A stretch of DNA of 64,000 nt from Candidatus Ecksteinia adelgidicola (GTDB lineage: Bacteria > Pseudomonadota > Gammaproteobacteria > Enterobacterales > Enterobacteriaceae): NCBI GenBank assembly GCA_020541345.1, contig CP045239.1:868001-932000 (forward strand). The letters run 5' to 3'. The notes beneath the pieces are model-generated. The model had not been told where the DNA came from and did not search any database. It was given only the letters and a program-made list of their open reading frames with translations. Made by a program: the position numbers and the translations under genes. Shown one piece after another: positions 1 to 64,000 of the stretch. Position 1 is the stretch's first letter. Each line of letters opens with the position of its first letter.

Positions 1-286
1 TAATTAACATCTAAATGTTTAAATTTATTTATTTAAGACACTTTGTCTAAATTTTTAAGACGCTTTGTCTAAATTATAGAACTAACATTTCATGTAATTT
101 TATATAACATAAATATTAAGATATAATATTATTAATACATTAATTTTAAATTATTAATAAAATACTTTATAAATTTACTAATTAATAAAAATTAATATTT
201 TATTTTTATCTAAAACAACATAACAAATAGATAATGATATTATTTTAAAAATTAGTATCACTTTAATTCTTCTTAAAAATTGTAAA
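1..286. other. A/T-rich spacer left of lpxA; no lpxB start
   Basis: No reading frame or RNA gene is visible here. In enterobacteria lpxB follows lpxA directly, so its first codons would be expected on the minus strand in this stretch, and they are not present. Apart from a 22-bp tandem repeat near the left end the sequence is low-complexity A/T. Confidence 0.6.
33..75. repeat. 22-bp tandem repeat, each copy able to form a hairpin
   Basis: Two 21-base copies (33-53 and 55-75) lie one base apart, giving a 22-bp period. They differ only at position 40 (a) versus 62 (g). Each contains AGAC, a five-base spacer and GTCT, so each copy could form a small stem-loop. It lies downstream of lpxA on the minus strand. 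A slipped-strand duplication is the simplest origin; a terminator or binding-site role is possible but unsupported. Confidence 0.6.
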
Positions 287-1075
287 TTAACGAATAATAC
301 CACGAGTGGATCGAATAAAAAAATCAATAAATTTTTGTACTATTAATTGTTTTTTAGCTAAAATTTCAATTTCTTTTGTTGCTTGTTTAAATGTTTTTTT
401 ACTACGATAAAGAATTTTGTAAGCATGACGGATTGCTTGAATTTGATTTTTATTAAACCCGCGTCGTTTTAATCCAACTACATTAATACCAAAGGGAGTA
501 GTACGATTTCCTTGAGCAGTAACAAATGGAGGAATATCTTGTACAACACCAGAACAACCACCAACTATTACATGCGTTCCAATAATACAAAACTGATGAA
601 TTCCTGTTAAACCACCAATAATCGCATAATCATCAATTTCTACATGTCCTGCAAGAGTTGCATTATTAGCCAGCACACAAGAATTACCTATTACACAATC
701 ATGTGCAATATGAACATTAACCATTATAAGGTTATCATTTCCTATTTTTGTTAATCCAGTTCCTTGTATAGTACCACAATGAATAGTAACATTTTCTCGA
801 ATATAATTTCTATCACCTATTTCAACATGTGTTAGCTCACCTTCATATTTAAGATCTTGACTAATTTCACCAATAGAAGAAAACTGATAAATATAATTAT
901 TACAACCAATCTTAGTAAGACCATTAACTATAACATGAGATTTTAGAACTGTATTATTACAAATTGTCACTTGAGAACCAATATAACAAAAAGCACCGAT
1001 ATATACACTAGCATGAATAATTGCACCATTTTCAACTATTGCAGTAGGATGGATAATAGCAGTTTTATCAATCAC
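287..1075 (-). CDS. lpxA: UDP-N-acetylglucosamine acyltransferase
   Basis: Catalyses the first step of lipid A synthesis in the cytoplasm: transfer of 3-hydroxyacyl from acyl-ACP to UDP-GlcNAc. The 262-residue protein matches the family length. It begins with the left-handed beta-helix made of hexapeptide repeats (about residues 5-190) and ends in a helical domain. The catalytic histidine is at residue 125 in an IAHDC context, the same number as in E. coli. It starts with GTG, three bases after the fabZ stop, with a GGGAAG ribosome binding site inside fabZ, so the two genes are translationally coupled. It is the last gene of the minus-strand skp-lpxD-fabZ-lpxA group. The usual partner lpxB does not follow. 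Confidence 0.97.
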
Positions 1076-1078
1076 AAA

Positions 1079-1534
1079 TTATACTTCCCGACTACGAGCG
1101 CATGTTATAGTTGCTTCGCAAATAATTTTATTATCAACCATTGCAATACTTTTGCAACGTATCAAACCGTGATAATTTTTTTTAAAATTAACTTCTATAA
1201 TTATTTGGTCAGCCGGCATTGCAGGATGTTTAAACCGAGCTTCATGAATACCAGCAAAATAATATAATTCATCTATTTCTAATTTTCCAATACTTTTAAA
1301 CTCTAAAATAGCAGTAGCTTGAGCCATAGCTTCTAGAATTAATACGCCTGGAAAAATTGGATTTTTAGGAAAATGTCCTTGAAAAAATGGCTCGTTTATA
1401 GATACATTTTTTACCGCACGAAGATATTTATGTTCTTTAAAATCAAGAACGCGGTCAATAAGTAAAAATGGATAACGATGAGGAAGTAGTTTTAAAATTT
1501 CTACAATATTTAGAGTATGAAGGTTAGTAGTCAA
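1079..1534 (-). CDS. fabZ: 3-hydroxyacyl-ACP dehydratase
   Basis: Dehydrates 3-hydroxyacyl-ACP in fatty acid elongation and competes with LpxA and LpxD for the same acyl-ACP pool. At 151 residues it is the standard length, a single hot-dog fold. The family motifs are clear: [13 protein letters not shown] near the N-terminus, then catalytic His54 (GHFP) and Glu68 (LEAMAQ). The start is TTG at 1534, preceded on the minus strand by AGGAAG at suitable spacing, and gives the MTTN N-terminus typical of enterobacterial FabZ. About 190 bp of spacer separates it from lpxD, more than is usual for this operon. Confidence 0.97.
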
Positions 1535-1724
1535 GATACTCTTCCTATATTTTAATTCATAGCATGAATAATACGACCTGCACTGACTAAAAAAAAATCA
1601 ACATACAGGCCAAAAATTAACAATTATTTTAATATATATATAAAATTAATATATTATATACTAAAATTATATAACTCATAAGTCATATATTATATGATAT
1701 ACTTTGTATAATAAAGATATAAAA

Positions 1725-2756
1725 TTATTCATTATTATTTTTTTTTATTTTTTGTTCAATACTTTTTAACCGATTTTTTATTTTATTGATATTCATTATT
1801 AATGCAGTAGTTTTACGCCACACTTGATTAGATTGTACAGGAATACCTGAAGAGTATATACCAGGTTTCTTAATTGAACGCATTACCATACTCATACCAG
1901 TAATAATGACTTTATCACTGATTTTAATATGACCATTTAATACACTCCCTCCTCCAATTTGACAATTATTTCCAATGTTTACGCTACCTGCTATAATAAC
2001 ACCACCAGCAATTGCTGTATTAGAATGAATTACTACGTTATGAGCAATATGACATTGATTATCGATAATCACATTGTTTTTTATACAAGTATTATCCAAT
2101 GCACCTCGATCAATAGTAGTGCAAGCACCAATTTGAACATAATTACCAATAATGACAGTACCTAATTGTGGAATTTTAATCCATTGTTTATTTTCATTAA
2201 CATAACCAAAACCATCAGATCCAATTACAGTTCCAGAGTGAACTAAACAATGTTTACCAATTTCTACTGTATGATAAATAGTCACGTTAGCCCATAATCG
2301 TGTACCTGAACCAATTCTTGAAAATTTTCCAATAAAACAACCTGGACCAATAATTGTATTATCACCAAGAAACACACCTTTTTCAATAACTGCATGAGCT
2401 CCAATAGCAACGTTATTTCCTAAAGTAACTGTAGGTGAAATTACTGATGTTGCTGTAATCTTTCTTTCAGGAAGAGGTGTAGTATCCATTAATTGAGCTA
2501 TACGCGCATAAGATAAATAAGGATTTTTCACAACTAATGCTGCAGATTGACAATAAGGCAAATCTTTTTTAGTAAGAACAACAGCGCTTGCTTTACAAGA
2601 AGCTAATTGTTTTTTATAACGGCTATTTGATAAAAAAGTAATTTCATTAGTTTGTGCTGAATATATTGAAGAAACTTTATTAATAATTATGTTTTTATCA
2701 CCGTATAACTGTGCATTAAGTTTTTTTGCTAAATCAGCCAATCGCATTGAAAACAT
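1725..2756 (-). CDS. lpxD: UDP-3-O-acylglucosamine N-acyltransferase
   Basis: Third lipid A enzyme; adds the second 3-hydroxyacyl chain to UDP-3-O-acyl-glucosamine. The protein has 343 residues against 341 in E. coli. An N-terminal uridine-binding domain (about 1-100) is followed by a left-handed beta-helix (about 100-300) and a basic C-terminal helix. Catalytic His239 is present in the HIAHN context at the family position. Its start lies five bases after the skp stop, so it is likely co-transcribed and coupled. The 3' end contains a T9 run on the plus strand (1738-1746), read in frame as lysines and asparagine. LpxC and LpxB, needed to complete the pathway, are not in the window. Confidence 0.97.
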
Positions 2757-2761
2757 ATTAC

Positions 2762-3262
2762 TTATTTAACCTGTTGAATAACATGATCTGTAATATCTTG
2801 ATCAGGGTTAGCGTAAATAATACTATTGTTATTGATTACTATATTATAACCTTCTTTTTTAGCAATTAATGTTGCGACATCATAAATATGATTCAAAATT
2901 TTTTTTTGTTCTTCTATTTGACGACGATGATTATCTTGTTCAAAAAAATATATTTTTTGTAAAAATTGTTCACGTAAAAGCGTAATTTCTTTTTTAAATT
3001 TATTACGGTCATTATCTTGCATATGCAATTTATCATGATGTAAATTTTGAATTTTTATTTCAAGATCGCGTTTTATGTTTTGAAGCTGTCCTTCACGTTC
3101 TTTAAACTCATTTTTTAATTTTTTAGTTACTATTTCTTGTACTGGTAACTTGTCGAATATTTTTTTAACATTAACAACAGCAATTTTATTTATTTCTTGA
3201 GCGTTAGCAGTTGCAGTAAACATAAAGAATAACAAGCTGCTTATAAATAACCAATTTTTCAC
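2762..3262 (-). CDS. skp: Periplasmic chaperone Skp (OmpH)
   Basis: Periplasmic holdase that carries unfolded outer-membrane proteins from the Sec translocon to the BAM complex. The 166-residue protein starts with a signal peptide of about 21 residues (hydrophobic core, then ANA before QEINK). A long charged, lysine-rich coiled-coil region (about 45-140) corresponds to the tentacles of the Skp trimer. It sits between bamA and lpxD as in enterobacteria. SurA and DegP are not in this window, so how much of the chaperone network remains cannot be judged. Confidence 0.95.
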
Positions 3263-3325
3263 TAAGAACTCCTTACTATGAAATATAATTTAATGATAGA
3301 TTAACAAAATATGTTTTTTTATTAA

Positions 3326-3353
3326 ATTGTTTTAATATTTTTATTAAAACAAT
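3326..3353 (-). terminator. 12-bp hairpin between bamA and skp
   Basis: A perfect inverted repeat: arms 3326-3337 and 3342-3353 enclose a four-T loop. It lies just past the bamA stop on the minus strand. The stem is almost all A/T and no strong U-tract follows on the minus strand, so it may be a weak terminator or an mRNA-processing hairpin inside the bamA-skp transcript. Confidence 0.4.
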
Positions 3354-3418
3354 CTTATTATTATATAAATACTTAATATTTATAATGTTTTTTATTATTT
3401 TAAACTAAAATTCTTTAA

Positions 3419-5827
3419 TTACCAGCTTCTTCCCATATTAAATTGAAATTCTTCAAATTGATCACTAGGATATTTCTTTATTGGTTTAGAATAAGAAAAA
3501 TTTAATGGCCCTAGCGGTGACATCCATTGAAGTGTAACACCAATAGAAGCACAAATATAATTTATATTGTTATAATTAGGAATATTGTATTTAATCATAT
3601 TAGAAGAATGATACCATTTAGAGTCCCATATTATTCCAGCATCTAAAAATAGAGAAGTTCGTATAGATTTTTTGTATTTCTTAGTTATAAAAGGTGTCGG
3701 AGTAATGAGTTCTACACTAGCAATTACCATAGCATTTCCACCAATAGAATCATGTGAAACACAATATTTTTGATCATTAATACACTTATGAAAATTAGAA
3801 TTATAATATATAGCTTTTGGTCCAATTATATTAGATGAAAAACCACGAATATTATTTTCACCGTTAGCATGAAAATTTTCATAAAATGGAGCTTCTTTTC
3901 TATTCAAACCATTAGAATAACCTAAACGAGCATGACCAAACAAAATTAAAGAACGATTATTATTTATCGGAATATAATGTACACTATCTAAAGAAATTTT
4001 ATAATATTGATTTATTGATCCAGGAATCGTAATTTTATTATTTAATGAAATTCGATTTCCTTTTGTTGGAAAAGTACCACTATCTAAATTATTATAAATC
4101 CAATTTAAATTTAATGCAAGATCATTAGAAGCATAAGAACCATAATTAGTAGTATTAAGATTGATATTAATTGATTTTAAATAACGCCAAATAGCAATTT
4201 GTGGCTTTATATGAGAAATATTATTATGTATATAACTTAAACCAGCATATAAAGAGTTTTTCTCATTAATTGGAAAGCCTAATATGCTATCAATGCCATA
4301 ACTTTTATTAGTATAGTTAGAACGATCATGCTTATTTGACTGAAAGTGATTATAAAAAATGCGACTATTTAATTTCACATTATTCATAGTAAAATATGGA
4401 TTACTAATAGATAGCTCTGTATAACTTTGAGATTTATTTTTGGAACTATTCATTCCGACTAAATAACCAGTACCTAACCAATTATCCTGATGAACATTAA
4501 GATGAAAATTCAGACCACTCTCAGTTCCATAACCAAAACCGAAACGTATATTACCAGTTTTACGTTCTTTAACTGTATAAATAATATCTACTTGATCTAT
4601 ACTATTTGGTATACGTTGAGTATTAACCTTTACAGTTTCAAAATATCCTAAACGATCAAGACGTTCTTTTCCTTTTTTAACTTCAATATTTCCTAACCAC
4701 GACCCTTCTATTTGACGCATTTCACGACGTAAAACAGAATCTTTAGTAATATTATTACCTTTAAAAATAATACGATGCACATAAAAACGAGTACCTTTTT
4801 CTATATCCATATAAAGCGTAATAATTTTATCTTTATTATTAATTTTGAATCGAGTATTAACATGTGGGTAAGCGTAACCATAACGACAAAACATTGCTTT
4901 AATATTATTTTCTATTTCCTTAATTTTATTTTTTTTGTAAAATTCTTTTTTCTTAATTTTTATTAATTTTTTTACTTCTGAAGTATAACCTGCTAAATTA
5001 CCATGTAATACAACAAAGTTAGATAATGTATATCGATTACCTTCATTTATATTAATCGTAATGTATAAATTTTTTTTATTAGGAGTCAAACTAATATTAG
5101 TAGAGTGAATATTAAAGTTTGCATAACCTCGATTTAAATAAAAATTATTTAAATTATTAAGATCATTATTTAATTGTTCTTTTCGATATCTAGAAGTATT
5201 AAATAAATTCCACCATGGAGCTTCTTGTTTTAATTTAAAAGATGATATTAATTGATTTTTACTAAAAGATTGGTTACCAAGAATATTGATTTGTTTAATT
5301 TTTGAATGAATTTTTTCTTGAAAAATAAATTGTAAAAAAACACGATTATAAGGTAATCGTATAACTTTAATAATTATTAAAGCATTATATTTTCCAATAC
5401 TGTTATAGAATTCTTGTAACGCTGTTTTTATATTAAAAAGCATATTGTAATCAAGTTTTTCATTTATACGAAGACCATAAAGTTCTAAATTTTTTTTAAT
5501 AGTACTATTTTTTAGTGATATATTTCCTAAAAGCTTAATTTTTGAAATCACAGGGCGTTCTTTAACTTGAATGATAAGTGTTTTTTTATGATATAAAATA
5601 TTAATTTGTTCGAAATTACTAGTTGAAAATAAAGAACAAATAGTATTTCTAATATCATTATTGCTAATTTTTTTACCTATTTGAATAGGCATATTTGATA
5701 ATGCTGTTTTAATAGAAACTCGTTGTAATCCTTTAAAATGAATATTATGTACTATGAATTTATCTGCACTATATACAGTAGCACTACTAAATAATAGCGT
5801 TATTATAAATAACTTTTTCATCTGCAT
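3419..5827 (-). CDS. bamA: Outer-membrane protein assembly factor BamA
   Basis: Essential core of the BAM complex, which folds beta-barrel proteins into the outer membrane. The protein has about 802 residues. A signal peptide is followed by five POTRA domains (about 21-420) and a 16-strand barrel with conserved blocks such as VLRREMRQ, YGTESG and GGNAM; the C-terminus ends in aromatic Trp after QFNMGRSW. ATG codons occur at 5836, 5827 and 5821. I prefer 5827 because MQMKKLF mirrors the enterobacterial MAMKKL start, although AGGA is closer to 5836. Together with skp and bamE here it shows that outer-membrane biogenesis is maintained. A probable rseP remnant lies directly upstream. Confidence 0.97.
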   Translation of the reverse strand: MQMKKLFIITLLFSSATVYSADKFIVHNIHFKGLQRVSIKTALSNMPIQIGKKISNNDIRNTICSLFSTSNFEQINILYHKKTLIIQVKERPVISKIKLLGNISLKNSTIKKNLELYGLRINEKLDYNMLFNIKTALQEFYNSIGKYNALIIIKVIRLPYNRVFLQFIFQEKIHSKIKQINILGNQSFSKNQLISSFKLKQEAPWWNLFNTSRYRKEQLNNDLNNLNNFYLNRGYANFNIHSTNISLTPNKKNLYITININEGNRYTLSNFVVLHGNLAGYTSEVKKLIKIKKKEFYKKNKIKEIENNIKAMFCRYGYAYPHVNTRFKINNKDKIITLYMDIEKGTRFYVHRIIFKGNNITKDSVLRREMRQIEGSWLGNIEVKKGKERLDRLGYFETVKVNTQRIPNSIDQVDIIYTVKERKTGNIRFGFGYGTESGLNFHLNVHQDNWLGTGYLVGMNSSKNKSQSYTELSISNPYFTMNNVKLNSRIFYNHFQSNKHDRSNYTNKSYGIDSILGFPINEKNSLYAGLSYIHNNISHIKPQIAIWRYLKSININLNTTNYGSYASNDLALNLNWIYNNLDSGTFPTKGNRISLNNKITIPGSINQYYKISLDSVHYIPINNNRSLILFGHARLGYSNGLNRKEAPFYENFHANGENNIRGFSSNIIGPKAIYYNSNFHKCINDQKYCVSHDSIGGNAMVIASVELITPTPFITKKYKKSIRTSLFLDAGIIWDSKWYHSSNMIKYNIPNYNNINYICASIGVTLQWMSPLGPLNFSYSKPIKKYPSDQFEEFQFNMGRSW

Positions 5828-5836
5828 TGTTATCAT

Positions 5837-6978
5837 GCGTTTCCTAATCTACTCTCACCATTTAAGATGAAAAAACTAAAAAGTACAAGATTTATTAAAA
5901 ATACTTACACGAATATATACACAGAGCATAACTGTTATTTTAGACTCGATGAAAAATAAGCTTACTTTTTTAATTACTTATTATCTTGAGATAAAACATT
6001 ATCTTAAGATAAAATAGTTTTTTTGTCTAAAAAATACGTAAAAATTAATATTTTTTAAATTTATATAAATTAATGTTAAAGACAAAGAATTAATATTATT
6101 TTTTAACTAAAATGTTTATTGTTTTTAAAAATCTTAGAATAAATGTTGTAAAACATATTGATTTATGTCAATAACTATCAACTAAATAAGTTTATTAGTA
6201 TAAAATAAATTAAATAATTCAGTATATTTTTATAAAAAATGAAGATTTTTTTAAAAATTTTTTATTAAATATTAAAATAAATTCAAAAATATGCGTTTTT
6301 ATATCTTAAAATTAATAAATATATTTTAACAATTGTAAGAATACTTTTTTTTAAAATTTTTATAACTATATTATTAATATTTTTTTAAAATTTATACTGT
6401 TTTACACTGTATACAACATATTAATCATGTAATACGAAACATACATTATTTGTTTTTAATTTTTTTTGTATAATATAAAATTAACTCGTTTTATTTTTGT
6501 ATTATTCACTTTTAGTAAAGTTTTTATGCATAAAATTTTAACTGATTAAGAATATTTTGTTTAAAATTTTATAATAATTAAAAACATTTATATATGATAA
6601 ATAACATATAAACATTTAACTTATATACTAATGTCGGTGATTTATTAATTCTGAAAAGTATTTATGCTTATTATACAAACAATAATTTATTTAATAAAAT
6701 TATTTTGTTTTTATTTTTAATATATATTAAAAATTTTTCTATAATAATAATTAAACACTAAAACTAATATAATAATACATATCTTTATTATCCGTTATTT
6801 TGATCTTTAACATATTGTCATTTTAACATTAAATAAATATAATTTATATATACTATTTATTAAAGATATATTGTTTACTATAGCTTTATGAAAAAAATAG
6901 CTTTATAAAAAAAATTAATAGCACAATTTAAATCACTATAAAAATATTATAAATATTATATTTATATACCTTTATTAT
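5837..6978. other. 1.1-kb A/T spacer where rseP would be
   Basis: In enterobacteria rseP lies between cdsA and bamA on the same strand. Here no open frame remains in this interval. Only the part nearest bamA (about 5862-5975) has slightly higher complexity and may be the decayed rseP 3' end; the rest is low-complexity A/T. Confidence 0.6.
5862..5975 (-). pseudogene. rseP: Possible 3' remnant of site-2 protease rseP
   Basis: The reverse strand just upstream of bamA contains fragments that resemble the RseP C-terminus: LCVYIRVSIF against FCYRIGSIL, and in a nearby frame VFSS-stop against DFSRL-stop. They lie in the right position and orientation. The match is short, needs frame changes and is compared with the family from memory, so it is a suggestion. 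If right, RseP has been lost, and with it regulated proteolysis of anti-sigma-E. Confidence 0.3.
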
Positions 6979-7832
6979 TTATATATTAAAAAATAATAAT
7001 ATTAAACAAACAAATAAAGGTGCTGCTGAAGTTAAACTATCAATACGATCAAGTATTCCTCCATGCCCTGGTATTATATGTCCACTATCTTTAACATTTG
7101 CTGCACGCTTAAACATACTTTCTGTTAAATCACCTAATACTGACACTAATGAAATAATAAATGATAAACATAACAATGTTATTATATCTATTTTTAATGG
7201 CCAATATCGAGAAAATTTCCATGAAACAAACATTGATATTATTAATCCACCAATTAATCCTTCCCATGTTTTACCAGGAGAAAGATGAGGTGCAAGTTTA
7301 TTCTTTCCAAATAACTTGCCACATATATAAGCACCAGAATCCATGCTCCAAATAAGTAACATTAAATACAATAACAACCAAGAACCAGTTAAATTATTTT
7401 CTTTATAATGAAATTCACGAAGTATTAAAAAACTCCAAAAAAAAGGTAAAATCGTTAAAAAACAAAAAAATAAATGTAATTTTAGAGAATGATACCAAAA
7501 TATTGAAGAATAAGGATAAAATATAACTAAAATCAGTGCTATAAACCACCAAATTAATGATAACCAACAAAAAATTTTTGTTAAAAAATAATTTATCATG
7601 TAATTTTTATTAAAATAAAGAAACATAATTATTACTAATAATAATATAAATAAAATTGTTAAAAAGATACGCTGGTTTTTTAAAGTCAATCTTGCGATTT
7701 TTCCCCATTCCCAAATAGCTCCTACGCATACCAAAAATGTTACAAAATAAAAAAAAATACTGGTAATAAGAATAATACTAAAATTATAAAAAAAATTAAA
7801 ATAATAGATGTTATAAGACGATCTTTTAACAA
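6979..7832 (-). CDS. cdsA: Phosphatidate cytidylyltransferase, split by a -1 frameshift
   Basis: Makes CDP-diacylglycerol from phosphatidate and CTP at the inner membrane, the branch point to all phospholipids. The C-terminal signature is complete (SVLGDLTESMFKR, then GHIIPGHGGILDRIDS) and about seven membrane helices are visible. The N-terminus is in another frame: TTG at 7832 opens LLKDRLITSIIL, like the enterobacterial MLKYRLIS start, and runs to a stop at 7740-7742, 30 codons later. The frames meet in a T9 run (plus-strand A9, 7749-7757). With ten T the protein would be 284 residues, against 285 in E. coli. Alternatives are translation from TTG at 7734, giving 251 residues without the first helix, or a sequencing error. 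The start overlaps the uppS end. Confidence 0.9.
7749..7757 (-). other. cdsA: Slippage-prone T9 run at the cdsA frameshift
   Basis: Nine A on the plus strand give nine U in the cdsA mRNA. One extra U (U10) joins the upstream frame (LLPVFFF) to the downstream frame (YFVTFLVCV) with no internal stop, and restores the family's length between LLP and WEWG. RNA polymerase slippage on long homopolymers is known to rescue such genes in insect symbionts. Confidence 0.7.
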
Positions 7833-8596
7833 GAATTTTTCCTTAAAGAAGAAGGTACGATAGGTATTGTTCCTCCAAAACGACGTTTTCGTTTTGAAAA
7901 TTCATTTAATGCATTTTGAAAAGCCAACTCATCAAAATCAGGCCAAAGAATCTCAGTAAAATACAATTCAGAATAAGCAATTTGCCAGAGTAAAAAATTA
8001 CTAATACGATATTCTCCACCAGTACGAATAACTAAATCCACTGGTGATAAATCTCCCATAGACATTGACTGATTTAATAGTGATTCACTAATTTGTTCTG
8101 GCAACAATACACCATTTTGTATTTTTTTTGCTATTTTTTTCGTTCCTTCAATAATATCCCAACGACCACCATAATTAGCAGCAATGTTAAGTATTAAACC
8201 ATTGTTGTTTTTTGTTAGATTTTCAGAATAATGAATTTTCTCCTGTAAAGTCATATTAAAACGACTAATTTCACCTATTACTCGTAATTTTATATTATTT
8301 TTATGTAGATTTTTTAACTCTTTATTTAAAGAATTAATAAATAATTCCATTAATGAAAATACTTCTTTTACTGAACGATTCCAATTTTCGCTGCTAAAAA
8401 CATATAAAGTTAGAGTTTTTAAATGATGAGAAATAGCAAATTTTATTACACGACGTATCGATTGTATTCCTTCTTTATGGCCAAATATTTGCAATTTTCC
8501 ATGACGTTGAGCCCAACGTCTATTACCATCCATGATAATAGCTACATGATTAATATCTAAAAGAAATGAATTAGTTTTTTTTTTATTTTTGATCAT
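7826..8596 (-). CDS. uppS: Undecaprenyl diphosphate synthase
   Basis: Cytoplasmic cis-prenyltransferase that extends farnesyl-PP with isopentenyl-PP to the C55 carrier used for peptidoglycan and other envelope sugars. It has 256 residues, family length. The motif IIMDGNRRWA carries the catalytic aspartate (residue 23), with GHKEG shortly after, and the late RTGGEYRISNFLLWQ and ELYFTEILWPDF motifs are intact. The mRNA has an A10 run near the start (plus-strand T10 at 8575-8584), read in frame as lysines. The 3' end overlaps the cdsA start. In relatives dxr lies immediately upstream; here 2 kb of spacer intervenes. Confidence 0.97.
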   Translation of the reverse strand: MIKNKKKTNSFLLDINHVAIIMDGNRRWAQRHGKLQIFGHKEGIQSIRRVIKFAISHHLKTLTLYVFSSENWNRSVKEVFSLMELFINSLNKELKNLHKNNIKLRVIGEISRFNMTLQEKIHYSENLTKNNNGLILNIAANYGGRWDIIEGTKKIAKKIQNGVLLPEQISESLLNQSMSMGDLSPVDLVIRTGGEYRISNFLLWQIAYSELYFTEILWPDFDELAFQNALNEFSKRKRRFGGTIPIVPSSLRKNSC

Positions 8597-10568
8597 AATA
8601 AATAATGTTTTTATAAAAAAGTTTTATTTTCTTGTTATTTTTTATAAAAATAAATTAAAATATAGTATATATTTTCTTATTATTTTTATAATAATTAACT
8701 AAAAAATTATTTTTTATCAATTTAAATATCTTTGTTTTAAAATTTTATATCATAAAATAATCTAGATAAACAAATGTTAGTCTTAAAAAATATTTTAATA
8801 AAATTTTATAATAGAATACAAGATAATTATTAATTATTTTGTATTAAAATAATGAAAAATAATAAAGCATTTTTCATTAAAAATATATCATTTTTTGCTT
8901 TATAACAAGTAAATGATGTAAATCAATAAAAAAATAATATAATATTCTAATACTATAACATAATTTTAATATATACTTTATTTGTATTTATTTAATATAA
9001 TTTGTGTTTATTTAATATAAAATTTTTATGTAAAAATTATAACATAATTATATTTATTTTAACAACAATAGAAAATATAAATTTTTAATTGTATAATGAA
9101 TATTATTTAATTTACAATTATTATATCTGAGTTTAAAACTTTTCGAAAGTATATTCGAATAAATAATTATTAATTACTATTTAATATTTTATTATTAAAC
9201 TTTAATTTTATAAAACAAAAAATTAAATTTATTTTATATGAATTTTTATAATAAATTATTATCTACAATATATGTTTTAAAAATGACTAAATGGTTAATT
9301 TATAGATAATAAAACACGATGTAAAGTTAAAAAATATATTTAATTTTATCAAAATTATTTATTTAAATATCATTATTAAAACAATATAAATTAAATTTTA
9401 TTGACAAATATAAAATAATTCATATTTATATATAATATAAAATATAATATAAAATATGTAAATATCTGCTTTAAAAATTTTTTATTTAGAATAAATATTG
9501 ATACTTATGTTTGTATTTTACAAAAAAATATAACAAATTTAATATTGAATTATTTAAAATATAGGAATAAAGTTATTATAATATTTTCTATATATTATGA
9601 TTAATTGTTATGATTAATTATGTTTCCTATTAGCAATAGGTATCTGATAACAACATACTAAAAAATTAAAAAAAAAATAAAAATTTAATAAAATATTTTT
9701 ATATATGTTTTAATGAAATTTAATTTTTATATTATAAAAATATTTTTATTTTTTGAACATTTAATGTATAAGCATTGTTAATACTTAATAATGTGACGCT
9801 TAATTAATGATATATGTTATAGTTTCATCACTACTAAACATATTTAATATATTTATTATAATTTTATAGCATTAACATTTTAAAAATATAAAAAATGTTT
9901 TATCTTAAATTTTTTATTTTTATGACATATAGTAAATAATTTTAATATTATTTAAAATGTTAACTTTAAACAATACAAACAATACAATAATAAAAAAACA
10001 TTTTGATTATTTTCTTTAAAGAAATTAATATTATTTTTAAACATTATAAATGATTGAACTTAATTACATTATATATTTTATATAAAATTTTAAATCTATA
10101 CTTTTTAAAATTTTCATAAAATAATTAAATAATAATACATATATTTATTAATAATATGATGAATATAACAATATAAATTATCATATTTTTAAAAACATTA
10201 AAAAATTTATATGAATTAAATTATAATTTATTCTTTTAAAGAAGATAATATTGTTATGATATAGATAAAAATATATTTTAATTAAAATATTAATATAGCA
10301 CTAATCAAGTTTATTTTTTTTAAGAACTTATAATTTTATAAAAAAAGTTAATGAAGATATTTTATTTTTAATATGTAAAAAAATAAAAAAAATATTATTA
10401 TAATAATAGTTATAAAATATTTATTTTTTAAAACTTTTTATATATGTAATGTTTTATAATTTTAAAAAACTTGTTATTCATACCATTTGTTTTTTATTAA
10501 AAGATTATAATTACAAATAATTTAAAACAAATTATTATTTGATAATTCTAAAAATAACAACATAAAAT
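8597..10568. other. 2.0-kb spacer between uppS and dxr
   Basis: No gene, RNA or clear remnant is visible. In enterobacteria these genes are nearly adjacent with no gene between them, so this spacer has probably grown rather than replaced a lost gene. It holds an exact 13-bp tandem duplication (9595-9620), a 6-bp hairpin (9626-9640) and many near-repeats of A/T words. Confidence 0.6.
9595..9620. repeat. 13-bp tandem duplication in the uppS-dxr spacer
   Basis: Two abutting copies of TTATGATTAATT followed by g (first copy) or a (second). This is consistent with replication slippage in the expanded spacer. Confidence 0.6.
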
Positions 10569-11759
10569 TTATATTAATCTAACTATTTTTTTAGCAACAT
10601 TACGTGCCTGACGATCTATATCTAATATTTCATCAATACAAGATGGCTCTGGAAAAGATAAACGTTCTAATGCTGTTTGAGTAATACTAGCGATATCAGT
10701 AAAACAAATTTTTTCATCTAAAAAAGCAGATACAGCTATTTCATTAGCGGCATTTAATATAATTGTTGCTGCTTGACCAGCGTTACAAGCTTCCATTGCT
10801 AAATAAAAACAAGGATAACGTTGACGATCTGGTTTAGAAAAAGTTAATGATTTAATCTGACAAAAATCCAACTGTTTTACACCAGAATTTATTCGTTTAG
10901 GATAAGCCATTCCATAAGAAATTGATGTTCTCATATCTGGTACACCTAATTGAGCAAGTATACTACCATCAGTATAACGTACCATTGAATGTATAATAGA
11001 TTGAGGATGTAGAATAACTTCTATTTCATTAAAAGATGCATTAAATAACCAACGAGCTTCAATATATTCTAAACCTTTATTCATCATCGTAGCAGAATCT
11101 ACTGAAATTTTTCGCCCCATAGACCAATTAGGATGAATGCACGCTTGATTAGGCACGATTTTTTTAAATTGATTAATTGGTGTAACATAAAATGGACCAC
11201 CAGAACCAGTTAAAATAAAACCTAAAATTCCATAATCAGATAATGATGCATATCCTAAACGACATTGAATACTTTCAGGTAAACTTTGAAAAATTGCATT
11301 ATGCTCACTATCTAGTGGAATTAATTGTGCATGACTTTTTTTTACTTCTTCCATAAACAATCGACCACAAATTATAAGAGCTTCCTTATTGGCTAGCAAT
11401 ATCCGTTTTCCAGAACGTATTGCTGATAATGTTGGCAATAATCCAGAAGTGCCGACAATAGCTGATATTACTTGATTGACATCGCTTAATTCTGCTAGTT
11501 CACAAGCTGATTGTTCACCTGATAAGACTTTGGTCCTCAAATTATTTTCAGAAAGAATTATTCGCAATTTATTTGCAGCATCTCGATTTATCATAGCTGC
11601 ATAAGTTGGATGGTGCACTATACACTGTTCCGTCATTACTTTTACGTTATGATAAGCAACTAATGCTTTAATTGAAAAATGTTGAGAATTAGATTTTACT
11701 ACCTCTAAAACATTTTTTCCTATTGAACCAGTTGATCCAAGAATAGTTAATTTCTGCAT
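10569..11759 (-). CDS. dxr: 1-deoxy-D-xylulose 5-phosphate reductoisomerase
   Basis: Second enzyme of the MEP pathway: converts DXP to MEP with NADPH and a divalent metal, feeding isoprenoid synthesis and so the UppS substrate. It has 396 residues. The N-terminal nucleotide-binding motif LGSTGSIG starts at residue 7. Metal ligands Asp150 and Glu152 (LDSEHN) and Glu231 (GLEYIEA) fall at the family positions, and the [21 protein letters not shown] block is intact. Clear ATG start. It lies downstream of frr, with a hairpin between them, so it may have its own transcript. Confidence 0.97.
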
Positions 11760-11851
11760 AATAAATTCACTTTAAAGAATTAATTTGTAAAAAAAAAGTA
11801 GAATAATTTATTTTATAATATTAAATAATACAATAAACTAGAATTCAGCAT

Positions 11852-11887
11852 AATAAAATAGCATTTTTATGAGCATGCTATTTTATT
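11852..11887 (-). terminator. 13-bp hairpin between frr and dxr
   Basis: Arms 11852-11864 and 11875-11887 are perfectly complementary around a 10-base loop. The A-rich and T-rich ends of the stem would give a short U-rich 3' end on either strand. It lies 20 bp past the frr stop, so it probably ends or attenuates the pyrH-frr transcript. Confidence 0.55.
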
Positions 11888-11907
11888 AGTATAATATTTT
11901 TTAAAAA

Positions 11908-12468
11908 TTAAAAATTTAATAATTCCTGTTCTTTATTTGACAATATTATATCAAGGTATTTTATATAAGAATTAGTCATTTTTTGAATTTGAATTTGATA
12001 ATAATGATCTAAATCGTTACTGATTTTCTTATCTTTTTTTAATAAAATTTTTATTTTTTCATTAGCATCACGTCGTACATTACGAACTGAAATACGAGAA
12101 AACTCAGCTTCAGATCGAACTACTTTAATGAGATGTTTTCGACGTTCTTCAGTTAAAGGAGGCATCGGAACGCGTATAACACTACCAGATGAATAAGGAT
12201 TTAAACTTAAATTCGAAGACATGATGGCTTTTTCTACTATTGGAATTAAAGAACAATCAAATAAATTAATTATTAAAGTATGAAAATCTTCAACGGTAAT
12301 ATGGCCTAATTGATGAAGTGGAGTAGCAACTCCGTAATATTGAACTATAATTCCATTTAATATATTTGGAGAAGCAATACTAGTACGAATTTTATTAATT
12401 TTTGTTTTAAATGCTTCTATACTTTTTTTCATTTGAATATCAGCATCTTTTTTAATTTTATTAATCAC
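11908..12468 (-). CDS. frr: Ribosome recycling factor
   Basis: With EF-G, splits the post-termination ribosome. The 186-residue protein matches the family (185). The three-helix bundle regions and the inserted domain are recognisable, with the conserved [14 protein letters not shown] block in the middle and RRDANEKIK in the third helix. ATG start; it lies about 100 bp downstream of pyrH, as in enterobacteria. Confidence 0.96.
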
Positions 12469-12567
12469 ATTAAAAGCTCTTCAAAAAAAATAAAAACAAC
12501 GTAGGAAAGATAAATATCGTTTGTAAACTTTATCTAGTTAGAACAATAAATTTAATATAAAGTAATA

Positions 12568-13293
12568 TTATTCACAAATTAATGTGCCTTCATTTTGACC
12601 CATTATTATGTTGTATAATGCATTTGGTTTATTTATGTTAAAAACACGAATCGGTAAATGATAATCTCGAGCTAATGTAAATGCTGACAAATCCATGATT
12701 TTTAATTCGCGATTAAGTACATCTTTATAAGTCAATTTATTATATAATAAAGCATTAGACTCTTTCAATGGATCAGCACTGTATATACCATCAACTTTCG
12801 TAGCTTTTAATACTACTTCCGCTTTAATTTCAATACCCCTTAAACAAGCAGCAGAATCAGTAGTAAAACACGGATTTCCAATACCAGCAGAAAAAATTAC
12901 TACAAAGTTACTTTCTAATAATGAAATTGCTTCTTCCAAATTATAATTTTTACATATACCATTTAAAGGTATTGCTGACATTAAACAAGAATTTATAGAA
13001 TTACGACGTAATGCATCACACATCGCTAAACCATTAATTATCGTACCCAATATACCCATATGATCAGCTACTAAATGATTTATACCAATTTTTGTCAAAC
13101 ATGTACCTCTAAAAAAATTACCACCACCAATTACTATGCCGACTTGAATATTGAGATCAACTAATTTTTTAAGTTCCTGTACTATATAATTTAAAGCATT
13201 ATCACTAATCCCAAAACCTTCTTTCCCTTGTAAAGCTTCACCACTAAATTTAAGTAAAATTCGTCGATATATAGAATTTTTATTCGTTGACAT
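12568..13293 (-). CDS. pyrH: UMP kinase
   Basis: Phosphorylates UMP to UDP in the cytoplasm; belongs to the amino acid kinase fold, unlike eukaryotic UMP kinases. It has 241 residues, the same as E. coli. The N-terminal KFSGEALQG motif, the [13 protein letters not shown] phosphate loop, the [14 protein letters not shown] segment and the [10 protein letters not shown] motif are all present. It lies between tsf and frr as in relatives, but 1.1 kb of spacer now separates it from tsf. Confidence 0.97.
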
Positions 13294-14394
13294 AATATTT
13301 CCTAATAAATTTAATAGATAAAGTAAAAACTTATATTAAACATTAAACAACAATACATTTTATGGTTCTTATTACTCATGATTATAAAAGAAAAAACAAA
13401 AAAAAGCGTAACTTTCTTGATAAAAACATGCATTATTATATTATTATATTATATTATAATATAAAATATTTTAATAAATCAAAAAATCATTTTTAAAAAT
13501 TACATAATTTATTAAATTACAACGTGATATTTTATAAAAGGTTAATTTAAAATTTTATTATATAATCAATAAATTAATATAATTTAAGTACATAATGTAT
13601 TTTATAAGTACGTAATTCTAAATAAAAATTATTGTCTATTTTATACTATAATATTACTATTATTTTAAAAAACATTTAATATGGTTCATTAATAATTAGC
13701 AAAAAAAATTATATTTTTTCATTTTTAGTATTATATGTAAATATAAACAGAATTTGTTAAAGATATAAATTAAATAAAAAAATATTTTTATAACAATATG
13801 TTTAATAAGCGTTTTAAATTTTGTATAAAAAATAAAACATAAAACATTACTTATTTTTTATAGATTATTTTATTTATAAATATTATAAAATATAGATAAA
13901 ATTATAGTATTAACTTATCAAAATTAAAGTTTAAATTTTTTAATTTACTTAAACAATAAACATTTAAGATAAACTTAAACAACAAAACATTTAAGACAAA
14001 AATTTTAAATAAAACATAATATACTTTAAAAAATATGATTTTTTATAAAATAAATTTATAAATTTATTTTATAAAATATTATTTATTTTTTAAAATGTTT
14101 ACGTCAACGGTTATTTTATTTATTAATATTAATATTTAGTATTTTTAGCATTAAACATGTTTTTATTCTTTAAAGATATGTAATTGTTTTATAAAATTTA
14201 ATTATTAAAACAATATTTATATTTTATAAATTATTTTTTATAAGATTAAATAATGTTTTAATGTTATGTAAATAAACATAAATACCTAATAGATTATATA
14301 AATTAACATAAATATTTTATTTTATACTTCATATATAAATATTTTAAAAATATTTTAAGATATATATTTTGTAAAAGTAGTTAATAATAATTAC
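13294..14394. other. 1.1-kb spacer between pyrH and tsf
   Basis: No gene or remnant is visible. Relatives have only a short intergenic gap here and no gene, so this is a second case of spacer growth without gene loss. It contains near-repeats (for example around 13951-14000, AACATTTAAGA twice) and long A/T runs. Confidence 0.6.
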
Positions 14395-15192
14395 TTAAAG
14401 ATGTTCACCTATTTCAAAACGAATAAATTGATTAATATCAATATCATTTTCTTTTAAAATTTCTTGTACTATCTTATGTTGATTAAAAATAAAAGGTTGA
14501 GTTGTAAGAGAAATTGTTTTAATAAATTTTTTCATGCGACCTTTAACTATTTGTTCTGCAATATGCTTTGGTTTTCCAGATTTCATAGCGATCTCTAATT
14601 GAAGTTGACGTTCTTTTTCAATTATATTAACAGAAACATCATCAGGCCTAATAAATTCTGGTTTACATGCTATAATATGCATAGAAATTTTTTTAATAAG
14701 TTCTTGATTAAATTTTGTAACGGTAATTAAAGCTCCAATACGCATATTATGAACATAACTTCCAATAAAGTCGTTTTTTAACACAGCAATACGACGAATA
14801 TTAATATTTTCACCAATTTTTAATACTAATGCAATACGTTCTTCTTCGAGAATGTCTTTTAAATAGTTAATGTCTGTTATCTTTTTTTTTATTGCAACGT
14901 CTAATATTTTATTAGTAAAAGTTTGAAATTCTAAATTTTTAGAAACAAAGTCCGTTTGACAATTAACTTCTAACATAATTCCATAATTTTTTAAAATTCT
15001 AGTTTTAATTATTCCTTCAATAGTCATGTCACTTTTTTTTTTCGCCGCTTTAATTACGCCAGATTTACGCATATTCTCAATGGCTAGCTCAATATTACCA
15101 CCAACTTTAATTAAAGCTTGTTTACAAGATAAAATTCCAGAACCAGTACGCTCGCGCAATTCTTTTACCAAAGCGGGGGTAATATTAGCCAT
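14395..15192 (-). CDS. tsf: Elongation factor Ts, shortened C-terminus
   Basis: Guanine nucleotide exchange factor for EF-Tu. The protein has 265 residues against 283 in E. coli: the N-terminal UBA-like domain, the core exchange motif (EVNCQTDFV, near residue 79) and the dimerisation domain are intact. The protein stops just after the IRFEIGEHL segment, so about 18 residues of the C-terminal tail are gone. Plus-strand T10 (15033-15042) and T9 (14882-14890) runs encode in-frame lysines. It lies downstream of rpsB, with a good GGAG ribosome binding site. Confidence 0.96.
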   Translation of the reverse strand: MANITPALVKELRERTGSGILSCKQALIKVGGNIELAIENMRKSGVIKAAKKKSDMTIEGIIKTRILKNYGIMLEVNCQTDFVSKNLEFQTFTNKILDVAIKKKITDINYLKDILEEERIALVLKIGENINIRRIAVLKNDFIGSYVHNMRIGALITVTKFNQELIKKISMHIIACKPEFIRPDDVSVNIIEKERQLQLEIAMKSGKPKHIAEQIVKGRMKKFIKTISLTTQPFIFNQHKIVQEILKENDIDINQFIRFEIGEHL

Positions 15193-15356
15193 TGTGTTCT
15201 CCTTAATTATATTTTAAATAAAAAGTTTTTAAAATTTTAAAAAACGTAATTCTTTCTTCTTAAATTAATTTTATTATTACCTGAATAAAAATTAAATAAT
15301 AACAATCAAAATAATGATATATTAGATTCTAATAAAACTGCTTCTGATTGAATATT

Positions 15357-16043
15357 TTAAACTTGAGATCGTCCTTCGCAAATAGCAGTAGAAACAGCAA
15401 TCAAATACATATTGACTGCACGAATTGCATCATCATTACCAGGAATAATAAAATCAATTCCATCTGGATTAGAATTAGTATCAACAATTGAAAATACTGG
15501 AATACCTAAATTATTTGCTTCTTTAATTGCAATATGTTCGTGTTCAGCGTCAATAACAAATAGCGCATCAGGTAATCCTCCCATATTCTTTATACCACCT
15601 AAAGAATTTTCTAGTTTAGTTAATTCACGATTACGTATCAAAGCTTCTTTTTTTGTTAATTTCTCAAAAGTACCGTCTTCAGACTGATTTTCTAAATCTT
15701 TTAAAAGATTTATAGACTGACGAACAGTTTTCCAATTCGTTAACATACCACCTAACCAACGATGATTTACGAAGTATTGATTACAATTATTCGCAAATTT
15801 TTTTATAGCGAGACTAGCTGCGCGCTTAGTACCAACAAATAAAATTTTTCCTTTACGAGAAGAAATTTTAGTTATTGCATCTAAAGCTACGTTTAACATA
15901 GGTACAGTTTTTTCAAGATTAATAATGTGAACCTTATTACGCACTCCAAAGATAAAAGGTTTCATTTTTGGATTCCAATAACGAGTTTGATGCCCAAAAT
16001 GAACACCAGCTTGAAGCATATCGCGCATAGAAACAGTTACCAT
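15357..16043 (-). CDS. rpsB: 30S ribosomal protein S2, shortened C-terminus
   Basis: Small-subunit protein that helps recruit S1 and mRNA. It has 228 residues; the [19 protein letters not shown] start, the [13 protein letters not shown] motif and the IPGNDDAIR motif are near identical to the enterobacterial protein. It ends at CEGRSQV, so the acidic tail of about 13 residues found in E. coli is missing. A TATAAT hexamer (minus strand, 16073-16068) about 25 bp upstream is a -10 candidate but weak evidence in such A/T-rich DNA. It heads the rpsB-tsf pair, divergent from map. Confidence 0.97.
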
Positions 16044-16413
16044 AATAAACCTTTATAGATTAATTAGATTATACTTTTATATATTTTACAATATAGGTTT
16101 TAATTTTAAAAAAATAACATAAAGTATTTCTCATACGTCAATGCATACTTCTTAAATGTATACTTCTTATCTATATTATGATCTATATTATGTAAAGTAC
16201 AATTAAAATGTTTTAACTATATCATTATTTCAAGACAAAAAATAATATTTTATTCTTATTTTGTTATATTATAAAGTAATTATATAACTAATTTCATTAT
16301 ATAATGTAAAAGATGTATATGTAGTTTAATATCTTTATCTTTAAATCTAATTAAGAATATTAAAACATTGCTTATTATTATAAAAACAACATATGTCATA
16401 TTGGATAAATTAT
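16044..16413. promoter_or_regulatory. Divergent rpsB/map intergenic region
   Basis: These 370 bp separate two divergent genes and must hold both promoters. Two 12-base near-copies of TCTATATTATG lie in tandem around 16169-16192, and two near-copies of GTATACTTCTTA around 16143-16168. No -35/-10 pair stands out from the A/T background. Confidence 0.4.
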
Positions 16414-17205
16414 ATGAATATTGTAATTAAAACTTTTAATGATATCAAAAAAATGCGAATTGCTTGTCGTTTAGCTAGTGAAGTTTTAGAAATTATAGAG
16501 CCATATGTTAAATCTGGCATAACTACTGGTGAATTAGATCATATTTGTTATTTGCATATTACTAAAAAAAAAGCTATTTCTGCCTGTCTTGGATATCATG
16601 GATTTCCAAAATCTGGATGCATTTCGGTAAATGAAGTAGTATGCCATGGTATTCCAAACAACAATAAATTACTAAAAAATGGAGATATCGTCAATATTGA
16701 TATTGCAGTAATTAAAAATGGTTTTTATGGCGATACCTCAAAAATGTTTATAGTTGGACAGCCTACTATTTTAGCTAAACGTCTTTGTGAAGTTACTCAA
16801 AAAAGTCTCTATCTAGCCTTACAACAGGTAAAGCCAGGTATTCGATTAAAAATTTTAGGAAAAACTATACAAACATTTGTTGAGTCTGAAAAATTCTCAA
16901 TAGTACGTGAATATTGTGGTCACGGTATTGGAAGAAACTTTCATGAAGATCCTAAAGTGTTGCATTATGATGCTGATGACAATAGTATTATCTTACAAGA
17001 AGGTATGGCTTTTACAATTGAACCAATGGTTAATGCTGGTGATTTTCGGACTCGAGTTATGAAAGATGGTTGGACAGTTAAAACAAAAGATCGAAGTTTA
17101 TCAGCACAATATGAACATACTATTATAGTTACAAGCAATGGCTGTGAAGTATTAACTTTAAGAAAAGATGACACGATTCCGAATGTTTTTATACATAAAA
17201 TGTAA
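16414..17205 (+). CDS. map: Methionine aminopeptidase, type I
   Basis: Removes the N-terminal methionine from nascent proteins after deformylation. From ATG at 16414 (MNIVIKTFNDI) it has 263 residues, one fewer than E. coli; an in-frame ATG at 16393 would add seven residues without family support. The pita-bread metal ligands are in place: the two aspartates in NIDIAV and YGDTSK, the histidine in GHGIGR, and the glutamates in FTIEPMV and YEHTII. It is divergent from rpsB as in enterobacteria. The usual downstream neighbours glnD and dapD are absent. Confidence 0.97.
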   Translation: MNIVIKTFNDIKKMRIACRLASEVLEIIEPYVKSGITTGELDHICYLHITKKKAISACLGYHGFPKSGCISVNEVVCHGIPNNNKLLKNGDIVNIDIAVIKNGFYGDTSKMFIVGQPTILAKRLCEVTQKSLYLALQQVKPGIRLKILGKTIQTFVESEKFSIVREYCGHGIGRNFHEDPKVLHYDADDNSIILQEGMAFTIEPMVNAGDFRTRVMKDGWTVKTKDRSLSAQYEHTIIVTSNGCEVLTLRKDDTIPNVFIHKM

Positions 17206-17240
17206 ATGATTATTACTTAACAAGTTTTATAAAAAATGAT

Positions 17241-17270
17241 AAAGCTAACTTTGTGTTAGCTTTATTTGTA
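17241..17270 (+). terminator. Intrinsic terminator after map
   Basis: AAAGCTAAC (17241-17249) pairs with GTTAGCTTT (17255-17263) around a five-base loop, followed by a short T-rich stretch. It lies 35 bp past the map stop and is the most GC-containing stem in the neighbourhood. Confidence 0.75.
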
Positions 17271-17930
17271 CAATTTAAAAATTTTATACTTTACTAATAA
17301 AAATTACAAAACTACACTAAAGATTACATTTTAGCACTATTTTAATATTTTTACATGGTGTCAGTAAAGATTTTATTAACTAAAGATTATAATGCATATA
17401 ATGTATACCTAATAATTAATAAACTTATTAAGTTTTTAATCTTTTTATTATATCTTATTAAGACTATTAATAATATTAATTAAATTAATTTCTTTTTATC
17501 ATAAATTTTAAAATTTATATTTTTTCATTAGTCATTATGTTTTGTATCAATTAGTTATTTATTAAAAATAAATTTAACAATATTAATTAAACAAATAAAA
17601 AAATAATTTATTTATTATAAAATTTATTTCATAGAGTTAGTTTACAAAATTTAAAATATAAACATATTATATTTTAAATTTTTTTTAAAATAACTACTTT
17701 TTTAAAATAACTACAATAAAGTTAAATTATCATTATTTTTATAATAAAATGATCATTATTATTATAATAAATAAGTTATTTAATTTATAAAAGATAGAAT
17801 AACTTTTATAATTAATAATTAATATTTTATAAGATTTTTCTATTATTTATTTAATTTCAAAGTATGATTATTCATAATTAATAATAGACTATAAACAATT
17901 ATCAAATATAATTAAATTATTTATAAAAAT

Positions 17931-17964
17931 TTATACATTAATACTATTTATACATTAATACTAT
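17931..17964. repeat. 17-bp exact tandem duplication
   Basis: The unit TTATACATTAATACTAT occurs twice without a gap (17931-17947 and 17948-17964). An exact copy suggests recent slippage. Confidence 0.7.
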
Positions 17965-20506
17965 AATAATGCATTATTAATAATATATTATCAATACAAT
18001 ATATTGCTTACTTTTTAAATAAAATAACAATTTTTAATAATTAACTTACAAAAAAGACACAATTAAGGATAATAGTAAATTTAATTAAGTGTATTGAATT
18101 ATATTGTACGTAATTTTTATTTATATTTTAATTTTTTTTATTATGAATAATTATTTAAAAAATTATATATAAAATAGTTAAAAAACTATGCAAGTTCTTA
18201 AGATATAACTTACTGACATTTCTGCTAATTAAGTAATAATTGTGTAAAATGATTGTTATATAAAATTTTATAAAGATATAATAAATAAGTTTTTGTTTAT
18301 TTTAATTAGATGTAATAATTTTTCATTAAACTTTTAAAATCATTTTAAATAAAAATTTATATTTTATATTTAAATAAAAACTTATATATTAATAATTTTA
18401 TTTATTATTATTGTAATTGTAAATATTAGAATATTTAAAATAAAAATGTAAATAAATGTCTTTAAAATATTCATAAAAATAATATTCATCAAACATCTAT
18501 TCTAAATTTATTTATAAATAAAATTGTAAGTCAGTGAATAAATTACATTTAAATAATAAGAACAATTAAAAGTTTTTTTATTTAAAAAAAATGTTTTACA
18601 ATATATTTTTTTAATTATTATAATTAAAAAAATTTAATATTTGATATATTAAAATTGTTATTTATAGCGTAAAAGAAATCTATAAACGTTAATATAATAA
18701 ATTTTAATAAAATTCTTTATTGTTAACAATACAATATAAATGTCTTTTTTATTAAAAACAGTGAGATTAAAATTAAAGTGCAACAACTAAAAATATCATT
18801 AAAACTGGTTATTTTATATTCTTTATAGATAACTTGATAGAATGTAAACATTATAATATATAAAATAATTAATAAAATTATTAATTGATTAGATAACGGG
18901 ACTATTTGTCTTATTAAAAAGTAAATTAAATAAGTTTCATATCAATAATAAAAAATTATGTTTTTTTAAAATTCATAAAAAACAGTCATTAATAGTAAAA
19001 AACGTATTTATTATAATTTAAGACATCAATAAAAATATAATAATTATATTTAAAAATCACAGTATAAAAAATAATAAAATAAGTGTCATTAATTATTATT
19101 TATAAAAAAATATTCATTACTAGAAATATAATATTAATTCTCTCTAGATATTAATTTTAGTACTCATATTCATAAAGGTGTAATTAAATAAAGGTTTAAT
19201 TAATAATTAGATGACTTTAAATCATATTTATAAATTAAAAACATTTACTCTTCTGACTGTTTTAGTATTGAAGGTATGTTAAAATAGTTTTAATATAATA
19301 CAATTTTTATAAAAAATAATGATTTGTTATAATACGTATTAGAAAATAGTTAAAAAAATATAGTAACAGAAATAATTTTATCATTTTTATGTATATTTCT
19401 ATTTATTAAAGAAAATATTCGCATTCATAATAAAAAAAATGTTAATATATTAAACATTTTATAAAATGAAATAAATGAAGTATACTATCATCCATTGTTT
19501 AATTAAGTGTAATTAATAATTGTTTAATTAATAAAAAAATAGAAACTTTCTATAATTAATCTTAAATAATTAATAATTATTAAATATTTTATATAAAATT
19601 TTATCAAAAATATTAATGTTGTTAAAAGAAAAGAAATATATAATGACAAATAACTTCGTTATTTATAAACACTACTTAATTAATTTAGATAGAATACGTT
19701 TTAAACACATTCTCGAAAAATTTATAGTTGTATTTAGAAATTTAATATAAAAAGATAAATTTTATAAATTATACTCTATAATTATTGAACAAAATTAATG
19801 AAAATACATAATAAAGTCAATCTCAGTAAATTATTTGATGTTATAGATTTTATTGCAGATTAAATAATTAAATTATTATTTTTTAATATATTTATTATAT
19901 TTTTTTTAATAAAAATTTTTATTAAAATTATAAAACTTTATTTAATATTTCTATATTTATACACATCTTAAAATAAAATAATAAAGATATTAATATTATG
20001 TATAATTTTTATTGCTAATAATATTAATATTATATTATAATTTTTTAAAACAACAAGTGTATTACACTTTTAAATATAATAGTAAATCATACGTTATAAA
20101 ATTCATATAAAAATTATTATTTAAATAATATTATAAACTTATATAAGAATGTTGTTTTTTTGTAAATAAAATATATTTTTTAATTGATATCTAAAAAATA
20201 TTAAAAGCATAATTTATCATATGTAAAATTGTTTTTTTATCTTTATTATTGAATTACCAAAAGGAAATAAAAAAAATACTATAATCATTATTAAAAAATT
20301 AAAATGCATTAATATAAAAACGTTTTTATGCTTTACGAATCTAAAAATATATTATAATATATTAATACAGCACAAAAATTTTTATGAATTAAATCTTGAG
20401 GTAATAAATTGTATTTCACAAAAAATTGTATTTTATAAAATATCTAATAAAAACATAAAAAATAATTAAAATATAATAAAATATGTTGTTTTATTTTTAT
20501 TAACCT

Positions 20507-20571
20507 CTCTATTAAAGAACTATTAAATCTATTAAAGAACTATTAAAGAACTAGTAAAAGAACTAGTAAAT
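20507..20571. repeat. Cluster of short tandem repeats based on ATTAAAGAACT
   Basis: Four copies and variants of ATTAAAGAACT and AGTAAAAGAACT follow each other with changing period (about 10-18 bp). The pattern looks like repeated slippage, not a regular array: there are no constant spacers as in CRISPR. Confidence 0.6.
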
Positions 20572-21820
20572 AAATTTTTATATAATAGAATTAAAAATTT
20601 ATTAAGATGATATATGTTCATAAATATATATATTAAACAGTAAGATTATTTGTATTCATAAAATAGTGATCAAGTGTCATAACAGAAAAATCATTAAAAA
20701 ATAAACAATAATTTGTTATAATAATAGCAACATGACATTTTAAAAAAATATATTAAAAATTACATAATAATAAAAAAAATAATTTTAATAATAAAAGTAA
20801 CATATTTAGAAATCATATGTTTTGTATTAGTTATTTAAAATAATATCATCTTATTATAATGTTCACATAATGCTTTAAATTTAAGAAATACAAAAGTTAT
20901 TTAATAAATGTTAAAATATAATTTTATTAAAATAATTTATCTTATAAATTTAACTAATAGTTTAGTTTTAAAATAATATTTATGTTATTTTAAGACAATG
21001 TCTACATTAATACTTCTAATAATATTAAAATTATATATTTTATGTTGTTTATACACTTATTTTAAAAAATATTTATTACTATAAATAAATGCTTTTTTAA
21101 TACAATACATTATTTTACTTAAACTATTTTATTAAAAAAAAATAAAGAACCAAATAACAAGAAAAGTATAAAAAATATTTTATAGTTAATATAACTATGT
21201 AATATTCTTATTTCTTATATTAATTTAATAAAAATGATTATATCATACATTATAAAATAAATTCAATTTTATATAATTAAATAATAAGATCAACTTTTAT
21301 ATAATTAAAAGATAATTTATAAAATTACAGTTTATTTTAAACTGTATTATATATTATAATAATTTAATAATTTATACTTTATATAACTAAAAAACTTTTT
21401 ATTATATTTTATAAACTAATTGATGTAACTTTTGAAAAAATTTTAAAACTATATCTAAAAAAAATTAAACGTTTTTAATAATAATGATAACCTTTTAATG
21501 AAAAGTTTATAAAAATGATAAAAAATAAACATAACAAAAATATATAAATATATGTATTATTTAATTGTTTTTTTATATATAATATTGATCATTATGTTTT
21601 TATTAGATGATAGTATTATTTTTTATTTTTTAATAATTATTTAATTTTGTATAAACAATATTAGATAGTTTAATCTATAAAGTTAATATAAAATAAACGT
21701 TCATATAAAACAAAAAATAAAAGTTTGTATGTTAAAATATAAAGTATCTTTTATAAGAATAAATAAATCATGCTAATGATCATCAAAAAATTTATAATTG
21801 TATTTTTTAATAGTAAAATT

Positions 21821-21850
21821 TATTAATATTAAATGTATTAATATTAAATG
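21821..21850. repeat. 15-bp exact tandem duplication
   Basis: TATTAATATTAAATG occurs twice in direct succession (21821-21835 and 21836-21850), about 200 bp upstream of thrS. Confidence 0.7.
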
Positions 21851-21964
21851 TAAGATTATAATCATTTATATTAAATATTTCATATAAATCTATATGCATA
21901 CTTCATATCATATATTGCCGTATTTATATGTTTAAAATTAAAATATAAACCTAAACTCGGGTCA

Positions 21965-22045
21965 TATGTGTGGTATATAATACCTCATATAATTAAAAAA
22001 AACTATGCTTGCATCCACAATGAATTATATCTATAGATAAGGACT
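21965..22045 (+). promoter_or_regulatory. thrS leader: hairpin and palindrome before the ribosome binding site
   Basis: A hairpin at 21965-21991 has GGTAT/ATACC closing an ATA loop and continues through one T-T mismatch and a G-T wobble. A 12-bp palindrome, TATCTATAGATA (22028-22039), abuts the AAGGA ribosome binding site. In E. coli ThrRS represses its own mRNA by binding leader stem-loops that mimic tRNA. A comparable translational operator is possible here but inferred only from position. Confidence 0.35.
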
Positions 22046-22049
22046 TTTA

Positions 22050-23978
22050 ATGCCTCTTATTACTCTTCTTAATGGAAAAAAATGTTATTTTAAACATCCA
22101 ATTTCTTCATTAGATATTGCGCGTAATATTAGTCCTAGTTTATCTCAAGTTTGCATTGCTGCTCGAGTGAATGATCAACTTTTTGATATTAACACTCTAA
22201 TTCAATTTGATTCAAAATTAAAACTTATTACTGTTCAAGATGTCGAAGGATTAAATATTATACGTAATTCTTGTTCACATCTTTTAGGATATGCAATTAA
22301 ACAATTATGGCCACATACTAAAATGGCTATTAGTTCAGTAATAAATAATGGTTTTTACTATGATGTTGATATTGATCATACTTTATCAGAAGAAGATTTA
22401 AAAATTTTAGAAAAACGTATGTATATATTAGTTAATAAAAAATATTCACTTGTCAAAAAAAATGTTACTTGGAAAGAAGCTCGTAAAATTTTTATTACTA
22501 GAAACGAAATTTATAAAGTAGAAATTTTAGATAATGATATAAGTTGTAATCATTGTCCTAATTTATATTATCATGAAGAATATGTTGATATTTGTCATGG
22601 TCCACATGTGCCAAACATACGTTTTTGTCATTATTTTAAACTACAAAAAGTTTCTGGAGTTTACTGGCGCGGTAATAATAAAAATAAAATGCTTCAGCGA
22701 ATTTATGGTACTGCTTGGGCGAGCAAAAAAGAATTAAATATTTATTTGCAGCAATTAATAGAATCTGATAAAAGAGATCATCGTAAACTTGCTAAACAAC
22801 TTAATTTATATCATATGCAAAAATCAGCGCCTGGAATGGTGTTTTGGCATAATGATGGTTTAATAATTTTTCAAACACTAAAAAAATTTATACGTGTTAA
22901 GTTAAAAGAACATCAATACCAAGAAGTAAAAAGTCCATTTATGATGGATCGTATACTTTGGGAAAAAACTGGTCATTGGGAAAATTATAAAGATGCTATA
23001 TTTACAACTGTATCAGAAAATCGTGAATACTGTATTAAACCAATGAACTGTCCAGGTCATATACAAATTTTTAAACAAGGATTAAAATCATATCGAGATT
23101 TACCATTGCGTATGGGAGAATTTGGGAGCTGTCATCGTAATGAACCTTCAGGTTCACTGCATGGATTAATGCGTCTTCGAAACTTTACACAAGATGATGC
23201 TCATATTTTTTGCACAGAAGAACAAATACGTAACGAAATTAACTTATGTATTCATATGATTTATGATATATATTCTATTTTCGGATTTAAAAAAATTACT
23301 GTTAAATTATCTACTCGTCCTAAAAAACACATATGCACAGATGACATGTGGACACGTGCAGAAAATGATCTTTCTTTTGTGTTAACTCAAAACAATATTA
23401 CGTTTGAATATCAACCAGGAGAAGGTGCATTTTATGGACCAAAAATTGAATTTACTTTATATGATTGTTTAGATCGTGCTTGGCAATGTGGTACTATACA
23501 ACTTGATTTCTTTTTACCATCTCGTTTAGGTGCATTTTACATTAATGAAAATAATAAGCATATTGCTCCAATCATGATACATCGTGCTATTCTAGGTTCT
23601 ATTGAACGTTTTATTGGTATTCTTACCGAAGAATATTCTGGATATTATCCAACTTGGATTGCACCAACTCAAGTTGTAGTGATAAATATAACTGATCATC
23701 AATCTATTTATGTCAAAAATATTACTAATATATTACATGATGCTGGTATTCGAGTTAAATCAGATTTAAGAAATGAAAAAATTAGTTTTAAAATACGAGA
23801 ACATACTTTACATCGAATTCCTTATATCTTTATATGTGGTAATAAAGAAGTAGAGACTGGCAAAGTTACTATTCGAACTAGATATGGAAAAAATTTAGGA
23901 TGTCAACGCTTAAATAAAATTCTAGAAAAACTAAAACAAGAAATTAACAATCGTAATATTCATCAATTGGAGGTATAA
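22050..23978 (+). CDS. thrS: Threonyl-tRNA synthetase
   Basis: Class II synthetase charging tRNA-Thr. It has 642 residues, as in E. coli. Domains in order: N-terminal TGS-like domain (1-62), the editing domain with the zinc-like histidine/cysteine motif ending in CHGPHVP, the catalytic core (about 240-535) with KPMNCPGH and FRNE-type motif 2 ([13 protein letters not shown]), motif 3 ([11 protein letters not shown]), and the anticodon-binding domain (540-642). AAGGA precedes the ATG. It heads the conserved thrS-infC-rpmI-rplT group, and its 3' end carries the infC ribosome binding site. Confidence 0.97.
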
Positions 23979-23981
23979 AGT

Positions 23982-24530
23982 ATTAAAGGCGGAAAAAGAA
24001 TACAATTAATACATTCTAATCGTATTAACAAAGAAATTAGCGCACAAAAAGTTCGATTAACTGGTATAAATAGTGAACAAATAGGCATTTTTAACATTAA
24101 TGATGCTCTAAAAAAATCTGAAGAAGCAGGTTTGGATTTAGTAGAAATTAGTCCAAATGCCCAACCTCCAGTATGTAAAATTATGGATTATGGAAAATTT
24201 CTTTACGAAAAGAGTAAATTAAATAAAGAACAAAAGAAAAAACAAAAAATTATTCAAGTTAAAGAAGTTAAATTTCGACCTGGTACTGACAATAGCGACT
24301 ATAAAGTTAAAATACGTAACTTAATAAGATTTTTAAAAAATGGTAATAAAGTTAAAGTGACACTTCGTTTTCGTGGACGAGAAATGGCACATCAACATCT
24401 TGGCATGGAAGTACTTAGTCGTGTTAGAAAACATTTATGTGAAGATAATAATCTTGCTATTGTTGAATCTTTTCCTTCAAAAATTGAAGGACGTCAGATA
24501 ATTATGGTGCTGGTCTCAAAGAGAAAATAG
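23982..24530 (+). CDS. infC: Translation initiation factor IF-3 with AUU start
   Basis: Binds the 30S subunit, prevents premature 50S joining and checks the start codon. The frame extends upstream of the first ATG (24132) without a stop to ATT at 23982, giving IKGGKRIQL, which matches the enterobacterial MKGGKR start; the protein is then 182 residues. GGAGG at 23969-23973, inside the end of thrS, is eight bases before the ATT. The usual N- and C-terminal domains are complete ([18 protein letters not shown] linker region, then [11 protein letters not shown]). Starting at ATG would remove 50 conserved residues. The AUU start is the basis of IF-3 autoregulation in E. coli. Confidence 0.95.
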
Positions 24531-24627
24531 CAATGTTTTAAAATTATTAAATAATATAATCTTTAAGTAATATATTTTGTTACTAAAATTAATACATTAT
24601 TTAATAACAAGATATGGATTTAATAAA

Positions 24628-24825
24628 ATGACAAAAATTAAAACTATACGTAGTGTAGCAAAACGTCTTAGAAAAACTAGTAGTGGTGGTTTTAAGCATA
24701 AACATTCTAATCTTCGCCACATTTTAACTAAAAAATCAACTAAGCGTAAACGTCATCTTCGCCCTACAAAGTTAGTATCTAATAATAATTTAGCCATGGT
24801 TGTTACGTGTTTGCCGTATGCATAA
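24628..24825 (+). CDS. rpmI: 50S ribosomal protein L35
   Basis: Small basic large-subunit protein. From ATG at 24628 it has 65 residues ([17 protein letters not shown]), exactly family length, with GGA ten bases upstream. An in-frame ATG at 24577 would add 17 residues unrelated to the family. The GGFKHKH and [12 protein letters not shown] motifs are intact. It lies between infC and rplT as in enterobacteria, where L20 represses both genes; no clear L20 operator could be seen. Confidence 0.96.
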
Positions 24826-24866
24826 TTTACATTTATACTTAACATAATATTTTAGGAGAAAACTAT

Positions 24867-25223
24867 ATGGCTCGCGTAAAACGCGGCGTAGTTGCACGTG
24901 CTCATCACAAAAAAATTATTAAACAGGCAAAAGGTTACTATGGTGCCCGTTCTCGAGTATATCGAGTTGCGTTGCAAGCTGTAATAAAAGCAGGCCAATA
25001 CGCTTATCGTGATCGTCGACAACGTAAGCGTCAATTTCGTCAATTATGGATCACACGTATTAATGCTCTAGCACGTCAAGGTGGCATTTCTTATAATAAA
25101 TTTATAAATGGCCTGAAAATAGCTTCTATTAAAATAGACCGTAAGATTTTATCTGATATTGCAGTCTTTGATAAACCTACTTTTAGTATATTAATTGAGA
25201 AAGCAAAAAATGCTTTAGTATAA
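24867..25223 (+). CDS. rplT: 50S ribosomal protein L20
   Basis: Binds 23S rRNA early in 50S assembly and, in E. coli, represses rpmI-rplT translation. It has 118 residues, the same as E. coli, starting MARVKRGV, with a highly basic N-terminal half ([14 protein letters not shown]) and a globular C-terminal half. AGGAGA precedes the ATG. In relatives pheS-pheT-ihfA follow; here a terminator and a 4.6-kb desert follow. Confidence 0.97.
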
Positions 25224-25230
25224 AAAAATA

Positions 25231-25270
25231 AAAAGAGGGGAATCAATTATATTGCACCTCTCTTTATATT
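25231..25270 (+). terminator. Terminator after rplT
   Basis: AGAGG (25235-25239) pairs with CCTCT (25258-25262), and CAAT/ATTG pairs further in. A T-rich stretch follows. It stands out by its G/C content and lies 12 bp past the rplT stop. The same place holds the pheM attenuator in E. coli, but no leader peptide is visible here. Confidence 0.65.
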
Positions 25271-25332
25271 TGAGCTATTTTAAATATAAATTACAATACT
25301 AAAAATAGACAATAAAAAAATAAAACACGATC

Positions 25333-25380
25333 TATTATAATAAAATATTTAATTTATATATTATAATAAAATATTTAATT
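25333..25380. repeat. 22-bp exact direct repeat, 26-bp period
   Basis: The same 22 bases occur at 25333-25354 and 25359-25380, four bases apart, 100 bp downstream of rplT. Confidence 0.65.
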
Positions 25381-26693
25381 AAATAAATATTATTTAAAAA
25401 CTTGTTCTTATTTATTATATTTTATATGAAATATAATTATGCTATTTTAAAAATATATTATCTTAAATAACTATTTTTTAATAATGTAGCATTTTTTAAT
25501 AATTTAATTTATTATAAAAATTAAAGCTTAATATGTAAAACATTTTTTAAAAAAAATACTATAATTTTAATTTAATAGATTTTTACATTATAATATTTTT
25601 TATATTATAATATAAATAGTTATTTTTATTTCATAAAATATTTATTTGGTTATATACAATCATTATATAAAATTTAATGATAATTTAAATGATTATGTAA
25701 AATATTTTTATTTATATGTCTTTATGTTATTCTTATAAAGAAATAAATACTGTTATTTATAACAAATAAATCTTATTGTTTTTAAATATTATAAATTAAA
25801 TATGATAAATTGAAATATTTTTATTTGTAATAATATTTTTTTAACATTTCTTATTTATAAATGTCTTTAAATATTTACGTTATAAAAATTTTATTATTCA
25901 TTAATTATTTAAAAATTATTACTTAATAAGACATGTTTAATATATTTTATTGCTATTATTTTTATGTATTTTTTTTATTTTATCTATTTTAACATAAAAA
26001 AATCGTTAATTATTTTAACAAACGTTTGATGTAAAAACTTACATTACATAAAATTAATTTAAGATTATTATGAATAAATATTTAAAGTATATATTTTAAA
26101 ATATTTAATTTTATCTATTTATAAATAAACATATACTATATAATTAAATATTTGTTACTTTTTATGTGCTATATTATATAAAATAAAAAATTTTGTTTTT
26201 ATTAATATCTTATTAATAATTCCTTATAAATACATGTACTACATTTTTTTGTAAAATTTAATTTTTTATATTTAGACTAAAATATTATATAACGTATTGA
26301 TATTTTTTTAAAATTAACAACAAATAATATTTATATTAATTAATTAAATCAATATTATATTATATTTAATTACTAAAAAATATTTAATAATTTTTATATT
26401 ATAAATAATGTTATTAAAATGTTCATGTTGTTGAAATTATTTTATGTTTATAATTTATATTTATAAATATAAATTATTATATTAAATTATTTAACTTTTA
26501 AAATAATAGTGAATCACATTAATATTACGTATGTTATTATCATTTTATGCGTTATAAATGATTATCAAATATTGATTTATAATTTATAAATTAATTGTAT
26601 CATATTATTTTAGATGTTATATTGTGTAGTAGTGCGTAATATTTTAATTTACTAATTTTTATTTTCATACATTAATAAATAAAATGATAAACA

Positions 26694-26735
26694 TTAATAT
26701 AATTAGCTGCTTTATTAATATAATTAGCTACTTTA
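26694..26735. repeat. 21-bp tandem duplication
   Basis: Copies at 26694-26714 and 26715-26735 differ at one base (gctGcttta versus gctActtta). Confidence 0.7.
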
Positions 26736-28818
26736 TAAAAAAATTTTTATTATCATATAGATTAAATTTTTAAAAGATAAACGTTTTTTATCATTATTAA
26801 TAATAATAATTATTAAAATGTTGATTTCTGAAACATATTTATTTTTTTATCATTATTTTAACAAAGATTTTAATAAAGCGAAAACATCATAAAATTGTTT
26901 TTAACTTGTATAGAAATAAAAAGTTAATATTAATAAAATATCATTTTAGATTTACGATACGTTGATTTTTTATCAAATAATTTTTGTTGTTTTTATATGA
27001 TTTAAATAATAGTTAAAATAGTAAAGTTTTATTTTTTTATAAAAGATTATTAACATATTTTATGTAAAATAAATTAACTATTTATAAAATTAAGATTAGT
27101 TTTTAATAGAGAAATATATCGAACTATATAGTTTATTATTATATTATTTTTTCTGTGAAATAATATTATGATAGAGAATAAATTTTTATAATGCGATAAA
27201 TTTTTTAAATTTAATACTATTACTTATAGTATAGTGCATGTTATTTTTGTTATAGTAAACAAATAATTAAAAAAATACTAAAAAAATATTATATTTAATC
27301 ATTTTAAGAATTAAATAAAATAAAAATTAAACATATCTTATATATTTTAATTTTCAAAAAACAATGTATTAATTTAATTGTATTAATAAAAAAACTTTAT
27401 AACCAACGTAATAATATATCGTATACTGAAACAGTTATCAATAATAGAGTTATTTTAAATATACGTTTGATTTAAAAATATCATTCATTGTTTTATTGAA
27501 AATATTTTTATAGTTTTTAAAGTATAAAAACACCCACTAACTCATGCATTATTGTATTAATTTATTTTATGAAAGATTTTATTGTTTGTAATAATAATAT
27601 TATTATCTAAATATTTTAATATATTAAAAGAAAATATTTATTTCAATAATTAAGATTTACATCAATTTATACAATAATTTAATCAATGATAAACATTAAA
27701 AATAAATAAAAAAAATCAAAAATTTAAAATATAATAATTTAATTTAAAAAAACATTTATCGATTTGTAAAAAAAAATAAATAATATTATACTTAATAAAA
27801 TAGAATTTATAAATCAACGTTGTTATATTATTATACTAACATCATATTTATGATTGCATATTTATTTTTTTATAATATAAACAATTTTAAAACGCTATTA
27901 ACATATGTATTTATCGATAAAAATTTTTAATATATAAAATATTTCTAAAAAAATAAAAAGTTTTTTCATAATCAAGCATGTTTAATATTAATTATTTTAA
28001 TATTATTTTAGTAAAAATGTTATTTTAGTAAAAAATAAATACATACAATAAAAAAATAAAAATTTAATTTTATAAATGATTTGTTATAATTTTAAAAGAA
28101 ATAAAGAAATATTGTATGTTAAAATTTTTAGTTTATTTACTTGTTATTTTTTTTACATTTTTATAAATCAATACAATTCACAAAAGTAAAATAAATTATA
28201 ATAGAGTATTAAAACAATTAAAATAATATAAAAATAATCTAACAATATTTATAATTAATACTAAAATATTAATATTTATTAGAATGTTTATTAGATAGAA
28301 AGTATGCGTTCTAAAATAAAAAAGATTAAATAAATTTTTCTTTATAAATTTCTTTTAATTTGAGTCAAAAGTAATAATAAATTTACAAGAACTACTAATA
28401 TTTATGAATATTAGTATTTAATATTATTTATAATTTAAAATATTTCAAAAAAAATAGTAAATAATTTTATAAAAGATTAATAATAAATATCTTATTCTAA
28501 AACAAATAAAACATTTATATAAAAGATATATTAATTACTTATTTTTATAAATATAAACAAAAATTTTTATTAATAAAATATAAAACATATAACTAATTAG
28601 ACATAATCTGAAATTAAGATTAAATAAAATTAATAGGAAAACAATCTTCATCATAAAATTAATATAAATTTTTTTTAATATTCTTAAAAAATAACAAAAA
28701 AATTAACTTTATTTTACATATATTTTATGCATAATAAAATGAATTATACTATAAAATCTATATAAAAAATATACTTGTAATATCACATTATATTGCTTAT
28801 TTAAAATATTATTTTATC

Positions 28819-28849
28819 TAACTCTTTAATTGCACTAATTAAAGAGTTA
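28819..28849. terminator. Orphan 13-bp perfect hairpin
   Basis: TAACTCTTTAATT (28819-28831) and its exact complement (28837-28849) enclose the loop GCACT. No gene lies within 900 bp on either side. No long T-run follows on either strand. It may be the fossil terminator of a lost gene, or the end of an unannotated small RNA. Confidence 0.4.
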
Positions 28850-29366
28850 ATTCAATTTAATACTAGAAAAATATTGATTTTTATGTTAATTTTAATGATA
28901 AAAATTATAAAAATATTTCTTCTTCTTTTTGTGATTTTATATAAACAAATATTATGATTATTTAAAAATAAAGTAATAATATTAATAAATAATTTTAATG
29001 CTTAAAATAATATAATTATTTAAGAAATAAAAATTATAACTACTATTATTAAATACTTTTTCACTCATCATATTCGCAATAATTCTAAAATAACAATTAA
29101 AAGTAACTTTTATAATATTTGAATAAAAATATTTTAATATTTAATATAAAGTATAAAAATTGTAACATCAATAATATTGTAGTTGTTCTTTCATTCAAAA
29201 AAATGTGTCTAATGAATAACATATAATTCTTCTTTTTTCTAAAAAACTAACAAAAACAAAAAAACTATATTTTATTAAACTATATAAAATTAATTTATTT
29301 AATACACATAAATAAAAAAATTAAAAACTATAAAAAATAAATTTTAAAATTTAATAAAGGATGAAT

Positions 29367-29410
29367 TGTTATTAAACATTTTTAGTATTAATAACAGTCT
29401 TGTTTTTTTT
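29367..29410 (+). terminator. Orphan intrinsic terminator upstream of tkt
   Basis: TGTTATTAA (29367-29375) pairs with TTAATAACA (29388-29396); after five bases comes a run of eight T. The layout is that of a rho-independent terminator on the plus strand, but no plus-strand gene precedes it within 4 kb. It lies 410 bp before tkt. Confidence 0.5.
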
Positions 29411-29820
29411 AATTTATTAATAATTATTATATTCAGTAACCGATTCTTGATATTTTTAAATCTATTTTTTTTTAAAAATTTAATAAATGTTTGTTAATAG
29501 AAATTTATGTATAGTCTATAGAGTTACGCTAATAAGATATATTATGTATTTTTTGATTGACTGTTATTCCTTTTTCTTAAATATGCTATTTTTTTTAAAA
29601 AAAAACTAGTATTAAGTTAAAATAATACTTGCGATAATACATATACTCTATATTTAATAGATATGGTATAGTTAAAACTAATTTTTTTATTTTGTTCAAA
29701 ATAAAAAATATTGATTTAGCTGAATAATCAATATTTTCTTTTATTTAATATTAAAACTAACATTTTTATTTAATTTGAACACAATACTTAAATATTTTTA
29801 TTATCTTAATGGAGTATAAT

Positions 29821-31815
29821 ATGTTTAATCGTAAAGAACTCGCTAATGCAATTCGAATACTTAGTATAGATATGATTCAAATGGCAAATTCTGGCCATCC
29901 AGGAGCTCCTATGGGTATGGCAGATATTGCTGAAGTGCTCTGGCGTGATTATTTAAATCATAATCCAATGAACCCATATTGGACTAATCGTGATCGATTT
30001 GTTTTATCTAATGGTCATGGTTCAGCATTAATGTATAGTCTTCTTCATTTAACTGGTTACAATTTATCAATTGATGAATTAAAAAAATTTCGTCAATTAC
30101 ACTCTAAAACGCCAGGCCATCCAGAATATAACTGTACTCCTGGTATTGAAACAACTACTGGACCGCTTGGTCAGGGTATTGCTAATGCCGTTGGGTTTGC
30201 TATTGCTGAAAAAACATTAAGTGCTCAATTTAATCGTTTAAATTATAATATTGTTAATCATTATACTTATGCTTTTATGGGTGATGGTTGTATGATGGAA
30301 GGTATTTCTCATGAAGTTTGCTCGTTAGCTGGAACTTTAAAACTTGGTAAATTAATTGTATTTTATGATGATAATGGCATTTCGATTGATGGCCATGTAA
30401 ATGGATGGTATACTGAAAAAACTTCTACACGCTTTCAAGCTTATCATTGGCATGTAATCGATAACATTGATGGTCATAATTCAAATTCTATAAAATTAGC
30501 TATTGAAGAAGCACAAAACGTACATGATAAACCGTCATTGCTAATATGTAAAACTATTATTGGTTTTGGTTCTCCAAATAAAGCTGGCACTCATAATATA
30601 CATGGAGCTGCACTAGGAGCTACTGAAGTAGAACAAACTAGAAAAAATCTATGTTGGAAATACAATTCTTTCGAAATACCACAAGATATTTATGATAAAT
30701 GGGATGCAAAAAAATCTGGTCAAAATAAAGAAATTTTATGGAACAAACAATTTGCTGCTTATACAAAAGACTTTCCTGATCTTTCTTGTGATTTTATACG
30801 AAGAATAAATGGAAAACTTCCAGAATGTTGGAAAATTAAAGCACAAGAATTTATAAAAAACTTACATATTAATCCATTAAACATTGCTAGTAGAAAAGCA
30901 TCTCAAAACGCAATAGAATATTATAGTAAAATTCTTCCTGAATTTATCGGGGGTTCTGCTGATCTTACACCAAGTAACTTAACGATGTGGTCTAATGCTA
31001 AAACACTTAATACTAGCGCTTCTGGAAATTATATTCACTATGGCGTTCGTGAATTTGGTATGACCGCTATTACTAATGGTATTGCGCTTCATGGAGGTTT
31101 TTTACCTTATTCAGCTACTTTTTTAATGTTTATGGAATATGCTCGAAATGCAGTTCGTATGGCTGCACTTATGAAAATACGAAATTTATTTATTTATACT
31201 CATGATTCTATTGGTTTAGGAGAAGACGGGCCTACTCATCAACCAGTCGAACAATTATCTAGTATTCGAATTATCCCGAATATGAGCGTTTGGCGCCCAT
31301 GTGATCAGGTAGAATCTGCAATTGCCTGGCAATGTGGAATTGAGAGAAATGATGGTCCAACTACGCTAGTATTCTCACGTCAAATATTAAATCAACAAGT
31401 AAGAAATAATGCTCAATTAAAAGATATATATCGTGGTGGTTATATTTTAAAAGAATGTTTTCAAATACCGCAAATTATTTTAATTTCGACCGGATCAGAA
31501 GTTGATATTACTGTGAAAGCCGCTAATATACTATGTGAAAAAGGTTATAATGTTCGTGTTGTATCCATGCCATCAACTGATGTTTTTGACAAACAAGATA
31601 AAGAATATCGTGAAAAGATACTTCCTTCTTCAGTCAAAATACGTATAGCAATTGAAGCTGGTATTTCAGATTATTGGTATAAATATACAGGATTATATGG
31701 TTTTATTATTGGTATTGATACATTTGGTGAATCTGCATCATCAGAAAAATTATTTGAAAAATTTGGTTTTACTATAAACAATATAGTCAACCAAGCAATT
31801 AAATTGTTAAGTTAA
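29821..31815 (+). CDS. tktA: Transketolase
   Basis: Thiamine diphosphate enzyme of the non-oxidative pentose phosphate pathway; supplies ribose 5-phosphate and erythrose 4-phosphate, the latter for the shikimate pathway that includes AroQ in this window. From ATG at 29821 ([11 protein letters not shown], with GGAG six bases upstream) it has 664 residues, family length; ATG at 29809 would add four residues. The ThDP-binding motif [12 protein letters not shown], the GHPGAPMG motif and the pyrimidine-domain motif [20 protein letters not shown] are intact. It could equally be called tktB; as the only copy seen, tktA is conventional. Isolated gene. Confidence 0.96.
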
Positions 31816-32610
31816 AAGTGTTTATTACATTACTAAGATAATACCTTAATATTAAGGTATTACTTTGTAATATAAAACATTGATTTTATTTAAAAATTTT
31901 TAAAACAATCGCTTATAATATAAATAAACTTTTTTATTAAAAAATATTATTAATTCAGTATTTATTAAAAATAACAAAATAATTTTTTATAATATTAAAT
32001 ATTCAATTTATTTTTTTATAAATAATATTATATGATCAATAACGTAAAAATCTTAATTAAAAAAATATTTTAAATAAATAACAAAAATTAAAAAAAACAT
32101 TTATGAAAGTAATAAATTATTTTAAATGTAATATTATATAATTAAAAATTTTATTTCTATAAACAAATACTAAAATATAATTTCTATTAATTTTTAATTA
32201 TGAATAATAATCTATATTTTTAAGTTTATTAAAAATAATAAAACAAATAAAATGATTTAATATTTATAAAATATTAATAATTTACGAATATAATTATTAA
32301 TACAATTTTTTATTTTATTTATGATTAATTTATTACTAATAATATAGAAACTTATATAAATAAGATATATTTATTAGAATACATTCTATTTTTTATATTT
32401 TATATAATATTTTCTCATGTTTATTTTTTTTAATTATATTAAAAATCTCTTGTATATAAATATTATTTTTAATATATAAATAAATCTATATATTACATCA
32501 ATATAAAATTATATTTAATTATTTATATTTAAGTAGTAAAACATTTAATACATTTGATGTAAATGTAACATACAATAATTTATACATTTTGTTATGATTA
32601 AGGAGTTTAT
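31816..32610. other. 0.8-kb spacer between tkt and yciC
   Basis: It contains the palindrome after tkt and otherwise A/T sequence with no frame or remnant. An AGGAG ribosome binding site for yciC lies at its right end. Confidence 0.5.
31839..31862 (+). terminator. 24-bp perfect palindrome after tkt
   Basis: Bases 31839-31850 are the exact reverse complement of 31851-31862 (TAATACCTTAAT and its complement). It starts 23 bp after the tkt stop. As RNA it would fold into a long stem with almost no loop; as DNA it could be a binding site. A terminator role is likeliest from position. Confidence 0.5.
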
Positions 32611-33369
32611 ATGTCCATTATAGCTAATAATTTGTACCGTGATAGTTTGAATTTTTTTCGTAATCAATTTACTAATATCTTAATACTTTCTTTATTAACT
32701 GCATTTGTTCCTTTATTATTTAATCAGATTTTAAGAATAGATAATAAAATTACAAATACATTAATAGACATACAAAATCATTCTTTAATATTATCAAGTA
32801 TGGATATGCGAGAATTTATTCAAACAATACAACCTTATCAACAACTCGCACTTATAAAAACAACAATAACAGTAATGTTTTTAAGATTAATTAATTATGT
32901 CTTCTTAATTGGAGGGATGATAACATTGTTACAAACATCATCTCAGAAAAAACATATTAGCGTTTTTTGTGCCGTAATTAATTCTACTTCAATATTACCA
33001 CGTCTTTTAGTATTATTATTCGTTTGTAATACTTTTATTCAAATAGGATTAAGACTCTTTATAGTTCCAGGTATTATTATAACATTAATTTTTTTATTAG
33101 CGTCAATTATAATGTCTCTTGAAAAAAAAAATATATTTACTTCAATCAAATCAAGTTGTACACTAATTTTTGTTAATATTCGATTAATTACACCAATCAT
33201 GATGTTTTTTTTGTTAATTAAAATGATATTATATATGTTAAATCAGCATTTGTCTTTTAATTTAAATGCCATGAATTTAATATTAACAACATTAAATCAT
33301 TTACTTTCTACTCTATTATTAATTTACTTGTTTCGTCTTTATATGCTATTAAAGGGTAATACGGTTTAA
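32611..33369 (+). CDS. yciC: YciC family (UPF0259) inner-membrane protein
   Basis: An integral membrane protein of 252 residues, close to E. coli YciC (247). The N-terminus (YRDSLNFFRNQFTNIL) and the C-terminal LLLIYLFRLYMLL are the best matches. Hydrophobic segments suggest about six membrane helices, near residues 22-42, 85-110, 122-140, 145-170, 190-215 and 225-245. The family's biochemical function is unknown. The E. coli neighbours (yciA, yciB, ompW, tonB) are missing here. AAGGAG precedes the ATG. Its survival as an intact gene in such an eroded stretch suggests that it is still under selection. Confidence 0.88.
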   Translation: MSIIANNLYRDSLNFFRNQFTNILILSLLTAFVPLLFNQILRIDNKITNTLIDIQNHSLILSSMDMREFIQTIQPYQQLALIKTTITVMFLRLINYVFLIGGMITLLQTSSQKKHISVFCAVINSTSILPRLLVLLFVCNTFIQIGLRLFIVPGIIITLIFLLASIIMSLEKKNIFTSIKSSCTLIFVNIRLITPIMMFFLLIKMILYMLNQHLSFNLNAMNLILTTLNHLLSTLLLIYLFRLYMLLKGNTV

Positions 33370-34421
33370 AAGATATCATAAAATAGTCATTTAAAAAATT
33401 TAACAAAATATTACATCTCAATAAATGTATAAATTTTAAAATTAATTTTTAAATGTAAACTAATTTATATAAACTATATATTATTTTTAAAGATTAAAAT
33501 ATCTAAATAAATTAACAAAATTATATTTAATAATTAAAATATATCTTTATATTTAATAAATATATATATTATATTGATATTCTAGTTATATTGTTCTATA
33601 TAAAAATATTTATAAATACTTTTTAAAATACTACTCAATTAATCAAATATTAAATATTTTAATCAAATATTAAGATAAATATTGATATACTACTAATATA
33701 GTATGATAGATTTCATCTATATTATTTATTATGAACTAATTATTTTTTTATTGATCAAAAAAAATAAAATATGATATTTAATAAAATTATTCATTATCTT
33801 TTTATCTTATAAAATTTATAAAAAAATAAAGATAAAATATAAAAAATTTATACGTTTTATTAAAGAAGTAAATAACATGATTATATAATAATAAAATAAA
33901 TATTATTTTTTTCATAAATATTTAAAAAATATTTTAATTTATTATTTATAATTATAATATTTATTAAAATTTATATAAAATATTTCAATACTAAAAAAAA
34001 ATATAAATATTAATTATTTGTAATAAAACAATCGTTTTTATTAGAAATATTTCAACATACATAATATAAAAATTTATTAATTATTCATCATATTCATGCA
34101 TATTTCAAAATATTTTTATAGTATATTGAAAATTTATATTTAATTAATAATTAAGATAATTAATATCTTTATGTATTCAATATAATTATATTAAAATTAA
34201 AATTTAAAAATATTTATTTTAAATAATATATACTAATCAATATTTAATCAATTTATTTTACTAGAAGTATCATCTTATAAAAAAATATTAATCATTGTGA
34301 TATTTATTTTATATAAAATATGAATTTTACAAGTATAATAATATATTACATATCATATTTTTTTGTTATATTATTTTATTAACATTTATAATTATTTAAA
34401 ACTTACTTTTAATAATACACT
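33370..34421. other. 1.05-kb spacer between yciC and dusA
   Basis: Low-complexity A/T with imperfect repeats (AATCAAATATTAA twice near 33640-33672). No gene or remnant is recognised, and there is no obvious ribosome binding site before dusA. Confidence 0.5.
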
Positions 34422-35456
34422 ATGGATAAAAAGAAAAAAACATCTAACACAGACCAGCAATATAAATCTAAATTTATAAATAAAAATAATAATTTTTATC
34501 ATTTTTCAATTGCACCCATGCTACGTTATACAGATCGCCATTGTCGTTATTTTTACCGATTAATGACCAAAAAAACGTTATTATACACTGAAATGATTAC
34601 TACAAGCGAAATACTTAATAGTACAAAACATAATTATTTATTATATAATATAGAAGAACATCCAGTAGTAGCACAGTTAGGAGGCAGTAATCCTACTATG
34701 TTAGCAAAATGTGCTAAAATTATAGAAAAATATAATTATGATGAAATTAATCTTAATGTTGGTTGTCCGTCTAAAAAAATGAAACATAATATATTAGGCG
34801 CTTATTTGATGATGTACCCTAAGCTTGTAGCTGATTGTATAAAAGCAATGCAAGATGTGGTTAACATTCCGATAACAATTAAGACACGTATTGGTATCGA
34901 CAATCACGATAGTTATGAACATTTATATCAATTTGTTTCTACTATTTTTAAATATAGTCAATGTTGTACGTTTATTATTCATGCAAGAAAAGCTTGTCTT
35001 TCAGGTTTAACTCCAAAAAAAAATCGTAAAATACCACCTTTAAATTATCAACGAGTATATCAATTAAAAAATGATTTTCCTTTTTTAAGAATTATAATAA
35101 ATGGTGAGATAAAAACATTAGAAGAAATACAAAAGCATTTACAACATTTGGATGGTGTAATGATAGGCCGTGAAGTTTATCAAAATCCTAGTATTTTAAT
35201 GAAAATTGATAATAAAATTTTTGGTTCTAGAAATATAATAAAAGATAGAATAGCAATTATTAAATCACTATATCCATACATTGAGCATGAACTTTCTAAT
35301 GGAATACGTTTAAATAATATTACTCGTCATATGATTAATATGTTTAAAGGCATTGCTGGATCACGACAGTGGCGTCGTTACATCAGCGAAAATTCTTGTA
35401 ATATAAAAGCTGATATCAGAGTGATAGAACGAGCTTTAAACTATATTGAAACATAA
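34422..35456 (+). CDS. dusA: tRNA-dihydrouridine(20/20a) synthase DusA
   Basis: FMN enzyme that reduces uridine 20/20a in the tRNA D-loop. It has 344 residues, like E. coli DusA (345). The TIM barrel starts with SIAPMLRYTDRHCRYF; the catalytic cysteine is residue 115 in NVGCPS, followed by the KTRIGID motif and the phosphate-binding GEIKTLEE and DGVMIGRE segments. The C-terminal helical domain carries SRQWRRYISEN. The DusA-type VAPML-like opening and C-terminus separate it from DusB and DusC. Isolated gene with no Shine-Dalgarno sequence in front of the ATG. Confidence 0.95.
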   Translation: MDKKKKTSNTDQQYKSKFINKNNNFYHFSIAPMLRYTDRHCRYFYRLMTKKTLLYTEMITTSEILNSTKHNYLLYNIEEHPVVAQLGGSNPTMLAKCAKIIEKYNYDEINLNVGCPSKKMKHNILGAYLMMYPKLVADCIKAMQDVVNIPITIKTRIGIDNHDSYEHLYQFVSTIFKYSQCCTFIIHARKACLSGLTPKKNRKIPPLNYQRVYQLKNDFPFLRIIINGEIKTLEEIQKHLQHLDGVMIGREVYQNPSILMKIDNKIFGSRNIIKDRIAIIKSLYPYIEHELSNGIRLNNITRHMINMFKGIAGSRQWRRYISENSCNIKADIRVIERALNYIET

Positions 35457-36498
35457 TATTGTTTTATTGTATTATATTTTGAATTTTTTTTAAAATTATT
35501 AAAGTAAGATTTAACTAACACTTATAAAATATCTAATAATCATACATAAAAAATTTATTTATTATTTTTTACAATCCTCAACATTATTTTATTAAATGTT
35601 TTATGCATTATCTTTAATGATGTTTAGTTTTATATCTTTTAAAAGATTATTTAGTTTCTATTTTATTATCATTCTAAATATTTTATTAATTTTTTTTCAT
35701 AAATTTATTTTAAATATGTGTTATACAATTATTGTATTAATGTAATATATGATGTGAGAATTTTTTTATAGGAATACAAAATGTTTTTATTTTTATTCAC
35801 CATAATGAAATAAAATTTAAATAAAAATTTATATGAAATTAAATAAATAATAAATAAGAAATCATTTTATGTTTTTAAAACTAATTTTATTAAATTATAT
35901 TAAATTTTATATATCAATTTATTTATTATTTTTTAAAATACTATAATCAATAAAAAAATTGTATATTTATAAAATATAATATTTATAAGAATAAGAAATA
36001 TTTTAATTTTATTAATAAACAAAATTTTTATTATATAAATAATTTAATTTAAATTATACTAAATATGATATAAAAATATATGCTATCTATTTTAAAAATA
36101 ATAAAAATATATAATAAATATTAAAAAAAAAATAAAATAATATGTTAAAGTAATGATATTTTATAATTATTATATGAATATAATAATTAATAATATATGT
36201 AAGCAACATAAAAATATGTTATATTTTCATTAAAAGATATAGCAATATAATAAATATTGTCACACTAGTGATATTTATACTTTTTAAAGTCTACATACTA
36301 CAAATAAAATAAAATTATTTTATATTATCGAAAAATCAAATTAGAATTTATTTTAATAAAAAATATTTTATGTTTTACTAAAAATTCAATAAATTGTTAA
36401 AATATTAAAAAATTTGTTAATTGTATAATTTAAATTTGTCGTAATAATGTTTATAAAATTAACATATTAACTATTAATTTTATCTATAAAGAAATGTT
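35457..36498. other. 1.04-kb spacer between dusA and fabV
   Basis: No frame or remnant. A short TCTTTTAAAAGA palindrome lies near 35637-35648. The rest is A/T sequence without features I can support. Confidence 0.5.
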
Positions 36499-37704
36499 AT
36501 GATTGTTAAACCTAAAATTCGTGGTTATATTTGTACTACTGCACATCCTACAGGATGTAAAAAAAATGTTCACAAACAAATTGCTTATGTAAAATCACGT
36601 AAAAGAATAAAAAATGGACCTAAAAACGTACTTATAATTGGAGCATCTACTGGTTATGGATTAGCTTCTCGTATTAATGCTGCGTTTGGAAGTGCATCGT
36701 CTACTATTGGCGTTTTTCTTGAAAAAGAAAGTAATATAGAAAAAACTGGTTCTGCTGGTTGGTATAATTCTTCTAGCTTTGATAAAGCAGCTAAAAAAGA
36801 AGGCTTATATTCAAAAAGTATTAATGGAGATGCGTTTTCAGATCAGTGTCGTAAAAGCGTAATTCATTTAATTAAAAAAGATTTAAAAAAAATTGATTTA
36901 GTCATTTATTCTTTAGCTGCTTCTGTATGTAAATTACCAAAAAGTAGTAAAATAATACGTGCTGTGATCAAACCTATTGGTCAACCTTATACGTCTGTAT
37001 CTTTAGATCCTAAAAGAAACACATTAATAAATATTAATATTGAACCAGCAAATAAAAAAGAAATTGCTAATACTATACAAGTAATGGGAGGGCAGAATTG
37101 GCAAATATGGATTAACATGTTAAATAAAGCTGGAGTTCTTTCAGAAAATGTTAAAACTATTGCTTATTCTTATATTGGTAATCATTTAACTTGGCCTATT
37201 TATTGGCATGGTACAATAGGAATGGCAAAACATGATTTAGAAAAAACAGCGAAAAAAATTAATAAATTGTTACAACCTCAAGGTGGATCAGCTTATATTG
37301 CTGTTTTAAAATCAGTTGTTACTCAAGCTTCTTCTGCAATTCCAATGATGCCATTATATATTTCTATTGTATTTAAAGTAATGAAAGAAAAAAGTGTACA
37401 TGAAGGATGTATTGAACAAATACAACGTTTATTTTCTACTCAATTATATACTGACATAGTTCCAAAAGTTGATAATAAATGTCGTTTTCGTTTAGACAAT
37501 TGGGAACTGTGTGATGAAGTTCAAAATACTTGTCATAAAATATGGAAACAAATAAATAATAATATTAATATTAATAAATATGTTAACTATCAAAATAATT
37601 ATCAGTCAGAATTTTTTCGATTATTTGGTTTCGGAATTAAAGAAATTGATTATGCAGTTAATGTAAATATTGAAGAACACTTTGATGTGATTAATACTAT
37701 ATAA
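36499..37704 (+). CDS. fabV: Enoyl-ACP reductase FabV (trans-2-enoyl-CoA reductase family)
   Basis: NADH-dependent reductase that completes each fatty acid elongation cycle, acting after FabZ. It has 401 residues. The nucleotide-binding motif GASTGYG is at residues 48-54, and the catalytic pair Tyr235 and Lys244, in the FabV-specific Y-x8-K spacing (longer than the FabI Y-x6-K), is present. The C-terminal FFRLFGFGIKEIDYAVNVN segment is typical of Yersinia-type FabV. The usual PRRTHP-like stretch after SLAA is replaced by SVCKLP, a change near the active site. Isolated gene; whether FabI also exists cannot be told from this window. Confidence 0.95.
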   Translation: MIVKPKIRGYICTTAHPTGCKKNVHKQIAYVKSRKRIKNGPKNVLIIGASTGYGLASRINAAFGSASSTIGVFLEKESNIEKTGSAGWYNSSSFDKAAKKEGLYSKSINGDAFSDQCRKSVIHLIKKDLKKIDLVIYSLAASVCKLPKSSKIIRAVIKPIGQPYTSVSLDPKRNTLININIEPANKKEIANTIQVMGGQNWQIWINMLNKAGVLSENVKTIAYSYIGNHLTWPIYWHGTIGMAKHDLEKTAKKINKLLQPQGGSAYIAVLKSVVTQASSAIPMMPLYISIVFKVMKEKSVHEGCIEQIQRLFSTQLYTDIVPKVDNKCRFRLDNWELCDEVQNTCHKIWKQINNNININKYVNYQNNYQSEFFRLFGFGIKEIDYAVNVNIEEHFDVINTI

Positions 37705-38159
37705 AATTAAATAACAGTATTACATTTTTAAAGTGTAATAAATTTTTCAAATAAGTATTATAATTTAAAAAAATTCTTAAATAACATAAGCTAAGTACTG
37801 CATTTTATATAAATATATAATAATTAATTATAATTAATGACTGTTACAAACTAAAATAAAATTTTATTAACATTAATGTAAAAATTTAAATTTTAATATT
37901 TATATAGACTTATTTTATTAAAAATAAAAACATATAATAATTTGATAAGCAAGTTTGTAATGTTTGAATGATAAGAATTTTAATATTTTTTATATGATGT
38001 TACTAAATTAAAACATACACTTTAACAATTAAATTTTATTATTAATATATTCTTTAATTCTTTTACTAAAGATTTGAAAAATAATGTTTTATGTTATAAA
38101 ACTTTAAATTTTATATTTTATAAATTAACTTTAATATTTATTTTTTTATTATTTTATTA
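37705..38159. other. 0.45-kb spacer between convergent fabV and recB
   Basis: recD follows recB in enterobacteria and would begin here on the minus strand. No reading frame or fragment of it is visible; only A/T-rich sequence. Confidence 0.5.
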
Positions 38160-41100
38160 TTAAATAATATTTTTATTTTCGAATAAACAATCTATTCCTT
38201 CTATTAATTTTTTTGATGGAAAACAAGTAAAAATACCATTGTTTAGATGATTTTTAGTCATTCCTCTCAAAAATAAGTAAATTACTCCACCGAAATTTTT
38301 TTGATAAGAATAATCTGTAATGCGATGACGTAAATATCTATGTAATGCTAAAGTATAAATTTGATATTGAAGATCATAACGATGTTCTATTATAGCTTTT
38401 TTCATTTCTAATTGAGTGTATGCACTACTGTCTTTTCCTAACCAGTTAGATTTATAATCTAATAAATAATATTTTTCTTTCCAAAAAAATACTAAATCAA
38501 TACTTCCTCTAAGAATACCATAAATTTTTTTAAAATCTAATTCCGGACAACTAATAGATAAAGGATCATACTGTTTCATTAATTTATCAAGTTTTCTTAC
38601 TTTTAATAATTGATTAATTGACAAATAAAATTTAAATTCAGATTGTTTATGTTCTTTTTTTAATAATGATAATGTTAAATTAAAATTATTAAGGGGTGTA
38701 ACAACAACTTGATTAATCCATTCTTCTAAAATAGGTTGCCATTGATCAGAAAAACCTTTTTTCTGTAATTGTTCTAATAGCCATTTTTTATCTACTTTAC
38801 GCTTAAAATCTAATATCTCCAATAAACTATGCAAAAAAATTCCAGAAAATTTTCCACGAGGAAAAGTATGAGGGCTAAATATTAAGTTATTTTTATTTAA
38901 TATTGTTTTATTTTTAGTAATTTTTAATTGTATTGGTATTGTTTTTTTTGCGTTTTCATGATGTTGTATTAAACTTGTATAACTGATAATTTTCCAAAAA
39001 TCTTTAATTTTTCGAGTAAAATTCTTTACATCTAATTTTTTAAAATTAGTTAATTTTTCTTGATAAATTGTCTCATTTAATACATTAATAGTTTCATAAT
39101 CAATATAATTATGATTTACTAATTTTTTTAAACATTCATTTAAATGCATCGTATCACCAGATTGACCAGATTGTACTAAATAACCTAAAGCACTACGATG
39201 TAAATCGGTGGTACTATTTGTTTTATTTATATTTTTAACAATTGGTGCAATACCAATACTAGTATGATATATAGAACGAGTTAAAGCTACATACAACAAT
39301 CTTAAATCTTCTGATAAACGTTCTTCTTCCGCTAAAATTAAACTTTTTTTACGATATTGAAGATCTAATAGCAATTTAAAACTATGACGATCATGATATA
39401 ACGCTTGATCTTGTTCTCGAAAACTTGAAATAAATGGCAACCATACTAAATCAAATTCTAATCCTTTAGATTTATGAATACTTATTATTCTTACTATATT
39501 ATTATCTTCTTCTAATCTGAGTTGTTGATTATTACATTTAACATCAGGTTGTACTATTTGATCCATAAACCATTGAATTAAACCATGTTCTGTATTGAAT
39601 TTCAATGAAGCTTCTTGTAATAACTCACTTAAATGAAGTATGTTAGTTAATCGTCTTTTACCATGAGGTGTAGAGAGTATACTCTCTAAAAGACAACGAG
39701 TTTTTATTACTTCATGTAACATTAGTAATATACCCTTATTTTTCCATATAACACGGTATTGATTAAACTCGTCGACTAAAGAATTCCAAGTATTTTCATT
39801 ATTTATTAAAGTAAATAAAGTGTGAGCATCTAACCCTATTAGCTCAGTAGAAATAGCACAACGTAATGTGCACTCATCCTCTGGATTCAAAATAGATTTT
39901 AATAACCATAATACATCTTTAGCTTCTAGTGTACGAAACACACTATCATGATTAGAAAGATAAACTGAAGGGATTAAAAGTGCACTAAGTGCATTGTATA
40001 TTAACATTCCTTCATCACGATTACGAACTAGCACTACAATATTACAAGCGTTCACTAACCTATAAGATTCTTTATTTCCTATCCAAGCTTTTCCTTTTTT
40101 TCCAGCGATCAGCCAATCACAAATATGTGCAGCACATAATCGTGCCATAAATTTTCTATAATCAGATATTTTTATGTTTTTTCTTTGTTGTAGCCAAAAT
40201 TTTATTGCTGGTTGTGATTTGTTATTCAATTTAAAAAATAAGTTATCATTTTTTTTTGATGCATAAGTTTTTATAAAAGGTATTTGATTAAAAATAAAAG
40301 GTTTTTCAACTTGAGAAAACAATATATTAATACTTTCAACCATTAAAGAAGAGGAACGCCAATTTATTTTCAGTGTATAAATTGAACTTATTACAGAACG
40401 AACTTTCATATAAGTAAAAATATTCGCACCACGAAAAGTATAAATTGCTTGTTTTGGATCACCAATTAACAGTAAAGCACAATTTAATTGATTAATATAA
40501 ATTTTTTCAAAAATACGATATTGCTCAGGATCAGTATCTTGAAATTCATCAATGATTGCTATAGGATAAGAATGACGAATTGATTGAGATAATTCTTCTC
40601 CTTTTATTCCATGTAATGCATAGTTTAGCAATCTGATTAAATCATCAAATCCTAACGTAGCTTGTTGACATTTTTCTTTCCAAATTAAAGAACGTATTTC
40701 AATAATTGCGTCTGAAATAAATAAGTCACGTAATGTTAATGAAGAATTAAACAATATATCAATAGCGATAAATAATGAATGAGTTGGAACTTTGTCTTGT
40801 TTACTTTCTTTTAAAAAAAACGATTGACGAAATTTATTTAATTCTTTCGGTAATTGATAATCTAATGTTTCTTGTATCGCCCATTTGTCAATTTTATATA
40901 TCCAACGTGATATATTTTTATTATTATAACTACGTTTGTTAAGATTAAATTTAATAATTAACTCTTGAAGATTATTGGAAGTTTTCCTCCAATCTAATTT
41001 AATTTTCTTAATATGTGCTATAATTTTCTCATGACGACTTAATAATGTTTCTTTTTCTGTTGAAAAACAGACAAAAGAAGGTACTTCACCATGTAAATAA

Positions 41101-41699
41101 TCAATAATATCAGAAAGTAATTCATCTGGACCACTCCATTCTTTATTAATAATGCAAGAAATTTCTAATGGAAGTTTATAACAACAACGTCGCCAAAAAT
41201 CAATACATGCTTTCTTATATAATAAGAGTTCATTTTTTACTATTTTTTTTTTAAAAAAGATTTTAGATTCTAGTGGATATTTAGTTAAAATTTGTTTAGA
41301 AAAAGAATGAATAGTAAAAATTGATGCTTCATCCATTTGTTGTTCAGCTAAACGTAATTGGCATATAGCTTGGTCAAAATTCGATATTTTATTTAATAAG
41401 AGTGAAAAATATTTGTCTTGACTTTTATTTCGCATACAAACAAGACGAAATTTATGTATGTTAATACGAATACGTTCAATAAGCTCTTTAGTAGCTATCT
41501 CTGTAAATGTTAATACTAAAATTTCTTTTACAGTTAATGGTCTAGAGAATGCTGTGTCTTGCGTAAGACCTAATAAAAGACGAAGGTAAAGCATACTAAT
41601 AGTGAATGTTTTTCCAGTTCCAGCAGAAGCTTCAATTAATTGCGCATTTAATAATGGTAGTTTAATTAAATCAAGTTGTTGAATTGTTTTATGAGTCAT
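38160..41699 (-). CDS. recB: Exodeoxyribonuclease V subunit beta RecB
   Basis: Helicase-nuclease subunit of RecBCD, which processes double-strand breaks for RecA. It has 1179 residues (1180 in E. coli) and no internal stop. Walker A ASAGTGKT is at residues 24-31, Walker B DEFQDTDPEQ near 385, then GDPKQAIYTFRG, with SIHKSKGLEFDLVWLPF and LLYVALTR late in the helicase part. The C-terminal nuclease domain keeps GSIDLVFFWKEKYYLLDYKSNWLG with the catalytic Asp and Lys. A plus-strand T10 run at 41243-41252 is read in frame. Its partner recC, upstream on the same strand, is a pseudogene, and recD is not downstream, so an intact RecBCD is unlikely unless these are encoded elsewhere. Confidence 0.96.
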   Translation of the reverse strand: MTHKTIQQLDLIKLPLLNAQLIEASAGTGKTFTISMLYLRLLLGLTQDTAFSRPLTVKEILVLTFTEIATKELIERIRINIHKFRLVCMRNKSQDKYFSLLLNKISNFDQAICQLRLAEQQMDEASIFTIHSFSKQILTKYPLESKIFFKKKIVKNELLLYKKACIDFWRRCCYKLPLEISCIINKEWSGPDELLSDIIDYLHGEVPSFVCFSTEKETLLSRHEKIIAHIKKIKLDWRKTSNNLQELIIKFNLNKRSYNNKNISRWIYKIDKWAIQETLDYQLPKELNKFRQSFFLKESKQDKVPTHSLFIAIDILFNSSLTLRDLFISDAIIEIRSLIWKEKCQQATLGFDDLIRLLNYALHGIKGEELSQSIRHSYPIAIIDEFQDTDPEQYRIFEKIYINQLNCALLLIGDPKQAIYTFRGANIFTYMKVRSVISSIYTLKINWRSSSLMVESINILFSQVEKPFIFNQIPFIKTYASKKNDNLFFKLNNKSQPAIKFWLQQRKNIKISDYRKFMARLCAAHICDWLIAGKKGKAWIGNKESYRLVNACNIVVLVRNRDEGMLIYNALSALLIPSVYLSNHDSVFRTLEAKDVLWLLKSILNPEDECTLRCAISTELIGLDAHTLFTLINNENTWNSLVDEFNQYRVIWKNKGILLMLHEVIKTRCLLESILSTPHGKRRLTNILHLSELLQEASLKFNTEHGLIQWFMDQIVQPDVKCNNQQLRLEEDNNIVRIISIHKSKGLEFDLVWLPFISSFREQDQALYHDRHSFKLLLDLQYRKKSLILAEEERLSEDLRLLYVALTRSIYHTSIGIAPIVKNINKTNSTTDLHRSALGYLVQSGQSGDTMHLNECLKKLVNHNYIDYETINVLNETIYQEKLTNFKKLDVKNFTRKIKDFWKIISYTSLIQHHENAKKTIPIQLKITKNKTILNKNNLIFSPHTFPRGKFSGIFLHSLLEILDFKRKVDKKWLLEQLQKKGFSDQWQPILEEWINQVVVTPLNNFNLTLSLLKKEHKQSEFKFYLSINQLLKVRKLDKLMKQYDPLSISCPELDFKKIYGILRGSIDLVFFWKEKYYLLDYKSNWLGKDSSAYTQLEMKKAIIEHRYDLQYQIYTLALHRYLRHRITDYSYQKNFGGVIYLFLRGMTKNHLNNGIFTCFPSKKLIEGIDCLFENKNII

Positions 41700-43027
41700 T
41701 TTCTTTTTTTTAAAAAAAACAAAATTTTTATATTAAATAAATTGAAAATTAATAATTACTTCTATCTAAAATTAAAAATATTTCTTTTATGTATATTGAT
41801 TAGTATTAAATAAATAATTTAAAACATGCATAATTTTGTTTTTTATAAAAATTATAAGATACAATTAAATATATTAAAAATATGCATTAAATTATATTAA
41901 TTTTTTTTATTAAATAATATTTATAAAATATCGTTTATAACAAATCAATATAAAACATAAATAATATATAAAAAATTTATTATTTTCATTTTTATTTTTA
42001 AAAATCAATTTAAAAGTTTTTTAAAAATATATATTAAAGTTTTATGTAACTAACAAGTATTTTATTAATAATTTGTTTAATATTATTAATTGTTAATATA
42101 GTATATGACAAATTATAAAAATTAATTTTTAACTGTAATCAAGTACAATAATAAATTTTTATATTATTACGATATTTAGTTGATGTCAATAAAAACATAA
42201 TATATAAAAAATTAATGTTACCTATTAATATATAAATAAATATATTTGTATTAATTATAAACAATGAGTATATTTCATTAAATTAACATGTATAAAATAT
42301 TTTATAAATATTAAAAAATATCTTTTATAAAATTAAATTTATTTAATGAAATAAACATATTTTTTTATTATTTCACATATAAAAATAATTAGTAACGTTT
42401 TTATATTATTTTAAAATATAGTTTTAAATTTATATAAAACAAAAATATTTAAATTTATATATTTAAAAATATAAAATAAATGCTAGAATATACTAAATTA
42501 GTATTTATTTAAAATTAAAGACTTATATTTTTAAAGATAAATATTTATATGTATATATTTTTAAATACTTGACTATATAAACTATATAAACAAATATTTT
42601 AAATAATAAAAAAATTATTTTATACGTTGAAATAAATAAAATAACATATAATATATTTTAAATAATTCATATTATTATCTTTTCGTACAATTAAATTAAT
42701 TAAAAATTATTTTATAAATATTTTAATAAAAAAGATATATTTAACTCATTAATATGATAGTTCATAATTACATGTTTAAATGATTTTATAACATGATAAA
42801 TATAATAACTATATAATAGTTATTATACAATATTATTATCATGTTTAAAAAATAATTTTTTGTATAAGATAATAATCTTAAACATTTTATTAAATAATAC
42901 TTATTTTTTATAATTAATATTTATATTCAAAAACATTTATATATTAGTTTTATTAAAATTTTTTATAAATTAAAATAATATAAAATAATATTTAGTTACT
43001 AAAAATTAAAAAATATATAATTAATTA

Positions 43028-43057
43028 ATTTACTATTTTTTTTAAAAAATAGTAAAT
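43028..43057. other. 14-bp perfect hairpin between recB and the recC remnant
   Basis: Arms 43028-43041 and 43044-43057 (ATTTACTATTTTTT and its complement) enclose a two-T loop. The run of A/T on one side of the stem makes chance formation more likely than usual. It could be an old terminator on the minus strand past recC. Confidence 0.3.
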
Positions 43058-43299
43058 ATTTTAATTTATATCTAACTATTTTTTATTTTTTTTAATGTTT
43101 ATACATCCTTAATAAAAATTTATATAAAAATATTTATACATAATTGTAATATTATTTCTTAAAATTTTATAAAACAAACTAACAATGTAACAATTTTTTA
43201 ATAAAATCATTCTAAAATAAACGTCTTTTTTGTTCTTTTTGATTAATACATTAAATTTGTAATACATCTTTGTAAAGAAATATTAAAGTAATAAAATTG

Positions 43300-44930
43300 T
43301 TATTATTAATTACTAGTGTAATTTTAAAATTAAACTATTAACTTTACATGTTAATGTTTTTAAAACCAATGAAACTTAATTTTAATGTCTACTAACACAC
43401 TTTTAATATGTAAAATACAGTATAAAATTAATAAATATTCACTCCATCTCGTAGCAATTTAGAAAAATAATTTATAAGCTAAATAAATTATAATAGAAAT
43501 CATTATTTTTAGAATAAAAATATTTACTTCAACTTTATATAAAAATATAAAAATAGTATTTAATAAATCATAGCTAAGTATACAATAAGATGTTGTAATA
43601 ATAAGTTAAAATAATAATACATAGAGAGCTATCAGTAATATTTAATAAATTATTTTTTTAAAAAATTTAAAATCAGAAGAAACTACTTGAATAATATAGC
43701 TATTCTTTTATTTATATAGTATGATGATAAAGTTAGACTATAAGAAAAAATTCTTTCTAGTTTTTACTTCTGAATCAAAAACGTATATAATTCTTAAAAT
43801 TTTAGTAATAAGATCTTTTAAATAAACCAGTAATAAGATCTTTTAAATAAACCATTAAATCTCTGACCCATTCATTAATTCTAGAAGCTTGCTCAAAATC
43901 ATAAAAATAAACTATATTCTAGTATTAGTAATATAATTATTCATCAATATAATTTTACGATATTAACGTGAATCTATACGTCTTAAAAACAATATATTAT
44001 TTTTTTTAAAACTTTTACTACCTTGATATTTGTTTTACGCATGAAGTTAGGATAAACATTATGAAAAAAATAAAAACTATCTTTAGAATTTAACACAATA
44101 ATCAATAATAAAGACTACGATAAACAGAATTTGTTAACAACATAGTTGATACATAGCTATTTAATTAACTAACTACTAGGTTATCAAATACAAAAATTAT
44201 ATCAATTTATATAATGTGTTCATCTAATATCATAAACAAGAAATTTTAGTTCATTATGTGTGATCGTAATAAATAATTAAAGTTAATGTCTTTTAGTCTA
44301 TTAATTCCTTAACGGCAATTACATAATTAAAATAATAGTTTTAATAAAAAAACTATAATTTAGTAAAAAAATATTATCTCCTTTCTTTTAATTTATTAAA
44401 TTTCAGAGCTGTAAAAAGTTTATAATCCTTTCAAAAAATTCAGATCGACATCTACCTAAATGTCATTTACTAAACGATAAATATGAAATAATACTAAGAA
44501 TGAGAAGAACGTGAACAATAAATCAATAAGCTATAGACACAGGAAGATACTGCATCATGTTTTGTTAAATACAAAACATAATACTCAACAAGTAGCAACA
44601 ACTAATTAGTATCCACATACTATAAACCAATAAATTATAGCATAAAGTACTTTCGTAAAGTAAAAGTCTTATTCATAAATTTTACATAAATATACACAAG
44701 AACTAAAAAATATGTATTTTATATATAAAGAAAAAAAATAAAAATAATTAAATAAAAACACATGAAATTATAATATATTATCAATACACTATCACTAAAT
44801 GTATTTTATTTTAAAATAAAAATTTTGAATGAAAGTTATTAGTTAAATAATATTTATTAATAATAATATAAATAATTTTTCATCACTTGTTTATACTCAA
44901 ACTCATTAAGTTAAAAAAATTATTTAATAT
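43300..44930 (-). pseudogene. recC: Decayed recC (exodeoxyribonuclease V gamma)
   Basis: The segment has clearly higher complexity than its surroundings. Read on the minus strand it gives fragments collinear with the first third of RecC as I recall the E. coli protein: at 44,605-44,660 LCYNLLVYSMWI against LFDQYLVYRPDWL; at 44,418-44,463 GRCRSEFFERIIN against RWHRANLYQRFIE; at 44,105-44,200 a 32-codon frame with one stop, ending TMLLTNSVYRSLYY against IHLLFTNPCRYY; at 43,835-43,905 DFEQ...EWVRDLMVYLKDL against DGEQ...WGKLGRDYIYLLSDL. Stops, frame changes and a 25-bp duplication break it. Orientation and place upstream of recB match the ancestral recC-ptrA-recB order. The last two thirds are no longer recognisable. 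Confidence 0.8.
43804..43853. repeat. 25-bp exact tandem duplication inside the recC remnant
   Basis: Copies at 43804-43828 and 43829-43853 are identical. The unit is not a multiple of three and shifts the frame of the surrounding recC fragment, which ends at a TAA (43802-43804) with both copies but would continue for 20 more codons with one. Confidence 0.85.
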
Positions 44931-44961
44931 ATTTATTTTATGTTATTACTATAATATAATT

Positions 44962-44990
44962 TCTGTTTTTTATAAAACAGATTTTTTTTT
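44962..44990 (+). terminator. Terminator-like hairpin with T9
   Basis: TCTGTTTT (44962-44969) pairs with AAAACAGA (44974-44981), followed directly by nine T. The shape is that of an intrinsic terminator on the plus strand, but no plus-strand gene precedes it; it lies near the 5' end of the minus-strand recC remnant. It may be chance in this composition. Confidence 0.35.
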
Positions 44991-47478
44991 AATTACTACA
45001 ATTGATTATTAACTTTTTTTTTAAAAAAAATAAATTATTCTGTTATTTTAATTCACTATATATTGATAGATTATAGATAATATATTTAAAAAATATAATA
45101 TTAATTTTACTTTAAATAAAATAATTTTTAATTTTAAAAATATATATTTAATTTTTATAAATTTTTATTGATATCATATTTAAATAAAGATTAAATTATT
45201 TTCGTAAAAATAAAAATATTAAAATAAAAAAATAAATATAATACTTTATTTTTATAATAATTTTTAAATTATAGAAATATACAAATAATTATTATTTAAT
45301 TTTTATAAATTATTTAAGAAAACTTATACTATATAAGTAAATACTGATATTAATTAGTTTTACTAAACGAGTAATTAACATTGTTTATAAATTATAAAAT
45401 ATATTTCATATTAATTTAATTAAATTTTTTTATTTATTATATTAATCTTTCGATCTTATCTATTTTTTAAAAAAAAATATAAATTTTTAAATTTATAACA
45501 TTTTATATAAAAAATAACTTTTATAAATTTATTAATAACTATGAAAAATTTAAACATATATTTTAAAGATATAATAATTATATATTATTAATTAACATCG
45601 AAATATTTATAGTTTTTATACTTCTTAAGTAAGAAATATTTTTTTTAAAATTAGCATCATTATTAAAATAATTTAATATTTTAATAAAAAATATAAAATA
45701 TAATATTATATATATTAATTAAAAATATTTTATGGTATGTTGTTTTATTCATTCTTATTTTAATATTAAATAAGAAATAATTTTTTATTCATATAATTTA
45801 GTAAATTATAAATAACAAAATAAAATTTATTAATGTTGTAATTAAAATTAAAAAAATATTTTATATTTAAACTGTAGTTTTAAAAACTTTTGTTAATTAT
45901 AACTTTTTTTAAATAATATATAAAACATGTTAAACATTTGATAAATTAAGTATTATTTATTCTATTAAAATTCATCAAGTAATTAATGTTTTTATTTTTA
46001 TATTTTTAATATTGAAGCTTATCGTATAAAAATATTATAATATTTATTGTTTTATACTATGTATTAATAGTATATTCCTACTTATTTTTATCAATTAATT
46101 TTTAACTTAAAATCTGATAAAAATTTTAGAAATAAAACTATAAATAAAATATAAAAATTTTAAAATAATAATTTACAAAAAAAGTTCTTTTTTTAAAAAT
46201 TATTTTATTATTTAATAATATTTTTAATCTAAATATAAAAAAATATTTTCATTAATTTATTATAAAAAATTAATTTACATAAAATATATTATTTAATTTA
46301 TTTATATAGTTTCTATTTTTATTTTACTATTAAACAAACAATATGTATTTATTGTAATAAATTAAAATTTATGTCTATATTATATTATAATTATTTATTA
46401 AAATAAAAAATTAAAATATTGTACTATTTGATTTTCTATATTTTATAAATTATTTTTGTTGTGAAATCTTAATTAAAATTAATAGAATTATTTAAAATAA
46501 ACATATGATGATATAAAAGTATTATTAATTAATATTAAATTATTCTTTATGATTAATATAATAAAATACTTGATTTTTTTTATTATAAATTAATGATAAA
46601 ATAAAAATATTTTTATGATTATATTTAATCATATAATAAGGTTTAACCTAATAAAAATAAATTTAAATTTAAATTAAAAATAATTTTATTAAATAAATAT
46701 TTTATTAATATTAAAATATAGTATTTTACTATATTAATAAACAGTTTTTATAAAAAAATATGTACAGAGATATATAAAAACATTCATAATATTGCATATC
46801 ATTAATTTAAAATTATTTATTTAACTTTAAAAAATTTTAATAAAAAAATTTTTTATATGTTATAAAAAATAATTTTAAAATAAGAATGTTTTAATTAATG
46901 TACGTAATATAATATTATAAGATATATAATTACGTATTTATAAATATTAAAATAATTATTTTTATATTATTAATAAAAAAATTAATAAATAACTGATTTA
47001 TCTTTTATAAAAAAATACATAAATATAAAAAAGATCTCAAAAAGTTTTATTTTAACAAAATAACTTTTAATATCATGAAAATTTTCAATTTAGTATATAT
47101 TTATATTATAATTATTATTTAATTATTATAATATAAAAATTATTTATATTAATAAAAAAACGAAATACTTTTTTTATAAATTAATTTTATAAATAAGTAT
47201 CTTATAACTAATATATTTTTATAAAATAAACATATATAAATCATAATAAAAATTTTTTATTATAGTTTTCTATATAAATACATTATTGTTAATAAAATAA
47301 TTTAAATTTTTAATTTGAAACGTTAATCTTTAAAACTTATTATCTTTAATATTATTTGGTCTAATTTAGAATGCATAAAATGCAGCTTTAAAAACTTAAT
47401 TTTATATATTAACAATTAATATTAACCTGTGTTTTAAAATATTATGAATATCATAAATATTTTATTATAACTATATAA

Positions 47479-48273
<795 letters not shown>

Positions 48274-48280
48274 TTTTTAA

Positions 48281-48556
<276 letters not shown>

Positions 48557-48611
48557 AATATTTATCTATAACAAAAATACATTGATTAACTTTTAAAAGA
48601 GATATTTTACT

Positions 48612-49082
48612 GTGAATCTGAATGCAACAATCTTTGGTCAAGCTATCACATTTTTTTTATTTGTTTGGTTTTGCATGAAGTACGTTTGGCCACCTATTAT
48701 TGACACTATTAAAAAACGTCAAAAAGAAATTTCTGACTCTCTTGCTTTAGCAGAACGTGCGAAAAAAGATTTAGAAATAGCGAAAATTAATGCAACTAAC
48801 TGTATAGAATCTGCTCAAAAACAAGCTAAAAAACTTCTTGAGAAAATTAATACATACAATATAGAAATGATAAATCAAGCAAAAATGATAGCTATAGAAG
48901 AGCATAATAGAATCATAAAACAAGCACAAGATAAAATAGAAGATGAGCGTAAACGTGCTAGCGAAATATTACGTCAACAAATTTCACAGTTAGTGATTAC
49001 TGCTACAGAAAAAGTAATTGAACATTCTATAGATAAAAAGATTAATCGTGAAATCATTGACAAATTAATTTCTAAATTATAA
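48612..49082 (+). CDS. atpF: ATP synthase Fo subunit b
   Basis: Peripheral stator. It has 156 residues, the same as E. coli: one N-terminal membrane helix (about 5-25) and a long charged dimerising helix to the C-terminus. The start is GTG (MNLNATIFGQ) with AAAGAG upstream; no ATG in the vicinity gives the family N-terminus. Confidence 0.97.
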   Translation: MNLNATIFGQAITFFLFVWFCMKYVWPPIIDTIKKRQKEISDSLALAERAKKDLEIAKINATNCIESAQKQAKKLLEKINTYNIEMINQAKMIAIEEHNRIIKQAQDKIEDERKRASEILRQQISQLVITATEKVIEHSIDKKINREIIDKLISKL

Positions 49083-49095
49083 AAAAGGAAAGCTA

Positions 49096-49629
49096 ATGTA
49101 TAAATTGTTTAGTATAGCTCGTCCTTATTCTAGAGCAGCTTTTATTTTTGCTCTTGAACATAAAAAAATAAAACATTGGCAATCAATGCTTGAATATTTA
49201 TCTTTTATTAGTAAAAATAAAAAAATTACTCAATTAATATCTAGAAAAGTTTCACCAAAAATTCTCTTTAAAATATTTTCTTCGATTTGTTATAATACAC
49301 TTGATCAATATGGTAAAAACTTTGTTTATATTATGGCACAAAATAAACGTTTATGCATTTTTCCTATAGTACTTCAACAATTTGTTGAATTACGTGCGAC
49401 TTTAGAATCTAAAATTAACATTAATATAACTTCTTCATTTAGATTAAATAAAATACAAAAAAATAAAATAATATCTTTAATAGAAGCGCGGATTTTAAAA
49501 AAGATTATATTAAAATGTAAAATTGATAAATCTATATTAGGTGGCATTATTATTCACATTAACAACATAGTAATTGATGGAAGCATTCGATCTCGCCTTG
49601 ATCATCTAACAGATATCTTAAAATCTTAA
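49096..49629 (+). CDS. atpH: ATP synthase F1 subunit delta
   Basis: Links the stator b-dimer to the top of the alpha/beta hexamer. It has 177 residues, as in E. coli. The N-terminal helical bundle starts [13 protein letters not shown], and the C-terminal segment [29 protein letters not shown] is the family signature. The middle is unusually lysine- and isoleucine-rich, following base composition. AAGGAAAG lies before the ATG, 13 bp after atpF. Confidence 0.96.
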
Positions 49630-49642
49630 GGAAAAAAGATAT

Positions 49643-51190
49643 ATGCAACTAAATTCAATTGAAATTAGTACACTTATTAAAAAACAAATTGAACAATTAA
49701 CTAGTCTAAAGCCTGAATCTTATCATGAAGGAACTATTATTTCTGTTAGTGACGGAATAATATGTATACATGGATTATCTAATGTAATGCAAGGCGAACT
49801 CATTATATTACCAGATACTAAACGTCATGCAATAGCATTGAATTTAGAGCGTGATTCTGTAAGTGCTGTAGTTATAGGTGAATATACGGATTTAACTGAA
49901 GGAATGACAGTAAGATGTACTGGTCGTATTCTAGATGTTCCAGTAGGAAGAGGCTTACTTGGTCGTATTGTAAACGCTTTGGGTATTTCGATTGATGGCA
50001 AAGGTTTAATTAAAAATGATGGGTTTTCTCCAGTAGAAACTGAAGCTCCTGGTGTTATCGATCGACAATCTGTTAGTCAATCACTTCAAACTGGTTATAA
50101 ATCTATTGATATAATGATTCCTATTGGTCGTGGACAACGAGAATTAATTATTGGTGATCGACAAACTGGAAAAACTTCATTAGTTATTGATACAATTATT
50201 AATCAACGTAATTCTAATATTAAATCTATTTATGTTGCTATTGGTCAAAAAGCATCTAATGTTCTCAACGTAGTCAATACACTAAAAAAATATAATGCAT
50301 TTAAAAATACCATTATTGTAGTCGCTACTGCATCTGAATCTGCTTCATTGCAATATCTTGCACCTTATTCTGGTTGTACAATGGGTGAATATTTTCGTAA
50401 TCGAGGTGAAGATGCATTAATTATATATGATGATTTATCAAAACACGCTGTTGCTTATCGTCAAATCTCTTTATTACTTCGCCGTCCACCAGGGCGAGAA
50501 GCTTATCCAGGAGATGTATTTTATCTTCATTCTCGTTTATTAGAACGAGCTGCTCGTGTTAATGTCCAGTATGTTGAAACCTTTACTAAAGGTGCGATCA
50601 AAGGTAAAACAGGTTCACTAACTGCTTTACCTATCATTGAAACACAAGCAGGTGACGTTTCTTCATTTGTTCCCACTAATGTTATTTCGATTACTGATGG
50701 TCAAATATTTTTAGAATCTAATTTATTTAATGCAGGGATTCGTCCTGCAATTAATCCAGGAATTTCTGTATCTAGAGTAGGAAATGCAGCTCAAGATAAA
50801 ATTATAAGAAAACTTTCTGGAGGTATCCGAGCTTCTTTAGCACAATATCGTGAGTTAGCAGCATTTTCTCAATTTTCTTCAGATTTAGATCATGCGACTT
50901 GCCAACAATTAAATCACGGTCAGAAAGTTACTGAATTACTTAAACAAAAACAATATTCGCCAATGTCAATTGCACAACAGTTTTTAGTACTATTTGCTGT
51001 AGAAAATGGTTATCTCAATGATGTTCCAGTTGATAAAGTAACACTCTTTGAAAATTTACTAATTTCTTATTCAAATTATAAATATCCTAAATTTTTAGAA
51101 CAAATAAACACAATAGGTATATTAAATAATGAAATTGAAGTTACTTTAAAAAATATTCTTGATACTTTTAAAAAAAATCAATTTTGGTAA
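49643..51190 (+). CDS. atpA: ATP synthase F1 subunit alpha
   Basis: Non-catalytic nucleotide-binding subunit that completes the catalytic sites of beta. It has 515 residues (513 in E. coli). N-terminal barrel, P-loop GDRQTGKT at 171-178, the [21 protein letters not shown] block, and the arginine finger in [14 protein letters not shown] are all present. AAGGA before the ATG, 13 bp after atpH. Confidence 0.98.
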
Positions 51191-51255
51191 TATAAAAAAG
51201 ATAAATTAACTTAAAAACAATTAATCCTTTTATTTATGCTAAAAAGAAGAGAAAG

Positions 51256-52119
51256 ATGCCTAATTCAAAAGAAATACATAGCAAAATTGGAATTGTAAAA
51301 AATGCACAGAAAATTACAAAAGCTATGGAAATGATCGCTACTTTCAAAATGAAAAAATCAAAAGAACATATGATAGCTGGTCGCCATTATATAAAATTTA
51401 TAAGTAAAGTTATCAGTAATATTGTATCAAGAAATCAACAATATATGAATCCATATCTTAAAAAAAGAAATATCTATCATGTCGGATATTTAGTAATATC
51501 TACTGACCACGGTCTTTGTGGATGCTTAAATATCAATCTTTTTAAAAAGATACTTATAGAAATAGAATATTGGTCTCAAAAAAACGTTAAAGTTCATTTA
51601 GCTCTTATTGGAGCTAAAGCTGTTTCTTTTTTTTCTTCTATAAATAATCATATTATTGAACAAATTACTCATATAGGCGATAAACCATCTTTATTAAGTA
51701 TTAGTAAGTTAATAACAGTTATGCTTAAAGCCTATAATGATCATCGAATAGATAAATTATATGTTTCTAGTAATAAATTCATTAGTTCTTTGGTTCAAAA
51801 ACCATGTATTGTTCAATTATTACCGTTATTAAATATTAATTGTCAAGAATTAAAAAAAACACCTTGGGATTATATTTATGAACCTAATTCAAAAATTATA
51901 TTAGATATTGTGATTCACCGTTATCTTAAATCGAACATATATCAAAATATTGTAGAAAATATAGCTAGCGAACAAGCTGCACGCATGGTTGCAATGAAAG
52001 CTGCAACTGACAATGGTAGTCATTTAATAAAAGATCTAAAATTAGTATATAATAAAACTCGTCAAACTAACATTACTCAAGAAATTACTGAAATTATTAC
52101 AGGTACCTCTATAGTTTAA
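51256..52119 (+). CDS. atpG: ATP synthase F1 subunit gamma
   Basis: Central rotating shaft. It has 287 residues as in E. coli. The N-terminal helix (KIGIVKNAQKITKAMEMIATFKMKK) and the C-terminal helix with SEQAARMVAMKAATDN, which together form the coiled coil, are conserved; the Rossmann-like middle keeps STDHGLCGCLN. The 99-bp gap to atpD contains a 6-bp inverted repeat (TCAGAT/ATCTGA), too short to call a terminator. Confidence 0.97.
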   Translation: MPNSKEIHSKIGIVKNAQKITKAMEMIATFKMKKSKEHMIAGRHYIKFISKVISNIVSRNQQYMNPYLKKRNIYHVGYLVISTDHGLCGCLNINLFKKILIEIEYWSQKNVKVHLALIGAKAVSFFSSINNHIIEQITHIGDKPSLLSISKLITVMLKAYNDHRIDKLYVSSNKFISSLVQKPCIVQLLPLLNINCQELKKTPWDYIYEPNSKIILDIVIHRYLKSNIYQNIVENIASEQAARMVAMKAATDNGSHLIKDLKLVYNKTRQTNITQEITEIITGTSIV

Positions 52120-52197
52120 TGAAGTTTTTTTATTGAGTTGTTCAGATCATCAGTAAGAAATCTGATAAAATAGTGATAATTTTAATTGTAAAAATAA

Positions 52198-53610
<1,413 letters not shown>

Positions 53611-53621
53611 AAGAGTATAAT

Positions 53622-54035
53622 ATGATAACAATTTGTTATTTAAATATAGTAAGCATAAAAAAAAAAATCTTTTCTGGCTTAGTATATAATATTCAAGTAA
53701 TAGGAAGTGAAGGCGGATTAGGTATATTTCCTGGGCATACACCTCTTCTCACTACTATCAAGCCTAGCGCAATACATATTATTAAAGAAAATAATCAAGA
53801 AGAATTAATGTATCTATCAAATAGCATTCTTGAAGTACAACCTAGTGAACTAACGATCTTAACTGATACTGCAATCCTAAGTTCTAATCTCGATCAAGAA
53901 AGAGCAATTAAAGCTAAACGTAAAGCGGAAGAAAACATACGTAGATCTCATAATAACATAGAGTATATTCAAGCACGTACTAAACTTGAAAAAGAAATTG
54001 CAAAACTACATGTTATTAATCTAATAAAAAAATAA
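53622..54035 (+). CDS. atpC: ATP synthase F1 subunit epsilon
   Basis: Couples rotation to the c-ring and can inhibit ATP hydrolysis. From ATG at 53622 ([11 protein letters not shown]) it has 137 residues, near the E. coli 139; an in-frame ATG at 53601 overlaps atpD and adds seven unlikely residues. The beta-sandwich keeps [17 protein letters not shown], and the C-terminal helices keep AKRKAEENI. An A11 run (53657-53667) is in frame in the DNA ([10 protein letters not shown]) but is a likely slippage site. Last gene of the operon. Confidence 0.96.
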
Positions 54036-54073
54036 TGTAATATTTTACAGTATAAGATCTATATAAAAATGTT

Positions 54074-54117
54074 TTTAATGTAAAGTAATTATTGCTTATT
54101 GTACATTAAAGTTTTTT
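54074..54117 (+). terminator. Terminator after the atp operon
   Basis: TTTAATGTA (54074-54082) pairs with TACATTAAA (54102-54110), then g and six T. It lies 39 bp past the atpC stop. The stem is almost all A/T with a 19-base loop, so termination may be partial. Confidence 0.55.
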
Positions 54118-54289
54118 ACATTCATAATAAAATAAATATTTATTAGAAATAATCTTTATGAACAAAGAAAAAAATTTATTCTTATGATATAAGATGTTTA
54201 ATTATTTAACATTAATATAAGAAGATATAGCATTTTCGTTACTAAACATTTTTACTTTTATTTATAAAAATATAAATATTGGATTTTTT

Positions 54290-55663
54290 ATGTATAATAA
54301 TAAAAAAAGCATTGTCATTCTTGCTGCAGGAAAAGGAAAACGAATGAATTCTGATCTTCCAAAGATATTACATCTATTGGGAGGAAAACCAATGGTTCAA
54401 TATGTTATTGATACTGCAATAAAATTAAACGCAAAAAACATTCATTTTGTATACAATTTTAATTCTGATCTTTTAAAGAATATTTCTTTTCATAACAAAT
54501 TAAATTTAATTTTACAAATTAAACAATTAGGTACTGGACATGCAATAAAAAAAGTAGCACCATATTTTTCTGATGATGAAGATATATTAATATTATATGG
54601 AGATGTTCCATTAATTTCTATTGAAACTTTAACTTTGTTGCTATTAAAAAAACCTCAAGGAGGGATCAGCCTACTAACAGTAAAATTAAATAATCCAAGT
54701 GATTATGGACGAGTTATAAGAAAAAATAACAAAATAGTAAAAATTATTGAACAAAGAGATATTAATAAAACACATGTTAAAATAAAAGAAATCAACACTG
54801 GAATTTTAGTAGCAAATGGACAAGATTTAAAACGTTGGGTAAATATGATAAATAACAACAATGCACAAAGAGAATATTACATTACAGATATTATAGCATT
54901 AGCTCATAAAGAAGGAAAAAAAATAAAATCCATACGACCAAGATTTTTAAATGAAATTAAAGGTGTGAATAATCAATTACAATTAGCACAGTTAGAACGA
55001 GAGTTTCAATTAAAACAATCTAAAAAATTACTTCTATCTGGAGTTATGTTGTTAGATCCTAAACGCTTCGATCTACGTGGAGAATTAATTCATGGCCACG
55101 ACATATCTATTGATACTAATGTTATTTTAGAAGGTACTATCAAAATTGGTCATCGTGTAAAAATTGGTACCGGTTGTGTATTAAAAAATTGCACAATTGG
55201 TGATGATTGTAACATTCATTCATATAGTATATTAGAAAGTACAATAGTTGATTCTAATTGCAGTATTGGCCCTTTTGCTAGAATACGATCTGGAACAACA
55301 TTAGCTAATAATGTTCATATTGGTAATTTTGTAGAAATAAAAAAAACACAATTTGGAAAAAATTCTAAAGCAAGTCATTTAAGCTATTTAGGTGATGCAG
55401 AAATCGGTGATAATGTTAATATTGGTGCTGGTAGTATTACTTGTAACTATGATGGAGCTAATAAATATAAAACTATTATTGGAGATGGGGTTTTTGTTGG
55501 TTCTGATAGTCAATTAATAGCACCGATTTCTATTGGTAAAAATTCTACAATCGCTGCTGGAACAACTGTGACTACTGATGTTTTTGAAAACGAATTAGTA
55601 CTAAGCCGAATAAAACAAAAACACATTCATAATTGGTCACGTCCTATGAAACATAATAAATAA
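54290..55663 (+). CDS. glmU: Bifunctional GlcN-1-P acetyltransferase / GlcNAc-1-P uridyltransferase
   Basis: Makes UDP-GlcNAc, the substrate of LpxA and of peptidoglycan synthesis. It has 457 residues (456 in E. coli). N-terminal uridyltransferase domain (1-228) begins [15 protein letters not shown] with Lys25; a linker helix follows; the C-terminal left-handed beta-helix (about 250-457) holds the acetyltransferase site with [12 protein letters not shown] and [10 protein letters not shown]. It precedes glmS as in enterobacteria and lies 254 bp after atpC. Confidence 0.97.
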
Positions 55664-55766
55664 TATATTTTATATTCTGTTTTAGTAACATATATATTAA
55701 ATTAGAATATTTCAAATATCTAAACTATATAAAACATTTCTTAAACATTCAATAGGAATATCCTTA

Positions 55767-57596
55767 ATGTGTGGAATCATAGCTGCAGTAGCACAACGAG
55801 ATATCAAAAAAATTTTATTAGAAGGATTACGTCGTCTTGAATATCGAGGTTATGATTCTGCTGGATTAGTTCTTGTCAATATTTCGGGTAAAGCGAAACG
55901 TTTTCGCTGTGTTGGAAAAGTAAATGAATTAATTAAATTAATAAAAAAAAACAAACCTCAAGGTTATTATGGAATAGCTCATACCCGATGGGCAACACAT
56001 GGTACACCTACAAAAATTAATGCACATCCACATATTTCTGAATATATTTCTGTAGTGCATAATGGTATTATTGAAAATTATGAATCTCTTCGTGTATTAC
56101 TTATTAAACGTGGTTATTATTTTCAATCTGAAACTGATACTGAAGTTATTGCTCATTTAGTACATTGGGAAAAAAAACAAAATAGTACTCTAGTAGAAAG
56201 TATTAAAAAAGTTGTTTCTCAATTAGATGGCACCTATAGTATAGTAATAATGGATTGTCGTAATCCGACCGAACTCATAGGAGTATGTTCTGGTAGTCCT
56301 TTAATTATTGGACTTGGTGTTGGAGAAAATTTTATTGCTTCAGATCAGTTAGCATTATTAACAGTTACTAGCCGTTTTATCTTTTTAGAAGAAGGTGATT
56401 TAATAAAAATAACTTGTCATACTGTTGATATTTTTAATATAAAAGGAAAATTAATTAAACGTCCAGAAATAAAAATATACGAAAAACATGATGCTATAGA
56501 CAAAGGTTTTTATAAACATTACATGAAGAAAGAAATTTATGAACAACCGATAACTTTAAAAAATACTTTAGAAGGGCGATTAAACAATAGAAATATTAAT
56601 TTAAATGAACTTGACGCATATACTGATAAAACATTCTTAAAAGTACAACATATACAAATTGTTGCTTGCGGTACTTCTTATCACTCTGGCATGGTAGGAC
56701 GTTATTGGTTTGAAGCATTATCTGGAATACCTTGTAGTGTTGAGACTGCTTCAGAATTTCGATATAGACAAATAGCAAAACGTCAAGGTAATATAATTAT
56801 TACATTGTCACAATCTGGTGAAACTGCTGATACATTAGCTGCACTCCGTTTATCTAAAAAATTAGGCTATCTATGTTCAGTTACAATATGTAATGTTACT
56901 AATTCTTCTTTAGTGAGAGAATCAGATCTATCTTTAATGATTAGAGCGGGTACTGAAATTGGTGTAGCGTCTACAAAAACTTTTACTTCTCAACTTGTAG
57001 TTCTACTAATGTTTGTTATTCATATTAGTCGTTTGCATGGCATGAAAAAACAGGTAGAACATAACATTGTTCGTGCTTTAAAAACTCTTCCAACACATAT
57101 TAAACAAATTTTATCTATGGATAAAAACATTGAAATTTTATCAAAAAATTTTTATAATAAAAATAATGCATTATTTCTTGGTCGTGGTAATCAATATCCT
57201 ATTGCTATGGAAGGAGCATTAAAGTTAAAAGAAATTTCGTACATTCATGCCGAAGCTTATCCAGCTGGTGAGTTAAAACATGGTCCATTAGCTTTGATTG
57301 ATATTCATATGCCAATTATTATTTTAGCACCAAAAAACTATTTATTAAAAAAATTGAAATCAAATATTGAAGAAGTGTATGCACGAGGAGGACAATTATA
57401 TATATTCGCTGATGAAAATGCTGGTTTTGTTAATAGTGATAGAATAACTATTATTCCATTACCACATGTTGAAGAAATTATAACACCTATTCTTTATACT
57501 ATTCCATTGCAAATATTATCATATTACGTAGGAATAATTAAAGGAACTGATATTGATCGGCCACGTAATTTAGCAAAATCAGTAACTGTTGAATAA
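55767..57596 (+). CDS. glmS: Glucosamine-6-phosphate synthase (isomerising)
   Basis: Converts fructose 6-phosphate and glutamine to GlcN-6-P, the committed step to UDP-GlcNAc. It has 609 residues, as in E. coli. The N-terminal amidotransferase domain begins with the catalytic cysteine after Met (MCGIIAAV) and carries HTRWATHG. Two SIS domains follow (SCGTSYHS-like [22 protein letters not shown]), and the C-terminus LAKSVTVE is typical. AGGAA before the ATG. In E. coli GlmS synthesis is controlled by small RNA GlmZ; no pairing site is obvious here. Confidence 0.97.
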
Positions 57597-58559
57597 GATA
57601 ATTAACTTAATTTATCATTAATTTTTATTGTTATATATTTGATTTAAAACTCATTAATATTAAAATTGTCTAATATATATTTTTTATATCTTAATTTCTT
57701 GTGCTAGTTACATAAAATTAACCATATAATATTATTATCTGTTATTGTATATTTTTTTTTAAAAGATAAAAATTAATTTTATACTACATTTACCTTTATG
57801 GTTATATTATATTTTATTCAATATGTATAGAATAATATTTTACACACTAGGAATTAATAAAAAATAAAAATATATAAACATTAATTAAACAATATTAAAA
57901 TTATTTATAAATGTAAATACAATATTTGTCATGATTTGAAAAACTTAAAATAAATAGTAAAAAGTTTATTTAAAATATAAATTTATATTTTTTAAAATAA
58001 TTATAGTCTGATCTATTAATTTATAATGACGTTTTTATAAAGTTTACATGTATGATAAATAGTTTATTGTACTAAGTAAATTATAAAAAATTTTTTAACA
58101 AAGTAATTTTAGACAAGTAATACGTCACTTTTTAAAGTATTTACTTGATTATTAACTTTCTGTATTTCTTACATAAAAATATCAAATTTTTTATGTAATG
58201 ATGTAAATATATTTGATAATGTAAATATAATAAATAATACTTGTAATCAATTCAACATTTAAAATATTTGTATAAGTGAATACATAATGTTATATTTTAA
58301 TAACACAAAAAATTAGATGATATTTAAATTTTTTATATTTTTATAAACTGTAAGATAGATAATATATATTGATTTTAAAAAATAGCAATGATTTAATTTT
58401 AATATTTTTAATATTACAATTATACTTATAAAATTATAGTAAAAACGTATTTTGTTGATAAATAAAATTGAAAATAAACGATATTTTAACATAATACTTT
58501 AATTTTATTATGTTATTATTTTATTAACAATAAAATATATACTTTATATAACTGTATAA
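57597..58559. other. 0.96-kb spacer between glmS and bamE
   Basis: No frame, RNA or remnant recognised; the genes converge here. pst genes, which follow glmS in E. coli, leave no trace. Confidence 0.5.
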
Positions 58560-58889
58560 TTAAGATGATTTTTTGTTAATTTTAATTAATACATCGAAAT
58601 TGTTAAATGTTAAACTCAATGTTTGTTGACGCACTTTTTTACGATAAAGTTGTTGACGACATATATAAAACCATGTTTGTGTACCAAATAAATCTTTTAA
58701 CATTGGTGTACCTAATATATGTAAAACTTCTTTTTTCGTCATTCCTTTTTTAATTTTTTTTATATCTGTTGATGTTAAGTAATTACCTTGATCAATATTA
58801 GGTTGATATACTATTTGATTTAAAGAAGAACAGCTAGTTGTTAATAATAAAAAAAGTATAGTTACAACAATTATTTTTTTATGATACAT
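58560..58889 (-). CDS. bamE: Outer-membrane assembly lipoprotein BamE
   Basis: Small lipoprotein of the BAM complex. It has 109 residues. A lipoprotein signal peptide ends in the lipobox TTSC (Cys20), followed by SSLNQIVYQPNIDQGNYLT and the KKGMTKKEV and LGTPMLKDLFGTQTWFYICRQQ signature. AAGGA precedes the ATG. In E. coli it neighbours recN; here it stands alone. With bamA it shows that at least part of the BAM complex is kept. Confidence 0.95.
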   Translation of the reverse strand: MYHKKIIVVTILFLLLTTSCSSLNQIVYQPNIDQGNYLTSTDIKKIKKGMTKKEVLHILGTPMLKDLFGTQTWFYICRQQLYRKKVRQQTLSLTFNNFDVLIKINKKSS

Positions 58890-59674
58890 AATAATGCTAT
58901 CCTTATAGTTATATCATTACTATAAAAAATATTTTTGTAGCAATAAAATTTATTCTTGTATTTATTTAATATTGTCGTTTAAGTTTATGTTTATTAGTTA
59001 CAAATTTTTTTAATTAAATTTTTTATAATTAAAAATTTTTAAATAAAAATTTTTAAATAAAAATTAAATAAATTATATATTTGTATAATTTATTTAATTT
59101 AACAAAATAATAAATGAAAATATATTATTTTACAAAAACATTTAACTTAAAAATAAAAAATAAATATTATACATTAATAATGTTAGTAATAAAAATTCTT
59201 AAAAAATATTGTTTTTTATATTATTTCATTACTTAATTAATATTATTTTTTATGATTTTAATATGAATATATGATTTAAGTATTCTTAATATTTATTTTT
59301 TTTATTTTCTTTTAAAAATTCTTAAATTATATATTTTATCATTTTAATAATATATAAACATTATTATAAAAAATAAAATAACATCAACATTATTTTTCTA
59401 AAATATTAATGTTATAATAAATACAAATATTAAAAATATATTGTATTACAAAAACTATATAGTAATCATTCATAAAATATTTTTCTATATAAAAAAAATA
59501 AAATTATTAATCAATACATTCTATAAAATATTTTATTTTTAAATTAAACTAGTTAACTAATATATAAAAATTTTAAAAAATATAAAATAAAGATATAAAT
59601 ATTAAAAAATTATTTATAAAATAATAATTTTTTATCTTAAGCATTTAAAATATTATTAATGTATTTTAAATATG
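58890..59674. other. 0.78-kb spacer between bamE and accC
   Basis: A/T-rich with short repeats (AAAATTTTTAAATA twice near 59030-59065). It holds the bamE promoter region and the end of the acc transcript. Nothing else is visible. Confidence 0.5.
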
Positions 59675-61012
59675 TTATAATTTATTTTTTTTTAGATAAT
59701 AAATATTTATTTTACCATATTGAAATTGTTTATCATTTACAATGTTTTTCTGTAATTTAATATTGGTTTTTATGCCATCAATAATAATTTCTGATAATGC
59801 ATTTTTCATTCGAATAATTGCGATTTTACGATTTTCACCATAAGTTATTAATTTCCCAATCATAGAGTCATAGTATGATGGTACAGTATAATTAGTATAA
59901 ATATGAGATTCCCAACGAACTCCAAAACCACCAGGAGTATGAAAACGAGTAATTTTACCTGGACTTGGCAAAAAAGTGTTCGGATCTTCAGCATTAATAC
60001 GACATTCTAATGCATGTCCTCGAATTTGTACTTCATGCTGTTTTATTGATAATGGTAAACCAGCAGCAATATAAAATTGTTCTTTAATTAAATCTATACC
60101 AGTAATCATTTCAGTTATTGTATGCTCAACTTGAATACGCGTATTCATCTCAATAAAATAAAACTGATTGTTTTCATATAAAAATTCAAAAGTACCTGCT
60201 CCTCGATAACCTATGTCTATACATACTTTTACACAACATTGACCGATATAATCACGTATTTTTGATGTAATACCTAATGCTGGTGCTTCTTCTACTACTT
60301 TTTGATAATGACGCTGTATAGAGCAGTCACGTTCTCCTAAATAAATAACATGACCATAATTGTCAGCTAATATCTGAATTTCAATATGACGCGGTTTTGT
60401 TAAAAATTTTTCCATATAAATGGTATCATTATTAAAAAATAATTTAGCTTCCTTTTTTGTAATATTAATTGAATGTTCAAGTTCTTGATCATTCAATACA
60501 ATACACATACCTCGTCCTCCGCCTCCACTAGATGTTTTAATAATTACAGGATATCCAATATGTTGAGCTACATTATAATTTTTGTTCATGTCATTTGTTA
60601 ATGCACCATCTGATCCAGGAATGCAGGGTATACCTATTCTCTTCATGGTACTAATTGCAGATATTTTATCACCCATTAATCGAATAGATTTAGGTTTTGG
60701 TCCAATAAAAACAAATCCAGAGCGTTCGACTTGTTCAGCAAAATCAGCATTTTCAGATAAAAAACCATAGCCAGGATGAATTGCTACTGCACCAGTAATT
60801 TCAGCTGCAGAAATAATAGCTGGAATATTTAAATAACTTTTCATTGATATAGAAGGACCAATGCATACAGTCTCATCTGCTAAAAGTACATGTTTTAAAT
60901 TACGATCTATTAAAGAATGCACTGCAACAGTTTTAATTCCAAGTTCTTTACAAGCTCTTAAAATACGGAGTGCAATTTCTCCACGATTTGCAATAACAAC
61001 TTTGTTAAACAT
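59675..61012 (-). CDS. accC: Acetyl-CoA carboxylase, biotin carboxylase subunit
   Basis: Carboxylates the biotin on AccB with bicarbonate and ATP, the entry to fatty acid synthesis. It has about 445 residues. ATP-grasp domain with the GGGGRGMC glycine loop and [10 protein letters not shown] active-site segment; the N-terminal [13 protein letters not shown] and C-terminal domains are complete. Starts at 61024 (overlapping the accB stop by one base) or 61012; I prefer 61012 ([11 protein letters not shown]) because GAGA lies six bases upstream and the family starts there. In VEHTITEM a Thr replaces the usual Pro. Operon aroQ-accB-accC. Confidence 0.97.
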
Positions 61013-61023
61013 GAAATATCTCA

Positions 61024-61473
61024 TTATTCAATAATAACTAACGGTTCATTATATTCAACTGGTTGCCCATTTTCTACTAAAATAGCTTTAATAGTACCAG
61101 CTTGATCTGTTTCGATTTGATTCATCATTTTCATTGCTTCAATAAAACAAACGACATCACCAATCTTTATATTTTTTCCAATTGTTATTAAATCTTTTTC
61201 ATTTGGACTTAATTTTTTATAAAAAGTACCTACTATAGGAGAACGAATTATGTGTCCAGTAATAGATTCAGAAGGTAATATATTATTAGTTTTTTTAGAA
61301 AAAACTGTTTTTTTTTCTGTTGATAATTCACATTCTTTTTCTATACTTAAATAAGTTGGAATAGGTTTTATACGACTAATATAAATTGAGTCTTTACCTT
61401 CAGATATTTTTAATTCAGAAATATCTGACATTTCCACTAATTTAATTAATTTTTTTATTTTATGAATATCCAT
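61024..61473 (-). CDS. accB: Acetyl-CoA carboxylase, biotin carboxyl carrier protein
   Basis: Carries biotin between AccC and the carboxyltransferase. From ATG at 61473 ([10 protein letters not shown]) it has 149 residues; a TTG one codon earlier is possible. The N-terminal region and a short linker, lacking the Ala/Pro-rich stretch of E. coli, lead to the biotinyl domain with EAMKMMNQ (Lys115 is the biotin site). GGAAT lies upstream. accA and accD, for the other half-reaction, are not in the window. Confidence 0.96.
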
Positions 61474-61510
61474 CAATATGATTCCGTACTCTTATGTTTT
61501 TATAATAATA

Positions 61511-61960
61511 TCAAGTTTTTGATAAATAATTGTCAGCTGCTTGCAAAGCAAGTAAATAACCAATAGTACCTAAACCAGAAATGATACCTAATGCTACATC
61601 AGAAAAACAAGAGTAATGACGAAAAGATTCTCGTGTATATATATTAGATATATGAATTTCAATAAAAGGAATCTTTACTGCTAATAGTGCATCACGCATA
61701 GCTATACTAGTATGTGTAAATGCTGCTGGATTAATTAAGATAAAATCTTTATTATTGCGAGCTTGATGAATATAATTGATTAATTCATGTTCAGCATTAG
61801 ACTGAAAATGGCTGAGTGTAATATTTAATGTTAATGCCTTATTTTTTAAGTTTTCAATAATTTTTTCTAGTGTTTGTGTACCATATTTTTCTGGTTCACG
61901 TATTCCGAGAAGATTTAAATTTGGACCGTTAAGAAGTAAAATATTAAACATACTTGACAT
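61511..61960 (-). CDS. aroQ: 3-dehydroquinate dehydratase, type II
   Basis: Third step of the shikimate pathway to aromatic amino acids and chorismate. It has 149 residues. Type II motifs: [17 protein letters not shown] with the catalytic Arg and Tyr, NPAAFTHTS, and the histidine in EIHISN. E. coli uses the unrelated type I enzyme (AroD), while Yersinia and others have this gene upstream of accB as here. Its presence means that the pathway, or a host-supplying branch, may be retained. It heads the aroQ-accB-accC operon. Confidence 0.95.
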
Positions 61961-64000
61961 TTTATCTATCTCTAATAATAATTTTAAAAATAAAAAAATA
62001 ACTTTAATTTTTATAATATAATTTATTAAAATAAATATTTTTCATAAAAAAATAAAAATATTATTTGAAATCATAATATCATATAAATTTTTTTTAATTT
62101 AATAATTATTATGATAAATAATTAAGTATTACATGTAATCTTAATAAATTTATAGTAATAATATTTAAATATAAAACTAAAATATTGTATTTTTAATAAA
62201 AAGTTATATTATTTATACAAAAAATAAAAATTTGAATGTTGAAGAATTTAATAGAGATTTTGTTAAATCTTTTTCTATATTATAACTAAGATAATTAATA
62301 CATATTAAAAATTCATCAATATTAATATGCAACATAACATATAATACTGATAATATAAAAGTTATAAAATAACATTAACGTATTAAAATAATTTTTCTTT
62401 CTTTTATTATTTAAAATATTTTTTATAATTTTTTATGTAAAAATTAAATTTTTAATAACTTTGTTAAAAAAGTCTATCAAAAAACTTATTATTGATTTTA
62501 TCAAAAAGTAATATTTTTAGATGTGAAAAATAAAAAAATATGTTTCGTATATAATAAGATTAGAAATATAAGAATTACTTATAAAAATAATTGTCATAAC
62601 TATAGTAGTTATTTTGATTTAACATTAAGTAATGTTTAAGTTAAGAATAAGATAATTATAATTATATTTCTAATGTTTAATTTATGTAAATTATTTAATT
62701 ATATTATTTAAATTTAAAAAATAACTATTAATACATGAATATAATTTTTTATTTTATTATAAGAAAATAATAATATTAAAATGTATAAATAAATAAAAAT
62801 ATCTTTAGAATATTCTTAATAAATCTTATAAAATTAAAAATAAAATAAAAAAGTTATATTTTAACTATTAGATATCTTTAAATATAAAATTATATTATTT
62901 TAATTATATAAAATTTATCTTAATGTATTAGATCATGAATTATAATAAAGTAAAAGTTAAAAATAATAATTCATAAAAAAAAATAAAAATAATTTTCATT
63001 ATATACTAAAATTATACTAATAACGGATGATAACTATTTTTAAGGCTACATTAATAAATAGAAATAAATAAAAAAATTAACGTATCTTTTATAATGAAAT
63101 ATTAACTTAAGTAAAATCTATTATTTTTTTTACATCATAAAAAATAAAATAAAACATTTTAATAAAAATAATATTTATAACAAATTTTACTATATTTTTT
63201 TAAGAAAAAATTTAATTTTTACTAAATAATGCAGTTTACAAAAAAATAAATATTATATTGTAAATGTACTTCATAATACAATATAGATAAAACATATCTA
63301 TTATGTTTAAATATATTTTGAAATAATATAATATTTTTAATAACAAATAACATGTTAAATTATTTTAATATTTGTTTTAATTAATTTTATTTATGAAATA
63401 GAAATATTATATTTATTTTAAAATATAATAAAAACTATTTTTTATAAAATTTTTAATATGTATGTTTTAAACAATTTTTAAAAATATAAAACATAATGAT
63501 AGCATAAAATTTTTCAAATAAACGTTTAAATATTTTAATTGATATTAATAATGTTTTTTAGTTTAAAATAATATATCACTTAAAATTATTATTTTTATAT
63601 ATACAGTATTTATTAATTTCATACATTAAAAAAATAATATAAAAAATACTTGAAATAATATAAAAAATAAAATTTTTATAATGATTAACAATTTTAATAA
63701 ATTTATATAATTAAAATAATTAAAAACAACTATAATTTTTTATATCAAATATAGTAATAAATATTTATTTAATAATTTATATAAAAAATGTTTGTTACAA
63801 AATAATGATTAATTAACTATATAAAATCATTTTTTTAAAATATTAAAATAAATATTTTAATTTATTGTTATCATTAACATAAGTAATAAATTTTTATTTT
63901 GTTAAATCATATTATACTCAATGATATTTAAAATATATTAATCTTAATATTTTAAATATTTATTAATAATTTTAAATATTTATTAATATATATTAAATTT
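61961..64000. other. 2.0-kb spacer right of aroQ
   Basis: No gene or RNA seen to the window end. A 16-codon frame near 62,235-62,285 (NVEEFNRDFVKSFSIL) is too short to interpret. A 20-bp duplication lies at the right edge. Confidence 0.5.
63949..63988. repeat. 20-bp exact tandem duplication
   Basis: The unit ATTTTAAATATTTATTAATA occurs at 63949-63968 and again at 63969-63988 without a gap. Confidence 0.75.

Follow-up and report, generated by a model that had tools for sequence, protein, structure and literature searches.

Frame breaks within homopolymers are known from the symbionts Blochmannia and Buchnera (PMC3017870, PMC5009743), the two precedents named in the original prediction for the locus described here. 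In B. vafer, the genome report describes eight genes whose frame is broken at a homopolymer and counts 153 poly-A tracts of at least nine in coding regions; dnaX, dnaG, pth, ribF, dxs, and others carry a single indel in an A/T run of an AT-rich, reduced genome, are otherwise in frame, and were proposed there to be rescued by transcriptional slippage (PMC3017870). For the poly(A) genes of Buchnera and Blochmannia (Tamas et al., 2008; Wernegreen et al., 2010), transcripts were examined, and a review's account of such frameshifted symbiont genes gives a mixed mRNA pool with 12-50% corrected transcripts (PMC5009743). In a report on Buchnera, 151 of 157 transcription insertions lay in homopolymers, but no restored-frame case was detected (PMC5574713). 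E. coli RNA polymerase, by the figures given in one study, bypasses a run of seven T by insertion at 5% of control and a run of eight T at 10%, the bypass growing with run length, at a level that its authors call low next to that of T7 RNA polymerase (PMC6260861).

Here we describe a frame break in cdsA of Candidatus Ecksteinia adelgidicola, presumably a symbiont of an animal, whose genome is one contig of 980,458 bases. The window, i.e., the whole stretch of DNA analyzed, spans 64,000 nucleotides (positions 868,001 to 932,000 of contig CP045239.1) and has a G+C content of 20.8%. Like the Blochmannia cases, this one is a single indel in an A/T run of an AT-rich, reduced genome, in a gene that is otherwise in frame. 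However, it concerns another gene, its run consists of T on the coding strand, it is known from one strain and, unlike the poly(A) genes whose transcripts were examined, it is known from DNA sequence alone. Among the matches listed in a literature search for cdsA together with frameshifting or slippage in symbionts, only a plant-plastid paper names cdsA, and our statement extends no wider than those matches.

Structure of the cdsA locus

The cdsA gene on the minus strand is split between two frames that meet in a run of nine T (Table 1), and reading both frames confirmed the predicted break and its coordinates. The upstream frame translates as LLKDRLITSIILIFFIILVLFLLPVFFFIL before its stop and supplies the first 28 codons of cdsA, the remaining codons lying in the other frame. 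The body frame is open 5' as far as 7842, with no ATG, GTG, or TTG above 7734. Translation of run-length variants gave products of 73 (U8), 30 (U9), 284 (U10), and 74 residues (U11), so that ten T do yield 284 residues vs. 285 in E. coli CdsA, as had been claimed. The run also includes U_UUU_UUU in frame, and if ribosomes shifted by -1 there, the resulting 284-residue protein would be identical to the U10 product. The lesion is a single frame break inside an A/T run of at least nine, one of the features expected of a slippage-rescued homopolymer frameshift.

Table 1. Features of the cdsA locus (window coordinates)
Feature	Position	Strand	Remarks
ispU/uppS	7826..8596	-	Intact, 5' of cdsA; stop overlaps cdsA start
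AAGGA, Shine-Dalgarno-like	7840..7844	-	7 nt ahead of TTG 7832; judged by eye
cdsA N-terminal frame	7740..7832	-	TTG start, 30 codons, then TAA 7742-7740
T9 run, frame junction	7749..7757	-	T on the coding strand; includes in-frame U_UUU_UUU
cdsA body	6979..7734	-	251 aa from TTG 7734; CDS signature intact

As in E. coli K-12, where cdsA is b0175, the gene order is dxr-ispU-cdsA-...-bamA and cdsA starts with TTG; identity to the E. coli protein over the body is 54%. In contrast, E. coli cdsA lies in one frame and is followed by rseP. Between cdsA and bamA (window 5837-6978) rseP was not found, nor was there a Peptidase_M50 match in this genome or in G001, the one congeneric genome in our comparison. 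In G001, AGGAG was seen by eye 6 nt ahead of the cdsA TTG. Searches of the window with Rfam (gathering scores) and a tRNA scan returned nothing, and the 62 promoter-like sites of 6700-12500 did not exceed the shuffle mean of 66.2; no terminator-like site was found there (shuffle mean 0.7).

Identity and integrity of the gene

A CdsA profile was built from the proteins of 28 relatives (29 loci less one short ORF). The read-through protein scored 365 bits and aligned without gaps over profile positions 1-282, compared to 335 bits for the body frame including its open 5' stretch, 331 bits for the body when started at TTG 7734, and 21.3 bits for the N-frame peptide by itself. Only seven of 5787 start-codon peptides in a 264-kb sample (the window plus ten 20-kb stretches of the same genome, L037-L046) exceeded the last score, all seven from inside the cdsA body, and the N-frame match is thus more than chance. 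An alignment-based protein search for relatives showed the N-terminus in frame with the body at 80 of 80 loci (the best 80 of 322 relatives), a set that served for this count only. The PF01148 match reached 211 bits (cut-off, 24), and cdsA is the sole gene of this family found in the 980-kb genome. NCBIfam NF008635 was the best family for both body and read-through, the latter covering profile positions 1-283 of 285; however, scores of 328 and 357 bits, respectively, fell short of its equivalog cut-off of 385 bits. The body retains the C-terminal signature, with K-D and P-G-H-G-G-x-x-D-R-x-D, in the form KDSGHIIPGHGGILDRID. The CdsA of G001 (L018 1498-2337) has KNSSN in the signature region, vs. 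KDSGH in the window and in E. coli, and from this sequence its active site is possibly altered.

Apart from the frame break, no lesion was seen in cdsA. Its 251 body codons are free of stops, and since the body is 54.4% identical to E. coli CdsA, vs. 48.2% for the intact CdsA of G001, there is no sign of faster decay. The further disabling changes or faster divergence that mark a pseudogene were not found; the rest of the gene is intact and not faster evolving, as in slippage-rescued genes. The G001 cdsA, ~50% identical and our sole same-genus comparison, is one open frame and does not share the break, which is therefore not established as old. A split was also observed in the best cdsA match (L021) of the 4.7-Mb genome G017, which falls into two frames near residues 131-134, through either an error or a real break.

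Slippage as the favored explanation

The reading we favor, tentatively and at somewhat under an even chance, is that the one-base frame break in the T9 of cdsA is genuine and is bypassed in part, chiefly through slippage of RNA polymerase, so that the gene is still in use. The otherwise well-kept gene, the intact enzymes that follow CdsA, the rarity of other frame breaks in the sample, and the published slippage figures speak for it; the read-through score below the NF008635 cut-off, the open cdsA frame of G001, and the failure to find the families of the enzymes ahead of CdsA and of PgsA speak against it. Ribosomes would begin at TTG 7832, and most mRNAs would keep U9 and encode the 30-residue peptide. 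RNA polymerase would slip in the run to produce a minority of mRNAs with one extra U, giving normal, 284-residue CdsA, to which a -1 ribosomal slip on T9 would add a small amount of the same protein. We infer that the cell itself has nine T in the run, and that rescue both happens and suffices. The observed frame break is confirmed, while its interpretation as rescued is plausible but unproven. Should the rescue prove real, a membrane-lipid gene would join the symbiont genes that slippage keeps functional and, with cdsA being probably the only entry to phosphatidylethanolamine in this cell, would offer a test of how low the level of such an enzyme can go.

Accuracy of the recorded run length

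The strongest competing explanation, which we consider unlikely but far from negligible, is that the recorded run length is wrong through a sequencing or assembly error and that cdsA is intact. One-base homopolymer indels are a typical sequencing error, cdsA is otherwise whole, and one affected gene in the sample also fits a rare error. However, the 264-kb sample holds 47 other A/T runs of at least nine inside open ORFs (at least 140 codons), so frame-breaking run-length errors look rare. Published symbiont genomes also have such cases, e.g., the eight genes described in the B. vafer report (PMC3017870); with eight there, one case in about a quarter of the present genome is ordinary. If the recorded run length is nonetheless wrong, cdsA is a warning that a single assembly does not suffice to declare such genes dead or rescued.

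The sample was compared with 18 stretches of 20 kb from G001, a counterpart being accepted at 40% identity or more and at least 60 bits. Among the 56 G001 query ORFs with a counterpart (some query ORFs may be antisense ORFs), a frame break was seen only in cdsA, and 44 counterparts were full by a strict rule. The other 12 comprised cdsA; one cut by a stretch edge; four flagged for paralogous second matches that were full or nearly full (lpxA, lpxD, atpA, and atpD); and six whose match ends were ragged but whose frame in the present genome is open (tsf and the DnaK-like, AtpC-like, SecG-like, LspA-like, and GshB-like ORFs). In the reverse comparison, 48 of 61 were full, the 13 others being six at a stretch edge, the cdsA body, and six with ragged ends. 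Of 28 E. coli proteins of the region, 12 besides CdsA had counterparts in the lpxA-to-map part of the window, each of them in a single frame, with RpsB showing a stop close to its end. A codon-usage segment scan was too weak for the cdsA N-terminus and served only for ORF frame limits.

Some incidental observations were made on the same sequences. In rpsB, an in-frame TAA (15359-15357) follows 228 codons, and similarity to E. coli RpsB continues to 15324 (window 15324-15419), so the C-terminal tail seems to be cut off. Of the 264,000 sampled bases, only 116,432 lie in ORFs of at least 140 codons, and the window has long parts (17206-22040 and 41733-47478, for example) with no open stretch of 90 codons.

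Phospholipid synthesis and possible loss of cdsA

Somewhat less probable than an error, in our judgment, is recent inactivation, by which cdsA would have turned into a pseudogene only very lately, while its lipid pathway is being dismantled. No match to PF01553 (PlsB/PlsC), PF02660 (PlsY), or PF01066 (PgsA) was found in the whole genome, which speaks for this possibility, as does the lack of a CdsA match in two of the 40 related genomes searched (G011 and G018), one of which, G018, retains Psd all the same. Loss of cdsA thus appears tolerable in some reduced genomes. With neither PgsA nor the families of the enzymes ahead of CdsA found, cdsA could be next to be lost, and the pathway may be disappearing from both ends. 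Against inactivation stand the stop-free body with its intact signature, the lack of faster divergence, and the intact PssA. PssA (452 aa, 641 bits vs. a cut-off of 314) and Psd (301 aa, 276 bits vs. a cut-off of 112) are both intact, and since PssA requires CDP-diacylglycerol, this compound still appears to be needed. The premise that cdsA is normally essential calls for caution: the intact PssA and Psd agree with it, but the relatives with no CdsA match and the failure to find PlsB/PlsC, PlsY, and PgsA do not.

Both PF13091 matches in the genome fall within the ORF of PssA, and a cardiolipin synthase of this family was therefore not seen. In G001, PF01066 and PF01553 matches are present and a PF02660 match is not. 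Judging from this gene content, the cell may import phosphatidic acid and make phosphatidylethanolamine from it, CdsA being the sole entry. It is a long shot, but the slip rate at T9 might even set the flux through CdsA-PssA-Psd as the cell's last phospholipid route, from host-supplied phosphatidic acid to phosphatidylethanolamine, the break being tolerated or favored since little CdsA is wanted.

Translation of the split gene

An improbable alternative is that ribosomes re-initiate past the N-frame stop, at TTG 7734, and that the resulting CdsA of ~251 residues works without the first hydrophobic segment. This TTG lies 5 nt past the TAA, and the body retains the catalytic region and 331 of the 365 bits. 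The oldest annotation of E. coli CdsA, which started at Met37, near the place of TTG 7734, also favors the short form. However, no Shine-Dalgarno-like site was seen by eye ahead of TTG 7734, the N-terminus is in frame at every one of the 80 loci noted above, and the N-frame is still recognizable in cdsA itself.

A phase-variation switch was set aside on judgment alone. We think it very improbable that rescue proceeds mainly by -1 ribosomal frameshifting rather than through RNA polymerase, even though the zero frame reads U_UUU_UUU, a heptamer of the X_XXY_YYZ form, and the product would be identical. U_UU.U_UU.U is listed among the E. coli motifs that shift at >0.10% without stimulators (PMC4066793), but this, the only level found for the motif alone, is well below that of slippage on seven or eight T. 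The 98 nt from the run onward, when the stability of pseudoknot-free folds was compared with shuffles, did not form an unusually stable structure either (z = +1.36; 187 of 200 shuffles folded at least as well). Since the motif's level is low and the downstream RNA is not specially structured, any rescue more likely runs mainly through transcriptional slippage. On this point the original list of mechanisms, which had overlooked the -1 shift and its identical product, would then be right to place slippage first.
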